From Histomonas meleagridis (taxonomy: Eukaryota; Parabasalia; Tritrichomonadida; Dientamoebidae), in NCBI GenBank assembly GCA_020186115.1, contig WSYJ01000099.1, positions 744,001 to 808,000 of the forward strand: a DNA stretch of 64,000 nucleotides, in the 5' to 3' direction. Below are positions 1-64,000 of this stretch, piece by piece. A program made the translations under genes and the position numbers. Each line of letters starts with the position of its first letter. The first letter of the stretch is position 1. The notes below the pieces were generated by a model that saw nothing but the letters and a program-made list of their open reading frames with translations, made no database searches and was not told the DNA's origin.

Positions 1-1978
1 TGACTTTTTGCGTATATTCAATCATGAAGCTACTTGAACGAAATGCTTCGTCATGGGACATTATAACAATCAAATACCCTAATGGATCAAAGATTTTATC
101 TCCAATTGTGTCTTGACATGCATTACATAATTCATATAATATTGTAAATGAGGTAGTAATAAATTGATCATTAACTGTGGAAACATTAATGACGAGATGG
201 ATATTGGAATATGAATATTTTAACATGGTGATTAGACTGGTTTGATACATTAATAGATTATGAGAATCAATATTAGTTTGCTTGGTGGAGATTTCATATA
301 AGCGATTTAATATAAATTGACTGAATTGGATTTTGAAGGGTAATGCTTCTTGTGGTGTGGCTTCAAATAAGTTAATAATAGAATCAAGTGAATACGTTAA
401 AAATTTGTTGTCAAAAATATCGGGTCTATCGTAAACCGAAAAAAGTAAATTGAAAAAGTTCGGGAAGACGTTTGTCAGCGGCACGAAAACAGAATTTTGT
501 TTCTTGTAGCGATAAAAGTATCGATATGCTACATAACATCCACTTCGCGAACGAATAGTATCGAGTTTTAAGAGTTGCTCTATGTATTGTCCTATAAATT
601 GTAGTTCTTCTTCCCTATTATCTGATAATTTATGAGCATATATTAAATCACCAAATAAAAGAATAGCTGCTTCACTAACTTTAAGGCTTGGATCACTTAT
701 AGAGATGTTAGCTAAAGTAGTGGCAATGTTACGAAAGAGTTGAGTTAAATTTGTATTATGAATTTTAGCAATGCATCTAAAAGATGTAAATGCAGAATAT
801 CGAACTTGCCATTGTTGTGATTGGAAGTTTTGAGTGAAGAATTGAACTATTGGTTCAATGAGAGAATCTGATGAAATCTTACAAAATTGATGAAGTGTTT
901 CAGTAGCAATACATCCAATAGAGTGCAAGTTATCATCAACGTTCTCATCAATTTGAGGAATTAATACTAATATATATTGAAGTAAAGAAGAAGCTGCATT
1001 TTTGGTTATTTTTGGTTCTTCGCGTTTTTCGCCAATTTTTTCAATTTCAGCTTTTTCAATTTTTGACACTTTTTTCCAAAACTGCAAAAACATTTTGATG
1101 CGCTGTGCGTCATTACTTTGGAAATCAGTTGTTACAACCTTAAAAACAACTTCTAACGCTTCCATTGAGATGATGGTGTACGTGCATTTGATGAATTGTG
1201 CTAGTAATTTATATATCGATTCATGAATATGAGGATCTGGATGAGGAAAATTATTTATAATTATTGTAAATAATTGGTTGCGTAATCCTTCATCTTTATT
1301 AAGGACGGAGTAATAAGATGTACGAATTGCATTATAAAGTGTTTCTAAGGTGATGCTTTTGTATGGAATTGGTGCATCAACTGATAATACTTGGAAGCAT
1401 ATCTCAAATACCATCTTCTTAATACCTTCATAAGCTTGAATCTTTCGAGTATATCTAATTAATGGTGGATGATCTGATATACGAAAGAATTCATTTAATG
1501 CTGAAAGTGCCCCTAATTGTGCAAACTCGCCATATTGTTCTTTGTTCACAATTAGAGATTGAAGAATATTAAAGAAATCTGGCCATAAATTATTTTTAAT
1601 TTCAATTTGTTCAATGTTTGCAAGCAAATTTGCACAACAATTTCTCATTGCTTCTTCTTTGAACATTAGGCCACGAACTAGTGCTTGTTTTATTTGCATT
1701 CTTTGTTGTTCGGGAATTGATAACCAAATATTTGTAATTGCAATTAAATTAATTACTTTTGTAGGCCGTAATAAATTTCTAATGAATACGGTGGCTGTGA
1801 ATGCAAGTTGAAGTGTGACTCCATCTGATAAAAGAATTTTTGATAAAAAATCCAAATATTGTATTGGTTCTGCGTCTTTGAATTGAAGCAGCCTCGTTGA
1901 CGCAGCTTGTTGGTCACCGTTTGCTTGCCCAGTAGCAATTAAAAGGCTTTGAACAAACTCATCAAACACAGAACTCAT
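1..1978 (-). CDS. KPNB1: Importin subunit beta (karyopherin beta-1 like), 5' part, runs off window start
   Basis: The minus strand is open from ATG at 1978 to the window edge, about 659 codons with no stop, so the C-terminus is missing. The product is an alpha-helical HEAT-repeat protein. Its N-terminus reads as an importin-beta N-terminal domain, with a helix pair followed by an 'RNLLRPTKV' and 'NIWLSIPEQQR' segment corresponding to the region after which cargo-free importin beta binds RanGTP. Family knowledge: the protein carries importin-alpha/NLS cargo through nuclear pores and releases it on RanGTP. The start is supported by an initiator-like TTTCATTTGACC about 10 bases upstream of the ATG. 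An AACGGTT motif (2028-2034) lies 50 bp upstream. Another karyopherin of the same class cannot be excluded without the C-terminal half. Confidence 0.75.
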   Translation of the reverse strand, partial: MSSVFDEFVQSLLIATGQANGDQQAASTRLLQFKDAEPIQYLDFLSKILLSDGVTLQLAFTATVFIRNLLRPTKVINLIAITNIWLSIPEQQRMQIKQALVRGLMFKEEAMRNCCANLLANIEQIEIKNNLWPDFFNILQSLIVNKEQYGEFAQLGALSALNEFFRISDHPPLIRYTRKIQAYEGIKKMVFEICFQVLSVDAPIPYKSITLETLYNAIRTSYYSVLNKDEGLRNQLFTIIINNFPHPDPHIHESIYKLLAQFIKCTYTIISMEALEVVFKVVTTDFQSNDAQRIKMFLQFWKKVSKIEKAEIEKIGEKREEPKITKNAASSLLQYILVLIPQIDENVDDNLHSIGCIATETLHQFCKISSDSLIEPIVQFFTQNFQSQQWQVRYSAFTSFRCIAKIHNTNLTQLFRNIATTLANISISDPSLKVSEAAILLFGDLIYAHKLSDNREEELQFIGQYIEQLLKLDTIRSRSGCYVAYRYFYRYKKQNSVFVPLTNVFPNFFNLLFSVYDRPDIFDNKFLTYSLDSIINLFEATPQEALPFKIQFSQFILNRLYEISTKQTNIDSHNLLMYQTSLITMLKYSYSNIHLVINVSTVNDQFITTSFTILYELCNACQDTIGDKIFDPLGYLIVIMSHDEAFRSSSFMIEYTQKV

Positions 1979-2060
1979 TGGTCAAATGAAATGTTATGTG
2001 AAAACAAACATCACTTCACTAGTGAAAAACGGTTATTAAATGGTTTAGTTTTTATTTTAA

Positions 2061-2666
2061 TCACATTTCTTGTTGATTTTCTTCATGAGGCTTCTCTGGG
2101 TTAGTTTCCTCTTGCTTATCTTGATTGGAGCTTTCTTGGTTCTTAATTAAGTTTAAAATACCTGGCCCAAGTAATGTGACGTTGATAAGGATTAAACAAA
2201 GCCAAAACTTACCAATTATGCTTGAGACAAATGCAAGCGTGAGCCATACTGTGAAAACGTATAATATTTTTATGATTCCATTCGGAAATGGAAGACCAAA
2301 AAGATAATCGATTATCATCTTTGTCACTTGCTTTGCTTTCCCAATGAAATTGCATATTTCTTCGAATGTGTATGTTTGTTTATTATCTTTTTCGTTTGAA
2401 AAATCAAGGAAGTTCTTAAGACCAAATCGTGAATGTAATACGTAAACAACGTAGCAAATTAAAGAAACAAGTGCAATAAAGCTAACAATTCCCATTTGTG
2501 CACAATATGCAAAAATGAAAAGAGAATTTATCAATACCAAAAGAACACAAAAAATCACCGGCTTTTTCCAAAGTAAAATTGATTGGATGCTCATGATTGC
2601 ATTTTCGTAAGGAAGAAGTTGTTCATAAAGCTGTTTTTCTGGAGGAATATTTGATTCTTCAGTCAT
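2061..2666 (-). CDS. Reticulon-homology-like ER membrane protein (ARL6IP1/RETREG type)
   Basis: About 200 residues. A short acidic N-terminus (MTEESNIPPEKQLYEQL) is followed by a conserved-looking block ending in 'LLWKKPV', then two long hydrophobic hairpins (about residues 45-95 and 140-185) and a charged Glu/Gln-rich tail. The order 'short helix, LLW, paired hydrophobic hairpins' is what reticulon-homology proteins such as ARL6IP1 and RETREG show; these insert hairpins in the outer leaflet and curve ER tubules. I placed the start at the internal ATG (2666): a CCTCATTTTAAGG initiator-like element lies about 24 bases upstream of it, inside the longer open frame that begins at 2705. Function is inferred from topology and the LLW block only. 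Confidence 0.5.
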   Translation of the reverse strand: MTEESNIPPEKQLYEQLLPYENAIMSIQSILLWKKPVIFCVLLVLINSLFIFAYCAQMGIVSFIALVSLICYVVYVLHSRFGLKNFLDFSNEKDNKQTYTFEEICNFIGKAKQVTKMIIDYLFGLPFPNGIIKILYVFTVWLTLAFVSSIIGKFWLCLILINVTLLGPGILNLIKNQESSNQDKQEETNPEKPHEENQQEM

Positions 2667-2759
2667 TTGACAAAAATAGACCTTAAAATGAGGTGCCCCA
2701 ATCAAATGAATGTTAATTACACCAAAAGTGCCAATTCAAAGAAATAAATTTTTACTAAA

Positions 2760-4219
2760 TTAATTTTCATATTTCCGAATTCCTGTGATCCTTGCTCTTT
2801 TATCAGAGATTTCAGCAAGCATCCTAAGAATTTGAAATGCATTTTCACAATTTCCCACAGTAAGCATTGTTTTCTATAATATGAATAAACACCGAATAAT
2901 ATTTTTGAATCCTATCAAATAAAATAAATAAATATTTTTAGCGTTGATATCAATTTCATGTTTTTCGAGAAGTAATTTAACAATATCTAAGTGACCTTTT
3001 ACCGATGCCAAAATGAGAGTTGTATTAAATTATTCAAATAATTTCCGATTATTGTTTTAAGACATCATTTTATTTGTATAAATTCTAAATAAATCATAAA
3101 ATTATTTTTAGCATTAACATCAATTCCATCTTTATTTATAAGTAATTTAACTACTTCTATTTGATCTTTTTCTATTGCGCAAAGAATCGGCGTTTGAAAT
3201 CTTTTGAATAATTTCCAAATATTTTTTTAAAATTATGAATGATAAAAACATATTTCAAATTTAATAAGCAAATATTTTTTGTATTTACATCAATTCCTTC
3301 TTTTGCAAGAAGTAATTTAACAGTTTCAACATGACCATTTTTAGATGCCAAATGAAGAGCTGTCCAAAATATTTGATATAAACTCCAAATATTAAATTGA
3401 AACATGATCATAATGAAATTAACATTAAATAAAGCAAATAAACACCTTTAGCATTAATATCAATTCCTCTCTGTTCAAGAAGTAATTTAATAATATCTGC
3501 ATGACCTACTTCAGATGCTCTGATGAGTGCTGTTTCAAATAATTTAAACAAATTCCAAATATTATATTGAAATAAAAAATCATCAATATAAATATTATAT
3601 AAAACTTATAAATACATATCGCATTAATGTCAATTCCATTTTGCTCAAGAAGTAATTTAACTATTTCAGTGTGGCCATTTCTAGATGCTCTCATAAGTGC
3701 TGTGTAAAATATTGCGAATAATTTCCAAATAGATTTTTAAAATATTAAATTATTAATATAAACATTAAACAAACCAAACAAACATCTTTAGCATTAATAT
3801 CAATTCCTTCTTTTTGAAGAAGTGATTTAACTATGTTTATGCTACCGTTTTTCGAGGTAATTATAAGTGGTGTTTCAAATAATAAAAACAATTTCCAATT
3901 ATTATTTTAAGACATCAATTTGTTTGAATAAATTTTAATTAAAACATAAAAATATTTTTAGTATTAACATCAATTCTTTCTTGACCAATAAGTAATTCAA
4001 CTATTTCCGTGTAACCATTTTCATATGCCCAAATAAGTAATGAACAAAATAAGATGAAAAAATCCCAAATGCATTTTATGTATATTAAATAATGGAAGCA
4101 AACTTTAACTAAAAAATTTAAATATCTTTACTATTAATATCTGTTGCTTTGAGAAGTAATTTAATGATTTTGATATTGTTATATTCATGCGCATACATGA
4201 GTGTGGTTCTAAATAATAT
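2760..4219 (-). CDS. Ankyrin-repeat array with 80-nt spacers, no N-terminal domain
   Basis: On the minus strand nine ankyrin blocks of about 30 codons run from about 4219 to 2934 and end in a short terminal segment (2760-2870) that opens with TMLTVGN and ends at a stop. Every block is open in the Thr-Ala-Leu frame and carries the ankyrin signature (ALxxAS.NGH.EIVKLLL, GIDINAK). Spacers after the Asp codon lie at 4044-4123, 3874-3953, 3704-3783, 3534-3613, 3364-3443, 3194-3273 and 3024-3103 (each exactly 80 nt, exact 170-bp spacing) and 2871-2933 (63 nt). No DUF3447-type N-terminal domain is found upstream; a 4262-4450 open frame does not resemble one. So this is a 5'-truncated gene, a donor array, or a gene whose first exon I cannot recognise. 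Translation requires spacer removal. Confidence 0.6.
2871..4123 (-). repeat. 170-bp tandem units: ankyrin block (90 bp) plus spacer (80 bp)
   Basis: Seven consecutive units have spacers beginning every 170 bp with no indel, although the spacer sequences differ greatly; the spacer at 4044-4123 shares little with that at 3364-3443. The 3' third of most spacers carries a conserved ATTTGGAAATTATT core, then a TTATTT, then one variable codon, then ACA GCA CTT. The codon just before ACA encodes E, W, N, K, Q, Y, R or C, the residues usual before TAL in ankyrin repeats, so the downstream coding block probably starts at or just before that codon. Confidence 0.8.
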
Positions 4220-4261
4220 TTGCAAATTTCAAATTTGAAATTGAAATATCGAATTTTTATA

Positions 4262-4688
4262 TTAAACATATCCTCTATCAGATTTTAATACTGATTTATT
4301 TTTCTGTTGAAGCCAATGAAGAAACTTGTCGAATTCTTGAATCAAGTTGCCTTCCATCCCAAAAATGCCATCTCTTTTTGATAACCGTACAGCGGTTATG
4401 ACTTTATAATTCAAAAAGTGTAAAAGGAAGATTAACAAACAAAATAGCAATAATCATGACAATCAGTTGAAATAACAAAATTAGGGATGCTCTAATAGAT
4501 AACTTGTGCTAAAGCTTATTTTCATCATTGACAAAGGTATGATAGCAAAAAATGAAATTGATTGTTTTTAGAAAAATTAGGTACAGTGTATGTAGCACTG
4601 ACAATATTTAAAAACTCAATAACTTAATAAAGTTTTGCATTTCAAGTGTTTCACAAAACTTATAAATATTAAGTAAATCTATTTTTAT
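4262..4688. other. Gap between ankyrin array and STPGR gene
   Basis: A short minus-strand open frame (4262-4450, ending KSVLKSDRGYV) lies directly upstream of the ankyrin array and might be part of a lost 5' exon, but it matches nothing I recognise. The rest is AT-rich with no open frame of note. It probably includes the 3' untranslated region of the STPGR gene. Confidence 0.3.
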
Positions 4689-5855
4689 TTAATAATTATC
4701 TTTATTTCCAATTGTATATTTTGGACCACCAAGTGATGATATTTGAGCAATGTATTCACCACCCTTTTCTTTTACCATATAACTCATATCCCTTGAAGTG
4801 AAATAGAATCCTTTCTTGAACTTATAGAATCTTTCGATGTTTTCATATTCTCCTGGACCTGGTATATCCTTTTTGGTTACTGGAAATCTTTCAGATGGCC
4901 CAATAAATCCTTTACTATTTTCACGTAAATGTTTCGTATTTGCATGAAAGTATTCCCCAGGACCAGGAGTATCGTTTCTTTCATGCTGTTGGAACCTTTC
5001 TCCAATAGTTATAGGATGGTATTCAATTGATGATGGCAACTCATAGATTGGTCCAGGTGAAATGGTCTCATAACTCGTACTTGGACGAGAGCCAAAACTG
5101 ATTTTACGTGGTGTCATACAACCTGTACATCCATAATATGGTGCATTGCATTGATCATTTGGAATTGTAGTACGATTTTTAATAGTGACTTTCTGTGAAA
5201 CGTTACTGTCAAAGGGTTTAATTTGTTGGTAATCAGCAGGACCTGGGCTATCTTTAATTGGAATATCTATTCGAGGTGAAATAGTGGAGCTACGTGCGCC
5301 AGTACCAGGTCTTACACGCTGTGAGTATTTGGATGGACCAGGGCCATAACGTTTTGGTTCTGGTAATGGAATTGACGGACCAATGGTAATTCCATTTTTC
5401 TGATCAAAAAGAGATGGAATATCATATACACCTGGTGGAAGTATTATATTTTTGTCTACAAAATCTGTTCTAGGACCTGATAATATTGTCTTTTTCTTAT
5501 TGAATAATTCTCGTGAAATTGTGTAGTCAGCAGGACCTGGGTTCCCATTATCAAATGATCTTTCTCGTTTAGGGCGGATGCTGCATTTGGGTTGGTCAGA
5601 ACCAAATTTGTATGATATATTATAAGGACCGGGTGTTATATCAGGCTGACGTGATTTTGGACGGCACCCAAACGATGTTTTACTTACTCTAAGTGTTGAT
5701 GGCATTTTGATTAAAGGAGGTTCTGGATCTGGTGGTTTTTCTTTATGTCTTCCCTTAAGCGTGTACTTTGGTCCACTGCCAAAAGAAGATGGAACTGCGT
5801 ATGCAGCTGGTCCTGGAGAAGTTTCGATTTTTCTTCCTTTGCACCATTTTTCCAT
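4689..5855 (-). CDS. STPGR/SHIPPO-repeat protein (ODF3/CIMAP-like axonemal protein)
   Basis: About 388 residues made of sperm-tail PG-rich repeats. Successive motifs include SPGPAAY, TPGPYNI, NPGPADY, LPPGVYDIP, GPGPSKY, SPGPADY, SPGPIYELP, TPGPGEYF, IPGPGEYEN and a final GGPKYTIG. Such proteins (ODF3/SHIPPO1, CIMAP) are microtubule inner or microtubule-associated proteins of axonemes and of the stable cytoskeleton; in a trichomonad the flagella, costa or pelta-axostyle are plausible sites. The open frame extends to 5927 but begins there at a TTG; the first in-frame ATG (5855, MEKWCKGRK) gives a product starting just before the first repeat. Length and repeat count fit the family. Confidence 0.85.
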   Translation of the reverse strand: MEKWCKGRKIETSPGPAAYAVPSSFGSGPKYTLKGRHKEKPPDPEPPLIKMPSTLRVSKTSFGCRPKSRQPDITPGPYNISYKFGSDQPKCSIRPKRERSFDNGNPGPADYTISRELFNKKKTILSGPRTDFVDKNIILPPGVYDIPSLFDQKNGITIGPSIPLPEPKRYGPGPSKYSQRVRPGTGARSSTISPRIDIPIKDSPGPADYQQIKPFDSNVSQKVTIKNRTTIPNDQCNAPYYGCTGCMTPRKISFGSRPSTSYETISPGPIYELPSSIEYHPITIGERFQQHERNDTPGPGEYFHANTKHLRENSKGFIGPSERFPVTKKDIPGPGEYENIERFYKFKKGFYFTSRDMSYMVKEKGGEYIAQISSLGGPKYTIGNKDNY

Positions 5856-6377
5856 TGAGCATAACGTACATTTGAACGATGGCTTCCAAATCAAGAAAAG
5901 AGCAAAATCATCACAAATAGGTGTCAATGAATTTATAAGTATTTCCTTATTGTTATACGCATACCCGTAAATTTTATACCAACTACAAAATTGATGATCC
6001 TTAAAATTTCAAGGCAAATCGTATTGATTGAGAGAAACTCGACATAAAACAGGCTTTGGGTTCACTACCTATTCACAAAAAACTCTATTTCTCTTGTTAC
6101 CAAATGTTTTTTAAGCTTTCTCCTTTCATCTTTAAGACAAAAACATAAACAGGAAATCACCATCAAGAGAATAAGTTCCTTTTAAAATTTATATTTAGAT
6201 TTATTATTTATCTTAATATTTAATCATCCAGTGATGTTGATATCAAGTGCTTCAGGTGATGAAGAACCTCCAAAATTTGTGAGAAATTGAATTTATCACA
6301 AAACGATCAACTTTTTGAACGCAAACAACCAACTTTGTTCTCTCAATTATAAATTTAATTGAATTGTGGTATGGTGA
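5856..6377. promoter_or_regulatory. Divergent intergenic region, STPGR gene / GH5-like gene
   Basis: About 520 bp separates two divergent start codons. It is AT-rich and lacks long open frames. A TCTCAATTATAA element about 35 bases before the ATG at 6378 could serve as an initiator for the rightward gene. No clear element is seen for the leftward gene. Confidence 0.3.
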
Positions 6378-9113
6378 ATGTTTCTCTTTGTTCTTTTCCA
6401 AAGGACTCTATGTGAAGACTCAGATTATTTCCCATACGTTCCACTAAATGCAAACTCAGGGGGCTCGCTTGTCAACATGTCCTATTTAAATCAACAAAAA
6501 GCTGATCAGCGCATCATCATTAAAGATGGTCATTTTGCATATGAAAATGGCACAAGAGTACGTTTTGTTGGTGTATCATTTATTGGTGCGAATTTCTATA
6601 CATCACGTGAACATGCTGATGAAATTGCGGAAAGACTTTCTCAGCTAGGTGTTAATCTTGTAAGATTTCATAACATTGATCAACCAAGTAAATCCTCACA
6701 CTTATGGGCAGATTATAATCAACAAACCGACTTCGATCCTGATCAAGTTGCTGCATTCAGATACATGATAAATGCGTTAAAACAAAGAGGAATTTATACG
6801 AACATAAACATTAAAGTTAGCAGACAATATCCTTCTTTACAATTATACAACTACGATTACAATGTCATCAAATCCATTGAATATCTTCATGAACCATTCA
6901 TCCAATCCAACATTGACTACATCACTAAGCTCCTCCAGGTTCAAAATTATGAAAACACATCCACTCTTGCGAATGATCCCTGCATTGCATTTTTTGAACT
7001 CAACAATGAGAACGATATCTTCCAAGTCTCCTATCAAAACTTCAAGCAATGGATCGAAATCCAAGACAACGTTATCTATCTGAGTTCCATCAAAGATAAG
7101 TGGTACACATATTTGAAAGATACATATCACGATTATAACTCATTAGATCACAAAATAAATTGGGAACTTTTTGATGAGTCTTTAGATCTTGTATCAAATT
7201 ATACAGCCGAATGTAATTGGCATAACACATATAAGTGTACGAACACTGATAATGAATGGGTTATTGACATACAACAAACATCTGATTATCGATATCGACA
7301 TCAATTACTTACGCATGTTAATCCACCAGTTTTTCAGCCGAATACATATTATACCATTCAATTCACTGCGAGATCTAATCAAGAAAAATTTAATATATCA
7401 GCACAACTTGTTTCAGGTGAGTATAACATTGGTGAAATTATTCCTGATGTCACAATAACAAATGAAAATCAAGAATATAATATCGTATTCAAAACATATG
7501 ATGAAGATGAAGGTTGGGGACAATTTAACTTCTCTAAGCCACAAACTGTAAGTGTTACATTGGAAAATAAACCTGCAATAATTTATATTACAAAACCCAA
7601 AGTTTTTAAAGGAAGAAAACATGTTGAATTCTCCGATTCACAAACATTAGATACAGTATGGTTCCCTTATCCAATAGATTCAACAATTGATGAACTTAAT
7701 GCAGAATTTCGATCATTCCTTGGATATATTGAAGCTAACTATACAAAACGGATGATGAAAACAATAAGAGATTTAGGATGTCAAACATTAATTACACCAA
7801 CACAAATGAATTATGGAAATCCAATCACTATATCAAAAAGGGCAGAACTTACTGATTATTCTGACTTCCATTCTTATTGGAATCATCCAACATATACTAA
7901 TGGACAAACGTGGGATTATAATTATTTAATTACAGAAAATCGGCCAATGTCAGAAGATGAAAACTTTGGAGCTTTTAGTTTTTTGTCATATAAAATATAT
8001 GGTAAACCATATTCGTTATCGGAATATAATCATCCATTTCCAAATGATTATATAAATGAAATGGTTCCAATGTTATTTCCAATAATGTCTTATTATGATC
8101 TTGATAGCGTTTCATTATTTTTCTGGAATAATCAATATGATAATATAAGTGAGAAAGAGTTTATTCATGATCCTTTCTCAATAACTAATAGTCCTATTGT
8201 CACCACTTTAATTCCATTTGCTTCTATAGCATTTAGAGAGTTTTCCATCAAAGAAGCAACGCATAAAGTGAAAGTGACTTTTCCATCCGCTTTTATTGAT
8301 TTTTGTAATCTTAAAGATAATATAAATCATGAATGGTTTTGGAACAAAGGAATGATCAACAAGAATTGTGTTATACCACAAGAATTAACATTCATTAAAG
8401 ATGAAGGAAATAATCTTCTTGTTGATGATGACATTTGTGTTCAACAAGAAAACAAATTCCCATATGTCATTGGTGATGAAATTATTTGGGAAAAAGGAAA
8501 ATTTATCACAAATTCTTCCAAAGTGATATTTGCAACAGGAACACAACTTTCAAATGCACTTGATTTCGGTCCATTAATTGTATCAATGGATCAAAAAGAA
8601 CATTCATCACGAACTTTTGCTGCTGCATCACTTGATAATAAACCATTGACTTCTTCGAGAAAGTTCATAATTGCTGTTGTTGGGAATGAAATGAATTCTA
8701 ATCAAAAATGGAATAATGATAGAACATCAACAGGCTCAGCAAATGGTGGAAATTATGGAACTGAGCCAATTCTAGTTGAGAAAATTAAATTTACTGTTAA
8801 TATTAAAGGTGGAAATAATTACACAATAACAAAACTTTCGCCAAATGCAATGCCAATTGGTGAATGTAAATTTAATGAAGAAGAAAATGGAATTTCATTC
8901 ACAAATGATAATAATAACCCAACTTTGTGGTATCTTGTCGAAAGAAATATGACGCAATTACCATCAGAAAATGGGAATTCAAATGAAACAACTATTATAA
9001 TTGTGGTCGTTGTCGTGGTAGTTGTTGTCATTGTTGCGGTGGCTCTGATTACTTTCTTCGTTATTAAGAAAAGAAAAGAAAAACTTAACGATTCTTCAGG
9101 TCCAAATCTTTGA
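6378..9113 (+). CDS. Membrane-anchored GH5-like glycoside hydrolase
   Basis: 911 residues. A short N-terminal hydrophobic segment (MFLFVLFQ, cut probably near LCEDS) acts as signal peptide. A (beta/alpha)8 glycosidase follows, with the GH5-type start 'FVGVSFIGANF', 'RLSQLGVNLVRFHNID', the acid/base motif ELNNEN (Glu near residue 211) and a likely nucleophile in LSEYNHP (near residue 547). Between them (about residues 295-415) sits an inserted beta-rich block with Trp and Tyr that resembles a CBM4/9-type carbohydrate-binding fold. The C-terminus has a Ser/Asn-rich stalk, one Val-rich membrane helix (about 873-895) and a short basic cytoplasmic tail (KKRKEK). It is therefore a type I surface or lysosomal enzyme acting on polysaccharide or glycan. 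Substrate is unknown. Confidence 0.8.
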   Translation: MFLFVLFQRTLCEDSDYFPYVPLNANSGGSLVNMSYLNQQKADQRIIIKDGHFAYENGTRVRFVGVSFIGANFYTSREHADEIAERLSQLGVNLVRFHNIDQPSKSSHLWADYNQQTDFDPDQVAAFRYMINALKQRGIYTNINIKVSRQYPSLQLYNYDYNVIKSIEYLHEPFIQSNIDYITKLLQVQNYENTSTLANDPCIAFFELNNENDIFQVSYQNFKQWIEIQDNVIYLSSIKDKWYTYLKDTYHDYNSLDHKINWELFDESLDLVSNYTAECNWHNTYKCTNTDNEWVIDIQQTSDYRYRHQLLTHVNPPVFQPNTYYTIQFTARSNQEKFNISAQLVSGEYNIGEIIPDVTITNENQEYNIVFKTYDEDEGWGQFNFSKPQTVSVTLENKPAIIYITKPKVFKGRKHVEFSDSQTLDTVWFPYPIDSTIDELNAEFRSFLGYIEANYTKRMMKTIRDLGCQTLITPTQMNYGNPITISKRAELTDYSDFHSYWNHPTYTNGQTWDYNYLITENRPMSEDENFGAFSFLSYKIYGKPYSLSEYNHPFPNDYINEMVPMLFPIMSYYDLDSVSLFFWNNQYDNISEKEFIHDPFSITNSPIVTTLIPFASIAFREFSIKEATHKVKVTFPSAFIDFCNLKDNINHEWFWNKGMINKNCVIPQELTFIKDEGNNLLVDDDICVQQENKFPYVIGDEIIWEKGKFITNSSKVIFATGTQLSNALDFGPLIVSMDQKEHSSRTFAAASLDNKPLTSSRKFIIAVVGNEMNSNQKWNNDRTSTGSANGGNYGTEPILVEKIKFTVNIKGGNNYTITKLSPNAMPIGECKFNEEENGISFTNDNNNPTLWYLVERNMTQLPSENGNSNETTIIIVVVVVVVVVIVAVALITFFVIKKRKEKLNDSSGPNL

Positions 9114-9436
9114 TCTTTATTTTCATAATAAATAAACTATTCACACTCGATTTTTATTAAACTCTTTCATTGCCACATGAATAAATATATGGCAAGCAAG
9201 AATGAAAAAAATACAATTCACAGTCAAATACATTTAATCCTTCATTACAATTTGATTTGAAATTGATAAATTCCATAATATTAATATATTCATTATCACT
9301 TACAAATTCAGTTACTGATTAAAAAATACTTTCTCTGCTCAGTAGTATAATATCATTAAATAATCAATTATATACACGAATAATATATGTGGATATACAA
9401 ATATCATATTATGATTCAGTAATCACTGATTATTAT
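9114..9436. other. Intergenic, no gene seen
   Basis: AT-rich sequence downstream of the glycosidase gene. I see no open frame or recognisable signal. Confidence 0.4.
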
Positions 9437-9615
9437 TCTAATTTCACTTTTTTCTTGTGTTAGCTCCCGAATAAGTAAAATCGAACAAAATGATAATATC
9501 GTTGCAATAGCTGTTGGAATATGTGTTCCTGTTGTAGTGATATTAATTTCTGTTTGAATAGTATTATTAGTATTTCGTAAAGTTTATAAAATATGGGAGA
9601 AAGAACATATTCATC
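9437..9615 (+). pseudogene. Relic of a surface-protein membrane anchor
   Basis: Read in one frame this stretch gives NDNIVAIAVGICVPVVVIL, then ISV, a TGA stop, then IVLLVFRKVYKIWEKE. That is a typical trichomonad surface-protein C-terminal membrane helix followed by a basic cytoplasmic start, interrupted by one nonsense codon. Nothing upstream reads as its ectodomain, so it looks like the last remnant of a deleted surface-protein gene next to the intact glycosidase, which has the same type of anchor. Confidence 0.4.
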
Positions 9616-10537
9616 TGTGTATCAATCTTCATAGGGGAATGTGTATGTACGTCATTGATCGATCCTGGGCAAGTGTTTGTTTTAATGTCGCTTAAACTAA
9701 ATTTGAATTAAGTAAATAATCATTAAAATCTCAAATTATATATATGAACAACTGAATGAGTCAACAAAGGTGATTCAAAGATTGGGGTTAAACTTTTCAA
9801 AGTTATAGTTTAAGTTGTAAGCTGAGAGCGATCGAAGGAATTGATTTGCTTTATGACTATTTTCTATCGCGTTATCCATTGTGATTTCTATTTTTTGGAA
9901 TCAGTATATATATCAACTTGAGGTCGAATGCTTATGTGAAAATCCAGATTCAATTACTATCTGTATCAATATCAAAAATATAACTTGAATATTGATTAAA
10001 CTAAGGTCAAAATTTTTGCTTTTTATGTTAAAAATGTATTTTATTCCAAGCAATGATGTTAATTGATCAGAGTATAACAAAATCTGAATTGTATCTTATG
10101 ATGAGTGGTGACACTCCAAATATCGATCAAACCTATGCTTTTTTTTGGCTACATATGCATAAATTAAGTCATATATTAAATATGCAAGGGCTTAAGGAGG
10201 ATCTGATGGACATTATCGAAGTAGTACTGCCACATGATAAGCCGTTATATGGGATGGCATATTATCTTCCTCAATTCTTTTGTCCAATTATCTATAATAT
10301 AGGCAATAATTTGTTCAAAAGATTTAAATGAGCTTTTAGCCTTCATTAAATTACCAGTATCATGAATATTTTTAATTTCATAGTTAATAAAATGTCACAC
10401 AAAGTTTTGCTTCATTCTCAAAAACACAACATCAAAAAATATATTAAATCGAATTCATTGATTTCCACATTTTTCTTTTTATAATCACATAAAATAAAAT
10501 TCTTTATATACAATTACAAATGCATTTGTCAACACAA
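9616..10537. other. Long gap with one unconvincing open frame
   Basis: The only open frame is 10053-10331 (plus, 92 codons from ATG; contains YAFFWLHMHKLSHIL and PLYGMAYYLPQFF). It matches no family I know, lacks a supporting initiator element, and is flanked by low-complexity AT-rich DNA. I treat it as unsupported. The segment 10332-10537 is the 3' flank of the helicase gene. Confidence 0.25.
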
Positions 10538-13500
10538 TTAATTATGTTCTTCTTCTTCTTCACTATTTTCATCATCATTATCATTATGTTGTTCTTCCTC
10601 TTCTTCATCACTTTGTTCTTCCTCCTCATTATCATTGTGCTGTTCCTCCTCTTTATGTTGTTCTATTTCTTCTTCATGTTCCTCTTCCTCTTTATGTTGT
10701 TCTTCCTCGTCTTCACTCTGTTCTTCTTCTTCTTCTTCGTCATCATTTTGTATTTCTTCTTCTTCTTCCATTTCTCTTCTCTTTCGAATTTCATCATTTT
10801 CTTCTTCTTCGTCATCATTTTGTATTTCTTCTTCTTCTTCTTCCATTTCTTTTCTCTTTCGAATTTCGTCATTTTCTTCTTCTTCGGATTCTGATTCATT
10901 TTCTTCTTCTTCTTCTTCTTCCATTTTTCTTCTCTTTCGAATTTCGTCACTTTCTTCTTCTTCTTCTATTTCTTTTCTCTTTTTAATTTCATCATTTTCT
11001 TCTTCGTCTTCATCTTCATCATCGAAGAATGGATCTAAAACTTCGAAATCAGAGCCCAAATTTTCGAGTTTTTCGAATAACTCTTCTTCGTTCCTAAATA
11101 TCATATTCGGCTCTAACGTCAGTGGTTGATTCGGGAATCGCTCGACGATGTCTTTCCATTCAGGCGAAGCTCTGAATCCGTTTCTATTCCCAAATACAAT
11201 TAATGCGCTTCTTGCGCGTGATAAAAGCACAGTAATTCGCCGTTGATCACAAAGCCAAGCAGAAGGCTTTTGTGATACGAGAGAAACAATGATTATTTGA
11301 TTTTGTAAACCTTGAAACTCATCAACAGTGAAAACATTTAAATTTGAAATTTGATCTTTAAACATTTCTTTTTGTTTTTTATAAGGTGTTATTATTGATA
11401 TTAAATTTGGTTTAATATGAAACTTCAAAAGAAGTTTATAAAAGTTAATAATGAAATTAATTTCATTCATATTAACTTCATTATTATAATCATTAATAAC
11501 ATTAACCCATTGTACATAAAATCTTCCAAAAATCGGAAACTTCATTTGACCGAATTTTATGTCTTTAAGCGGAGGATTATATCTACTACGATATAAATCA
11601 GCAATAGCTCTCCGTGATCGACCTTGTTCATTAAGTATAATTGGTTTGATACCAATTCGTTGTATTCGTTCGAATAAAGATTGTTGGAATTTACCAATGA
11701 TTTTTACGTCATTATAAGTTATTACAGGTGTCATTTGCTTTTGATCACCAATCATTATAAATCTTTCAGGCGTTAACATTAAGAATGGTATCATTTCAGT
11801 TTCAGAAATTCGTGCGGATTCTTCAATAATTATTGTGGTAATATTTAAATTTTTTAATATTTCAATGTTATTAATGACTGATGAAATTGTACATCCAATG
11901 ATTTCCGATTGTAACATAAAGAATTCTTTGATTGTAGATTTCCTTTGTATTAAAAAATTCAAGATATTATATAATGTCACATCATAATTATGAATATTTT
12001 GTAATATTTCTTTATCAATCATCGAATTAATTTCATCTAAAATTAAAATTACATTTTCAAATGTAACTTTAGTTATTAAATGTTTTAATTCTTGTAATGT
12101 TTCATCATAATATTGAATTCGATTTATTAATATATTAATCGTTTTAATTAATGCCATTAATTTACCTTCAAATGTAAATGATTTCGATTTGTTTAATTTA
12201 GTTTCATGACCAATCCGAAATATATCAACAGATGGATGATTAGGAAATAATGAAACTAAAATATTATCAAGTGATGCATTCGAATGTGAACATATTAAAA
12301 TTCGATTATTATTCTTCCAATGTTTCGGATCTTTCTTCCATGGAATATTTTCATATAATAATCTCGTGATAGCAAATAATGTTTCTGTTTTACCTGTTCC
12401 TGGTGGACCAACAATTAAAGTGAAAGGTAAAAAACATGATGAAAGTACAGCACTTTGTTGTTGCATATTAAGTTTAACATTTTCTCGTAAAAATTTCTCA
12501 TTTTTATATTGTTGAGGACCGAATTTTATTTTTATTTCTATAGGTTTAATTTTAGGATATTTAATAATAATTTTGTTGTTAGTTTGATCAAAGTTTATTG
12601 ATGATTCATTCGAATAAAAATTTGTTATTTCATTTATATTGTTTATCGCATTAAGAACTTCATCAGATGTTAAAAATAAATCACGAAAATCAATTTGTGA
12701 TAATAAATAATAAGGATTCATTGATTTTTGTGCTTCATTTAATGACTTAATTTTCGACGTTTGTCTTCCTAAAAATATACATGAAATTGGCGTTTTAGGA
12801 ATACCTTTTTTCACATTTGATATATTTATAATCGAATTTAATAATGTATAATTGGAAGAAGTTTCTTTTTTAATTATATATATATAATTATAATTCGATT
12901 TATCAAATGTATTTCCATATTTATATAACGCAGTAAATATTTTTTGTTGTTTATTAAAATCAATATCAATGATATTAGCGAAACAAAAATTAGTTAAATT
13001 ATATAAATTATTTAAATCGATATTTAAAAAAACTATTAAATCATTTTGCATTATATTTTTATTATATATTTCAAGTGAAAATTTTAAATGTTCAATATCA
13101 TTATATAAATAAGAAGAAGCTATAGGTATTAAATTTTTAAGTTTTGTTTTATCATGAATTAATATTAATTCATCGCGTATTGATATCCATAAGTTATACG
13201 CGAGATTTGATTTATATAATATGAAAATATCAGTGAAATATTGATCAAAAGTTTGATATTGTAAACACATCGATGGAAGATATAAATTCGAGGAAAACAA
13301 ATCAATAATAAATTCCTTATCAAAATATGATGAATTTAATCCAAGAAATTTACTAAATTCTGGTGTTGCACATGGATTATTAATGTCATTATTCGAATAA
13401 CTCGAAATATTGGCTTGAATTCGTAATAAATAACTTCGAAACTTTCGTTCATATGGTTGAATGTATGTGAATATTGTCGATATTAGTTCATGGAAATATT

Positions 13501-14383
13501 GCGTATCAAAAATTCGAAGTGTTAAAAATATGCATAATGGAAATGACTTACCAAATATGGCTGTAACACATGAAGTCAATCCAAGAATTCGAAAAATGTA
13601 ATTTTTGAATAGTTGATGCAAAATAACCGTTTTTTCTTGTTGTTTTTTAAATTCTTTGATGATGTCAACTGAATGAAGAAGTAAATCACTAACAAAATGC
13701 CCTTTATCTTTTGATTGCTCAATTTGTTTGGAAAAATTTGCAATATGAGGTGAATAATTAATATAGTTGGTGAGAATGTTAAATCCAAAAAGATTAATAA
13801 TTCTTCCAACTTCAGGTTGATCGTAAAATCCAAAACAAAGTTCATAAAAACGAAATACATTTGACTCAAAATCAAGATGAATTGATAAGGGATATTTCTT
13901 ACCATAAGAAAGTTCTATGTGTTTTTGAATTAAGTTGAAGTTTAGCTTCATTGTTTTAGGTGATTTTTCATAAAATTCAAAATCATAAATAATTAGAATC
14001 AATGATAAAATTACAAAAATCGCATGAATTTCATCAGGTTGCGAATGACATTCAAGCATTGGTAAAATAAAATTCTCTAAAAGTTGATAATTTTTAAACA
14101 TTTTTAATGATTGGTTATATATATATGATGAATTTTGTTGTAAATTTGATATATTTAATTCAACTAGTTCATCAACTATGATTGGTTGGTGGTAAGAGTT
14201 TGCTAAGCGAATAATTTTATCACTATAATTTGATTCTAATTGATCTTGTTTTTGTATGAAATAATTAAAAAATTCGACTCCATTAATTGATGATTGTTGA
14301 TATAGTAAAACCCCTATCTTTATCTTATCTGATTCTGTGAGTTGTGTTTCGGACTTTGTTATTTCGTTCAGAAGTCCCTCCAT
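10538..14383 (-). CDS. AQR: Aquarius-like SF1 RNA helicase (intron-binding, spliceosomal) with acidic tail
   Basis: 1281 residues. Walker A GPPGTGKTE lies near residue 658, Walker B region IIIEESARISE near 849, GDQKQMTPVI near 880, NEQGRSRRAIADLYRSRY near 930, VDEFQGLQNQIIIVSLV near 1020 and LLSRARSALIVFGNR near 1065. The pair 'MIGDxxQxxPVI' and 'xxQGRxRxxxxxLYxxRY' is characteristic of Aquarius/IBP160 rather than UPF1 or senataxin. Aquarius binds introns upstream of the branch point in active spliceosomes. The Walker B box reads EES rather than DEA/EEA. The last about 150 residues are almost pure Glu/Asp with repeated NDEIRKRxxMEEEEE units. The N-terminal 600 residues are helical, consistent with the ARM-like domain. 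An ACCGTT motif lies 12 bp upstream of the ATG. Confidence 0.7.
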   Translation of the reverse strand: MEGLLNEITKSETQLTESDKIKIGVLLYQQSSINGVEFFNYFIQKQDQLESNYSDKIIRLANSYHQPIIVDELVELNISNLQQNSSYIYNQSLKMFKNYQLLENFILPMLECHSQPDEIHAIFVILSLILIIYDFEFYEKSPKTMKLNFNLIQKHIELSYGKKYPLSIHLDFESNVFRFYELCFGFYDQPEVGRIINLFGFNILTNYINYSPHIANFSKQIEQSKDKGHFVSDLLLHSVDIIKEFKKQQEKTVILHQLFKNYIFRILGLTSCVTAIFGKSFPLCIFLTLRIFDTQYFHELISTIFTYIQPYERKFRSYLLRIQANISSYSNNDINNPCATPEFSKFLGLNSSYFDKEFIIDLFSSNLYLPSMCLQYQTFDQYFTDIFILYKSNLAYNLWISIRDELILIHDKTKLKNLIPIASSYLYNDIEHLKFSLEIYNKNIMQNDLIVFLNIDLNNLYNLTNFCFANIIDIDFNKQQKIFTALYKYGNTFDKSNYNYIYIIKKETSSNYTLLNSIINISNVKKGIPKTPISCIFLGRQTSKIKSLNEAQKSMNPYYLLSQIDFRDLFLTSDEVLNAINNINEITNFYSNESSINFDQTNNKIIIKYPKIKPIEIKIKFGPQQYKNEKFLRENVKLNMQQQSAVLSSCFLPFTLIVGPPGTGKTETLFAITRLLYENIPWKKDPKHWKNNNRILICSHSNASLDNILVSLFPNHPSVDIFRIGHETKLNKSKSFTFEGKLMALIKTINILINRIQYYDETLQELKHLITKVTFENVILILDEINSMIDKEILQNIHNYDVTLYNILNFLIQRKSTIKEFFMLQSEIIGCTISSVINNIEILKNLNITTIIIEESARISETEMIPFLMLTPERFIMIGDQKQMTPVITYNDVKIIGKFQQSLFERIQRIGIKPIILNEQGRSRRAIADLYRSRYNPPLKDIKFGQMKFPIFGRFYVQWVNVINDYNNEVNMNEINFIINFYKLLLKFHIKPNLISIITPYKKQKEMFKDQISNLNVFTVDEFQGLQNQIIIVSLVSQKPSAWLCDQRRITVLLSRARSALIVFGNRNGFRASPEWKDIVERFPNQPLTLEPNMIFRNEEELFEKLENLGSDFEVLDPFFDDEDEDEEENDEIKKRKEIEEEEESDEIRKRRKMEEEEEEENESESEEEENDEIRKRKEMEEEEEEIQNDDEEEENDEIRKRREMEEEEEIQNDDEEEEEEQSEDEEEQHKEEEEHEEEIEQHKEEEQHNDNEEEEQSDEEEEEQHNDNDDENSEEEEEHN
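10545..11020 (-). repeat. GAA/GAG-rich low-complexity tract coding the acidic tail
   Basis: The plus strand reads almost continuously CTTCTT with interruptions, coding polyglutamate on the minus strand. A unit of about 25 codons, NDEIRKRxxMEEEEE, recurs four times between about 10770 and 11000. Because the tract is low complexity, several other frames are open across it on both strands; these are shadows. Confidence 0.8.
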
Positions 14384-15722
14384 TTAGGAGCTTGACCGTT
14401 TATTTATTCCTCAAATAAATTTCTTAATAATTATCATTTTAAATCAATCGGATCTATATAAATGCACACATTCTTGTCTAACAGATTCCTTTAATTGTTG
14501 TTTTATTGTTAACAGGATATTTATTGCCAAAAACCTTCTCTATCCAATTAGACGTTCTTAAAAATATAGGTACTAGTACCAAAGCATGTGTAGCTATTAA
14601 TAATGTCCAAGCTCTTTTAAAGAAGGTTTTACAGGTTATAATGAATCACATTCATGTTTTCCATAAATGGAAATCTGTTCTTGGTTCTCTAAGGGCACTA
14701 TAAATTTATAATATGAAAGATTTATGCATTGACGATGAAGCATTAAGTTTTTCATGTACTTGGTCTTCAGCTTAAGGTATGGTTTGCCAACCAATTGGGA
14801 TCAAAAGTGAAAAGTTAAGCACCAAAAAAATTGCAAAAATCCAATACGAAATTTCGCATTAATGCCCCATCATTATATAGAATCAAAGAGCTCTTTTCTA
14901 TGCTTTTCGAATTGGAACAGCTTCGTCACAAGTGTTCTTACATATGAAAACTCAATTATAAAAGAGAAAAAAACTATTCCAATTCGCAGGAATCTAATCA
15001 TCAAAATACTCCAACATTTCATTTGTAAAAATGGCCTTCGTCTAATAAAAGCAGCATTTTTGCCATGACTAGTTAAAAAAAGTTTTGCTCAACCCAAAAT
15101 TAAAATCTTTGTAATTAATGTTTATATGTGGGATAAAAGGAAAAGTTGTAAAAACATTAATATAACGATAATATCCTGTAAAACATAAAGTTTCATTTAT
15201 ATATTCATAATTTCCATTTCTAATTATATATGCAATTAAATCAAATTTGATATTAGAATTACCTTGACTTTGATAAATTGTTAATAGTTAAATAACCGTT
15301 AATATTTGAGCACCAAAAAAATTCAAAGCACAGAAATTTTCAGAATAACGATAAATATTTTGAATATCATGAGGAAACCGCCGGCGTTTTAAAGTGTATC
15401 GTCGATGTAAAGTACTTATTTCATTCAATTTTGAACTCGAGTTCAAACCCCATATAAACCTTTGAAAGAATTTTTGCCAAATCAAAATTAAAATTCCAAC
15501 AAGTCAAGTGATTAATATTTGGAGTTGTCAAACGTCTCGTTTTTGTCATCATCCGAATTAAACAGAATCATTATTAATTTTTCAATTGAAAAATCTAGAC
15601 TTTCTATATAAATTAATATGTTTTACTTTAACAACATTAACAAAGAGATGTATAATTATGTTCGCTTTTTGTTCTAAGCCATCATTTTTCATAACATTGT
15701 GTGATGTTATGAGATACCCACC
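14384..15722. other. 1.3-kb gap, no supported gene
   Basis: Short open frames occur (plus 14506-14703 and 14862-15068, minus 15288-15485), but none has a recognisable domain, and at least the first begins at a non-ATG codon. The minus-strand frame near 15300-15480 contains the basic string LHRRYTLKRRRFPHD and may be a remnant of a DNA-binding protein. I cannot support a gene here. The helicase promoter lies at the left edge. Confidence 0.35.
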
Positions 15723-16061
15723 TTATTGGAAACCAATGTCCCACTGGGATTTAAGTTCTTCAACCATATCATGAACTTCAATAGGTTCTCCAAGGAAATT
15801 CATGTTATTAAAAATATCTGTATCAAAGAATTCAGGAAATTGGAAGTCATTAAAATTAACCTGTTTATCATTGATGTTTTGTTGTACTTTCTCAAGTGGT
15901 GGTATTGGGTCATTTGGGTTTTCGAGGATATAAGGTTTAATTTTCCCATTCTCTTTTATAATATTCCCCTTTTGATCTAAATAATATATTTCTTTATTGT
16001 TGTCATTGTGGAATGTGATGAAGTGTGCTTTTATGTGCCTTGTTGGTCTGCCTGGCTTCAT
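15723..16061 (-). CDS. Small protein with N-terminal GRP (AT-hook-like) motif, unknown function
   Basis: 112 residues from ATG at 16061. The N-terminus is MKPGRPTRHIKAHFITFHND, in which KPGRPTR resembles an AT-hook core (basic-GRP-basic). It is followed by a short beta-like block ending YYLDQKGNII. The rest is acidic and Asn/Phe-rich and looks disordered. The start is supported by CCCATTCGGC just upstream, an initiator-like element. I recall similar GRP..KA....YYLD starts among trichomonad hypothetical, possibly DNA-binding, proteins, but cannot name a family. Function is unassigned. Confidence 0.55.
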   Translation of the reverse strand: MKPGRPTRHIKAHFITFHNDNNKEIYYLDQKGNIIKENGKIKPYILENPNDPIPPLEKVQQNINDKQVNFNDFQFPEFFDTDIFNNMNFLGEPIEVHDMVEELKSQWDIGFQ

Positions 16062-16529
16062 GCCGAATGGGAATTGTTATTTGAATTGACCAAACAAATA
16101 TAAAGTACTCAAAAATGAGATTTTCGTTCAATTTTGAGTAAGGGGATTGGGCTCATTTGAATTTTGAATTATCAATGGCTTGAAAAAAATTAAAACTTCA
16201 ATTGAAATTTTTAACAAAAACTCCAAAAAATGCTAACTCACATCACACAAAGAATACAAAATGGGTATTATATAACTCTCCCATGTTTCAAACATTATGA
16301 GGAAGTGTAATAAATCCATTTTTTCAAGTTAATTAAATATAACGGAAAAGAAGAAAAATTGCCGTATCAACAAAAATCAAAATAATTTCGAGGAAAATAC
16401 AAACATCTGTAATTAAGTTCATAAATAAAGGTTGGAGCTTATAAAGTAATATAATCAAACAAAACGTGAGTGATAGTAAAGGACAATGTATTCAAGTTGA
16501 TTTTATTGATTAATAAAACAATAAACTAT
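16062..16529. other. Intergenic, no gene seen
   Basis: Two minus-strand genes flank this AT-rich stretch, which holds only short open frames. It should contain the promoter of the GRP-motif gene and the 3' end of the bromodomain gene. Confidence 0.4.
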
Positions 16530-16958
16530 CTATACTTCTGTTGAAACATGGATTGGTGATTTGTCAATGTGCTTTTGGAGACGAGAAACAACACTTTTGA
16601 GTCGTTTCTCCCATTCTTCTTCAAGAGAAGAGGATTTTTCTTTGTACTGTTTGTCAACCCAATTCCTTAAGTCCAGTGCAATATAACCGATTAAAGAATC
16701 TTTGTTATTGAATAATACTGCATTATCACAAATCAGATAAAGATCATCAATAAAATCCTTTACCTCAAGATATTGATTGCTTGTAAGCTTTTTGCGCATT
16801 GTACTAAAGTCCATTGGATTTTTGATTATGTCGTAATAATTTTCTGCACCATCACGAACAGGATCAACAGGATTCCTAAAAGGTATTGTTATTTTCCATT
16901 TTCCAAGATCAGTTAAGATTTTATCGCACCAGATTTTGTCATAGTCGGTCAAAGGCAT
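16530..16958 (-). CDS. Bromodomain protein, small
   Basis: 142 residues comprising one bromodomain and a C-terminal helix. Visible hallmarks are the ZA-loop region 'PFRNPVDPV', 'YYDIIKNPMDFSTMRKKL' (the canonical Y..II..PMD....KL), and 'FIDDLYLICDNAVLFN', whose Asn is the acetyl-lysine-binding residue. A coiled helix SSLEEEWEKRLKSVVSRLQKH follows. The protein reads acetylated histone tails or recruits a chromatin complex. The open frame begins at a TTG (16991); the first ATG (16958, MPLTDYDKIW) starts just before helix Z and is preferred. Single-bromodomain proteins this short are common in trichomonads. Confidence 0.85.
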   Translation of the reverse strand: MPLTDYDKIWCDKILTDLGKWKITIPFRNPVDPVRDGAENYYDIIKNPMDFSTMRKKLTSNQYLEVKDFIDDLYLICDNAVLFNNKDSLIGYIALDLRNWVDKQYKEKSSSLEEEWEKRLKSVVSRLQKHIDKSPIHVSTEV

Positions 16959-17320
16959 TGGAACTATTTTCTCACAAAAAATATTCGACAATTTAATTTC
17001 AAAGAAAATAAAAATGTTGTTTATGAGCTAAAAATAGCAATTTATACTTAAATTATGTTAATTTTCATTGATCTTTTGGTTGCGTTTTTGTTCGTAATCC
17101 AATTTCATAGCAAACACATTTTACTAACCATAAAATAAGTTCTATATGAGTTTTTATATTATAAAAGCACTTAAAATATCTTAATTTGTCTTTTTCATTT
17201 CTAAAATTAAACATTTGAAACAACTGTCTCCATACGATGGTGGACAAAATAGATATTAAAAATCGTCAAATTTGAATATTTCATCAATTTGATTTGTTGA
17301 TTTGATGAGTTATCAAAATT
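16959..17320. other. Intergenic, no gene seen
   Basis: AT-rich spacer between the bromodomain gene and the next minus-strand gene. A 60-codon minus frame at 17065-17247 has no supporting features. Confidence 0.35.
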
Positions 17321-17656
17321 TCATTTCAAAGCATTCAACAAATTTGCCTCATGCCTTTGGGTTTTCTCTTTTATTGCATCTTGATAATTTTGGAATTGTT
17401 TTTTTAATTCAACATTGTTCATTGCAAAAAGGTTGTCAATTTTCTCAATATCATGAGAATATATCGTACTTAATGGAGAAGGAATATAACGCCCATTTTT
17501 TACATCTTCATTAATTGGTTTAGTTGCTTCTAATAAATTATTTGCCCTTTGTTCAAGAACTTCACATTCCTTTACTTTACGCTCAAGGTCTTTCTTCATT
17601 TCGTTTAACTTTTTCCCCATTTGTTGGTTAAAAACTTCAACATCAGGGAAATCCAT
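17321..17656 (-). CDS. Small coiled-coil protein, unknown
   Basis: 111 residues from ATG at 17656 (MDFPDVEVFNQQMGKKLNEM). Residues about 10-50 form a heptad-rich helix (KKLNEMKKDLERKVKECEVLEQRANNLLEA). A loop containing Pro-Ser-Pro-Leu-Ser follows, then a second helix (ELKKQFQNYQDAIKEKTQRHEANLL). Composition suggests a cytoskeletal or complex-assembly subunit, but I do not recognise a family. An AACCGT motif lies about 43 bp upstream of the ATG. It and the next gene (17830-18120) both start MDF and are co-oriented. Confidence 0.55.
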   Translation of the reverse strand: MDFPDVEVFNQQMGKKLNEMKKDLERKVKECEVLEQRANNLLEATKPINEDVKNGRYIPSPLSTIYSHDIEKIDNLFAMNNVELKKQFQNYQDAIKEKTQRHEANLLNALK

Positions 17657-17829
17657 TTTGTCCAGTTTGAAAATGTAAAGTACACAAAGTACGAAACCAA
17701 CCGTAAAATAAATAAATGGTTTACTTCAATAAATGAAAGGTTTATTTTGTAGTGGAAAGAAGGATTTATCCCTTTGTTCATAACATCTTTCTCTTTTTTA
17801 AATACTCAATCAAGATGAATCTTGTTATT

Positions 17830-18120
17830 TCACTCATCATTTGGGAAAAACTCTGATTGAACAATTAAATCAATAAATTCATCACATGTTTCTTCGAGAA
17901 GATTTGCTGTTTGTTTCACTATATTTTCTGTTATTACATCTGCGAGCTTGTCAAGGAGGGGGCCTGAATAAAAGTAAGGATCTTTCCATATTTGCTCGTT
18001 TTGAATCATTGAATATTTAGAATAATCATCTTTCTGTCGTTGAATACGCTCAATTTTTTGTCTAGATAATCCTCCTTTTCTTTTAATTGGTGTCTGCTCA
18101 GTAATTTCCTTAAAATCCAT
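17830..18120 (-). CDS. Small helical protein, unknown
   Basis: 96 residues from ATG at 18120. A basic N-terminal part (PIKRKGGLSRQKIERIQRQKDD) is followed by 'WKDPYFYSGPLLDKLADVITENIV' and an amphipathic acidic C-terminal helix (LLEETCDEFIDLIVQSEFFPNDE). The composition resembles small docking subunits, but no family is recognised. The upstream region has a TTTAAACGT element (18135-18143) about 15 bp before the ATG, seen also upstream of other minus-strand genes here. Confidence 0.55.
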   Translation of the reverse strand: MDFKEITEQTPIKRKGGLSRQKIERIQRQKDDYSKYSMIQNEQIWKDPYFYSGPLLDKLADVITENIVKQTANLLEETCDEFIDLIVQSEFFPNDE

Positions 18121-19240
18121 TTTACTTTTGTATTTTTAAACGTGTGCATTTGGGGTGAGTCAAATCAAAGTGCAACGTTATGGGCAAAAAATATCAGTTG
18201 TTCCTCGTGCTTATAATGTAAGGGAAGATCCTCCACCATAAATAATACCAGAAGTTCAAATACCAAAAAACTTAAACCAATTTTTTTTTCTAATGGATTC
18301 CGGAAACATTTAAAGGCTTAATCAACACATTTCAACCATTGAATAAAATCTCAGCGCCAATGTCTAAACTTCAACGTTAATTACATTGCTGGCTAGCAAA
18401 GAATAATCCAATCAGTAGGACCATAAAACTATATCAACTTCAACACTCTTCACATGCCGCCCCTCACGAGCTCTCTTTCAAAGGCACATGACGCAGATTA
18501 AGATCTTAATCAAAAATTAAAGTTCCATTAATAATGGGTACAATTTGTTTAACCAATACATGTACAATTTAGTTATAAAATACCTAACAATTTTAAGTAT
18601 GTTGTGCATACCATGAACAATTGAGAAACAACAATTAAAGTTTTGTCGATTTCAAATCCATGATATATTACATAAATTACCATATCCACCTGATTTTGGA
18701 TCTTGACCTTTATTTGTTGGTCATTATCAATTTCAACATGAACAATTTTGTAATTAATGTTGCTAATGCTTGATGAACATTAATATTTTTGTGCGATGAA
18801 GATTCGTAGAAAATAAAGTTCTTTTTTGCTGTGTTCATTTTTGTAGATATTTCTCTCATTTCTTCATAAACACATTTTAATCATATAAGCATTATTGTAA
18901 CATTTTGTTTGCTGTTTTTATTGTGTTTTTACCATTTTGGAATAGCCATAATAGTGGGTTGTTGGGGAAATTAACACAAAGCTAAATTTTTTAGAAGCTA
19001 TTTTTTTCACCAATATCTTCATATTCTTTTCCACATTTTTAACCAAAGATCTTTTAATTTGTATAATAAAACTTCCAATTTTAAAGGTTTGATAAGAATT
19101 TTTTTTATTGACATAATTTCAATGTATGCTGATACAAAAAATCGTTTAAAATCATTAAATTTATTCAATGTATCAAATTCTTTGAATATATTTATCATCA
19201 TTTTATAGCAAACAGAATAGAAGGGGAAAAAATCTGAATT
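18121..19240. other. 1.1-kb gap with a possible coding remnant
   Basis: Between about 18180 and 18560 on the plus strand one frame reads VVPRAYNVREDPPP, stop, IIPEVQIPKNLNQFF, stop, WIPETFKGLINTFQPLNKIS and onward with more stops. Codon choice is coding-like between the stops, suggesting a decayed gene, but I cannot identify it. The rest (18600-19240) is AT-rich without a supported gene. Confidence 0.3.
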
Positions 19241-20038
19241 TTAGAATCCATAAAACTGTCGGCAGTTTTCTCTTATTGTTATGAACGCAGTTTTTTCGTC
19301 GACGTTATGAATCTCGGCCATCTTCTTAATGATGACGGGTATGTATCCTGGGTTTGAAGCCTTACCGCGGTACGGAACAGGCGCCATGTAAGGCCCATCT
19401 GTTTCTGACAATAATCGATTTAATGGAACTTTTTTACATGATTCACGAACCAAGTTCGACTTTGGAAATGTTAAAACACCGGTGAAGCCAAAGTAAGCGT
19501 TTGTCCATTTTTCTAAAATCTTTTCAACAAGCCATGGAGAATCAGTATAACAATGAATGTGAACTTTGTGATCTTTTGGTATGGCACGTTCAAAAACTTC
19601 AAGCGTGTCCTTTTCTGCCTCTCTTGTGTGAACAACTATTGGCATACCAAGATCGACTGCAAGTCGACATTGCCTTTCAAAAATGGCCATTTGGACATCT
19701 CGAGGTGAGTTATCATAATGGTAATCAAGTCCAATCTCTCCAAGTGCTATGACACGTGGATTCTGAAGATGTTTTTTAAGACATTCTTCAAGTTCATCAT
19801 TATATGAAATAGCATTGTGAGGATGTATTCCTAGAGCTCCCCATATTTTAGGGTTTCCTTGGTCAATAAAATTCAAAGCTCCATCAAATGAATCACTGAA
19901 AACAGTTAAACATCCTGCAAATCCTGGTGGAAAAGTTTTTGCATACTCTTCAAAAGGCCAATTGAGAGGCTTTTTGATCCTTTGGTAAATGGAATCTAAG
20001 TGTGTATGAGTATCAACATATTCGAAAATTTCGGCCAT
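19241..20038 (-). CDS. TATDN: TatD-family metal-dependent DNase
   Basis: 265 residues from ATG at 20038, full length for the family. Metal-binding residues are visible in order: DTHTHLD (about residues 9-15), GEIGLDYHYD with the bridging Glu (about 100), VVHTREAE (about 145), HIHCYTDS (about 170) and SETDGPYMAP with the last Asp (about 213). TatD enzymes are 3'-5' exonucleases/DNases with a TIM barrel and two divalent metals, implicated in DNA repair and apoptotic DNA degradation. The gene is head to head with the DUF4272 gene; the two ATGs are only 30 bp apart. Confidence 0.93.
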   Translation of the reverse strand: MAEIFEYVDTHTHLDSIYQRIKKPLNWPFEEYAKTFPPGFAGCLTVFSDSFDGALNFIDQGNPKIWGALGIHPHNAISYNDELEECLKKHLQNPRVIALGEIGLDYHYDNSPRDVQMAIFERQCRLAVDLGMPIVVHTREAEKDTLEVFERAIPKDHKVHIHCYTDSPWLVEKILEKWTNAYFGFTGVLTFPKSNLVRESCKKVPLNRLLSETDGPYMAPVPYRGKASNPGYIPVIIKKMAEIHNVDEKTAFITIRENCRQFYGF

Positions 20039-20068
20039 TTTTTTTACTTTTCATATCACATTTCACGT
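20039..20068. promoter_or_regulatory. 30-bp divergent promoter, TatD / DUF4272
   Basis: Only 30 bases separate the start codons of two divergent genes. The rightward gene has TTTTCATATCACATTTCAC directly before its ATG, with three TCAYWW initiator-like elements. No comparable element is seen leftward within the gap; the nearest (CCATACG on the minus strand) lies inside the beginning of the DUF4272 coding region, so the transcripts may overlap at their 5' ends. Confidence 0.5.
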
Positions 20069-20695
20069 ATGGAAACAAGACAAAATTCTCTTAAAATTCT
20101 GAGTGAAAATAATATAAAATTAACGAAAGAAGTGCCCTTGCTAGATGCAAGCACATTCAAAATTAGATCTACTGAGCAAATGCTTCATCGAGCTATTGCT
20201 TTATACATAATTGGAACATATTCGGACAATTTATTGCAAAATTGCCCAGTCAAAGATGCTCAAAAATTTGTTCAAAAGTTTATCACAAGATATAACAGCG
20301 AAGATTTCTTTTCACCAAAAGAGAAAGAATTTTATGACAACCCAAATCCTTCACAAAATGAAATAGGCTTTATTTGTTGGCGCTGGGAAAGTCTATATGT
20401 ACTTCTGTGGTGTCTTGGGCTTATTGAAAACATTGGAATTCCCAAAAATCCATGCGAAGTTTTCCAATGCAGTCGTCCATTTTCTAAATATCGTTTTACA
20501 CATGATTTAACAGCTGCCATGAAGCCAAGAACGGCTGAGGAGATAATTGGTAAGAAAGATCTTGTGCTTTGTTGCATGGAATCTGAAGAAAAAGATTCAT
20601 TTGACTTGGGAGTCATAACCGGATGGAATAACATTCTCGACTGGATACTTAATAATGATAAGGAATGGGACGTAATAACACCACCTCCTCAATAA
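20069..20695 (+). CDS. DUF4272-domain protein (bacterial-type, likely laterally acquired)
   Basis: 208 residues from ATG at 20069 (METRQNSLKILSENNIKL). The layout matches DUF4272: an N-terminal 'SLKILSENNIKL...VPLLD', 'IRSTEQMLHRAIALYIIG', a central 'FICWRWESLYVLLWCLGLIENIGIPKNPC' (W.WE.L..LLW.LG....P...C) and the C-terminal 'EEKDSFDLGVITGWNNILDWIL' corresponding to the 'D..vv..R..aLNWL' segment. The family is mainly bacterial and of unknown function; presence here suggests lateral transfer. The longer open frame starting at 20000 overlaps the TatD start and is not preferred. Confidence 0.8.
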   Translation: METRQNSLKILSENNIKLTKEVPLLDASTFKIRSTEQMLHRAIALYIIGTYSDNLLQNCPVKDAQKFVQKFITRYNSEDFFSPKEKEFYDNPNPSQNEIGFICWRWESLYVLLWCLGLIENIGIPKNPCEVFQCSRPFSKYRFTHDLTAAMKPRTAEEIIGKKDLVLCCMESEEKDSFDLGVITGWNNILDWILNNDKEWDVITPPPQ

Positions 20696-21094
20696 TAAAA
20701 ATAAAATTTTTAATTAAAATCATTTTCAAAAATATCCAAATTGAATTTGATCAAATGCATGCGCGTTCATATTTTTGTTGAAGCCACAACATTTTGATTT
20801 ATACTGGAAAAGAAATTCAATCAAGTGATGATTTGATAAATTCATTTCTTTTGGCGATTTTTTTATTTGGCATATAATGTTTTAATGATAGTTTTTTAGT
20901 CAAAACAAATGAAAACCATTTATATTCTTACGGATAAGGAAGTGCATATAGGTCTTAATTGCATAACTAAATTTTTTTTGATCTTAAGAGCATACTTAAA
21001 ATTAAAAATTTATTGATACAAAATTAAAAATCGCTTATTATTTTTTCATAGTCTTCGGTTGAGAAAAAAATAATAGCTGTTTACAGCTAACATG
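20696..21094. other. Convergent intergenic region, no gene seen
   Basis: AT-rich region between the DUF4272 stop and the Chibby-like stop (convergent genes). It presumably holds both 3' ends. No open frame of note. Confidence 0.4.
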
Positions 21095-21472
21095 TTAAGA
21101 ATTTTCTTTTGATTTTCTTCGAGATTCTACTTCATGAACCAATGCTATCATTTCTTGCTTCTTATCAGATACTTTTTGCTTTATATCTGCTTTTTTGAGT
21201 TCAGCCTCTGTAAGAAGATGAAGTAAAATTTCACATTTTATCCTAAGTTCTTCATTCTTTTCTTTTAAATTTTGTAATTCTTTTTGGGAAATTTTGGTAT
21301 TGCCCGTATCTGATATTTTTTTGTTGGTCCAAAAATTGTTTTCCCAAGTTAAACATGTATCAGCAATATTTAATGAAATTGGGATATTGGAATTCCAGTA
21401 TTTTGTTATATTGAATGTCTGAAATTTCTTCTTTTTACTACTTGGTTTTGTCCATTTCGCAACTCCTTTCAT
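21095..21472 (-). CDS. CBY1: Chibby-like basal-body coiled-coil protein
   Basis: 125 residues from ATG at 21472 (MKGVAKWTKPSSKKKK). Order of elements: a basic N-terminus; 'NIPISLNIADTCLTWENNFW', which aligns with the Chibby block 'NL.g..L.FenGqW'; a linker; and a C-terminal leucine-rich coiled coil (ELQNLKEKNEELRIKCEILLHLLTEAE) matching 'eVQrLrrrNqqLeEENnLLrLKvdiLLDMLsE'. Length is close to human CBY1 (126). Chibby acts with FAM92 at the distal mother centriole/transition zone in ciliogenesis. The frame is open to a TTG at 21526, but the ATG is used here. It is divergent with the RPGRIP1-like gene, 57 bp between ATGs. Confidence 0.7.
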   Translation of the reverse strand: MKGVAKWTKPSSKKKKFQTFNITKYWNSNIPISLNIADTCLTWENNFWTNKKISDTGNTKISQKELQNLKEKNEELRIKCEILLHLLTEAELKKADIKQKVSDKKQEMIALVHEVESRRKSKENS

Positions 21473-21529
21473 GATTTCTTGATTAAAAAAAATTGAGGTA
21501 CTCCAAAAGTACGTTTTGAAATCCAATAA
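21473..21529. promoter_or_regulatory. 57-bp divergent promoter, Chibby-like / RPGRIP1-like
   Basis: This short divergent region serves two proteins whose relatives both act at the ciliary transition zone. A TCCAATAAATGG context precedes the rightward ATG and CTCAATTTTTTT precedes the leftward ATG by about 25 bases; both are weak initiator candidates. Confidence 0.45.
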
Positions 21530-23431
21530 ATGGATGTAATCTTTCGAAACAAACTTCTTGCAGAGTATTCACGTGCAGATTTAGAAGAAGAATTTATTCG
21601 GTGTTGTGAAGAATTAGATCAAAAAGCAAAAGAAATCAATAAGCTAGAAAATCAATCTCGATTCTATGACAAAAAATTCGATAGATTAAATCAAGATATT
21701 GAAGATTTAACAAAAGTTCCAGTATGTTTTGATGGAGCACATGCACCAACAGCATTTCGACAATCTCAAGCTATTGTAAAAAAATTACAAGATCAAATCA
21801 GCGAATTAGAAATTGAACTTGCACAAAAGCAAGCAAAGCGAAATCGCATAGCAGATGAAGTTAAATATTTCAAATCGTTACTCAGTTTTCCTGCAAAACG
21901 ATTGAAAAATACCACAAAAACACAAAAAAAGACAGTTGACGAATTAATAAAAATGTTAACATATTTATTAACGCATAACCTTGTTGAACCAGAGATGATT
22001 CCAAGGGTTGAAGCAGCAATTGAAATATTAAAAAGAAATTTCGAAGCTGCAATATCACCTTTAAGAGAGCTCGCAGACCTTTTCGGACTTAACTGTCCAT
22101 TGTTTGATGTTTTTGATAAACTTCAAGAAATTAAAGATAGAGATTCTAAGATTGAGGCTCTTCGACAAAAACTTGCAGAGCTTCGACAACGTAATGATGA
22201 AATGGCTAAGGAACATCAACGAATGCTTGAACAATATAAAGAAGAAGCGGATCAAAATTCCAAGAAATACAAAGATATGATGAACATGCAAAATGAAAAA
22301 GAAGTTCTTGAAGCAGATTTAACTCGCCTTCAAGAGCTCCAAATCATTCTTAATGGGCTTAAAAATGAAATAAAGCTTATTGAAGAACAGATTGAGAAAC
22401 TTAAGAAAGAAAACGAAGAAAATGCAAAACGGTTAAAGGGGCACCTCGAAGAATCCGTTAACAAACTTTTAGAAGAATTAAAAGCTTTAATTGACCACAA
22501 CACTGCTTTAAGAGCATCAAATAGCAATATCCAAAAAGAAGAAGAAAACATAGAGAAACAATATGGAGACGCAAGAGATCGTGCTCTGGAAATTGAAAAA
22601 TTATCACAACAACTTCAAAATGAATATATGAGTCTTCGAACATATTTCACCAAAATGCTTTCTGGCACCAACAGAGATCCATTTGAAAATAAGAAATTTG
22701 AAGACTTTTTAATTCAAATGTCTAATAAAGAATGGAAATTCGAAACGATTCAACAATATAATGATGACATCGAGCAACTCAATGTTCGTAAGGATCTCAT
22801 TACAGAAAAATTAGAAAAATACGAAACAATCCAAACAACATTACAAGATAAACTCAAAAGCATATCACAAGTTGTTTCAAGTATGGAATCCACTGTCGCA
22901 GAAATGCAACTTGATAACGCTAAACCTCCTCCAACGACTCAAGAAGTCAAACAACAAGATTATTTGGAATGTTTACCGCACGTTCAATTCAACCAAAAAC
23001 AAGTTGTGGAACTCGCTGACGATGAAACTGCGATAATGTTAACATTTTTGGATTTCCATCTTGCAGATGGATTAATTCGATCACCAAAATCCAAAATTTT
23101 CCTTGTAATTGACTTTTACACTAATAAAAGCCAATCAACAACTTATGTATCGCCATCTGATGGTACATTTGATTGTAGTGTCATGTTTCCATGTGTTAAT
23201 GATTCGCAATTGCGCGATTATGTTGAACATGGAACAGTTCAAGTCCAATTGTACGCTGCGCGTGGAGTACAATATGACGAAATCGGATCGTCTGAGTTTT
23301 CGATCCAGCCATTCGCAAATGGTATCGATTCTTTTGCATCAAAATTTACGTTGAAATCGAAAAAAACAAATAAAGAAGTGGGAACTGTTGAATATGAGGC
23401 ACAACTTTATATACCTCTTATTGAAAAATAA
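21530..23431 (+). CDS. RPGRIP1/RPGRIP1L-like transition-zone protein (coiled coil plus C2)
   Basis: 633 residues from ATG at 21530. Residues 10-460 are almost continuous coiled coil (for example ELEIELAQKQAKRNRIADEV). The C-terminal 150 residues form a C2-like beta sandwich: 'VVELADDETAIMLTFLDFHLADG', 'KIFLVIDFYTNKSQSTTYV', 'EHGTVQVQLYAARGVQYDEIG', 'GTVEYEAQLYIPL'. The combination 'IDFY....Q.T.......F.......D..L..Y...G.v.v.L....G' matches the C2-C2_1 domain of RPGRIP1/RPGRIP1L (NPHP8), a scaffold of the ciliary transition zone. It is shorter than the vertebrate proteins and has only the one C2 I can see. Divergent pairing with a Chibby-like gene fits a basal-body role. Confidence 0.65.
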   Translation: MDVIFRNKLLAEYSRADLEEEFIRCCEELDQKAKEINKLENQSRFYDKKFDRLNQDIEDLTKVPVCFDGAHAPTAFRQSQAIVKKLQDQISELEIELAQKQAKRNRIADEVKYFKSLLSFPAKRLKNTTKTQKKTVDELIKMLTYLLTHNLVEPEMIPRVEAAIEILKRNFEAAISPLRELADLFGLNCPLFDVFDKLQEIKDRDSKIEALRQKLAELRQRNDEMAKEHQRMLEQYKEEADQNSKKYKDMMNMQNEKEVLEADLTRLQELQIILNGLKNEIKLIEEQIEKLKKENEENAKRLKGHLEESVNKLLEELKALIDHNTALRASNSNIQKEEENIEKQYGDARDRALEIEKLSQQLQNEYMSLRTYFTKMLSGTNRDPFENKKFEDFLIQMSNKEWKFETIQQYNDDIEQLNVRKDLITEKLEKYETIQTTLQDKLKSISQVVSSMESTVAEMQLDNAKPPPTTQEVKQQDYLECLPHVQFNQKQVVELADDETAIMLTFLDFHLADGLIRSPKSKIFLVIDFYTNKSQSTTYVSPSDGTFDCSVMFPCVNDSQLRDYVEHGTVQVQLYAARGVQYDEIGSSEFSIQPFANGIDSFASKFTLKSKKTNKEVGTVEYEAQLYIPLIEK

Positions 23432-23787
23432 AATGTGTTTTATGGTTATAATAAAATTGTTATTAAAATTCTTTCTATTACAAGTTTTTTTAAATTGTTA
23501 ACGAAAAAATTTTATAAAATTTTAAGCTGAATTAGCGTATCAAAAATTCTATGAAACTTGTTGACATTTTGGATAATGCGAGGTTTACGCAAACCGTCTT
23601 CATAAAATGATGATTTTTGGGCGAATTTATTAAACACCATGGTGAGACCCCAAGACTTATGACCGTGTCAGGTTAAGATTAACTGGTGATTTACATAATT
23701 CAAATGAGAATAAAACTTTTGCATAAAGTTTACAAAACAAAGAAATGTGTAATGAAATATGGTTCTTAACGTGTTCCTATTGTTCCG
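23432..23787. other. Gap before ankyrin gene
   Basis: No gene seen. The stretch includes the region where the ankyrin gene's start should lie; the ATGs here (for example 23744) are out of frame with the open frame that begins at 23788. Confidence 0.4.
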
Positions 23788-25961
23788 TTGAGCCTTTTGC
23801 AGCAGTTGAAGCTTGGCGTACCTAATAAATCAGATAATTTACAAATCTTTAAAAATCTCGAAACAATTGTTTTTAACATAAGTAAGGAAAATGTAGAGTT
23901 TTCTGTGGAACAAACCATGAATTTATATTTTTCAAATTATCCTTTATCGTTCAACTATGTTATAGTCTTGTTAATTTATTCTGCTCTTAAATGTAATGTT
24001 GATAATTATAAAGCATATATAAATTATTTAAGATTAATCCAAATGAAGGAAGATGAAATTTATTGTTGCAATCCCAAAATTATTGATATTTTTGGATCAT
24101 TTTTAACAGAAAACTTAACAAATGAATATTATCTTATTAAAAAAATGCTTGAAGAAAAAATAATTGACATCAATAAAGTTAAGGAAAATCAAATATTTGA
24201 AACCACAGAACAACCTCAGAAACGGGACAATTCAAACAAATTATTAGAAATAATTCGAGATGATAAACTTGATGAACTTCAAGAAATATCATCACAAACA
24301 AATTTTGATTTTAATCAAACAATTGAACCATCACTTTATGAAAAATGTTCTTTTATTAATCACTATAATGTTACATTAATTAGTTATGCAGCATTTTTTT
24401 CATCAGTTAAATGTTTTAAATATTTACTTATGAATGGAGCAAAAGTGGATAATACAGGTAAATATGCAGTTGCAAGTGGAAATATTGAAATCATTCATTT
24501 ATGCGAACAAAATCATTCATCATTTGGAGGTGCATATGAAACAGCAATTAAATTTCATCGAAACGATATCTTTAAATATATTTATGAAAATAAATTAGAA
24601 GAAAATTCAACGGAAGATAATAGCAGAATTTCCCTCATAGACATATCTTTTAAATATAGACATTCCAAGCATCAACCACTTGAGCTATTTTGTGTGAAAT
24701 ATAGTAATTATGAAATCCTTTCTTTTTTGAAAGATTATGGAATAAAATTCGATGAAACTGTATTTAATGAATCAGCAAAAATTGGTAATTTGTTTCTCGT
24801 TGAATATCTCATTGAAGATAATAAAGTTCCTAAAGATATTTTACTTTTCTCAGTGCAATCAGGGAATATAGAACTTGTTAAATACATTCTTGAACATTAT
24901 GAAATTGATATCAATTCTAAATCTATTTATTCGTTTTATTTAAAATTAATTTTAATAAATTTATATTTCTAAATAATATTTGGAAATTATTTGAATTATT
25001 TTGGACAGCACTTATGTTTGCTTCTTATAAAGGTCATACAGAAATCGTAAAATTACTTCTTGAACAAAAAGGAATTAATATTAATGCTAAAGATATTTTT
25101 TTGTTTTATTTGATATTTATTTTAATAATTTTATATTTCAAAATAATATTTGGAAATGATTTAAATTATTTCAAACAGCACTTGGTTTTGCAGCTATAAT
25201 GTCATTTAAGAAAGGATACGATGAAATTTTAAAATTACTTCTTGAACAAGAAAATATTGATGTTGATGTTAAGGATGATTTTTCAAGAAATTATATGGAA
25301 TTTATTAATTTATTTTAAAACATTACTTATGCTTGCAACAGAAAAAAATAAAATTGATACCGTCAAATTAATTCTTAAAAACAAAAAAATTGATTTAAAT
25401 ATTAAGGAAAATATTCATTTTTTTTTATATAAGGTTTATAGTAAAAATTATTTGGAATTTATACATAACATATTGGACATCACTTATGATTGCATTATTT
25501 AATGGTTATACTGATATTGCTAAATTACTTCTTGAGGATAAAAGAACTGACATTAATACTAAAGATATGCATTCGTTTTATTTAAAATTTATTTAAGTAT
25601 ATTCTAGATTCAAAATAATATTTGGTATTTATTTACTCAATAAAAAACTCCACTTATTTTAGCAAGATCAAAAGGTCAAAATGAAATTGTTCAAATAATT
25701 CTTGAAAAAGAAGGAAACATTTCTGACCAGCAAAATGAAAACAATACAAACGGATTTGGTTTACCTGCAAATGATCAAACATCAACGAATAGCACATATA
25801 GTTTTGGTTTACCTACAAATAATCAAACATCAACTAATAGCACATATAGTTTTGGTTTACCTACAAATAATCAAACATCAACTAATAACACATATAGTTT
25901 TGGACATTCAAAAAACCGCTACGATGAGGATGTGCGAATCATGCTCGGATTTTATCATTGA
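23788..25961 (+). CDS. DUF3447/ankyrin protein with spacer-interrupted repeats and FG-type tail
   Basis: The first open block (23788-24924) encodes the DUF3447-type N-terminal domain common in trichomonads, with 'DKLDELQEISSQTNFDFNQ', 'SLISYAAFFSSVKCFKYLLMNGA' type helices and 'IIHLCEQNHSSF'. It has no in-frame ATG before about 23920; the open frame starts at TTG with a stop shortly upstream, so the first exon or start is missing or unrecognised. Six ankyrin blocks follow, separated by spacers 24925-25004 (80), 25095-25174 (80), 25277-25319 (43), 25410-25476 (67) and 25567-25646 (80). All blocks are open in the TAL frame though diverged from each other. The last block runs into 'GFGLPANDQTSTNSTYS' repeats and stops at 25959-25961, inside an inverted-repeat arm. 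It can make protein only if spacers are removed. Confidence 0.6.
25755..25898 (+). repeat. 48-bp tandem repeats coding FGLPTNNQTSTNSTYS
   Basis: Three in-frame 48-bp units start at 25755, 25803 and 25851, followed by a partial (SFGHSKN). Each encodes 16 residues with one FG followed by LP and a Ser/Thr/Asn/Gln-rich spacer. The pattern resembles FG-nucleoporin spacing. The frame is the one that continues from the last ankyrin block; the other open frame across it (starting 25702) is a shadow. Confidence 0.75.
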
Positions 25962-26383
25962 AGGAGGAGCTGCCGTCCTCGAAATAAATTGTTTCTTTCT
26001 TCCCATCCAATACATTTAATGACAAAGCCAATGAATGTAAATAACATTGTTCCTCAGCGTAAATACTTTGTTTGCTTTTCATTACGTTTGGGTAGTTCAT
26101 TTGTTTTCGGTTTAACAAGTCGATATAAGTGAAATCCAAATTATAACCGCAATTACATTTATTATGATGTGGGTCGAAAGCCATTACGTCTATTTAATTT
26201 TAGGTTCAACAAAACGGCGCAAGAGAAATGTTGTAAACAGTCTGTACCCCATATGCACTTCAAAGGGGCTCGGCAGAAGGCATCCTGTTTAACACCTCTA
26301 ATATTTTCACACATGGAAGGTGGCTACTCCTGTGATTATAAAATCGGAGCAGGATTCGCATTCCATGCGCGCTTTTTTGAATT
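25907..26383. mobile_element. Small element with imperfect terminal inverted repeats
   Basis: The left arm (about 25907-25973) and the reverse complement of the right arm (about 26317-26383) share ATTCAAAAAA, TGCGAATC.TGCTC, GATTTTAT.AT and AGGAG.AGC blocks, about 75-80 percent over some 60 bases. Inside, the minus strand has an open frame (25939-26184) beginning MAFDPHHNKCNCGYNLDF, with a zinc-ribbon-like CxC. GC content looks higher than in the surrounding DNA. Together this suggests a non-autonomous or decayed DNA transposon. No target-site duplication was recognised. The left arm supplies the end and stop codon of the ankyrin gene. Confidence 0.45.
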
Positions 26384-26637
26384 GCGACAATTCAAAACGA
26401 TCAATTTCGACACAATAAGCAACCACTCGTTATAAACAACGATAGGTTTTTCGTCGAACCGATTTTTCTAACAAATATTTGGGACTTTTCATTTTTTCTA
26501 TCACAATTAAACTTTTTGAATTTATTTCAAAAACTTCAATTTTTTGAACTAAAAATCGACGTCATAAAAAAAGCATAAAGTATTCAATTTAATTGTCCAC
26601 TTTCTTCCAGAAAAAAAAACATTTTTTCATTTTTTTA

Positions 26638-28035
26638 TTATTCCGAGGGTTGGACATTCTGAGATGCGAACAATGACATTGGTAAAGTTGCTATGTCCGA
26701 TGTAAAAGTTTCTTTTTTATTTATAGGTCTCATATAATAAGACTTTCTTGGTATTATTGGGATTTCCGACAAATATCTAAAAGCGAATTGATCTGGGATA
26801 CTTACGAAATAATCTTTCAAAATCAGATCAACAAACCCACTTGTTTTCATTGGGTTATTTCTTACAGTATATATTTTCTTTAATCTTAATATTATTTCCG
26901 AGTCGTTTGTATTTGCTGATGCAACTTCATATACGATAGCCGCTTTATCATAAAATTCCTCTAACTCATACGTGAGTCCGAGGTTAAGCCAAGCCTCTGT
27001 GAATTTGATATTAATTTGCAAAGCCCTTTGGAACGCAATTTGTGCGTTAGAATATTGTTTATTATTTAAATATAAATTCCCTAAACAGAACCAAAAAGGA
27101 GAATGATAAAAAAAGAATTGATAACATTTTGATAAGAACATGTGTGAGTTATTAATATCATCCAGTTTTAAACATACTAATCCTGCCATAAAATATAATA
27201 ATGGATCAAAGCCAAAGTTAGATAAAGCATCATCAATAACTGTTTTGATTTTGCTGAGATCCTTTTCGGTGGTCATTTTGTGGATACAGTATTGTTGAAC
27301 AACTTGAAGATTGTTCGGATTATTCTTTCTAAGAGTTTTATATATTTCATGCGATTCTAACTTTTTTTGATCAATATATGAAAATGTTTCAGCAAGTTGT
27401 AAAAGAAGATCATTTTGTTCAAGCCCAATAAGTTCGGGATTAACTAAATCAAAATAATGAGATGATTCTTCATATCTTTTGCAAATGCGACAAAGAATTC
27501 CAAGACGAAAGAAAACATCTTGAATAAAATCAAATCGTTGATTAAGTTTAATGATTTTTTCAAGGTTGTGAATGGCTTCACTATAATGTTGGAAATGCGA
27601 TTGAAGAATACCCATGGAATAGCAATAATAAACATTTTTCTCTGTAATTTGAGGTGGTATTTGGGAAAAATATTCAAATGAGTGAATATAATCACCTTTA
27701 GACAAATAACAATAACCTAATGTAAGCTTGCTTTGATAATCTTGAGGAGAATTAGAATATTTGATTTCATTTAATGATCTTTGAATGGCAAAATCGATGC
27801 CTGTCGAAACAATACCTTTTTGATGTGGATCTATACCTATATCATATTTGATAGAGTGTTTGCCAATATAATTTTTTGTTTCTGTTTCACCAAGTTCATT
27901 TAAGATATCATATACAACACGATATGCAATTACACATTTCTTATCAATTTCATTCAAAAGGTCGGAGTTCAATTTAATACATTTTTGCTCCTCTTCTTCT
28001 GATTCAGAATTGCTTCTGCTTTCCCAAACATCCAT
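26638..28035 (-). CDS. TPR protein, Cyc8/Ssn6 (UTX-type) corepressor-like
   Basis: 465 residues from ATG at 28035 (MDVWESRSNSESEEEE). At least eight TPR units run from about residue 85 to 420. The clearest are 'PFWFCLGNLYLNNKQYSNAQIAFQRALQIN' and 'TEAWLNLGLTYELEEFYDKAAIVYEVA', which resemble the Cyc8/Ssn6 and UTX TPR block 'iGvLY....QY.dAldaysRAi.iNPy..EvWydLGtLYE'. Cyc8 scaffolds Tup1-type repression complexes. The open frame extends to a GTG at 28137 overlapping the divergent gene; the ATG at 28035 leaves 82 bp between divergent starts. Other TPR scaffolds (for example anaphase-promoting complex subunits) are possible. Confidence 0.6.
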   Translation of the reverse strand: MDVWESRSNSESEEEEQKCIKLNSDLLNEIDKKCVIAYRVVYDILNELGETETKNYIGKHSIKYDIGIDPHQKGIVSTGIDFAIQRSLNEIKYSNSPQDYQSKLTLGYCYLSKGDYIHSFEYFSQIPPQITEKNVYYCYSMGILQSHFQHYSEAIHNLEKIIKLNQRFDFIQDVFFRLGILCRICKRYEESSHYFDLVNPELIGLEQNDLLLQLAETFSYIDQKKLESHEIYKTLRKNNPNNLQVVQQYCIHKMTTEKDLSKIKTVIDDALSNFGFDPLLYFMAGLVCLKLDDINNSHMFLSKCYQFFFYHSPFWFCLGNLYLNNKQYSNAQIAFQRALQINIKFTEAWLNLGLTYELEEFYDKAAIVYEVASANTNDSEIILRLKKIYTVRNNPMKTSGFVDLILKDYFVSIPDQFAFRYLSEIPIIPRKSYYMRPINKKETFTSDIATLPMSLFASQNVQPSE

Positions 28036-28117
28036 GAGGACTGCCCCAAGATTGATAAGTTTATTTAACTTTTGCCGACCACACAAACGTATCGTTTCTG
28101 GATTTTTTAGTGAAAAA

Positions 28118-28948
28118 ATGGAAAATGTAAAAGACACCTATAAAAATGCAAAATGGTACAATTGTTGTTGGCTTGCAAGAGCTCCAAAATATATTTCAGC
28201 TTATGGGTTTGCTATCAGATTATTCTTTAACCCAATATTAATGAGCTTATTGATCGAAAATATTTTTGTAATTCTTCATTTCAGTAATTTTAAACATAAA
28301 GAAGAGATACATGATATACTTACTGAACTTCATCATCTTGTTATGCTCCCAATGGTTACTTTAATTGGATTATACACAATTTTTAAACAAAAAAGACCTG
28401 GTCAGAAACTGGTAAATGGTAGTTACAAAATGATCGGAACTTTATATGGTATGCCTTCAGGAGATTCAATGTATGGTGCAATAATATGTTCATTATTATT
28501 TTCCAAATCACCTTTATTCAGTATATTTATCTGGCTTTCTGTTTGCTCTTCCAGAGTTTTAGTTGGTTATCACAATATTCAACAAGTTACAGTCGGAAGC
28601 ATTTTCGGATTTTTATATGTATTTCTCAAAAATGGATTAGACAAAGAATTATTCATAGTAATCAACTGGGTATTAGCAGCTGTACTTCCAACTCTTGTAT
28701 TTTTTGATGACAATTTAATTGAAGTCAGCAAATTTGATTACAATAATTTACAACTGTGGACCATCGCAGATTGTTCATACTTAACATTTGACATTCTGTA
28801 CTGTGCACCTGAAAAATTAAGTCTACTCAGCTGTTCGGATGGTTTGAAATTAGTAATCTCATTTTGCGGATCATTCTTTTGGCTTGTTTTATATCAATAT
28901 TTACTTAGGAACGGAATTTCAGTAGCCAAAATGTTACATAGAAAATAA
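28118..28948 (+). CDS. PAP2-superfamily membrane phosphatase-like protein with altered catalytic motifs
   Basis: 276 residues from ATG at 28118 (MENVKDTYKNAKWYNCCW). About six membrane helices. The three PAP2 motifs are recognisable: C1 'IFKQKRPGQK', C2 'GMPSGDSMYG' and C3 'SSRVLVGYHNIQQVTVG'. In C2 the usual PSGH histidine is Asp, and in C3 the Asp that follows the nucleophilic His (SRx5Hx3D) is Gln. The nucleophile His and the C1 Arg-Pro remain. Relatives dephosphorylate lipid phosphates or dolichyl-PP in the ER. The changes suggest altered or lost catalysis. The gene is divergent with the TPR corepressor-like gene. Confidence 0.75.
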   Translation: MENVKDTYKNAKWYNCCWLARAPKYISAYGFAIRLFFNPILMSLLIENIFVILHFSNFKHKEEIHDILTELHHLVMLPMVTLIGLYTIFKQKRPGQKLVNGSYKMIGTLYGMPSGDSMYGAIICSLLFSKSPLFSIFIWLSVCSSRVLVGYHNIQQVTVGSIFGFLYVFLKNGLDKELFIVINWVLAAVLPTLVFFDDNLIEVSKFDYNNLQLWTIADCSYLTFDILYCAPEKLSLLSCSDGLKLVISFCGSFFWLVLYQYLLRNGISVAKMLHRK

Positions 28949-29361
28949 AATAATTTATTATTTATTCATAAATCTAATTTGTTGAAAATTAAAAATAATT
29001 TTAATCTTTCAGCATAAAATGATTACGTATTAGAGGTTAAATTTAAAAAAAAAATCCTCAAAATTATCATTTTCAAAAAATTCGAATTAACACAAAAATA
29101 CGATGTTAGATCATAAGGCATTAACATCCACATTGTAAGCACCACTCGAAAGTCTTTTCTTTGGGGTTTAATCGAACGGTTTCGTGTCGTTTGGTCTTTG
29201 GCCAAGGGTCACCCCATTCAAAACTGTTGTATTCAAAAGATTTTCATTCAATTATTTTTTTTTGAATGTACTTTTGTTTTTCGATTGAAATTCATTGAAA
29301 AATTTCAATAGAATAATTAGTTTCTCTTTTGATGTCCGCATTTACTTCATTTTTTTGAGGA
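28949..29361. other. Promoter region of the ADF/cofilin gene
   Basis: No gene. The last 20 bases contain ACTTCATTTTTTTGAGGA immediately before the ATG at 29362, a good match to the trichomonad initiator (TCAYWW). An AACGGT lies about 185 bp upstream (near 29176). Confidence 0.5.
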
Positions 29362-29784
29362 ATGTTCACTGGAATTAAGGTTCATGATGATTGCATGCCT
29401 GTATTCAACGACTTCAAGATTGGCCACAAGTACAGCTATGTTCTCTTTACTTTCAGCGATGACGAAAGATTTATCATTGTTGACAAAACAGGACCAAAGG
29501 GAAGTACATACGACGACTTTCTTGCTGACCTCCCAGAACGCGATGTCCGCTTTGCTGTCTATGATTACGATTTCACGAATGATGACGGAAATCTTCGCAA
29601 TCGCCTCATATTTGTCTCGTGGGTTCCAAACGCTGCGCCCGCAAGAAAGAAAATGATCTCTGCTTCGACAAGAATATCCTTCAAGAATGCACTCCCTGGC
29701 GTAGGACCTAGCATCCAAGCAAACAATCTCGCTGATCTCAATGAGGAAGAGGTTCGCGCAAGGTGCCTCGCATCAATGAAGTAA
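29362..29784 (+). CDS. ADF/cofilin (actin-depolymerising factor)
   Basis: 140 residues, the usual ADF length. 'MFTGIKVHDDCMPVFNDFKIG' matches the N-terminal 'sGi.V.dec...f.elk'. 'VLFTFSDDERFIIVDKTGP', 'RFAVYDYDF', 'NRLIFVSWVPNAAPARKKMISASTRISFKNAL' (the long actin-binding helix 'W.Pd.a.ik.KM.yassk..lk..l') and the C-terminal 'DLNEEEVRARCL' complete the ADF-H fold. It severs and recycles actin filaments in the cytoplasm. Codons are visibly richer in C-ending forms (ATC, TTC, CTC) than those of neighbouring genes, which fits a highly expressed gene. Open frames on the opposite strand are shadows. Confidence 0.95.
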   Translation: MFTGIKVHDDCMPVFNDFKIGHKYSYVLFTFSDDERFIIVDKTGPKGSTYDDFLADLPERDVRFAVYDYDFTNDDGNLRNRLIFVSWVPNAAPARKKMISASTRISFKNALPGVGPSIQANNLADLNEEEVRARCLASMK

Positions 29785-30226
29785 AGGTCTAACCTTTCAA
29801 ATCTTTTTTATATTTGGACTGAAATTATTCTTATGAACTTCCTTTATGAAATTATTTCTTCAAGATCATTTATGCTTTGAAATGCTTAAACTATTTCTAC
29901 GATATATAGTAACCATGAATACAACTTTTTTAAATATCAAATTATATGAACAAAAAAAGAATTATATATCTGTTATAAAAATGGGAAATTTGTTTATCAA
30001 TGACTATTCGGAGATTTTAAAAAATGTCTTTACCTCACCAAAAACTATTAAATGACAATTAAATTACAAATAAAAATAATTATGATGAAAATGAAAAATC
30101 ACAAAAAATTTCTGAAACTTTTATAACGATTAAATTCAAAAATCGAAATAATTAAAACACAGAAAATTTCATCCCATTTGATTTGTCATGACTTGTACCG
30201 ATAATAAAAAGTCGAAAAAACATTAA
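29785..30226. other. Convergent intergenic region, no gene seen
   Basis: AT-rich region between the ADF stop and the PDI-like stop. A 69-codon plus frame (29846-30055) shows no coding character. Confidence 0.4.
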
Positions 30227-31660
30227 TCACAATTCGATATTTATTTCTAGTTCATCACAAATGAACTTCACCAAGTTTTCTTTCTGTAACTTTCCCTTAT
30301 AATGGATTGGCTTTTTCTTTAGTCCTTCAGCGAACATATATATTGCTGGAGTATTATTTGGGTCTGGCCCCTCCACTCTATCATTTGCTGCCACATTAAA
30401 CTTGACGAATTTTATATCATTTTTATTTTCCTTTTTAAAAATTTCAGCAACTTCTTCGAATTGGGGCAGAAATTGTTGGTAAATTCTATCCCAATCTTCG
30501 AAGTACAGCACAATTACATTTATTTTATTATTAATAACATTTTCTTTAAATGTTTCCGCATTAACTTCTTTCACAGTTCCGACATTATCATCATCGTTTA
30601 TTTTAGCACTTCGAATAAATGGTTTTAATTTATGCGATTTATAAAGTTCAATGAAGTTTCCAATGTCTTCAACAGTGAACGGATCTTCTTCATTATATAA
30701 ATATTTCTTCATTTGCCCATTTTTGTTATATACTAAAATCGATACTGAAGGATCTGCATAACGACTAAATCCAAGTCCGGTCATAAAACGATTTCCTGTA
30801 ACTGCGTCGATAACAGCAATTAGAAATCGTGAATTGTATTGTTCTGATAATTGTAATACAACTTTAAGAGATTCGTCACGTTGTTCTTCTTCAACTGGTG
30901 TAAAGAATAAAAGAATTTGTTTGCCATAGTATTGTCGTTGATTTTGTACTTCAAACGTAACATATTTGGGCTCCATACTATATAATAGCCAACGATTTAA
31001 GTCTTCGATAGTGGCTGAATCAAGATCGTCAATATACTCGGTTTTAGTATGATCTGATGTGCGATATAAAAAAAGTGTCGGAATGGTTTCAATACCTAAT
31101 TCATACGCTATGTCAGCATCAGGGCAAAGACCAAATGAATAATTATCCCGGTTAACGTCGGCAAATTTGTAATACTTATCAAATAATGGACCTTCAGGCT
31201 TTTCTAAAAAAAGAACAACTGAGCCACTGTTGGACTCAATAAAGTCTTGAGCTATTGAGTAATCATCAAATGTAACAAATGGTATACCTGTACGTGACAT
31301 CGCAAAATCAACAATTCCTTCGGTGGTTGCAGATCCTGTATACCTACCAACTAATTTCCCATAACGGAAGAAATAAAAACTTTTAGAATCCTTGGTATTT
31401 TTGAATGTTTTTTGATTTCGATCACCATCCATTACAGCAAAATAACACCTTGTACCAAGGGAAGATGCGGCACTTAAAAAATCTGATCTTGTACGGAACT
31501 TTTGATCTTCATCACTTCCATATTGGACAAGAAGAAAAACGGCTGGTAAATCTTCGAATGCGAATGACATATTTTGATCAGATACATAAAGTATATTTCC
31601 ATCCAAACGTAATTTCTTTTTCGATTTAATTAAAAAAGGGAAAACAATTAACAAAAACAT
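30227..31660 (-). CDS. PDI-like ER protein with four thioredoxin folds and no CxxC
   Basis: About 477 residues from the ATG at 31660, which directly precedes a signal peptide (MFLLIVFPFLIKS). The frame is open to ATG at 31720, but that start would bury the signal sequence. The thioredoxin-fold pattern a-b-b'-a' is visible: 'FLLVQYGSDED', 'SVVLFLEKPEGPLFDKYYKFADVN', 'QILLFFTPVEEEQRDESLKV', and the last domain 'VIVLYFEDWDRIYQQFLPQFEEVAEIF...KFNVAAND...TPAIYMFAEG'. At the place of the WCGHC site the sequence is EDWDRIY, and the first domain likewise lacks it, so the protein should be redox-inactive, like ERp27 or calsequestrin-type members that act as chaperones. The C-terminus is EINIEL, not a clear KDEL. 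Confidence 0.7.
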   Translation of the reverse strand: MFLLIVFPFLIKSKKKLRLDGNILYVSDQNMSFAFEDLPAVFLLVQYGSDEDQKFRTRSDFLSAASSLGTRCYFAVMDGDRNQKTFKNTKDSKSFYFFRYGKLVGRYTGSATTEGIVDFAMSRTGIPFVTFDDYSIAQDFIESNSGSVVLFLEKPEGPLFDKYYKFADVNRDNYSFGLCPDADIAYELGIETIPTLFLYRTSDHTKTEYIDDLDSATIEDLNRWLLYSMEPKYVTFEVQNQRQYYGKQILLFFTPVEEEQRDESLKVVLQLSEQYNSRFLIAVIDAVTGNRFMTGLGFSRYADPSVSILVYNKNGQMKKYLYNEEDPFTVEDIGNFIELYKSHKLKPFIRSAKINDDDNVGTVKEVNAETFKENVINNKINVIVLYFEDWDRIYQQFLPQFEEVAEIFKKENKNDIKFVKFNVAANDRVEGPDPNNTPAIYMFAEGLKKKPIHYKGKLQKENLVKFICDELEINIEL

Positions 31661-31767
31661 TTTTTTCTTATCCGACCAAATAAAAACGGCTTTTTGAATA
31701 TCGAAACGATTAAAATGCATACAAAAACATTATCTATAAAACTTATTTAAACAAATTACAAAACAAA

Positions 31768-32955
31768 TTATTTCTTTTTCTTGGGACTTGTTTTCCCTTG
31801 AAGCATTGCCAATTTTTCTTCTTGTATTTCAATTCTTTTCTCCATCAAAGCTGCTGTTCTTGTTATCATTTCCAATTGGTTCACTAATCTTTCTAATGCA
31901 TCTTCAATGAAATCATTTGATGGCATTTTGTAATTAATTTTTTGCGTATTATTATTGTTATTATTCCTTTGAATTGGTTTGCTTACGCTCATCGCTTGTT
32001 CGATTCTTTTCTGTGAACTGTTTGAAGTTTGTTTCATTTCTTCTTGTAACGTTTTGATCAATTTATCAAATTTCGTTTCCCATAACAACAAAATTCCGCT
32101 TTTATCACACGTAACGAACTGTGATCCGTCGCTGTTCCATTTCCCATCGTTTACAGGTGACGAGTGCGCATTAATTGTGTAGAAAAGTTGGCCTTCAACT
32201 AAGTCCCAAATGCAGACTTTCTTGTCTAAACTCGTCGTAAGTGCAAAAAGTCCACTCGGATGTATTTGTATCGATGTGATTGATGAATTATGCGCTTCAT
32301 ATGTTTGAATTATTTGTTGGTTTCGAGTGTCTATAAGAGCAAAACTGCCATTTGATAATGAACATCCAATAATCGAGCCGTCGGGATGGAAGGTGGCACG
32401 TGTAACTTGTGATGTCATAGGCCCAAAATCTTGCGTTGTTGTTCGATCTCGAACATCCCATACTCGAACATGATGATCACAACTGGATGTGACAATAATA
32501 TTCCCATCAGATGAAAATGTGGATGAAGTGACCCAGCTCTTATGTCCACGAAGTGAAGAAAGGAATTTACAAGTTTTAAAATCCCAGATTTTTGCTGATC
32601 CATCATTAGACGAGGTTGTAAAACGTGAGCCATCACGCGAAAAATTTATGGAATTGACACAAGAAGAATGCGCTGTGAAAATGTTGGGTTTGGAACGAAC
32701 GCTAAGTTTGGCACTTAGAATCTTTCCTTCAGAATTGCCAGATAATATCATGATGCCATCTGGAGAAACATCAATTGAAGTCATTTTACTTCTTCCTCCT
32801 TTGAAAATGACATTTCTTCCATTTGATTTTAAGGGAAGATAATGTACATTTTTATCTGTACCACACGCAACAACGCCACTTCCATCAGGAAAAAATTGCG
32901 TAGAAGTAAGTTCTGTATTTGGAAATGTAATTGTTTCAAGACAAATTGGATCCAT
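31768..32955 (-). CDS. POC1: POC1-family centriole/basal-body WD40 protein
   Basis: 395 residues from ATG at 32955. Seven WD40 repeats (residues about 10-300) include 'GSAKIWDFKT', 'HHVRVWDVRD', 'KKVCIWDLVEG' and 'GILLLWETKFD'. The C-terminal 'EDALERLVNQLEMITRTAALMEKRIEIQEEKLAMLQG' is the POC1 motif helix (L..ivgQLd.ltqTv..lE.RLtltEdkL). POC1 proteins are luminal components of centriole/basal-body walls, needed for stability of triplets. The final residues are basic (KTSPKKKK). An ACCGTT element lies 12 bp before the ATG (32967-32972). Confidence 0.9.
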   Translation of the reverse strand: MDPICLETITFPNTELTSTQFFPDGSGVVACGTDKNVHYLPLKSNGRNVIFKGGRSKMTSIDVSPDGIMILSGNSEGKILSAKLSVRSKPNIFTAHSSCVNSINFSRDGSRFTTSSNDGSAKIWDFKTCKFLSSLRGHKSWVTSSTFSSDGNIIVTSSCDHHVRVWDVRDRTTTQDFGPMTSQVTRATFHPDGSIIGCSLSNGSFALIDTRNQQIIQTYEAHNSSITSIQIHPSGLFALTTSLDKKVCIWDLVEGQLFYTINAHSSPVNDGKWNSDGSQFVTCDKSGILLLWETKFDKLIKTLQEEMKQTSNSSQKRIEQAMSVSKPIQRNNNNNNTQKINYKMPSNDFIEDALERLVNQLEMITRTAALMEKRIEIQEEKLAMLQGKTSPKKKK

Positions 32956-33445
32956 GGATTTTATATACCGTTTACTTAAAGCGAACGTTAAAATTCAAAA
33001 GATAACTAAAAATAAGCAAAATCACAAGAAACAAGAATTAAAATAGAAGTTGTTATTTTAAGTATCGAATCAATATATGATAAAGATATGGAATAAAAAC
33101 ACATTTAAATATTTATAATCAATATGTTGCAAACATAAAAATTTAATATTTCTTGAACAAAAGAATTGATACAAATGCCCAAAATATTTGCATTATTTGT
33201 TTTACAATTTGATTGATTTGTTTTGTTTTAGTATTTTTTTCATTCAAAATATTTACAATTTAAAAAAAAATATTTTGTACAATATTTGTATAACCCTCTG
33301 TACAACACTGCATTTATTGATAATAATGGGTATGTGAGATATTAAAAAATAATCAATAGTGATAATAAATTCTTTGCTTCAAATTCACGACCGTTTATAT
33401 GATGATAAACGAATCCTATAAAAACTGAAAAGTGCCATAAAAAAT
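32956..33445. promoter_or_regulatory. Divergent intergenic region, POC1 / V-ATPase subunit e
   Basis: 490 bp between divergent genes. Both ends carry the same ACCGTTTA octamer, 12 bp before the POC1 ATG (32967-32974) and about 50 bp before the V-ATPase e ATG (33390-33397). GCCATAAAAAATATGG gives an initiator-like CCATAA at the rightward start. The middle is featureless and AT-rich. Confidence 0.5.
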
Positions 33446-33673
33446 ATGGGTTGGCCTGAACCTCCTTTGAATGGGCTTCTTATTGGAACACTTGTTTTCA
33501 TTGGTGTTGCTTTCCTTGGAGCAGCCATTGTCGCTATTGCTTTTAGAAAAGGACAGACTTGCTATGCCGTCAATTTCACTGTTATTCTTATAGTAATGGC
33601 ATTCATTATGTGGGCATGCACTTACATGGCTCAAATGTATCCACTTGTTTATCCAGAGTATTCAGAAGATTAA
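33446..33673 (+). CDS. VMA9: V-type H+-ATPase subunit e (Vma9/ATP6V0E)
   Basis: 75 residues, typical for subunit e. Two membrane helices: GLLIGTLVFIGVAFLGAAIVAIAF and VNFTVILIVMAFIMWACTYMAQ, separated by 'RKGQTCY' and followed by 'MYPLVYPEYSED', matching the family 'aqlNPLi.P' ending. It is a small Vo-sector subunit required for proton pump assembly in acidic compartments. Confidence 0.8.
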   Translation: MGWPEPPLNGLLIGTLVFIGVAFLGAAIVAIAFRKGQTCYAVNFTVILIVMAFIMWACTYMAQMYPLVYPEYSED

Positions 33674-33855
33674 TCGTAAACACTTTTTATAATTATTCCA
33701 TTATTTTTTTGAATTTTTTTAGGCTAAATTTCCTCATTTCCCTGAGGTTAGTGGGTGTGTGGACAAGAAAGAAAATAAAATTAAGCAAAAAGATTCATCA
33801 AAATAAAGTTAATATTATATGATTTATCAATACGCTATAAATTTTAAAAATGAAT

Positions 33856-33926
33856 TCCGATATCGTTCATCGGTTAGGATATGTGGTTTTCATCCACGGG
33901 AGCGGGGTTCGATTCCCCGTATCGGA
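33856..33926 (+). tRNA. tRNA-Glu (anticodon UUC)
   Basis: A 71-nt cloverleaf. The acceptor TCCGATA (33856-33862) pairs with TATCGGA (33920-33926). The D arm contains ATCGGTTAGGAT, the anticodon loop TTTTCAT has the TTC anticodon inside the TGTGG/CCACG stem, and the T arm is GGGGTTCGATTCCCC with internal B-box GGTTCGATTCC. The sequence closely resembles eukaryotic tRNA-Glu. No intron. Base pairing continues one or two positions outside the acceptor (AT/AT), and GAATT/AATT-type ends flank it. It stands alone between the V-ATPase e gene and a small unknown gene. Confidence 0.95.
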
Positions 33927-34284
33927 ATGAATTTTTTTAAATAAAAATAAAAAGTGAAGTATTTGGATCAAAATACTGATATCTTAAGATTTTTTTCAAC
34001 CAATTCATCATTTATGCATAAATCTTCAAAAAGCTATATTAAAATTGTTAAATTACTTACACTTTATTAATCGAATATGATCACATAAATATTGTTCTTA
34101 AGTATTTTTGAATTTTATATTTTTTGCTGCTTTCATTATGCCGAATTACTTTAAGTTTCTTTTTAGAAATAATTTCTGAGTTTTTTCATATTCCCCTTGA
34201 TGGAGTGTGAATACTAAATATACCATATTTTTATGACTTACTCACATTACAGAGTGTTGATATTGTCACTAAAAATATTAAAAA
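33927..34284. other. Gap after tRNA-Glu
   Basis: A T-rich run directly after the tRNA (ATTTTTTT at about 33930) should terminate pol III transcription. The remaining 300 bp hold no open frame of note. Confidence 0.45.
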
Positions 34285-34602
34285 TCAAACATAGTATTCG
34301 CTTTTTTGCATCAATGAGTAAGATGAAGTATCTATTAAAACATATTTTTCTTTTGTTTTTTTTGTTCTTTTTTCTTCACATTCAGAAACTTTACTTTCAA
34401 CAGAGCATGTTCTAATAATTAGTCTTTGTATTTTTTTATCAATTTCTTCAAGAAACAAATCATTTTCATCTCTGATATGATTTTCATTTAAGAAATCATT
34501 GAAATCCATTTTTATGTTTCTTTGCTTTTTCTTAGGCTTTACATTATGATTTTCCTTTCTGTTTTCTTTTGGCTTTTCTATATTTGCGCAAGTAAAAATC
34601 AT
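34285..34602 (-). CDS. Small basic protein, unknown
   Basis: About 105 residues from ATG at 34602 (MIFTCANIEKPKENRKENH). The N-terminal half is Lys/Asn/Arg-rich (HNVKPKKKQRNIK). The C-terminal half starts at a second ATG (34511, MDFNDFLNENHIRDENDLF) and contains a predicted helix EEIDKKIQRLIIRTCSVESKVSECEEKRTKK. No family recognised. The second ATG could be the real start. A TTTAAACGT element (34613-34621) lies just upstream of the first ATG, favouring that one. Reality of the gene is moderately supported. Confidence 0.4.
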   Translation of the reverse strand: MIFTCANIEKPKENRKENHNVKPKKKQRNIKMDFNDFLNENHIRDENDLFLEEIDKKIQRLIIRTCSVESKVSECEEKRTKKTKEKYVLIDTSSYSLMQKSEYYV

Positions 34603-34699
34603 TTCTACAAATTTTAAACGTATATTCACTTCACATTTTTGAAGAAAAAAAAATTTTTTTTTGTCTATAAATGTTTTTATTGCATTATAAATTACACAA

Positions 34700-36225
34700 T
34701 TAATCCTCTGAGTTTAATATTGTGCTTAAGGTATCTATCAAGTACTGAATCGCGAATTGAGTTGCATGTTTAAAATACAAATCGACTTGCAACATTTCCA
34801 CTGATTCTCTTTTAACCTTAAAAGCCAAATACATGAAATCTGCTGACCTTCTAGATATTATGTTCATATCATCGTAATGAAAGAATTCGAATCCTTCATT
34901 ATTTAGCATCCGTTGTATCTTCGCCAGCACAACTTCAAGTGGCAAATTTATGTCAATAAACGGCTGCACCACATCAAACAGAAAATCTTTCGTTTGAACG
35001 TTAGCCCAACCGACGGGCTTTGTCAAAGAGAAGCCATTCTCCAGCGACTGGACATCTGGCGATTGTTGTTGGCCAACTACAGATGTATTAAATGAAGCAG
35101 GTGAAATCATAAAGGTTTCATCAAGCAAATTGATCTCATCATCTCGATGCCATGGAATACTTTCAACAGTTACATTCGATGTTAACATGTTATAAAAAAC
35201 TTTGGCCATGGAATGACCATGCTTGGTTAAATCAACATATAACTCATTGACATCACTGTAGCCAATTTGTTGTAACATCGATATAACTAATGGATCTGCA
35301 TTACTGACATCAATTGGATCTTGTAAGTATGGTAAAGGTAATGGAGTTGGAAAGATATATGATTCAGGAATACTGATTCTAAAAGCTGGATGATCTTTGA
35401 TTTGTTTTATGGTTATACGTTTTTGTGGATCTGTTTGAAGCATTCGTGATATGAGATCTTTGATTAGTGGATGGAAATCTGGCATTACATATTGACCAAT
35501 TTTGACTTTGGCTAAAAGATTTCGAATGGCCGGATCATTAAAAGGATGTTTTCCCTATGAGTTAGTCGTTAGTAAAGCCGAAGGAAATTATTCCTTCGGT
35601 GAAAAATACATACTGCTAATAAAACATATAATATGACACCACAACTCCAGATGTCTGCAATACGCCCATCATATGGAACACCACGAATGACCTCGGGCGC
35701 TGCATAATGTGGTGAGCCACAACTGGTGTCAGCAATATTTGATTTCATCCAGCGTGCAAAACCGAAATCTCCAATCTTAACATCACCAAACTCATCAAGT
35801 AGGATGTTTTCAAGCTTGAGATCACGATGACAAATGGCATGAGAATGAAGATATTCAACTCCATATATTATCTGTCTGAAGAATTTTAAGGCTAGATTCA
35901 TGTCTAAAGGCCTCCTATGCAAAAGGAGATCAAAGAGTTCACCACCTTGTGCATATTCAAGTATGATGTATAAATGATTTTGACTTTCACATACTTCAAT
36001 CAACTTTAAAAGGTGTGGATGTTGAAGTAGCCTCATTAACGATATTTCCCTTTGAACATTTACGAGCAAATCTGGATTTTTTTCGAACCAGATTTTTTTC
36101 ATCATTTTTATAGCAACTAAATCTCCAGTGCTTACGTGTTGTGCTAGCATGACTTTTCCTTGATTACCTTTTCCTAGTTGCCGGATGACGTTGTAGTTCC
36201 CAATCATAGAGGTCCTTTGCTGCAT
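34700..36225 (-). CDS. CAMK/AMPK-type Ser/Thr protein kinase with one intron
   Basis: Join of complement(35614..36225) and complement(34700..35554), 488 residues. The kinase domain contains G-loop GKGNQGKVM, VAIKMMKK, HRDLKLEN (near residue 130), DFGFAR, GSPHYAAPEV and WSCGVILYVLLA, then across the intron GKHPFND. 'ISRMLQTDPQKRITIKQIKDHPAF' ends the domain. A UBA-like helical segment (about 290-340, 'PLVISMLQQIGY') follows, and a C-terminal KA1-like block of about 100 residues ('FEFFHYDD', 'FMYLAFKVKRES', 'MLQVDLYFKH'). This is the SNF1/BRSK/MARK layout; such kinases are common in trichomonads. The start is the ATG at 36225 (MQQRTSMIGNY); the longer frame begins at a TTG. Confidence 0.88.
35555..35613 (-). 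other. Canonical 59-nt spliceosomal intron with internal hairpin
   Basis: On the minus strand: 5' splice site GTATGT, 3' region TTTACTAACGACTAACTCATAG with two ACTAAC branch-site matches, and terminal AG. Removal joins GCA|GGA in phase 0 and restores the kinase frame (LLA-GKHPF). Between the 5' site and the branch region sits a perfect 9-bp stem with a 4-nt loop, CCGAAGGAA-TAAT-TTCCTTCGG (35578-35599), which would shorten the distance from 5' site to branch point. Confidence 0.93.
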
Positions 36226-36722
36226 TTTAACGGAATTCCGTTTTGGTCCAAAACTAAAATTCTGTGCGGAACCAAAAGAAAAACAAAAATTGAATATTTT
36301 ACATGGTGTATTCAAAAAGTGTTAAACACACCAAAAGCGTTTTAACGAACGGTTTTTTCTGACACCATTGAAACTTTCCTTTTTACAACACCATTTTTTG
36401 TTGGAATATATGGTCGATAAAATGATTGAAAATTGATCAAAAAAATTTATGCAAAACAATATTGTTGGTGAGTGAATCTTCTCATTGGTAAAACTGAAGT
36501 TATGTGATTGAGTTTTCACAACATTATTTTTGATTTTGACATTTAGTAGTGATCAAAAATAATTCAACAACATGGAAATTTTTATACTTGAATCAAAACA
36601 GAAAAAAATTTGTTTTTAAAATACACTTAAAATCCTGTGTAAAATCAAATATAAATGGATTTATTGATTAGAATTTTATGCAGATTAAAGCAAACAAACC
36701 TAGTTAAAACAAAAAATTTCAT
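36226..36722. promoter_or_regulatory. Divergent intergenic region, kinase / GOT1
   Basis: The kinase side holds the palindrome AACGGAATTCCGTT (about 36229-36242) directly before its ATG. AACGAACGGTTT occurs near 36343. The GOT1 start is embedded in TTTCATATGTC, an initiator-like TCATAT overlapping the ATG. No open frames of note. Confidence 0.5.
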
Positions 36723-37145
36723 ATGTCAGGAAACAACGAGAATTTCCGGAGCTTAGGAACACTTTTAACAATTGTAGGAGTTCTTTCTTTTATTTCAGCA
36801 ATTTTTTCTGGTTTCAACAAAAGAATGGTAATTGTATCCAATTTTCTCTTTTTTGCTGGTATCGTACTAGTTTTAGGAATCAAAAAGTTTACAACCTTCA
36901 TGACTCGTAAGAAGAGAATCGTTGGCACTATTATTTACTTAATTGGATTTATCTTAATTATTGCAAATAGAAATGGATGGGGTGGAATTCTTCAAATCAT
37001 AGGTATTTTATCAATGTTTGGTGGGTTTGTTCCTATGCTCTTTAACAAAATGCAAAAGCTTCCTTATATCGGAAAATATTTCAGATTTGCACTTCCTAGT
37101 TTCTTTTATGATTCGTCCCTTAATGACGAAGAACTACCATACTAA
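36723..37145 (+). CDS. GOT1: GOT1-like vesicle transport protein
   Basis: 140 residues, family length. Four membrane helices occupy about residues 12-30, 35-53, 66-84 and 88-108. Typical segments are 'LGTLLTIVGVLSFISAIFSG' with 'LLFFAGIVLVLG', a 'RKKRIVGTIIYLIGFILI' third helix and 'GWGGILQIIGILSMFGGFVP'. The last part (YIGKYFRFALPSFFYD) is amphipathic. GOT1 acts in ER-Golgi traffic with COPII and tethering factors. The ATG overlaps an initiator-like TCATAT. Confidence 0.85.
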   Translation: MSGNNENFRSLGTLLTIVGVLSFISAIFSGFNKRMVIVSNFLFFAGIVLVLGIKKFTTFMTRKKRIVGTIIYLIGFILIIANRNGWGGILQIIGILSMFGGFVPMLFNKMQKLPYIGKYFRFALPSFFYDSSLNDEELPY

Positions 37146-37540
37146 ATATAACTGTTTACTCTATATGTTTTTTAATAATTCTAATATTTAAAATTAATTG
37201 TCAGAAAAATTTTTAACATAAATTATGAATATATGTTAAAATATATATGTGGTGATTTGATTCATTCTTTTCAAAGATGGAGTATTTTTAGCGAAATTTT
37301 TGGGCTTTCTGTGTTTTGAAAGGTGCTTTAAACCACATTTAATGTGCTAAAGTTGTCAGTGAATTGTACCAGAACCAAATTCTTTAGAAACTGAAACAAC
37401 AAAAAATGTTTCCCATTGAACAAATTGTGTTTAAAATAAGAAAAACATTTTAGTTTTTTTCATTGCACAAACAAAGAACACTTTCCTGATACATTTAATT
37501 ATTGTATAATTAATTAATTTTTTTCATTATTTTTATTTCC
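37146..37540. other. Intergenic, no gene seen
   Basis: 3' flank of GOT1. AT-rich, without coding character. Confidence 0.4.
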
Positions 37541-37850
37541 TTTTTAATATGTATGTACTGCAGCACATAACTTACTGCTTCTACATGTGTATAATATTAT
37601 TTTATATTTTGCGTATATTTCATTTCATTATATAATGTTTGTACTTCAGCACATAACTTACTGCCTCTACATATGTATAATATTATTTGATATTTTGCTA
37701 TATTTCATTTCATTATATAATGTTTGTACTTCAGCACATAACTTACTGCTTCTACATATGTATAATATTATTTGATATTTTGCTATATTTCATTTCATTA
37801 TATAATGTTTGTACTTCAGCACATAGTTTACTGCTTCTTCGAATGTGCAT
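37541..37850 (+). repeat. 85-bp tandem repeat, about 3.5 copies
   Basis: Units containing CAGCACATAACTTACTGC start at 37561, 37647, 37732 and 37817 (periods 86, 85, 85), separated by CTACATATGTATAATATT and TTTCATTTCATTATATAATG. Copies are over 90 percent alike by eye. Open frames across it are by-products of the repeat. It lies just beyond the 3' end of the calcium pump gene. Confidence 0.9.
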
Positions 37851-37916
37851 TTTGACAAATAAAAACTTTAAAATTACATTAATTTCTTTATTTAAACAAT
37901 TCGTTCTAATTTTTAT

Positions 37917-40697
37917 TTATTTGAACAATCGAAGGAATCTCTTCAACGCCATTTTCATTTTTCTTATTGGCGCAGCGAAGACTTTCGTTGGTATTTTTCT
38001 GAACAAAGCACCGAATGGGATGCACAGCGCTGCGATTACCAGTGATCTGAACTGTTCCTCCAACGTCAGCGGTGCGCAAGCGAAGAAATTACCGAAGTAT
38101 TGCACCAAAACGAATTCGACAACTCCAATGCCGAACATTATCACCAGGAATATAGTGTTATCGCCAATGCCTGCGATCAACGAGTCATTTCTATCCACGA
38201 CTCTTGCGTTTACCAAGTTAAACATTTGACAATAGACGAAAACATTAAAAACTAAAGTGTAATGATGTAATGACTTCTTTTCGATGTCGCCATTAAATAT
38301 CAAAAGTAATGCCACGACAATAATTTGGAAGATGCATTGTCCCAAAATGTTCTGTATCATGAACATTGATATTAATGGCTCATTTCTTCGCGATGGGTTT
38401 CGCTTCAATAACGAAGGATGTGGTTTTCCTGTTGCTAAAGCTAAAGCGCCGAGTGAATCCATGATCAAGTTGATCCATAACATTTGCACCGCTTTAAACA
38501 ATGAATCGTTTAATATTATCGCGGATACAAATGATATAAATAACGTGACAATGTTCGCAGTAAGTTGGAACTGAAGAAATCGACGGACATTATTAAAGAT
38601 ACAACGTCCCCAAATCACTGATTTGATGATCGACTTAAAGTCATCATCCAAGATAACTATGTCTGATGCTTCTTTCGCTAACTCGGTTCCACATTTACCC
38701 ATAGATAATCCGACATCTGCTTTCATTAATGCTGCTGCATCATTAGTTCCATCTCCTGTCACAGCTACAATTTCGCCATTGTTATGTAACGCTGAAACTA
38801 TCATATGTTTATCCATTGGTGTCGAACGTGCTATGACATTAACTGTCGAAAGTCGTTCGATAAGTTGTTTCTCATTTAAGTTACGTAATTCAGAACCAGT
38901 TACAATGTTTTCGTTTTCTTCATCTTCGGTAATTATTCCACATTCTTTAGCAATAGCTTTAGCTGTGATTAAGTTGTCGCCAGTGATCATTATGACTCGA
39001 ATTCCCGCGTTTTGACAATCATTAATTGATTGTTTAGTTGAAGGACGTAATGAATCACGTATAGATACAATGCAAATTAATGTTAAATTCGATTCTGATT
39101 CATTCGAATCATTTGGAATTGTTTCTAAATCTTTGTAACAAATCGCTAATAATCGATATGCTTGATTACAATGATTATTACTTATTGATGATATTATATC
39201 TTTTGTTTCTTTGTTTAATGGATGAACATTACAATTAGAATCTAAATATGACGTACAATTATCTAATATTGTTTCATTCGCACCTTTAACATATGAAATA
39301 TATTTGTTTTGTTTCGTTATAATAGTTGACATTCGTTTCCGATTTCGATCGAATTGGAATGATTTAATTATTGGGTTTTCTTTTCGCGTTTCTGTTATGT
39401 TTCCATTTAATTGCTTAATAAGTCGTAATAACGCAGCTTCTGTTTGTGATCCGATCATTGTACCATCTGCTGATAAATAACCAGTTGTATTTATCGCAAT
39501 TGATTCCATTAAAGTTTCTTTATATTTATCATTAACATTTTCATCTAATTCATTAACATTAATATCTTTGTCGCCAATAATAACACGTTCAACATTCATT
39601 TGATTCATTGTTAATGTTCCTGTTTTATCAGTGCAAATTATCGTCGCGTTACCCATTGTTTCACATGCATATAAATGACGAACAAAATTATTGTCCGACA
39701 TCATTTTACGCATGGAATATGCTAATGATATAGTGACGGCTAATGGTAACCCTTCAGGGACTGCTACAACAATGATGGTTAATGCATTAATTAAATATGT
39801 TAATACATCTTTAAGTGATTTTAATGTAAAGCCATATTTAATGCGCATTAGTAACCATCCAACTGTTAATGCAATAAATGTTAACGAGGCAACAAGCATA
39901 CCAACATAGCCTATGTTCTTGGCTAAGTCCTCAAGGCGCTCTTGAAGTGGTGTAAGTTTTTGTTCGTTTTCTAATAATGAAAACATTTTGCCACTTTGCG
40001 AATTAGGACCAACACATAATACTAAAAATGTTCCACGGCCTTCAACAACGTGATTCCCCGAGTAAAGAAATGGATCATTTTCATCTTTGTCAACGGCTTC
40101 ACTTTCGCCTGATGTTACAGATTGATCAACTTTCATCTCATATGACTTAATAAGAAGTCCATCAGCAGGTATTTTATCTCCAGCCTCTAAAAGAACAACA
40201 TCTCCAACGACTACATCAGTATTCTTGATTTTAATTTCGTCGGAATCTCGAATTACTACTACATCAAATATGGATTTAATACGGTTAACAGATGCAAATT
40301 GAAGTTCTTGCTTGTGATTAGAATAAGCTTGAACAAATGAAACAATAACAACAGCCATTAAAATTGCAGCTCCATCAATCCAAGAAGTCGATCTTTCTTC
40401 AGGAGATGCAAAAATTACTTCAAATATAAGACTAAAAATGGCACATGAGATTAAAATTAATAATGTTTGATCATTAAGTGCCTCAATAAGCATATCAAAA
40501 AACGAACTTACTTCTTTTTCTGGAAGTTCATTTGTGCCATATTTTGATTTTTGACTTGAAATTGAATTTTTCTTTAATCCATTTTCAACATCACTATTAA
40601 TTTTTTTGGCAACCCCATTAACATTGCCCAATTCATGGATTTTCTTTGTGTCTCCACTCTCTATTAGAGAAGACAATTCTGAAGCAGACAAATCCAT
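37917..40697 (-). CDS. Plasma-membrane-type (PMCA, P2B) calcium-transporting ATPase
   Basis: 926 residues from ATG at 40697. P-type hallmarks: the TGES-equivalent 'SVTSGESEAV', 'VVAVPEGLPLAVTISLAY' in TM4 (PEGLP, calcium site), 'ICTDKTGTLTMNQMNVE' with the phosphorylated Asp near residue 352, 'YVKGANETIL', 'GIRVIMITGDN' and 'VAVTGDGTNDAAALMKADVGLSMG' (near 644). TM6 shows 'LWINLIMDSLGALALAT' with the Asn/Asp calcium ligands of P2B pumps. The C-terminal tail is short and basic (APIRKMKMALKRFLRLFK) and could act as a minimal calmodulin-type autoinhibitory segment. The start is chosen because TTTCATTATGG puts a TCATTA initiator right at this ATG; the longer frame begins at TTG. Confidence 0.95.
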   Translation of the reverse strand: MDLSASELSSLIESGDTKKIHELGNVNGVAKKINSDVENGLKKNSISSQKSKYGTNELPEKEVSSFFDMLIEALNDQTLLILISCAIFSLIFEVIFASPEERSTSWIDGAAILMAVVIVSFVQAYSNHKQELQFASVNRIKSIFDVVVIRDSDEIKIKNTDVVVGDVVLLEAGDKIPADGLLIKSYEMKVDQSVTSGESEAVDKDENDPFLYSGNHVVEGRGTFLVLCVGPNSQSGKMFSLLENEQKLTPLQERLEDLAKNIGYVGMLVASLTFIALTVGWLLMRIKYGFTLKSLKDVLTYLINALTIIVVAVPEGLPLAVTISLAYSMRKMMSDNNFVRHLYACETMGNATIICTDKTGTLTMNQMNVERVIIGDKDINVNELDENVNDKYKETLMESIAINTTGYLSADGTMIGSQTEAALLRLIKQLNGNITETRKENPIIKSFQFDRNRKRMSTIITKQNKYISYVKGANETILDNCTSYLDSNCNVHPLNKETKDIISSISNNHCNQAYRLLAICYKDLETIPNDSNESESNLTLICIVSIRDSLRPSTKQSINDCQNAGIRVIMITGDNLITAKAIAKECGIITEDEENENIVTGSELRNLNEKQLIERLSTVNVIARSTPMDKHMIVSALHNNGEIVAVTGDGTNDAAALMKADVGLSMGKCGTELAKEASDIVILDDDFKSIIKSVIWGRCIFNNVRRFLQFQLTANIVTLFISFVSAIILNDSLFKAVQMLWINLIMDSLGALALATGKPHPSLLKRNPSRRNEPLISMFMIQNILGQCIFQIIVVALLLIFNGDIEKKSLHHYTLVFNVFVYCQMFNLVNARVVDRNDSLIAGIGDNTIFLVIMFGIGVVEFVLVQYFGNFFACAPLTLEEQFRSLVIAALCIPFGALFRKIPTKVFAAPIRKMKMALKRFLRLFK

Positions 40698-40920
40698 AAT
40701 GAAATTTGTTTGGGCGGCCAAATAAACTCTTCACAATTATCTGTTTTCATCGACTCAAAAACTAACCTTGAAAAACCTTTACAAATGGACAATACGCTTC
40801 TGAATATTGAGTGTGAACGATGAATCCCTTTCAATTTCGTAAACGTTTACGTCGCAAAATAAAAATGATTTTTGTTGGAAATATTATACAAGTATTTTTA
40901 ATTTTTTTTTTACTAAATTT

Positions 40921-42129
40921 TTATAATTCAATATTGTCATTTTCATTTGCTAATTGATCAGTTTCTTCTTGTGTTTCATTTGGATATTCATTATTTATTT
41001 TTTGAAATTCTGGAAGTAATTTATCATTAAAACCTTGATCAGATGAAATATCTCCATCATAACGGAAATAGGATAATTTTGGATACCCATAATGTTGAAT
41101 AATTCCAAATGTAAGTAATAAAAACCCAAAGAGTTCAATATATGATCCAGCAACCCACTCTTCTCCAATTTCTTTTAAGTGACTTAAGTTTGCTGAGTTT
41201 AAAAATGAATAATATAAAATTAATTGAATAATCCAAATAATAAATGTTCTAAATAAATCTGCAAGTAAGCGAATAATTGCAGACGTTTTTGAAAGTAAAG
41301 TAAATGAATTAAATGCATAAATACTACAAATTAAAAAGAATATTACAACCATAACAGAAATTAATGTTGAATTCTTTATCATTTCAATGGTATCATTAAA
41401 ATCTTCATGAAGGATTCCTGGTATATAATTAAAAATAAAAAGAGAGATTATAGAGAAAATGGTTGTCCAAATTCCTTCAATTCCTGTAATAATTAAAGCA
41501 TGAAGTTTTTTCTTTTGAATTATATATTCATCAAATGAAATTTTTATAGCATAAAGAAGTTGTGTTATTATTTTTACAATAATAATGATTGAGTTTAAAC
41601 CTTTTCCTCCTTGAATTGTATGTGATTTACCTGAATTAATAATACTGGAAGTTCCTACAATGATTAAAGAAAGAGTAATTATTGATAATGCAAATAATTT
41701 ATATTTAGGAATTACTTGACCAAAATAAAACCTTGTAATTAAAGTAACACCAATAAGTGTTGCACTTTTCATCATACAATCTATTGGAATTCCAACATGA
41801 TCAATAGCAACCATAGATACAATACATTGGAATACATCAAAAAATGCAGGGATAGAAAACATGAAGAAAAGTTCTTTTGTTATTACTTCTAAAATATTGG
41901 GATAATTTATATAATCAAAATAAGTACAAATACAATAAACAATAATTGAAAAAGGCATACCAAAAAATCCTAAAGCTGCAATAAACACTGGCTTTTGGAA
42001 TTTATGTTCACCATATTGTTTTAATCCATTAGCTTTTGTTTCCAATAATAATTTTGTTAAAAGAGTCCCAAAAATCCCAAGTAAGAAAAAGATTGTCAAA
42101 GGAATAATATATCTTTTCAGGCTATACAT
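40921..42129 (-). CDS. SLC35F-like drug/metabolite-superfamily transporter
   Basis: 402 residues from ATG at 42129. Ten hydrophobic helices. The N-terminal 'GIFGTLLTKLLLETKANG...F.KPVF' and 'GIPIDCMMKSATLIGVTLITRFYFGQ' (TM4, the position of 'mlRg..iif..l.s...L') and 'YAFNSFTLLSKTSAIIRLLADLFRTFIIWIIQLILY' follow SLC35F6/nucleotide-sugar-transporter-like members. The C-terminal tail is cytoplasmic and acidic. Probably an endomembrane transporter; substrate unknown. Confidence 0.75.
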   Translation of the reverse strand: MYSLKRYIIPLTIFFLLGIFGTLLTKLLLETKANGLKQYGEHKFQKPVFIAALGFFGMPFSIIVYCICTYFDYINYPNILEVITKELFFMFSIPAFFDVFQCIVSMVAIDHVGIPIDCMMKSATLIGVTLITRFYFGQVIPKYKLFALSIITLSLIIVGTSSIINSGKSHTIQGGKGLNSIIIIVKIITQLLYAIKISFDEYIIQKKKLHALIITGIEGIWTTIFSIISLFIFNYIPGILHEDFNDTIEMIKNSTLISVMVVIFFLICSIYAFNSFTLLSKTSAIIRLLADLFRTFIIWIIQLILYYSFLNSANLSHLKEIGEEWVAGSYIELFGFLLLTFGIIQHYGYPKLSYFRYDGDISSDQGFNDKLLPEFQKINNEYPNETQEETDQLANENDNIEL

Positions 42130-42285
42130 TAATATCCAATCAAAAACAAATAGCTTTCAGGAACCCAACAAAAGCGGAATTTTATGACTTAAAATCGGTT
42201 AATTTTATCATCAAAAATATTAAAACATTATCTTTTTTTTTTTAGTTTTAGGAATGAGACAATTTTATTAACATTCGAAACGCAA
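42130..42285. promoter_or_regulatory. Divergent region before LCAT-like pseudogene
   Basis: Short AT-rich region with a T-run near 42233-42244. It contains the promoter of the SLC35F-like gene; no clear initiator was picked out. Confidence 0.3.
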
Positions 42286-43337
42286 ATGAAAACGATCAGA
42301 TTAAATTCAATTAATATCAAAAAGTTCTTAAAAAGGGTTTTAAGCACTAACAGGACTGTACGGATCTGTGTAACACTTTATATTACTGCAAATGAAACAA
42401 ATTTACCATTTTATTGCCCTCAAAAATATGATGATAAATTAATTTGGGTGAATGTTGCAATACTCCATTTCATAATTGCTTTCTTAGAAATCTAAAAGCC
42501 ATAGCAATCTTCTTAATTTCCTATATTTTCATAATTGTACCTTCAACAAGATTTACATCCAATTCCTTATGACTTTCGTAATGTTCGAGTTTTTCCTGGA
42601 ACATTTTTTGAAGATTTAATAAAACCAATTGAATCATCCAAACAGAAAGTAGATTTATTTGGTTTTTCACAAGGATGTTTTGTTCTTCATCATTTTCTTA
42701 CTGAAATCACTAGTCCTAAATGGTTAAAAGAACATATTCATAAAGTTGTATTCCATGGAGAAACTTTTGCAGGATCACCATCAATTTTTTATGAATTTTG
42801 GAACAAAAAATTTTCTTTTGAACCAATTATCCCATTAAAATTAATTGATGAATTTATGGAATCATGGCCAGTGTTTCATATTCACATTCCAAATACTGAA
42901 GTACAATTATATTTGTGCCTAATAAAGAAGAATATAAATCATCTGAATTTTTGGAGCTAATGATCAAACATGGAAATAATATAAAAATGTTAAAACATTC
43001 TTGGAACAGATTTGTTACTTAGTTTCCAAAAGATATTGATAAAGATATACCTGTTTATTTGTTTTATAATGATGGAATTAAAAAGAGATATCAAATGGAT
43101 TTTAAAAATGGTTGGAATAAATCACCTAAAATAATTTACGATAAAGGTGACGGAACAATTTCATCATATTCAATAAAAAAGATATGTGAAAATTGGGAAA
43201 ATGTAAAATGTTTTAATTTTGAAAGTAACTCAAAGCGGTTTAATCATGATGGAATTATTCAAGATGATTTTGTCTTTGAACAAATTTTAAATGCTTTAGA
43301 TGATAAAGACATTACAATAAGACATGATGAAATATAA
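42286..43337 (+). pseudogene. LCAT/phospholipase-type acyltransferase pseudogene
   Basis: Three frames carry pieces of one lecithin:cholesterol acyltransferase-like protein. The first (from 42286) has 'NETNLPFYCPQKYDDKLIWV', like 'NE..iP.dCP...d...iWv'. The second (42535-42900) has 'YDFRNV' and the nucleophile elbow 'GFSQGCFVLHHFLT' (GxSxG). The third (about 42905-43337) has 'VPNKEEYKSSEFLEL', a TAG stop near 43020, 'YNDGIKKRYQMDF', 'YDKGDGTISSYSI' with the Asp of the triad, and 'FNHDGIIQDD' with the His. So there are at least two frameshifts, one nonsense codon and an apparent internal deletion after IWV. It is an inactivated copy of a secreted/lysosomal lipase family known in trichomonads. 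Confidence 0.8.
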
Positions 43338-43433
43338 AATTTACTAAAATTTACGAAGGCAAATTACCGTTTTTATTTATAAATTCTTATTTACTAATAA
43401 AAAATTTTGCTTTAAAATGAATTCCATCTAAAT

Positions 43434-43640
43434 TTGATTCATAAAAATTTTAAACATTTCATTTATTTCAATATTAACTATTTCTTTGTCAATTTTCTCA
43501 GTTGCTACTGTAAGTATTGTATCGAATATTTTAAATAATTTCCAAATATTATTTTGAAATATAAAATCATTAAAATATCTTTAAATAAAACAAATATATC
43601 ACTTTTATGCATTAATATCAATATCTTTTGTTGTAAAAAT
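43434..43640 (-). pseudogene. Ankyrin-gene remnant: last repeat, drifted spacer, terminal segment
   Basis: Minus strand reads ...DINA-stop, a spacer with the usual ATTTGTTTTATTT start and ATTTGGAAATTATT core, then TILTVATE and a short run to a stop, equivalent to the TMLTVGN terminal segment of the 2760-4219 array. Stops interrupt the repeat and the spacer is about 77 nt (43521-43597) rather than 80. A dead copy of the 3' end of such a gene. Confidence 0.65.
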
Positions 43641-43850
43641 ACGATACAGTGATTTCTGAATATCGGCGGTTATTTCTTTAAGACGACGATCACGACTGTT
43701 TTATTTATTCAATTTTACTTATCGTAAATATAACCGTTGCTACTGGACGATAGATTTTTTTCTGTAGATTAACGATCATTTATATATGGATGTGTATTCT
43801 CCGCCCAACCAAGCAGCAAAATTTGTAGGATTGAATATGATTCAATTGAT
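43641..43850. other. Intergenic, no gene seen
   Basis: Short stretch before the 3' end of the BspA-like gene. Nothing recognised. Confidence 0.3.
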
Positions 43851-45677
43851 TTATAGCCATTGATCATTTTCCTTAAGAACGAATTCTTTAACTTCTTTGT
43901 TGATGACTTCTGCGTCACCTTCTGATGAACTTATCGTTGTCATTTCTGTTTGCGTATTCGAATTTCCTTTTTGTTTGCGTTGAATTAAAAAGAGAACGAG
44001 TCCAATCATAAGTAATACGATGATTACTGAACCACAGATAATACCAATTAATGCACTTCGTGAAATTGTATCATTTTCATGTAATTCTTCTTGAAGTATT
44101 GTATAGAAATTAGAATAATAAATATAATACGTCGGATATTGATAAAGAATATATTCATATGTAATAAATTCAGAATAAATATAATAATATGTCGAATGAG
44201 TTAATGTAATACTAATCGAATTCGTAATAATCGATTTGGAAATAATCGTTTGCGTAATGGAATATGTGGAAATTATCGTATGAACAAATGTTCCATCGAA
44301 TTGTAATGAATTAGAAAGTGAACTTAAATATGTAAATGTATTCGAATTTGTAAAAACATTTGACTTAGTAAATGTATTTGATTTTGTAAATGTATTTGAT
44401 TTTGTAAATGTATTTGATTGTGTAAATGTATTTGACTTAGTAAATGTATTTGATTGTGTAAATGTATTTGATTGGGTAAGTGTATTTGATTTTGTAAATG
44501 TATTTGATTGGGTAAGTGTATTTGATTTAGTAAATGTATTTGATTGTGTAAATGTATTCGATTGTGTAAATGTATTTGATTTAGTAAATGCATATGGTTG
44601 TGTAAATGTTTGAGTTGCCATTGGACTGCATCCATCAACAGTCGTTCCTTTGTTTGCATTTTTTTCTCCAAATGTATCTCTATTATATGAATCAATTGTC
44701 ATAACATATTCTGCAGGAACACCATAAAAAACATCTGATCCTAAAAAACTTGATCCAAATTCTGGTTCACTTTCACCATAATAATATATACATTGAAGAC
44801 TTGTGCACCCATAAAATGCAGAACTTCCAATTTTGGTAACTGATGATGGTATTGTTATATTAATTAATGAAGAACAGTATTGAAATGCACTATTTCCAAT
44901 TGTGTTTACATTTTCTCTAATTGTTACTGTTTTTAATTTTTTACAATTATTAAACATTGAACTTGAAATTGAAGTTACTAAATTTGGAATTGTAATGCTT
45001 GGTAATGACGAACATGTTGAAAATGCACTACTTCCAATTGTATTTACATTCTTACCAAATGTTACTAAATTTAATGATTCACATAATTGAAACACATATT
45101 GTCCAATCGTTTTGACATTATCACCAATAGTAATCGTTTCCAAATCAGAACAATAAACAAATGCATAATCTCCAATAGAAGTAACACAATCACCAATTTC
45201 AACTGAAATTAATGAAGGCCACTCACGAAAAGCATCATATCCAATTTCTTCAACGCCGCCAGTGATTGTAACATGTGATGCTTCGTTTTTATATTCATCC
45301 CTATTTTTATATTCTTCATTAGTAGTTATATTTAGTGTCCCTGATTGAAATGTTTCAATAGATTGTGTAAAAAAGAGAACAAATAAAATAAAAAGGATTT
45401 TTGATTTGATTTCTTCTTTTTTGTGAATCTTTTGAATAATTACGTTTACTTTGTAAATAACAACAAAAAATAATATGATTATTGGAATCATTTTGAATGA
45501 GAATGTGGATGGAAAATTTTGACTCGAATATTTGATGAATCCATCAAAGAAATGATAAGTCAGAAAAAAACTTGTACATGAAGAGACGCCAAAAGGAAGC
45601 AGTGCAAATGATGAATGTTGTAGCAGATGTAACATTGATAAAAAATTGGAATTCATAACCCATGACACCTGCCACAT
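43851..45677 (-). CDS. BspA-like LRR surface protein with hexapeptide stalk and membrane anchor
   Basis: Up to 608 residues. The LRR_5/BspA core (about residues 130-300) has repeats of the form 'ITIGDNVKTIGQYVFQLCESL', 'TIPNLVTSISSSMFNNCKKL' and 'TIPSSVTKIGSSAFYGCTSL'. A Ser/Thr hexapeptide stalk (about 355-455), a Tyr/Thr-rich segment, one membrane helix (ALIGIICGSVIIVLLMIGLVLFLI) and a cytoplasmic tail ending KEVKEFVLKENDQWL follow. BspA proteins are adhesin-like surface proteins abundant in trichomonads. The start is uncertain: the first ATG (45677) gives a long atypical N-terminus; an internal ATG before IIILFFVVIYK or the hydrophobic stretch SKILFILFVLFF suggests a shorter signal-peptide-led form. 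ACGGT lies within 10 bp of the 45677 ATG. Confidence 0.88.
   Translation of the reverse strand: MWQVSWVMNSNFLSMLHLLQHSSFALLPFGVSSCTSFFLTYHFFDGFIKYSSQNFPSTFSFKMIPIIILFFVVIYKVNVIIQKIHKKEEIKSKILFILFVLFFTQSIETFQSGTLNITTNEEYKNRDEYKNEASHVTITGGVEEIGYDAFREWPSLISVEIGDCVTSIGDYAFVYCSDLETITIGDNVKTIGQYVFQLCESLNLVTFGKNVNTIGSSAFSTCSSLPSITIPNLVTSISSSMFNNCKKLKTVTIRENVNTIGNSAFQYCSSLINITIPSSVTKIGSSAFYGCTSLQCIYYYGESEPEFGSSFLGSDVFYGVPAEYVMTIDSYNRDTFGEKNANKGTTVDGCSPMATQTFTQPYAFTKSNTFTQSNTFTQSNTFTKSNTLTQSNTFTKSNTLTQSNTFTQSNTFTKSNTFTQSNTFTKSNTFTKSNTFTKSNVFTNSNTFTYLSSLSNSLQFDGTFVHTIISTYSITQTIISKSIITNSISITLTHSTYYYIYSEFITYEYILYQYPTYYIYYSNFYTILQEELHENDTISRSALIGIICGSVIIVLLMIGLVLFLIQRKQKGNSNTQTEMTTISSSEGDAEVINKEVKEFVLKENDQWL
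44335..44610 (-). repeat. 18-bp tandem repeats coding (F/L)T(Q/K)SNT
   Basis: About 16 in-frame 18-bp units (plus-strand core AAATGTATTTGA) code the stalk of the BspA-like protein. The third residue of each unit alternates Gln and Lys, and Phe is replaced by Leu in some, giving higher-order patterning. A second frame (coding HLHNQI-type repeats) is also open but is a shadow. Confidence 0.92.
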
Positions 45678-45847
45678 AAAACCGTCTAGAGAACATAAAT
45701 ACGTTTAAACGTGAAGCTTTCCAAAATTTGTGTCAAACTGAAATAATTGTTATGGGATCCAATTGAAAAAATAAAAAAAACTGATTCGATAGCGCCGTTT
45801 GCCATTATATTATTCCAACAAAGAATATGATGAGAATTTATTTAGTT

Positions 45848-48202
45848 TTATTTATTACAATTTCGGATCTGTTTGCCATCAAAAACAGCAAATTTAAACT
45901 TCATTTGATATATCACTCTCCTCAATGAGATTTTTATGGGAATTCCTCTTCGAACAACAAGGATAATAACAACAACAAAGACTACAACTACAACAACAGC
46001 TACAGGAACAGCTATCCCCACTGCTGTGTCGGTGTTACCTTTGGAGTCGTCTCCTCCATTTGATTTCATTTCTTCGTTTTTGGCATTTGCTTCTTGTAAT
46101 ATCTGATTAAATTCTTGTTCTGATTGTGCATTGTTTAACTTATTAATGTACTCTTGTTGCAAATCGCCCAAATTTTCCAACTTTCCGATGTCTTGTTGTA
46201 CTGTTTCTTTTTTATTTGATTTTATTTCTTCCTTTTGTGATTGCGCTTTTGCAACAATTTCATTTATTTCTTTTAGTGATTTTGCATTTGATACTTGTGC
46301 TGTGTAATTCGATTTGTTTTCTTCATCTAAAAACTTTAATTCATCAATTTTATTCTTTGATGATGCTTTTTGTGTTTCTTCATTTTTGTTTGCTGCAGAT
46401 TCTGCACTTGAAACAATTTCATTTACTTCTGTTTGTGTGTTTGCTTTTGATATTTGATCAGCATACTTTGATTTGTTTTCTTCTTCTAAAAACTTCAATT
46501 CATTTATTTTATTATTTGCTGATTTCTTTTGTGCTTTTTCATTTTCATTTGCTGTACTTTTTGCATCATCAACAATTTTATCGATTTCTTCTTCTGATTC
46601 TGCACTTGATATTTGTTTAATTTAATTTGCTTTATTTTCTTCTTCTAAAAACTTTAATTCGTTAATTTTATTCTTTGCTGATTTCTTTTGTGTTTTTTCA
46701 TTTTCATTTGCTGTACTTTTTGCATCATCAACAATTTTATCGATTTCTTCTTCTGATTCTGCACTTGATATTTGTTTAATTTAATTTGCTTTATTTTCTT
46801 CATCTAAAAAGTTTAAATTATTAGTTATCCTTAAAGCATCATCTTTAAAGGATCCTTCATAATCAGAAAATGCCTTATTTCCAATATATTGAATTGATCC
46901 CAATTTTTTCATTGCATATTTCATATGTAAGGTGCTTCACATAATAAAATGCGTAAGCACCAATAGATGTAACATTTTCTTCAATCTTAAGATCAGTAAT
47001 ATTAAGAAAGAAATTCTTCCACGGAGCAAGTGTTTCGTTTTCGAAATCGCGCATTGGTCCATTTCCTTTAATAGTAAGAAGCCCGTCCTCCCATGTCCAC
47101 CTAAGATTTGATCCAATGCTACCAGAGTCTTTCGCTTCTAATTGATATAACAATGGCTTATCTTTAGGGGCACTAACTGTATATCTTTTATAGTGATATT
47201 CATAATCAGTAATTGATAAGCCCCATTCTAATTCACCACCTGTATATTTATAACCATTCTTATGATCTTTGGCTAAGATTCCCCTTAAGAACAAATCCTT
47301 CTTGTGAATCTTTGCTGTCGAATGCAAACCAATTTTCGCCAAGATGAACCCAATGCGTGTTTACTTGTCGTCTCTCCAACTACAGAAAAGCCTTCAACGC
47401 CTGCACGTGCAGGTGGTTGAAGAAGAGTGTTGATATAGCTGAAAAGCCTTGGCATACAGTTTTATGTAAGAAGAGTGCGGTATAGACTGAATTTCCATTT
47501 TGAGGTATCCCGGCATATTCAACATTATCATTAATCCACCACCAAAAAACAACCAGTTTTTCGTAATCGGTGTGTAGATCATTGTCAGCACGATATCCGG
47601 TAAAATTACCTGTTGCAAACATTCGATCAACTTCTTGACGAGAAATACGTTCATGTTCTTCACTAGTCATGAGAGAAGATGTATAGTCCAAGATAATTGT
47701 GTAGTAACCATGATATTGATTTATTTGATGATAAGGTTGGAGCCACTGACTTTTAAGTGTCAAACCATTATTAGATATTTTTAAATAGCGATAATATGAC
47801 AAGTCAACTTGTTTCATATATTCGAGTGAATCAGTATATGCTTGTGTGAAATATCCTTTCCAGTAATCTCCAGCTTCACCAAAATTTACATCTTCAGGGT
47901 TGGTTGTCAATTTATAATGTTCTTCAGGAGTCATAGTGAGAGTTATTTTTACACTCATCCTCCATGTCACCAAGTTTTTTAGGAGAAATTCTAGAATTTC
48001 ATCATATTGGTCATGAGTATAGTTTAGAATGGTGAGATCATGGACTTCTTCGCGAAGAGATTGACCATAAATCTTTAACAGTATAATTAAGATTTATAAC
48101 AGCATGAGCATGTGTTGGAAAAATTATAGATGCGAACATTATCAATAGAATCTTCTTTAGTTTTATCCGCTTTAATTGTTGAATCAAATAATAATCTATT
48201 CC
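45848..48202 (-). pseudogene. Transglutaminase-like / BspA / GA-like-repeat surface protein, pseudogene
   Basis: On the minus strand several frames make one protein. The N-terminus (about 48202, MVTGIDYYLI) carries a signal-like KKILLIMFASIIFPTHAHA. A frameshift near 48055 leads to a transglutaminase-like domain with 'VYTALFLHKTVCQGFSAIS' (catalytic Cys). Further shifts near 47390-47280 split 'HWVHLGENWFAFDS' (catalytic His, then Asp) from the next part. A bacterial-style BspA block follows: 'LRWTWEDGLLTIKGNGPM', 'TLAPWKN', 'IEENVTSIGAYAFYYV'. Five about 53-residue helical repeats (46080-46815) come next, two with a TAA stop, then a membrane helix (VAVPVA.. VVVVFVVVIILVV) and a basic tail. 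At least three frameshifts and two stops mark it as dead; the architecture is like gut Firmicutes surface proteins. Confidence 0.75.
46080..46815 (-). repeat. Five 159-bp repeats coding GA/FIVAR-like three-helix modules
   Basis: Units begin 'LKFLEEENK' or variants and continue '.Q IS.A.....VNEIV..A.......' with a Lys/Asn-rich linker, 53 residues each. The pattern 'L..L....K......I..A.....v..I...A' resembles GA and FIVAR modules of Gram-positive surface proteins. The two 5'-most units carry an identical in-frame TAA (plus coordinates 46781-46783 and 46622-46624), exactly 159 bp apart. Confidence 0.75.
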
Positions 48203-48238
48203 GGTGACCATTTTCAGATTCCGCAATAAACTGTTGAA

Positions 48239-48260
48239 AAAAAAAAAAAAAAAAAAAAAA
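48239..48260. repeat. Poly(A) run of about 22
   Basis: A homopolymer of about 22 A on the plus strand (T on the coding strand), just upstream of the transglutaminase/BspA pseudogene's first ATG. Its length may vary between reads or isolates. Confidence 0.85.
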
Positions 48261-48299
48261 TTCAAATATTATTTTTAAATAGGTTAAAATTATTAAAAT

Positions 48300-48589
48300 A
48301 AATATATTAAATACATATCTGCTTCTATAAGTGCTGTTCTAAATGATTTAAATAATTACCAAATATTATTTTGAATTTCCAAATTATTAAAATAAATATT
48401 AAATAAAACAAATAAATATTTTTCGCATTAATATCAATTCCTTCTTGTTCAAGAAGTAATTTCACTATTTCTGTATGACCATTATAAGAAGCAAATATAA
48501 GTGCTGTCCAAAATAATTTAAATAATTTCCAAATATTATTTTGAAATATAAAATTAATAAAATAAATTTCAAATACATTATCTATTTAT
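48300..48589 (-). pseudogene. Isolated ankyrin unit with full 80-nt spacer
   Basis: Minus strand carries the 3' half of a spacer (ATTTGGAAATTATT core), one intact ankyrin block (TALIFASYNGHTEIVKLLL...GIDINAKN), a complete spacer of exactly 80 nt (48338-48417) and the first residues of the next block (TALIEAD), then unrelated AT-rich DNA. No N-terminal domain or neighbouring repeats remain. It lies directly after the stop of the AFG2-like gene. Confidence 0.7.
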
Positions 48590-50608
48590 TTAATAATCTC
48601 TCTGTGACTCAAAGTTTTCATACCATGCGATTAATGAATGCGATGTTCTTGGCTTCATTACCTCTAACGCGTCCTCCAAATTCTTCTTTGATATTACTTT
48701 AGCAGGCGGCACTTGCCTCAATGCATTCATTGCAGCTTCTCTACAAATGCCTGCAATTTCGGCGCCACTATAACCATTTGTTTTCTTGGCCAACTCCGAC
48801 GTATCGATATCATTTTCGAATTTCATTTTTCGCATATAAACTTTAAATATTTCATTTCGTGCATTTTCATTCGGCAATGAAACATAAATCATTCGGTCGA
48901 ATCTTCCCGGTCTTAACAATGCCGGATCCAACAAATCCGGTCGATTTGTTGCAGCTATAACTACAACGGAAGCATTAAACTTAGTGTTAATTCCATCCAT
49001 TTCAGTTAACAACTGAGTTAAAACTCGATCAGTGACATTGGAACCACTATCACTTGAAGATCCACGTTTCGTTGCCATTGCGTCGATTTCATCAAAGAAT
49101 ATAATCGACGGCGATGCAGCACGCGCTTTCTTAAACACTTTCGCAACTGCTTTTTCACTTTCGCCTACAAATTTGTTAAATAGTTCGGGACCTTTAACAG
49201 CTATAAAGTTCATTTTACTTTCGGTGGCTATAGCTTTAGCCATTAATGTCTTAGAGCAACCAGGAGGACCAAACAATAATACTCCGCGCGGCGGCCGAAT
49301 GCCCAAACGTGTGAAACATTCCGGGTTTTCTAATGGTAATGTAACTGATTCGCGTAATTTGCTTTTAACTTCTTCATAGCCGCCGATATCATTCCAATGC
49401 ACTTCGGGAACTTCGAGTGTAATATAACGTAATGACGAAGGCTTAATATGTGATATACTTTGTAATAATGTCGTCCCTTCAATGATAGACTCACTTACAA
49501 GTCGTTCTAAATCACCTGCGCAAAATCCAGTTGCAGATTTCGATGAATTAACGATGTCGTCTTCTGTAAATTCAGGAGAATTAATACATAATGACTTAAG
49601 GATTTTATGGCGCTCTTCAGGCGTTGGTGTTTGGATCTCTATGACTTCTGTGATACGATCGGAATGAAATAATATTCGAGGAAAGTTTTCAATGTCCGAC
49701 GTAGTTATAATTGTTTTATACTTTTCACATAAAATTGAGATCGTGGAAATCAGTCGGCGTGAAACTTCATCATTCCCTAATACTTCGGCATTTTCTAGGA
49801 CGTATACATCATAGCCTTTGGCGTTGAGAAGAATTTGCTCCGAAATTCCATAAGAATTTGATAAAAGGGAAGGTAAGGAATGAGTACAAAAACTGAGTTT
49901 GGGATGATTGTATATAATGGACTTAAGAAGTTTCGTCTTGCCACAACTTGTAGGACCGGTTAGAAGTATTGATTTATGTTGTGATCGATTGCTTATGATT
50001 TCTGAGATTTTGGAATATTGACTTTCAAGTGAAACGGGAATACTAGTGGATTCAATCGTGGTTGTAATAAAGGTTGTACGCGGAACAATTCGAAAATATT
50101 CATTTTCATTTTCGGTTTTGGTGATAGAATAATATTTATTGCCATAAAAAAGGACTGTGCCACTCTTAACTACAAGGCCATTGTAGATAGAGTTGAAAAT
50201 TGAACAAATAGATTGAGGACAATTGATGATAAAAATTCTTTCTGCATCAATAAATTGATCAATTGGAATTAAACTAAAAGAGGATTTTCTGTTTCGTTGA
50301 ATTTGAAGATAATTAACAATTAGATCATCAATAGCAAATTCATTTTTGCTTACTTTATTAGATGGCCAGCAATGAACTATAATGGAACGATCACCATTTG
50401 TTATTTCGAGTGGCACATCTGTAGAAACACCATTTATACACATAATATCAGGATGAACAAGACATCTTAAAAATGGTGGTTTTCCTGGAATATCTCTTAA
50501 ACCTGTTTGTGTAAATGAAAATGACGATAAAAGGAGTTTCATAGGTTGTGGATCTATTGGCCAATCAGTTGGTTTTTGGATTTTTGGATTTTTTCCTTTT
50601 TTTTTCAT
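48590..50608 (-). CDS. AFG2: AFG2/SPATA5-like double AAA ATPase
   Basis: 672 residues from ATG at 50608. The N-terminal about 190 residues are a CDC48-like N domain. AAA-1 has Walker A GPTSCGKT (near 221), but its Walker B is VYVLENAEVL (Asn-Ala in place of Asp-Glu), so it is probably inactive. AAA-2 is complete: 'PPRGVLLFGPPGCSKTLMAKA' (near 447), 'IIFFDEIDAMATKRGS' (near 504), 'VVIAATNRPDLLDPALLRPGRFDR'. The Cys-Ser in GPPGCSKT is typical of AFG2/Drg1/SPATA5. These factors strip assembly factors such as Rlp24 from pre-60S ribosomes. CDC48 paralogues are the main alternative. Confidence 0.8.
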   Translation of the reverse strand: MKKKGKNPKIQKPTDWPIDPQPMKLLLSSFSFTQTGLRDIPGKPPFLRCLVHPDIMCINGVSTDVPLEITNGDRSIIVHCWPSNKVSKNEFAIDDLIVNYLQIQRNRKSSFSLIPIDQFIDAERIFIINCPQSICSIFNSIYNGLVVKSGTVLFYGNKYYSITKTENENEYFRIVPRTTFITTTIESTSIPVSLESQYSKISEIISNRSQHKSILLTGPTSCGKTKLLKSIIYNHPKLSFCTHSLPSLLSNSYGISEQILLNAKGYDVYVLENAEVLGNDEVSRRLISTISILCEKYKTIITTSDIENFPRILFHSDRITEVIEIQTPTPEERHKILKSLCINSPEFTEDDIVNSSKSATGFCAGDLERLVSESIIEGTTLLQSISHIKPSSLRYITLEVPEVHWNDIGGYEEVKSKLRESVTLPLENPECFTRLGIRPPRGVLLFGPPGCSKTLMAKAIATESKMNFIAVKGPELFNKFVGESEKAVAKVFKKARAASPSIIFFDEIDAMATKRGSSSDSGSNVTDRVLTQLLTEMDGINTKFNASVVVIAATNRPDLLDPALLRPGRFDRMIYVSLPNENARNEIFKVYMRKMKFENDIDTSELAKKTNGYSGAEIAGICREAAMNALRQVPPAKVISKKNLEDALEVMKPRTSHSLIAWYENFESQRDY

Positions 50609-51024
50609 TTGAAGAAGATCTTATTTAACAGTATATGTGAAAAATTTCACATAAATGTACTGGTCGTTCAGATATTTGTAAAGTATTCATTTTATCCACA
50701 ACGATATGATAAACGGTCATATTGCCATGTAGGTCAATTTCACCTCAAGGAAATTTACAAAAAACACATTTTCCATTATGTAAATTTCAACTCTAATTGA
50801 TCCTAAAAAATTCAGATGTTAATTGTAAATCAAAACGAATTCTCTCAAGATTACATTGAAATTTGAAATCAATAAATGAAACATTTATTTATGAAATAAA
50901 TTATCAGTCATTTTTGATGTATGTATATTTAATTTCTCAAAAAAAAAAATTCTTGATTTCAAAAGTTTTGAGCTTCTTTTATCGTATATTTAACCCATGT
51001 ATCCTTGTTTATTTTTTTATATTG
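50609..51024. other. Divergent intergenic region, AFG2-like / ankyrin gene
   Basis: No gene. An in-frame extension upstream of 51025 exists (to 50863) but reads low-complexity Phe/Tyr/Ile sequence unlike the family; the ATG at 51025 is preferred. TTCAAATG precedes the leftward start. Confidence 0.4.
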
Positions 51025-52618
51025 ATGGGAAATACTGTGACCAAAGCAAAAAATATACAACAAACTCATTCATCATACCAAAGTAGGTTTATACTTGAAT
51101 CGCTAGAAGGAATTATTTTTAAATTATCTGAAGATAATATTCATGATTCTGCTGAAATGACGTTGTATTTAGTATATGAGAATTTTTTGGATTTTCCTTA
51201 TTATTTTATTTGTAGATTTATTTATTCATCATTTATTTCAAAACGGAAAGATTGTACATTTTATTTTATGTTTATAGAAGAAATTAATACTAAAGAAAAA
51301 GATATAAACCCAAGCATTAATGGATTGATTAATGAATTTGTAAATTTTATTCTTTCATTAAATTCTAATGAATCGTTTTATCTTCTTGAAAAGATGATCG
51401 AAATGAATTTAATCTCTTCATCTTTAGTCAAGGATAAAAACACTTTTTATTTCGCACATTATATTGATAATGAGGATTTGTCATTTTATAAAAATAAGAA
51501 TGAAAATTATGATGAACTTTCAGCAAATGATTATGAGCTTCATAAGAAATATATTACAGAAGGACACAATCCAGATAAAATTGCAAAAATACTTCAAAAT
51601 GATGAAATAGAAAAACTTCAAGAAATATCATCGCAAACTAATTTTAATTTTAATCAATATATTAAACCATCACTTTATGAAAGATATTCATATATTAATC
51701 ATTCATTTGTTTCATTAATTGAATATGCTGCATTTTTTGGGTCTGCTAATTGTTTTAAATATTTACTTATGAATGATGCAAATGTAATGTATGCTGGTAA
51801 ATATGCAATTGCAGGTGGAAATCTTGAAATTATTCATTTATGTGAGCAAAATCATGCATCATTTGAAAATGCAAATGAAACGGCAATTGAATTCCATCGA
51901 AATAATATCTTTAAATATCTTTATAAAAATAAAATTGTTGAAAATTATAATGAATATGAAATTTTATGCTTACTTTTAACAAATGAATTCATGAATATTA
52001 AATTATTTAATATTTTACTTGAACAAGAAAGAATTAATGTCAATGCAAAAGATATTTTTTTGTTTTATTGAAAATTTGTTTTAATAAATTAGAGGAGGAA
52101 TTTAATATTTGGAAATTATTTAAAATATTTAATACATTGCTTTTTTATGCATCTGAAAAAGGTAACATAGAAATAGCTAAATTGCTTCTTGAACAAAAAT
52201 GGATTGACATTAACGCAAAAAATTTTTATTTGTTTTATTTGATATTTTTTAAATATTTTTTGTGTTTCAAAATGATATTTGGAAATTTCTTGAAATATTT
52301 GAAACAGCACTTATTTGGTCTTCTAGAAATGGTAAACTAGTTGGGGTTAAATTACTTCTTGAGCAAAAAGGTATTGATGTTAATGCAAAAGATAACATAT
52401 TTTTTAATAATTTAATATATCAAAATAATATTCAGAAATTATTTAAATTATTTAACACAGCACTTATATATTCATCCGAAAACGGTCATTTAGAAATAGT
52501 TAAACTACTTCTTGAACAAAAAGGTATTGATGTTAATGCTAAAGATATTTATTTGTTTTATTTAATATTTATATCCTTTAATTTTGTGTTTTGTTACAGA
52601 TTAGAATTAATAATATGA
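51025..52618 (+). CDS. DUF3447/ankyrin protein, most intact copy, spacer-interrupted repeats
   Basis: ATG at 51025 (MGNTVTKAKNIQQTHSSYQ) opens a 343-codon block with the full N-terminal domain ('RFILESLEGIIFKLSEDN', 'LLEKMIEMNLIS', 'NDEIEKLQEISSQTNFNFNQ', 'SLIEYAAFFGSANCFKYLLM', 'EIIHLCEQNHASF'). It runs into ankyrin blocks split by spacers at 52054-52133 (80), 52224-52303 (80) and 52394-52456 (63). The 63-nt spacer happens to be in frame, so 52262-52618 reads through. The last block ends GIDVNAKD; a shorter spacer then ends GTTACAG (52599), followed by ATTAGAATTAATAATATGA, a possible 3' terminal segment. No internal stop or frameshift lies in any coding block, so this is the best candidate for an expressed member. 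Confidence 0.65.
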
Positions 52619-52817
52619 TTTCTCGCACGACAACACAAATATTTATCGTCACTTTCACGTTATTGCTTACTTTCTTTAATTTCATAAATTTTTAATGTTA
52701 AAAAGATGTTTTTCTCTTGTTAATAAGCTTATTAATAGAAATTTGGTGATGAGTGAGATACAAAGTGATTACATTGTATTTATTTTGTTCCAAAAATTAA
52801 ACAGAAATAATTTATAA
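52619..52817. other. Short gap between ankyrin loci
   Basis: AT-rich. An ATG at about 52750 (MSEIQSDYIVFILFQ) may be the decayed start of the next ankyrin copy, since its frame closes before the conserved part begins. Confidence 0.35.
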
Positions 52818-54590
52818 CATAAATAAAGATAACTTTGATACATCTATTTCAACATTATGCAAATTTTATGATAATTCACAAACGTATTCATTCAACTTGA
52901 TCATCTACCGTTTCATTTATCCTATGTTTGTAGCAAAACTGAAAGATATAGATATAATTATTGAGTTTTTGAATTTAATTGAACGAGAGATCAATAAAAA
53001 TTAAGTTCAAATACTTGACATCTTTTCTCAATTCCTTCTGGAAAATAACACACAAGAATCTAATTATATTATTGGAAAGTTGATAGAAAAAGGTTTAATT
53101 AACTCATCAATTACTGAGAATATGAAGAGTTTATTTTTTTCACATTTTAAGGCAAATTTCGTTTTAGACAATAGATATCAATTTTCCGAATATTTCTCCG
53201 AAAACCTTGAAAAACTTAAAGCGAATAATTGGGAACTTCATAAGAAATATGTTAAAGAAGGAATAAATCAGAATGAAATTGTGAAAATAATTCGAAATGA
53301 TGAAGTAGAAAAACTTCAAGAAATATCATCACAAACAAATTTTGATTTTAACCGAACAATTGAACCATCACTTTATGAAAGATGTTCATTTGTTAATCAA
53401 AAGAATGTCTCATTAATTGATTATGCAGCATTTTTTGGATCTGTTAAATGTTTTAAATATTTACTTATGAATGGTGCAAAATTAGATAACACAGGTAAAT
53501 TTGCTGTAGCAGATGGAAATGAAGAAATCATTCATTTATGTGAACAAAATCATTCATCATTCGAAAGTACATATGAAACTGCAATTGAATTTCATCGAAA
53601 TAATATCTTTAAATATTTATATGAGAATAAAATTGAAAGGGTTAATGATTTAGAAAAATTAGGAGAAAAATGATTTTGTGTTGTAATTTTGATATTCTTT
53701 CATTTTTGATTGAAAAAGGAATGGAAATAAATGAAAATATTATCATTGCTTCGATTGTAACAGGTAATTTATATATTGTTCAATATTTTCTTGAAAGCAA
53801 TCCTATTCCTATTGATTTTTTAAAAATTTCAGGCTTTTCTAGAAATGTAGAACTTTCTAACTATTTAATTAACAATAGATATATAGATTTAAGCAAGATT
53901 GTTTGTTTATTTTATTGGATTTTTATTAAGGTAATTTTTTGTTTCATAAAAATTTTTAAATTTTTTTCAAAATATTTGTAGCTCTTACAAATGCTTCAAA
54001 AAATGGTTATACAGAAATCGTTAAATTACTTCTTGAACAAGAAGGAATTGATGTTAATGCTAAAAATATTTCTTTATTATATATGATATTTGTTTTAATA
54101 ATTTTATATTTCAAAATAATATTTGGAAATTATTTAAATTATTTCGAACAGCACTTATTTTAGCATCTTTAAATGGTCATACAGAAATAGTTAAATTACT
54201 TCTTGAACAAGAAGGAATTGATATTAATGCTAAAAATGTTTATTTATTTTATTTAAATTTTATTTTAATAATTTTGGATTTCAAAATAATTTTTGGAAAT
54301 TATTTAAATTATTTAATACAGCACTTTTTTTCGCATCTTTATGTGGTCGTACAGAAATAGTTAAATTACTTCTTGAACATGAAGGAATTGATATTAATGC
54401 TAAAGATATTTTTTTATTTTATTTAATATTTATTTTAATAATTTTATATTTTAAAATAATATTTGGAAATTATTTAAATTATTTAAAACAGTACTTATAT
54501 CTGCATCTGAAAATGGTCATACAGAAATCGTTAAATTACTTCTTGAACAAGAAGGAATTGATGCTAATGAAAAAAATATTTAATTTATTT
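52818..54590 (+). pseudogene. DUF3447/ankyrin gene with nonsense codon and frameshift, repeats intact
   Basis: The N-terminal domain is recognisable from 52818 (NINKDNFDTSISTLCKFYD) but has a TAA at 53002-53004 and an apparent frameshift at the A-run near 53668 (EKLGEK-stop against ILCCNFDILSFLIEKG). The downstream ankyrin part is undamaged: spacers 53898-53977, 54068-54147, 54238-54317 and 54408-54487 are each exactly 80 nt with exact 170-bp spacing, and every block between is open. The first of these spacers is very diverged in sequence and ends TTTGTAG. After the last block (54570) the spacer starts but no further repeat follows. Probably a pseudogene unless the stop is bypassed. Confidence 0.65.
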
Positions 54591-54945
54591 TAGTAATTTT
54601 ATGTTTTAAATTAGTTTTTGGAGATTAATTAAAATGTGTTGAAGAAATCGATTTCGCTTTTATAAAAAAAACCGTAAGTTTTTTTTATAGATAATATGCT
54701 TATTAGAAAAATATTTGATTCATAGTCTTTTTCAAAATTGTTTTATTATTTTGAGAATTAATTTATAAAAATTGGCATGTATACACAATTTTTAAGATTC
54801 ATAAAATATTTTTAGTTTTTATTGAGTGGACCGTTGTATCATCAGCTTTAACTAAGCAAACCTAAAACAAAAATTGTTTAAGAATGTTTGATTGTTCCAA
54901 TTACAAGGAACGTAAAAAAGCGTTTCTATCTGATATTCTAAATAT
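54591..54945. other. Gap between ankyrin loci
   Basis: The beginning is a residual spacer-like tail (TTTTTGGAGATTAATT). The rest is AT-rich without a gene; the promoter of the next copy would lie here. Confidence 0.35.
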
Positions 54946-55954
54946 ATGTCTGAAAAACAGAAAAATAATACTAATAATTCATATTCTTTGCAAAGAAAAA
55001 GTGAAAGCTCATTAGGAAAAAAAATTTTTATGGAAACACTTTTAGCAATCGAACGTGCAATATTCTTAAAATATTTAGAATCGATTCAAACTAAAGAAGA
55101 AAAAATTAACAAAAATAAAACTCAAATCATTGATATTTTTATTGATTACATATCTCAAATGGAAACATATTATTTAATCGAGAAAATGATTGAAAAAAAA
55201 ATTAGTTGACGGAAACATAACAAAATAATTTTCTACAAAATATTTGATGCATTATGAAACAATAAGAGATAACAGAATGTTATCTTATAATTATGATAAT
55301 CATGAAGAAAATAAGAAATTATTTTCAGAAGGAGTTAATGAAAATGAAATTGCTAAAATGATTCGAAATGAGAAATTGAAAAACTTCAATAAATTTCATC
55401 TAAATCAAATTTTGACTTTAATCAAACAATTAAAACATCACTCTATGAAAGATGTTGATTTATTAATGAAGAAAATGTTGCATTAATTGATTATGCAGTA
55501 TTTTTTTCTTCTGTTAAATTTTTTAAATATTTACTTATGAATGGTGCGAATGTTAAAAACCAGATTAAATAATACAGGTAATTATGCAATTGCAAGTGGA
55601 AACATTGAAATCATTCATTTATGTGAACAAAACTCTTTATCATTTGAAGGTGCATATGAAACTGCAATTAAATTACATAAAAATGATGTATAAAAAAAAG
55701 TTCATGAAAATAAATTAGAAAAATTAGACAAAAATTACCAAAAATCAACAAAAAGAAAACTTATTAATGCAGCTCTTAATGATAATATAGAAATATTAAA
55801 ATTACTTCTTAAACAAGACGGAATTGAGATTAATACTGAAGATAAATAAATATTTATTACATTTAGAGATTATTTGAATAATTTTATATTTATAAATAAT
55901 TTTCGTGGTTTATATAAATAATTTAACAAAGCGCTAGCTTTTGCAAGAAAATAA
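54946..55954 (+). pseudogene. Heavily decayed DUF3447/ankyrin gene
   Basis: Begins with ATG (54946, MSEKQKNNTNNSYSLQRKSE) and the N-terminal domain, closed by a stop at 55207. Pieces follow in other frames: 'YNYDNHEENKKLFSEGVNENEIAKMIRNEK', 'IDYAVFFSSVKFFKYLLMNGA', 'IIHLCEQNSLSFEGAYETAIK', and one ankyrin-like block (NDNIEILKLLLKQDGIEINTED). The next spacer (55844-55927) is 84 nt and leads to a stub ALAFARK-stop. Several stops and frameshifts make it a clear pseudogene. Confidence 0.75.
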
Positions 55955-56193
55955 TAAATAAAACTTTTTTAATGATTTAAAAAATTTTCATGTTATTCAA
56001 TTCAATTATAATGAATGGAAACATTATTTGTTTGTTTCAGTATTTGGTAATTATTTAATCTAAAAAAACATTTATCTACAAAACTCATAATTTTTTAATT
56101 TGAGTTTAAAAAAAGACGTTTCTAATCATATGATAAAAATATAACATATAAATCTTTCATGATGTGACAGTATAATTTTTGGAATATTGAAAT
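55955..56193. other. Intergenic, no gene seen
   Basis: AT-rich stretch between the decayed ankyrin copy and the next minus-strand gene's stop. Confidence 0.35.
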
Positions 56194-56886
56194 TTATTCG
56201 TATTTAAAATTCCTTTTGCGATATAAAAATGATGGAATTGAACTCGTATATTTTGGTCGATATTTAGGATATTTCTTGATTGTATCTCCTTTATTTTGTT
56301 TAACATGTTTGCTTGGCGTTATTTTTTCTAGGATTTTTGTTCTTCCTCCAATATTATCTGTTTTATATCTCTGTTTTTCTTTGATAATATTTCCTTTTTC
56401 TTTATCAATATCACTGTTAATATTTTCATTTTCATATGTTAAATCACTCGGAATATCTTCAAAATATCGATATTTCCTTCCTGACATTTTACTTTCAAAT
56501 CGTGCCTTTTCTCGTATATAATTTTTTTGTGTTTTAAAATGTTCTCGTGATAAAAATCCAATTTCACCACTTAATGCTGCTCCTAATACATGTGGATCAA
56601 TATCCATATAATTAATTTCTTCATGACTATCATGAATATATTTGTTATTATTATTTATAATAATATCTTTTGAATGTTCTTCATTTTCATCAATTTCATC
56701 AATTTCTTCTTCTTCAAATGATGATGATGTTGAAAGTGTTCTTGGTGGTTCACCTGCATGTAATGTTTCAAATTCATATTCTGTAATAGGAATTCTTAAT
56801 GGTCGTTGAGAATTATCAATAGGTCTTTGAAGAAATTTTGTAATATCAATTTCATTATTTTGTTTATTTTTATTCATTTGATTCAT
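56194..56886 (-). CDS. Disordered acidic/basic protein, unknown
   Basis: 230 residues from ATG at 56886 (MNQMNKNKQNNEIDITKFL). An N-terminal 'IPITEYEFETLHAGEPPRTLSTSSSFEEEEIDEIDENEE' acidic, Ser-rich part is followed by a short block 'YMDIDPHVLGAALSGEIGFLSREHFKTQKNYIREKARFESKMSGRKY', which looks helical and conserved-like, and then a basic tail (KKYPKYRPKYTSSIPSFLYRKRNF). No family is recognised. Upstream elements AACCGTT (56912-56918) and ACGTTTAAA (56898-56906) lie 12-32 bp before the ATG, supporting a real promoter. Confidence 0.6.
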   Translation of the reverse strand: MNQMNKNKQNNEIDITKFLQRPIDNSQRPLRIPITEYEFETLHAGEPPRTLSTSSSFEEEEIDEIDENEEHSKDIIINNNNKYIHDSHEEINYMDIDPHVLGAALSGEIGFLSREHFKTQKNYIREKARFESKMSGRKYRYFEDIPSDLTYENENINSDIDKEKGNIIKEKQRYKTDNIGGRTKILEKITPSKHVKQNKGDTIKKYPKYRPKYTSSIPSFLYRKRNFKYE

Positions 56887-56961
56887 TTTGTTAAAATACG
56901 TTTAAATCAATAACCGTTATTTGATAATCAAATTCAAATTATATTAAAAGTGTCATTTTAA

Positions 56962-57664
56962 ATGGAAAGGAAAAAACCAATTTTTGAAGTTGAAGAATTT
57001 AAAGCTTATCAAGAAAGTGAAGGATTTTATGTCATTGAAAATACGCCGAAGAAATTTGAAGGAAAATCAGTTTCTATATATTTAATTGAAGGGAAAGAAA
57101 AATTAATTCTTTGTCTTACACATGGACATGTTGATCATGCAGGAAATATTTACGATTTTGATGAAATTTATATGAATGAATCCGATAAATTTTTGATACC
57201 CTAATTATAAAGGACAAATTCATAATGTTAGACAAGGTTATAAATTTGAAATAGGAGAACGTTTTGTTGAAGTTTATGAATTCAAAGGGCATCACGCCAG
57301 GCTCCATTGGGCTCCTTTGACAGCAAAGAACATTATCTTTTTCACGGGCGATGCCATTGGGAGTGGTGAAGTCTGGATGCAACATTACGACACTTCCGCT
57401 TGAATCCATTTTTATCAGTTACAAAATTTATTCATCTTTCAACTCCGGGAAGAAATCACGCTAATTTACGTTGGACATTTACTTTCACCAGTTGGTCTTG
57501 ATTATGTTGATAAAGTTGAAAATATTGTCAACAAAATTGTTAAAGGTGAAGAATACGAATCAGAGAAATACGATCCGCCATTTCCGGTTGAGTGTGAACC
57601 ATATTTTTTGTACGCGAAGACAGGGTCAGCGTTATCTTTAATCCTCATAAAATTCACATATATT
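56962..57664 (+). pseudogene. Metallo-beta-lactamase-fold hydrolase pseudogene
   Basis: Two frames carry an MBL-fold protein. The first (56962-57204) has 'VSIYLIEGKEKLILCLTHGHVDHAGNI' with the metal motif HxHxDH. The second (from about 57205) has 'EIGERFVEVYEFKGHHA', 'NIIFFTGDAIGSGEVWMQH' (the metal Asp), a stop, and after another shift 'EITLIYVGHLLSPVGLDYVDKVE' with the last His. The segment normally between strand 1 and the HxHxDH (the 'iDtG.g...l' part) is missing. At least two frameshifts and a deletion. The family is common in gut bacteria and suggests a lateral origin. Confidence 0.75.
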
Positions 57665-58129
57665 TAAATGAAAGTAGTTTCGTAATAAATTATTTTTATT
57701 TTTATTCTTAAATATAATAAAGTAAAACGACTTTATCTAAAAGAGATATCACATTTTTAATTAAAAAATATGAAATAATATCACAATAAAACAAGTTTCA
57801 GAAATGAGTTGACATTAATGCAAAAGATATTTCAAAGATTTAAATGAATTTAAATACACAAATGAAACAAGTTTGAGATGACACCTTCTGATAAATGAAC
57901 AGAAGGAAATATTTTTCTGACTTTAATAAAATGCAAACAATTTCATTTATTCTAAACGTTTTATCAAATTGCAGTATCAATTTCTGAGATCAGAACAGTG
58001 TCTTTCGAAAAAATTGATTTTGAAAATAGTTCGATAAAAAGTGAGTGTACAAAATATGCGATTTAGGCAATAAATTTTTGTCCATTTCTATAAGCGAAAG
58101 TCATTATCAAACGAACGTTTCCCCTTTGC
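57665..58129. other. Gap with a tiny ankyrin scrap
   Basis: At 57808-57830 the plus strand reads GTTGACATTAATGCAAAAGA, i.e. VDINAKD, followed by ATATTTC: the end of an ankyrin block and spacer start. About 60 bp further, CTTCTGATAAATGAACAGAA loosely resembles LLLxEQ. These are the smallest ankyrin remnants in the window. Nothing else is seen. Confidence 0.35.
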
Positions 58130-59151
58130 GTCATGAGTCATGAGCCATCCCATTTCAGGCTTCAGTTGGAATGTGTTTGGGTCTTGCGAAGAGACCGACG
58201 AAACCAGCGGATATTTTCATCGGCATACTATCGCCGTCAGGGGAACTTGATTTTGAATGGGATATCGACAATTTCTTCTGCAATTTCTGCTCTAGTCGAT
58301 ATCTTATCCAAACTCAACTTTTTCATTATCTTTGTCGTATGGGAAAAAACACTGTAGAACCAGCCATCGTAATATCCTGGATCATAAATACCATGCCCGT
58401 TCTTCACGCGAACCATATTTTTCCAGAATTCTTTGTTGACTTTCCCTTTCTTCGTGTTGATGATTTCTGTTATCACTGGTTTTAAGTTTGGATGTCCACC
58501 ACTCATTTCATATTTTCTCAATGAAATTTAGTTTCTCTTCAAAGGTTTTCCCAGTCTCAATCAGTGCCTTCAATAGTTACATAAGAATTCCACAAGAACA
58601 CATCATGCATGAATAATCAAAATAATTTTTGAAAGTGGCCATTATCGTTAATTGACATGTGCTGAGTGAAACTGGTGTAGTGGTCGTAAAGTTTGGTGTG
58701 ATCCCTTCAATGAGATCTCGTGGTATATTATCAGAAATTTTTTCGTTGATTTCAGAAAAGATACTCATCAATCTTCAACTGTGGCTGTACTTGGTGTGAG
58801 ATCAGTACGATCTACACAAAGTTCCTTTTTGCCTTGAAAGTCAACAAAACTGCTCCTGAATTTTTCTGAATTATTGTTAATGTGTCGTGAAAATCCTTGT
58901 AAAATTAAAAGCCAAACGATGTCAGGACTAAGAGTAAACGGATAGTGACGTTTGTAGGCTGATATAAATCCTTGAAAAACAGTGTTATTTCCATAATTTA
59001 CATAATCTTGGTCAATGGACGTACAATAAAAACGATTCTTTTTTGTTAACATCTTGATTATTTCATCTTTTGTTGACTTAGGAAGTCCTTCGGTAGGTGG
59101 TTCAAGTTCTTCAATTTGAACAATTGTTGCTGAACTCTTTGGATCCAACAT
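58130..59151 (-). pseudogene. DUF4419-domain protein pseudogene
   Basis: From ATG at 59151 (MLDPKSSATIVQIEELE) the first frame holds the DUF4419 signature 'FQGFISAYKRHYPFTLSPDIVWLLILQGFSRHINNNSEKFRSSFV'. At 58768 'TVED' meets a stop because a G appears lost (GATTGATG for GATTGGATG). The next frame continues 'SIFSEINEKISDNIPRDLIEGITPNFTTTTP' and 'CMMCSCGI'. A third (58521 and below) contains 'EFWKNMVRVKNGHGIYDPGYYDGWFYSVF', matching 'FW..i...gs...gWi..F'. Several stops lie between, so the gene is inactive. DUF4419 is mostly fungal/bacterial/amoebal, function unknown. Confidence 0.75.
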
Positions 59152-60015
59152 GAAAAAATGAAATCATGAACAATTGGCATTTTTAAATATAAAATATGTC
59201 AACAGAGGAAAATTCTGTCAACGCCAGAGGGTTGACACCATAATAAACTATTCATTTTTTCCGAATAAAGTTTTATTTTACAACAACGAGTTCTCAAAAA
59301 TTGTCAATGTGTAGCTGAATATGAGTTTGACACATAACGATCAAAACCAATTCGAAAAGTGGGCGTCATACAAAAAGTGAAATCCACGATCAAAAACGAG
59401 TGTAAAAGTCGCTCGTTTGAATACTTTACATTTCAAAACAAAAAATCAATTTTTATCGAAATTCGCTTATACGATCTTTTTTCAACTTTCGTACATTCAT
59501 ATAATAATTCAATATATTAAAATATCATTATTAAAAGAAATTCTACCGACTATAATATAAGATATTGTAATTTGATTATTCAATATATATATGGTCAAGA
59601 TATTTCGTTTTAATTCGAGAATTATTTGATTTTTTTGGTTTATTTCATCATTTTTCCTATTATAAATATTACCAATTTCGTTTTCCTTCCCCAGGCTGAT
59701 ATTCATTTTAGAGATGTACTCCAAAGCCTCGACTTTTTGATGAGACGTCTTCGCATAGGAATTTTATTTTGATTAACAGAAAAAGTTGGAATGATGAATT
59801 CAAAATATTGTCAGTAATTACTGACATCCCTCTGTCAACGCCTCAAAAAAATCGAAACAGGAGACTAATGATTAATAAATATTTTTTATGTTCATGTTAT
59901 TATTAATATATTTATTATATATCATTTTAAATTATTACAACCTGATATCGGTCTTGCGATTTAAGTTAGATAGCACAAAAATTTCTCTTAGAGCTGTTAG
60001 ATGTATTGAACAAAA
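59152..60015. other. Long gap, no gene seen
   Basis: AT-rich. Contains TGTCAACGCCAGAGGGTTGACA-like text near 59216-59236, part of which recurs near 59830 (CCCTCTGTCAACGCC) in inverted order, making a 15-20-bp inverted pair about 600 bp apart. No open frame with coding character. Confidence 0.35.
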
Positions 60016-60747
60016 ATGGAAAACGACAATCACTTTGTATTCGCCTCTTCTTTCAAAGATAATAAAACATTTGATAACAATACATTTTATATAATGTCAA
60101 AATTTTCCATAATTACTCGAAAAGTGAAACAATTGGATAAGTTTGTTCGATTCCAAATGAAACACAAAATACAAGATTTTGATTTTTTTAAACCTGTCCT
60201 ATCAACAGATATCATCAAAGTTGAAGGACCAGTACCAAACACAAAGCCAGTTTCTCAATATTTAAATAATAATCAAAGCAAAAAGAAAAATAGAAGAAGA
60301 AATAAAAAAGGGAAACCAAATCAAACGAAGTTACCACAAATTCGAGAAACACAAGAAGAAATTGATGCATGGATTGCAGAAAGGAAAAAAAGATTTCCTA
60401 CAAGATCAAGAGTTAACACAAAATTACAAGAAGAAATTGACCGAGAAGAGCGTGGCGCAATAAGTCTTAATGGTGATTCCAAAAACAAAGAAAAACAAAA
60501 AAGAATTTCGCCAATTGAAGCATCAACAAAATCACCTGTCAAAATACATTCTTTCATTGATGAACTTACTGAAGATGAAGAAAGGCGAGAGAGAAGTATA
60601 ATTCTCCAATGTTTTAGATATTTTGTACGTCATAACTTTTTACAAGATCCACTCATAATTTCTCAAACAGATCAACAAAATGAAGAAGAGGATGAGTGTT
60701 CAACATCATATGATTCATATTCAGAACATCAAGAGGACGAAAACTAG
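60016..60747 (+). CDS. NUFIP1: NUFIP1-like protein (snoRNP assembly)
   Basis: 243 residues from ATG at 60016. A basic stretch (KKKNRRRNKKGKP, about 92-104) precedes 'ETQEEIDAWIAERKKRFPTRSRVNTKLQEE' (about 112-140), the NUFIP1 signature 'T.EEI..Wi.ERrk.yPT..ni..K..e'. The rest is charged, and the C-terminus is acidic (EEEDECSTSYDSYSEHQEDEN). NUFIP1/Rsa1 links the R2TP chaperone to box C/D snoRNP proteins during assembly in the nucleus. The protein is short for the family, but the core motif is clear. No zinc finger is seen. Confidence 0.75.
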   Translation: MENDNHFVFASSFKDNKTFDNNTFYIMSKFSIITRKVKQLDKFVRFQMKHKIQDFDFFKPVLSTDIIKVEGPVPNTKPVSQYLNNNQSKKKNRRRNKKGKPNQTKLPQIRETQEEIDAWIAERKKRFPTRSRVNTKLQEEIDREERGAISLNGDSKNKEKQKRISPIEASTKSPVKIHSFIDELTEDEERRERSIILQCFRYFVRHNFLQDPLIISQTDQQNEEEDECSTSYDSYSEHQEDEN

Positions 60748-60901
60748 GAAACATTTTACTATTTATTTTCTAACATACGATAGAAATTTCAATGCTAAAT
60801 TTCTATCGTTCTATTGAAAATCAGTTCATTTTCAACAAAAAATTTTTGATACTATCCAATAAATCTTATACATATATTTTATTAAGCACATATTCATTTT
60901 C

Positions 60902-62497
60902 TTAATCATTTTCATCGTCACCGCCCTCAAGCATTGCAATTACAGTTGCAATATTTGAAATATAATTTGAGATTTCCGCAATTCGTTTTCTATTTCTTTC
61001 CAAATCTGTTTGTCTTGCATTTGATGTCAAAATTTCTATTTTCCTTTTATACATATTTGTTATGTCTTCTTGTCGTCGATATAGTTTAGTAGTTCTATGT
61101 TCGTGAGATTGCGTAATTGTTGTTAATAACGAATCTTTATCTACAAGAATACTTCGAATTTCATCAGAAACATCTAAAATCGCGCCTTGACTAAATTTCT
61201 CCCATAATCGAACGCATATGTCCATTACCTTTTCATTGTAATCATTCTCAAGATTACGAATCGAGCCGAAAAATAAAATTATTTTGTCGTTGATGATGTT
61301 CATTCGATCATCAAGTTCAGTTTCATACATATGAATCATTTCTGTGACTTGATCAACTAATGAGAATTCTTCCGTAAAAAGTTCATCTTTAATTTCATCA
61401 ATTTCAGTAAGAAATGTTTTGTTTTCATTGCTTTCATTGGTCTCATTTGTTTGTTCTTCTTCAGTATTAAATGACTCCATAAAAACTCTGCGTCTTCGTT
61501 CTAAATCTTTGACAATTTCAACCATTTGAAGGCGATTTTCTTCGGATATATAATTATAGGCTTGATTAAATAAAGATTCTTCTTCATCAAGTAAACGGTT
61601 TTGGACGATCATTTCATTCACAAAACTTTCTATCGTACGTTTGAGATCATCTGTAAATTTTAGATATGGTTCAGCAATTTCACTGATAGTACGTATCTTG
61701 TTATGGTCACTGTCTTTCCTAAAAAGAGAATTATGAAGATTGGAGATTTTGGTAAGGAATGAATCTCTAAGAAGTTGATTCCTAGCTTCTTCTGCTTTCT
61801 TTGTTTCTTGTTGTACCCTTTCGTAGTCGTCACTTTGTTGAAGGTTGTTTAGATTTTCTGAATTTCTTTCCTTTGCATCAATAATGTCAGCAGCAGTTAC
61901 ACGTGCATAATCTAGAAAGCGAAGGTTGGGTAGATAGGCAAGGACTGTGAGTTTGAATATTTCTTTTTCTCTAATTGGATTTTCTGTTAATGTAAGAACA
62001 CGGAGTGCTTTTAACTTGAATAAATGGGCTAACTCGCCAAGGTCTTCTATCTTATTTCTACCTAAAGATAAAAGCTTAAGCTTTGGAAGAATTGGAAAAC
62101 CTTCAATTTTTTTGATTTGATTATTAAACAATGAAAGTTCTTCAAGTTCAACAAGAGTTTCTAGCCCATCAAAACTTGAAATCTGATTGAAAGAAAGATC
62201 AAGTTTTTTAAGTGTTACCAATGTTGTTAAATTTTCAATTTTTGTAATTAAATTATTGGACAAATTTAATTCCTGCAAACTGGTATAACATTGCAAATTA
62301 TCAATTTTTCTTATATGCATGTATGAAAGACGAAGAACTTTGATATCAGGAGGAGAAAGAGAAATGATTCCATTCCCATTTTTTTCTGATTCTTCAAGTC
62401 TTTCTCTTTCTGATTCTGTTAGGCCATTTCTTGCACCAATTTGAAGTAATGTTTCATTTATAACGACTGGTTTTGGGTCTGAAAATTCCTCGTTCAT
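60902..62497 (-). CDS. DRC3: DRC3 (LRRC48), nexin-dynein regulatory complex subunit
   Basis: 531 residues from ATG at 62497 (MNEEFSDPKPVVINETLLQI). The N-terminal 'VINETLLQIGA' is followed by SDS22-like leucine-rich repeats (about residues 50-180): 'IRKIDNLQCYTSLQELNLSNN', 'LKKLDLSFNQISSFDGLETL', 'LEELSLFNNQIKKIEGF', 'LKLLSLGRNKIEDL' and the cap 'NPIREKEIFKLTVLAYLPNLRFLDYARV'. A long coiled coil follows. This order and the 'LDYxR' cap match DRC3 of the axonemal nexin-dynein regulatory complex. The longer open frame starts at GTG (62551). ACGGTT (minus strand, 62514-62519) lies about 17 bp upstream of the ATG. Confidence 0.88.
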   Translation of the reverse strand: MNEEFSDPKPVVINETLLQIGARNGLTESERERLEESEKNGNGIISLSPPDIKVLRLSYMHIRKIDNLQCYTSLQELNLSNNLITKIENLTTLVTLKKLDLSFNQISSFDGLETLVELEELSLFNNQIKKIEGFPILPKLKLLSLGRNKIEDLGELAHLFKLKALRVLTLTENPIREKEIFKLTVLAYLPNLRFLDYARVTAADIIDAKERNSENLNNLQQSDDYERVQQETKKAEEARNQLLRDSFLTKISNLHNSLFRKDSDHNKIRTISEIAEPYLKFTDDLKRTIESFVNEMIVQNRLLDEEESLFNQAYNYISEENRLQMVEIVKDLERRRRVFMESFNTEEEQTNETNESNENKTFLTEIDEIKDELFTEEFSLVDQVTEMIHMYETELDDRMNIINDKIILFFGSIRNLENDYNEKVMDICVRLWEKFSQGAILDVSDEIRSILVDKDSLLTTITQSHEHRTTKLYRRQEDITNMYKRKIEILTSNARQTDLERNRKRIAEISNYISNIATVIAMLEGGDDEND

Positions 62498-62723
62498 TTG
62501 TTTTAGCGAATTTAACCGTCGTTGTACATTCTTCAAAATTTGTTTAAACACAAATTCTAAGCAAACAGAAGATTACTTAGTTTAAATGATTTTAAAAGGC
62601 AATTTTGGCCATGCTTGGGTGTATATTAATGAAGAATATACTTTCAAACCAACAAAAAAATTTTTTGCATTCATATTAATATAAAAATTACAATAAAATA
62701 TTAAACAAAGTAAAAATGTTTGT

Positions 62724-64000
62724 TTATTTATTTTTATTTTTTAACATATAGCGATTAAAAAAGATGTTTTTAACCATTTTGATTGTATATATAACGCGTG
62801 CTCTCAAAAGAAGTGCAAGTACCAAAAAGCATAAAGAAATAGTTATAGTATCATATGAATCTGTTAAAACTTTTACAAAATATTCTGTATTTGTTCTGTC
62901 TGCCATGAAAACAAATCTAAATAAGCATTCAACAAAAATAATAAATTTCAGAATTTTTGCAAAAAATGTTATTTTAGGATTGATTTGTATTGCTTTTGAT
63001 ATATAATCAAATGCCATCTGGATATTTTTATGATAATAAATTGCCATAGCGAAAGAACTTTCATAATGAATATCTGCTTTAGTTTTATGATAATCATAAA
63101 CGGTTTTATATTGAAAATCAGGAGCCGTTAAATTAACGTATTCTTCGATTTGAGTGTTATTTAACTTCAGGAAATTGGATAACAAAGCAGCCTTTTTAAT
63201 TGATTCAACATTTCCTACGTAAGACAACAATAAATATATCTTATACGCATATAAGTAGTCTCTTTCTATTTCTGCATTTTTGGCAATTCTTTTCATTTCA
63301 TCAAATATTACCAAATTTTGAGAATAATTAAAAAGAATGGAATATGCCTTCTTTTTACTTCGCATTGTTCCGATTCCATTAAGTTTCATATAAGCCCTTT
63401 CTACAGGAGAAATATTTTTTTCCTTTAAAAATTTATACTTTTTCCTTTGCGTGATGTTATTCCTGATGACATAATCCAAAAGTGCTTGAGAAAAATTACT
63501 ATCAAATGAAATATTAAAGAACTCTTCAGACTTTTCTTTATCCCCAATTTCTTCAAAATACTTAGATAAAACATATGAACAAATTGGATCATTAATGTTA
63601 TTGATTTCAGATATGTTGAATTTAGTGAGATTTTTCTCTACATATTTACCTGTAATAAAGAAATACATAGAAGGACATTGATTAGCATATCGAGCATTGA
63701 TAAAATGAGAAATATTGTTGGATGATTTGAATAATAAATTTTTTGAACGATTACTTAAATCGATCATTTCATGAAGAAAATACAATGACCCATGATCGTA
63801 TTCTGATTCTATTGTGTTTAATAGAGGGAATATGTCAAAAAATGCATTTTTAAAATTACGAGAATAGTGGATTCCAAATCTAGAATGAAAAGATAGGTGA
63901 AAACTACTGTATATTGATTCATTATTTAAAGTTTCAAATGATTTTGTTATGTTTGGTTTACATCCAATTCCAAAATAATCAAAAAAAGAAAGCATTTCTT
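62724..64000 (-). CDS. SEL1L/HRD3-like ERAD adaptor, C-terminal part, runs off window end
   Basis: The minus strand is open from the window edge to 62724, and the frame continues past the ATG at 63995, so the N-terminus is probably beyond the window. About 425 residues contain degenerate Sel1/TPR-type helices ('YVLSKYFEEIGDKEKSEEFFNISFDSNFSQAL', 'VERAYMKLNGIGTMRSKKKAYSILF', 'YLYAYKIYLLLSYVGNVESIKKAALLS'). A final 'SSFAMAIYYHKNIQMAFDYISKAIQINPK' is followed by a membrane helix near the C-terminus (ITISLCFLVLALLL) and a basic tail. This is the SEL1L/HRD3 layout; HRD3 scaffolds the HRD1 ubiquitin ligase at the ER and recognises misfolded proteins. Several N-glycosylation sequons fit a luminal domain. 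Confidence 0.6.
   Translation of the reverse strand, partial: EMLSFFDYFGIGCKPNITKSFETLNNESIYSSFHLSFHSRFGIHYSRNFKNAFFDIFPLLNTIESEYDHGSLYFLHEMIDLSNRSKNLLFKSSNNISHFINARYANQCPSMYFFITGKYVEKNLTKFNISEINNINDPICSYVLSKYFEEIGDKEKSEEFFNISFDSNFSQALLDYVIRNNITQRKKYKFLKEKNISPVERAYMKLNGIGTMRSKKKAYSILFNYSQNLVIFDEMKRIAKNAEIERDYLYAYKIYLLLSYVGNVESIKKAALLSNFLKLNNTQIEEYVNLTAPDFQYKTVYDYHKTKADIHYESSFAMAIYYHKNIQMAFDYISKAIQINPKITFFAKILKFIIFVECLFRFVFMADRTNTEYFVKVLTDSYDTITISLCFLVLALLLRARVIYTIKMVKNIFFNRYMLKNKNK

Follow-up and report, generated by a model that had tools for sequence, protein, structure and literature searches.

On the minus strand of a 64-kb stretch of the Histomonas meleagridis genome (hereafter the window; 29.2% GC), ankyrin repeats are interrupted one by one by spacers of equal length, which raises the question of what these spacers are and how the repeats could come to be read as one protein. 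An earlier note on this DNA had reported seven equal spacers of 80 nt whose sequences diverged at constant length, and had favoured one intron of measured length per repeat. Taking a spacer to start after D-x-N and to end before the following T/S-x-L codon, we found that all seven consecutive minus-strand spacers at 2871-4123 are 89 nt long, that is, the reported 80 nt plus nine coding bases, and that their pairwise identity is 53-82% (mean 64%), which bears out both observations. The eighth junction of this array (2871-2942) measures 72 nt.

Spacer length is quantised in steps of 20 nt

In the five ankyrin loci of the window we anchored 20 junctions, beside which further, more decayed ones may exist. 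Sixteen of the 20 are 89 nt long (seven in the minus-strand array and nine elsewhere) and the remaining four measure 52, 72, 72, and 76 nt; the earlier note had counted 17 junctions of one length in five loci.

The survey was extended to a 43.28-Mb assembly of H. meleagridis in 121 contigs. The genome paper, in whose main text ankyrin is unmentioned, gives 43.4 Mb in 187 contigs and 28.7% GC for the virulent strain, and 573 introns (PMC8529796). In the window and the first 28 loci fetched, gap lengths included 49, 69, 72, 89, 92, 109, 149, and 209 nt. We then compiled 151 distinct spacers, none with an internal exon that we could detect, from the window and the fetched loci, which were chosen non-randomly by ankyrin match or element pattern and contain related copies, so that the counts are not independent. 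Lengths of 89, 72, and 69 nt were found in 63, 25, and 20 of these spacers, respectively, and others measured 49, 109, 129, 149, 189, 209, and 249 nt. Since 128 of the 151 lengths fit 9+3m+20k (m=0-2), a series that chance would hit in 3/20, spacer length is quantised with a step of 20 nt. The 23 spacers off this ladder include missed exons, 18-nt elements, and one 9-nt deletion; the assembly was built from Nanopore reads and refined with Illumina reads, according to the text of the genome paper (PMC8529796), and some exceptions that lie in homopolymers may be assembly errors. A length locked at 80 nt therefore describes the seven spacers of the minus-strand array but not the spacers beyond the window, where lengths vary in 20-nt steps, and the genome-wide peak that had been predicted is present in the form of a ladder.

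Spacers consist of 17-nt elements with single triplets between them

When aligned, the spacers split into A/T-rich elements of 17 nt with single triplets between them. A typical spacer of the first kind (type A) has the order Ala Lys Asp, element, codon, element, codon, element, Gly, element, codon, Thr Ala Leu, and its elements have a GC content of 3-10%. In the 72-nt class the first element is missing and its codon is retained beside Asp. Type-B spacers consist of 20-bp copies in tandem and contain between 2 and 12 elements; the first element is usually ATTCATTTGAATAATTT, and most later ones are (A/G)TATGTTTTAATAATTT.

The minus-strand array can be modelled as one whole ankyrin gene at 2760-4357, from an inferred ATG at 4357 to a TAA that ends at 2760, with 34 elements of 17 nt that all differ in sequence. 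The predicted first exon (4268-4357, 90 nt, MEGNLIQEF...SDRGY) is followed at 4208-4267 by three elements (4251-4267, 4231-4247, and 4211-4227) with the codons GAT, GAA, and AGA. Eight ankyrin exon cores then occupy 2943-4207 (4133-4207, 3963-4043, 3793-3873, 3623-3703, 3453-3533, 3283-3363, 3113-3193, and 2943-3023). The seven 89-nt spacers contain four elements each: spacer 1 at 4044-4132 (4107-4123, 4087-4103, 4067-4083, 4047-4063; loop SKDKNGC), spacer 2 at 3874-3962 (3937-3953, 3917-3933, 3897-3913, 3877-3893; loop TKNKDGE), spacer 3 at 3704-3792 (3767-3783, 3747-3763, 3727-3743, 3707-3723; loop AKDNNGY), spacer 4 at 3534-3622 (3597-3613, 3577-3593, 3557-3573, 3537-3553; loop AICNFGE), spacer 5 at 3364-3452 (3427-3443, 3407-3423, 3387-3403, 3367-3383; loop AKGNHGW), spacer 6 at 3194-3282 (3257-3273, 3237-3253, 3217-3233, 3197-3213; loop TKNEIGQ), and spacer 7 at 3024-3112 (3087-3103, 3067-3083, 3047-3063, 3027-3043; loop AKNRDGN). 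Spacer 8, of 72 nt at 2871-2942, has three elements (2917-2933, 2894-2910, 2874-2890) and the loop AKNDRGK, with a putative micro-exon of two codons (D R).

Without the elements, the 1598 nt of the modelled gene become 1020 nt, a length divisible by three, with no internal stop and a terminal TAA, whereas the three unspliced frames contain 32, 44, and 40 stops. Sliding all elements by -2 to +4 bases still yields no stop, so the register is not fixed by the stop count of this gene but by the triplets, as described below. Position 1 of the element is A or G in 34/34 cases, T occupies positions 2-4 in 29, 30, and 31, and A occupies position 14 in 32; 22 elements end in TTT, and the starts are GT in 11, AT in 18, and AA in 5.

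The plus strand of the window carries three further arrays. Junctions of the second (24916-25646) lie at 24916-25004, 25086-25174, 25268-25319, 25401-25476, and 25558-25646, with the loops SKSKYGW, AKDDYGQ, VKDYGK, none read at 25401-25476, and TKDKLGK; the last exon of this gene (25740-25930) encodes tandem NQTSTNSTYSFGLPT repeats, which we take to recall FG-nucleoporin sequence. The third (52045-52456) has junctions at 52045-52133, 52215-52303, and 52385-52456 with the loops AKDKRGN, AKNDCGE, and AKDNNRN, and the fourth (54059-54487) has junctions at 54059-54147, 54229-54317, and 54399-54487 with the loops AKNDYGR, AKNKWGN, and AKDNYGK. A minus-strand fragment at 48338-48426 contains one junction, with the loop AKNNGGR.

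Other features of the window include a transglutaminase-like gene (46400-48240, minus strand, read by eye) that is apparently split over several open reading frames; the break inspected near 47380 is not A/T-rich, and the gene may be a pseudogene or contain assembly errors. A 911-aa frame at 6378-9113 (plus strand) ends in weak similarity, below the Pfam cut-off, to Orf78 (ac78), and a tRNA gene at 33856-33927 (plus strand) is the sole Rfam match above the cut-off in the window.

A length of 17 nt may not be absolute, since variants of 18 nt exist, at L027 2553-3066 (minus strand) in four tandem repeats and also at L026 4787 and L037 3186. In the divergent ankyrin genes L003, L004, and L008, whose exons are longer, eight junctions have elements at the same loop; of the 17 elements there, 15 are 17 nt and two are 18 nt long, the loop has seven residues at all eight junctions, and Gly is in place at six, numbers that show consistency rather than proof, as seven of the junctions were parsed with a bias toward 17 nt and seven residues and one by eye. 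Their element sequences are unlike those of the arrays, which argues that 17 nt is more than the length of one amplified copy. In L004 and L008, single elements stand between normal exons.

Evidence that the triplets are codons

Single-codon positions contain no stop among 507 triplets from 128 distinct ladder-fitting spacers, while 49.3 would be expected from independent column composition, and 348 of the 507 are one substitution away from a stop. The 44 triplets of this set that come from loci added once the model existed are likewise stop-free. Genome-wide counts, which cover the stops TAA and TGA, gave a single case among 1313 exact sites before ACAGCACTT and two among 1516 exact sites between type-B elements. 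Such exact patterns miss divergent sites: none of the last elements in the seven 89-nt spacers of the minus-strand array matches the ACAGCACTT pattern.

Absence of stops is not special in itself. In 54 distinct 89-nt type-A spacers, 43 of 87 triplet offsets are stop-free. In a separate scan, registers -2, -3, and +3 relative to the model contain 1/416, 1/416, and 0/311 stops; register -1 contains 196/416. The zero at register 0 is informative because this register is the most variable of those scanned, with 33 different triplets and 3.63 bits. An unsupervised scan of the 87 offsets in the 54 type-A spacers led to the same positions: offsets 87 and 47 came first in variability and offset 27 fifth, each with no stops, and offsets 46 and 86, ranked between, overlap these frames and contain 25 and 32 stops. 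GG was frequent at offset 67 only (0.83), where the model places the ankyrin glycine.

Reading the triplets also restores the ankyrin loop. In type A, 75 of the 88 loops have Gly next to last, whereas 10 of 235 other triplets encode it, and 79 of the 88 loops have seven residues. The codons of the minus-strand array, read together, give an ankyrin loop with its glycine in 7/7 spacers; over the whole window, 18 of the 20 junctions have this Gly, one has Arg instead, and at 25401-25476 no loop was read. Uninterrupted repeats in the same genome have the seven-residue loop in 19 of 29 regular-expression hits, most of the other 10 looking non-coding by eye, and two loops of the Tritrichomonas foetus protein P0016 also have seven residues (by eye). 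Type-A repeats of 33 or 34 residues with D-x-x-G-x-T-[AP]-L were obtained only when the triplets were read. Type-B loops vary, with Gly in place in 10/40 and with six residues in 19/40 and seven in 9/40; the ankyrin argument therefore rests on type A, and the case for type B on the stops and the ladder.

Substitution patterns point the same way. Between near-identical repeats (36 of 115 pairs), triplets 1, 2, and 4 differ at 0.41, 0.30, and 0.42 per site, elements at 0.06, and exon third positions at 0.12; single codons thus vary about six times more than elements. Exon differences in the minus-strand array are lowest at the second codon position (0.34/0.20/0.39 for positions 1/2/3), and in three divergence classes second positions differ by 0.06/0.15/0.21 and third positions by 0.12/0.31/0.41, although the exons were selected by a stop-free ankyrin pattern, which favours a low second-position difference. 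Codon-usage tests of the skip length did not single out 17 and are uninformative because A/T-rich spacers score as weakly coding at any length. Judged by these sequence patterns, the triplets between the elements are codons.

Distribution of the elements

The elements belong to a large ankyrin family. A genome search with the relative P0001 gave 117 matches listed from 101 scored of 6906 candidates. An amino-terminal frame in the window (50863-52071, plus strand), part of which is DUF3447-like below the Pfam cut-off, breaks off where the first 17-nt element of the following array is reached. Fourteen ENA proteins are related to this frame with 41-53% identity, and 13 of them terminate no more than about 35 residues past the D-x-N-x-K motif, where the first element would start; eight of the 13 end two residues past K or Q. 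P0001 is 58-60% identical to its six best-scoring genomic copies and therefore comes from another organism. No Histomonas copy was among the 19 matches listed in a protein database search with the amino-terminal frame, nor among the best 120 of 5138 matches to an X-masked array query, where identity was at most 57%.

The elements are not general among genes, as kinase matches are mostly unbroken: 129 of 133 listed matches run through at least 250 of 263 positions (by eye; 132 of 635 candidates scored, intact genes scoring best). Six of the unbroken matches read through stops, and the fetched loci show canonical introns there. One kinase domain (C78:376002-376739) lies within an exceptionally long uninterrupted frame of 22,955 aa. 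A search with a position weight matrix for single elements more than 200 nt from an ankyrin core, in about 0.3 Mb, gave three hits, of which two border array L036, while the reversed matrix gave three and permuted matrices one to four; this search thus yields no evidence for elements in other genes. Pattern and protein scans of a viral collection gave no match. In literature on introns or ankyrin in Histomonas, parabasalids, and Dientamoeba, no such arrangement appears in titles or the openings of abstracts, a survey that mostly leaves subscription papers outside.

Splicing signals and comparison with known introns

Having located canonical introns in kinase genes, we compared them with the elements. 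In nine kinase loci (L042-L050), chosen for stops or breaks in their kinase profile matches, all nine introns have the form GTATGTTT ... [AT]CTAACACA[TC]AG and a length of 57-301 nt. Their 3′ motif ends in CATAG in eight of the nine loci, whereas CACAG is the form in Trichomonas vaginalis. Eight of the genes (L042-L046, L048-L050) have one canonical intron at the same place, directly after ILYALL[ASV]. The 5′ GTATGTTT of these introns resembles the start of type-B elements, (A/G)TATGTTTT, but they differ from the elements in length and 3′ motif: the branch motif CTAAC (as ACTAAC or TCTAAC fused to the 3′ end) is present in 9/9 kinase introns and in 0/162 ankyrin spacers. The 5′ consensus GTATGT occurs in 4/162 ankyrin spacers, GT begins 11 of the 34 window-gene elements, and AG ends one of them. 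A T. vaginalis-type search for GTATGT with CTAACACACAG at gaps of 3-33 returned no match. Ordinary trichomonad-type splicing was rejected as a candidate, since the elements fail its defining features (GTATGT, AG, and CTAAC).

A U6 RNA match with an ACAGAG box (43.7 bits, just below the 44-bit cut-off) and one PROCT match for Prp8 indicate that H. meleagridis has a spliceosome. For U6atac the genome gave no match above the cut-off (best 19 bits), although a divergent copy could escape such a search, and none of the 34 window-gene elements ends in AC as AT-AC introns do. Two genes for the RNA ligase RtcB are present (C118:285258-286553 and C40:2803337-2804629), with no link to the elements shown.

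Known short introns offer partial parallels. Introns of Stentor coeruleus are likewise ultra-short and of near-fixed length (15-16 nt, with the branch A at position 10 in the 15-nt class), but they are mostly GU...AG, unlike the elements with their 11/34 GT starts and 1/34 AG ends, and serial one-codon exons are not described for Stentor in the available text of that report (PMC9505925). The type B introns of T. vaginalis are also parabasalid, short (23-25 nt), and T-rich, and their +3 A/T and +4 C/T are comparable to the RTTT of the elements; they differ in keeping GT/AG and a CTAA branch site within the 3′ motif, and T. vaginalis has 63 introns in all as against thousands of element sites here (PMC12316389). 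Nonconventional introns of euglenids resemble the elements in having no conserved GT-AG borders and a removal mechanism that is not known (PMC6221363, PMC4770533), but they form a stable secondary structure (PMC6221363), whereas 60 ankyrin spacers folded no better than their shuffles (mean z -0.30, below -2 in 10%); euglenid-type introns were rejected for this lack of stable pairing.

Possible modes of removal

The evidence assembled above makes it probable, in our estimate, that the spacers are strings of non-canonical intervening sequences with a fixed length of 17 nt, which surround single-codon micro-exons and are precisely removed. The elements would lie in phase 0, between codons, inside the beta-hairpin loop of the ankyrin repeat. 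Each would be cut precisely from the transcript, leaving a lone codon (rarely two) as a 3-nt micro-exon and restoring a normal repeat of 33 or 34 residues. Removal at the RNA level is what we infer from sequence. Of the earlier proposal of one intron per repeat, the idea of removal by measured length agrees with this evidence, while the unit is the 17-nt element. As the elements fit neither known splicing nor euglenid-type introns nor bypassing, removal by other or strongly relaxed machinery remains. The likeliest candidate is a modified spliceosome with relaxed signals, which would recognise a purine at +1, the T-run that follows, A at position 14, and the terminal TTT, in view of the similarity to the 15-nt introns of Stentor in the purine, in an A that lies four bases before the 3′ end, and in the narrow range of length. 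Removal element by element also faces objections: AG ends are absent from 33 of 34 elements and CTAAC is absent altogether, so that no known splicing machinery is predicted to cut there, and exons of three bases flanked by 17-base introns would pose an extraordinary steric problem.

Excision of the whole 71-80 nt spacer as one intron, with the triplets as intron sequence, would require a single cut-and-join event, which is easier than four, and would preserve the frame at any number of 20-nt units; the A/T-richness of the spacers and the failure of type-B loops to keep the ankyrin length also speak for it. It leaves unexplained why variable triplets contain no stop among 507, why Gly recurs in 75 of 88, and why type-A loops have seven residues. 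Each repeat would lose the loop residues x-x-G and become three residues shorter, the single elements amid normal exons in L004 and L008 do not fit, and GTATGT followed by CTAAC occurs in 0/162 spacers. We consider this reading improbable.

Translational bypassing exists, in T4 gene 60 and in the byps of Magnusiomyces mitochondria. Elements that are A/T-rich, fixed in length, and devoid of splice signals would suit ribosomes that hop over each of them on an unspliced mRNA. The codons from which they would take off vary, however (GAT, AAT, GGA, GAA, TGG, and others), and the final triplet of the element is TTT in 22/34, which means that the peptidyl-tRNA cannot re-pair as a rule; moreover, up to 12 hops would be needed within one loop. 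Bypassing, which had been put forward earlier as an alternative, thus finds no support here and seems to us very unlikely.

We give similarly little credence to the view that nothing is removed, such that frames stop at the first element, the arrays are untranslated, decaying or satellite-like DNA, and the ladder reflects minisatellite slippage. The tandem 20-bp copies of type B are what slippage would leave, and amino-terminal frames do end at the first spacer, both in the window copy and in 13 of the 14 ENA relatives. Against this, the triplets are stop-free with a conserved Gly in type A, and the downstream exons are open and least different at the second codon position, a pattern that their selection favours; the modelled window gene, which is open from ATG to TAA without its elements, needs no amino-terminal frame. 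Least probable of all is excision from the DNA of an expressed genome copy in the manner of ciliate internal eliminated sequences, which the short, A/T-rich, precise, and length-restricted elements would allow, but we know of no second, rearranged genome in parabasalids, and the 1313 and 1516 exact interrupted sites are present in the assembly.

Loop diversity and significance

If 17-nt intervening sequences are removed one by one, each extra 20-bp unit would lengthen the loop by exactly one residue and leave the frame intact, and element-framed codons would let the loops diversify in sequence and length. Type-B loops range from 5 to 16 residues, and example loops contain much Tyr, Gly, Glu, Arg, and Trp. 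Across 57 distinct type-A units, variability is highest at exon residues 5, 8, 9, and 11 and at three of the four loop positions that triplets encode; the remaining position holds the conserved Gly. Such positions in ankyrin repeats point toward the bound target, and protein design randomises them. In DARPins, the randomised residues of D-x-x-G-x-T and A-x-x-G coincide with the natural hypervariable ones found here, but DARPins are engineered and have no intervening sequences. The sequences of the family thus resemble a repertoire diversified for recognition.

Combinations of triplets 1, 2, and 4 differ in 51 of 54 type-A spacers, and linkage between triplets did not exceed that in shuffles (of 2000 shuffles, 762, 1557, and 181 were at least as high as the observed value). 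This fits triplets that change independently, although the linkage test does not prove exchange. Hypothetically, the 17-bp blocks that flank each codon could serve as homology for such exchange and would allow single codons to be exchanged, mutated, or added independently. In its fullest form, the proposal is that the elements are intervening sequences of a new class, for whose recognition length and border bases count rather than GT-AG and a branch site, and that they frame single hypervariable codons in a very large family, which would thereby hold a natural, evolvable library of ankyrin binding loops, with a logic comparable to that of DARPin libraries and of the leucine-rich receptors of lampreys; we regard this as tentative and rather less probable than not.

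If transcripts confirm their removal, the elements would be among the shortest introns known, with serial single-codon exons and lacking the signals by which the spliceosome of the same organism recognises its kinase introns. Such a finding would bear on the minimal needs of a spliceosome or reveal another RNA-cutting system, and it would add a way of building genes that gives hypervariable residues exons of their own. It would also make readable many genes of this poultry parasite that ordinary gene finders break up.
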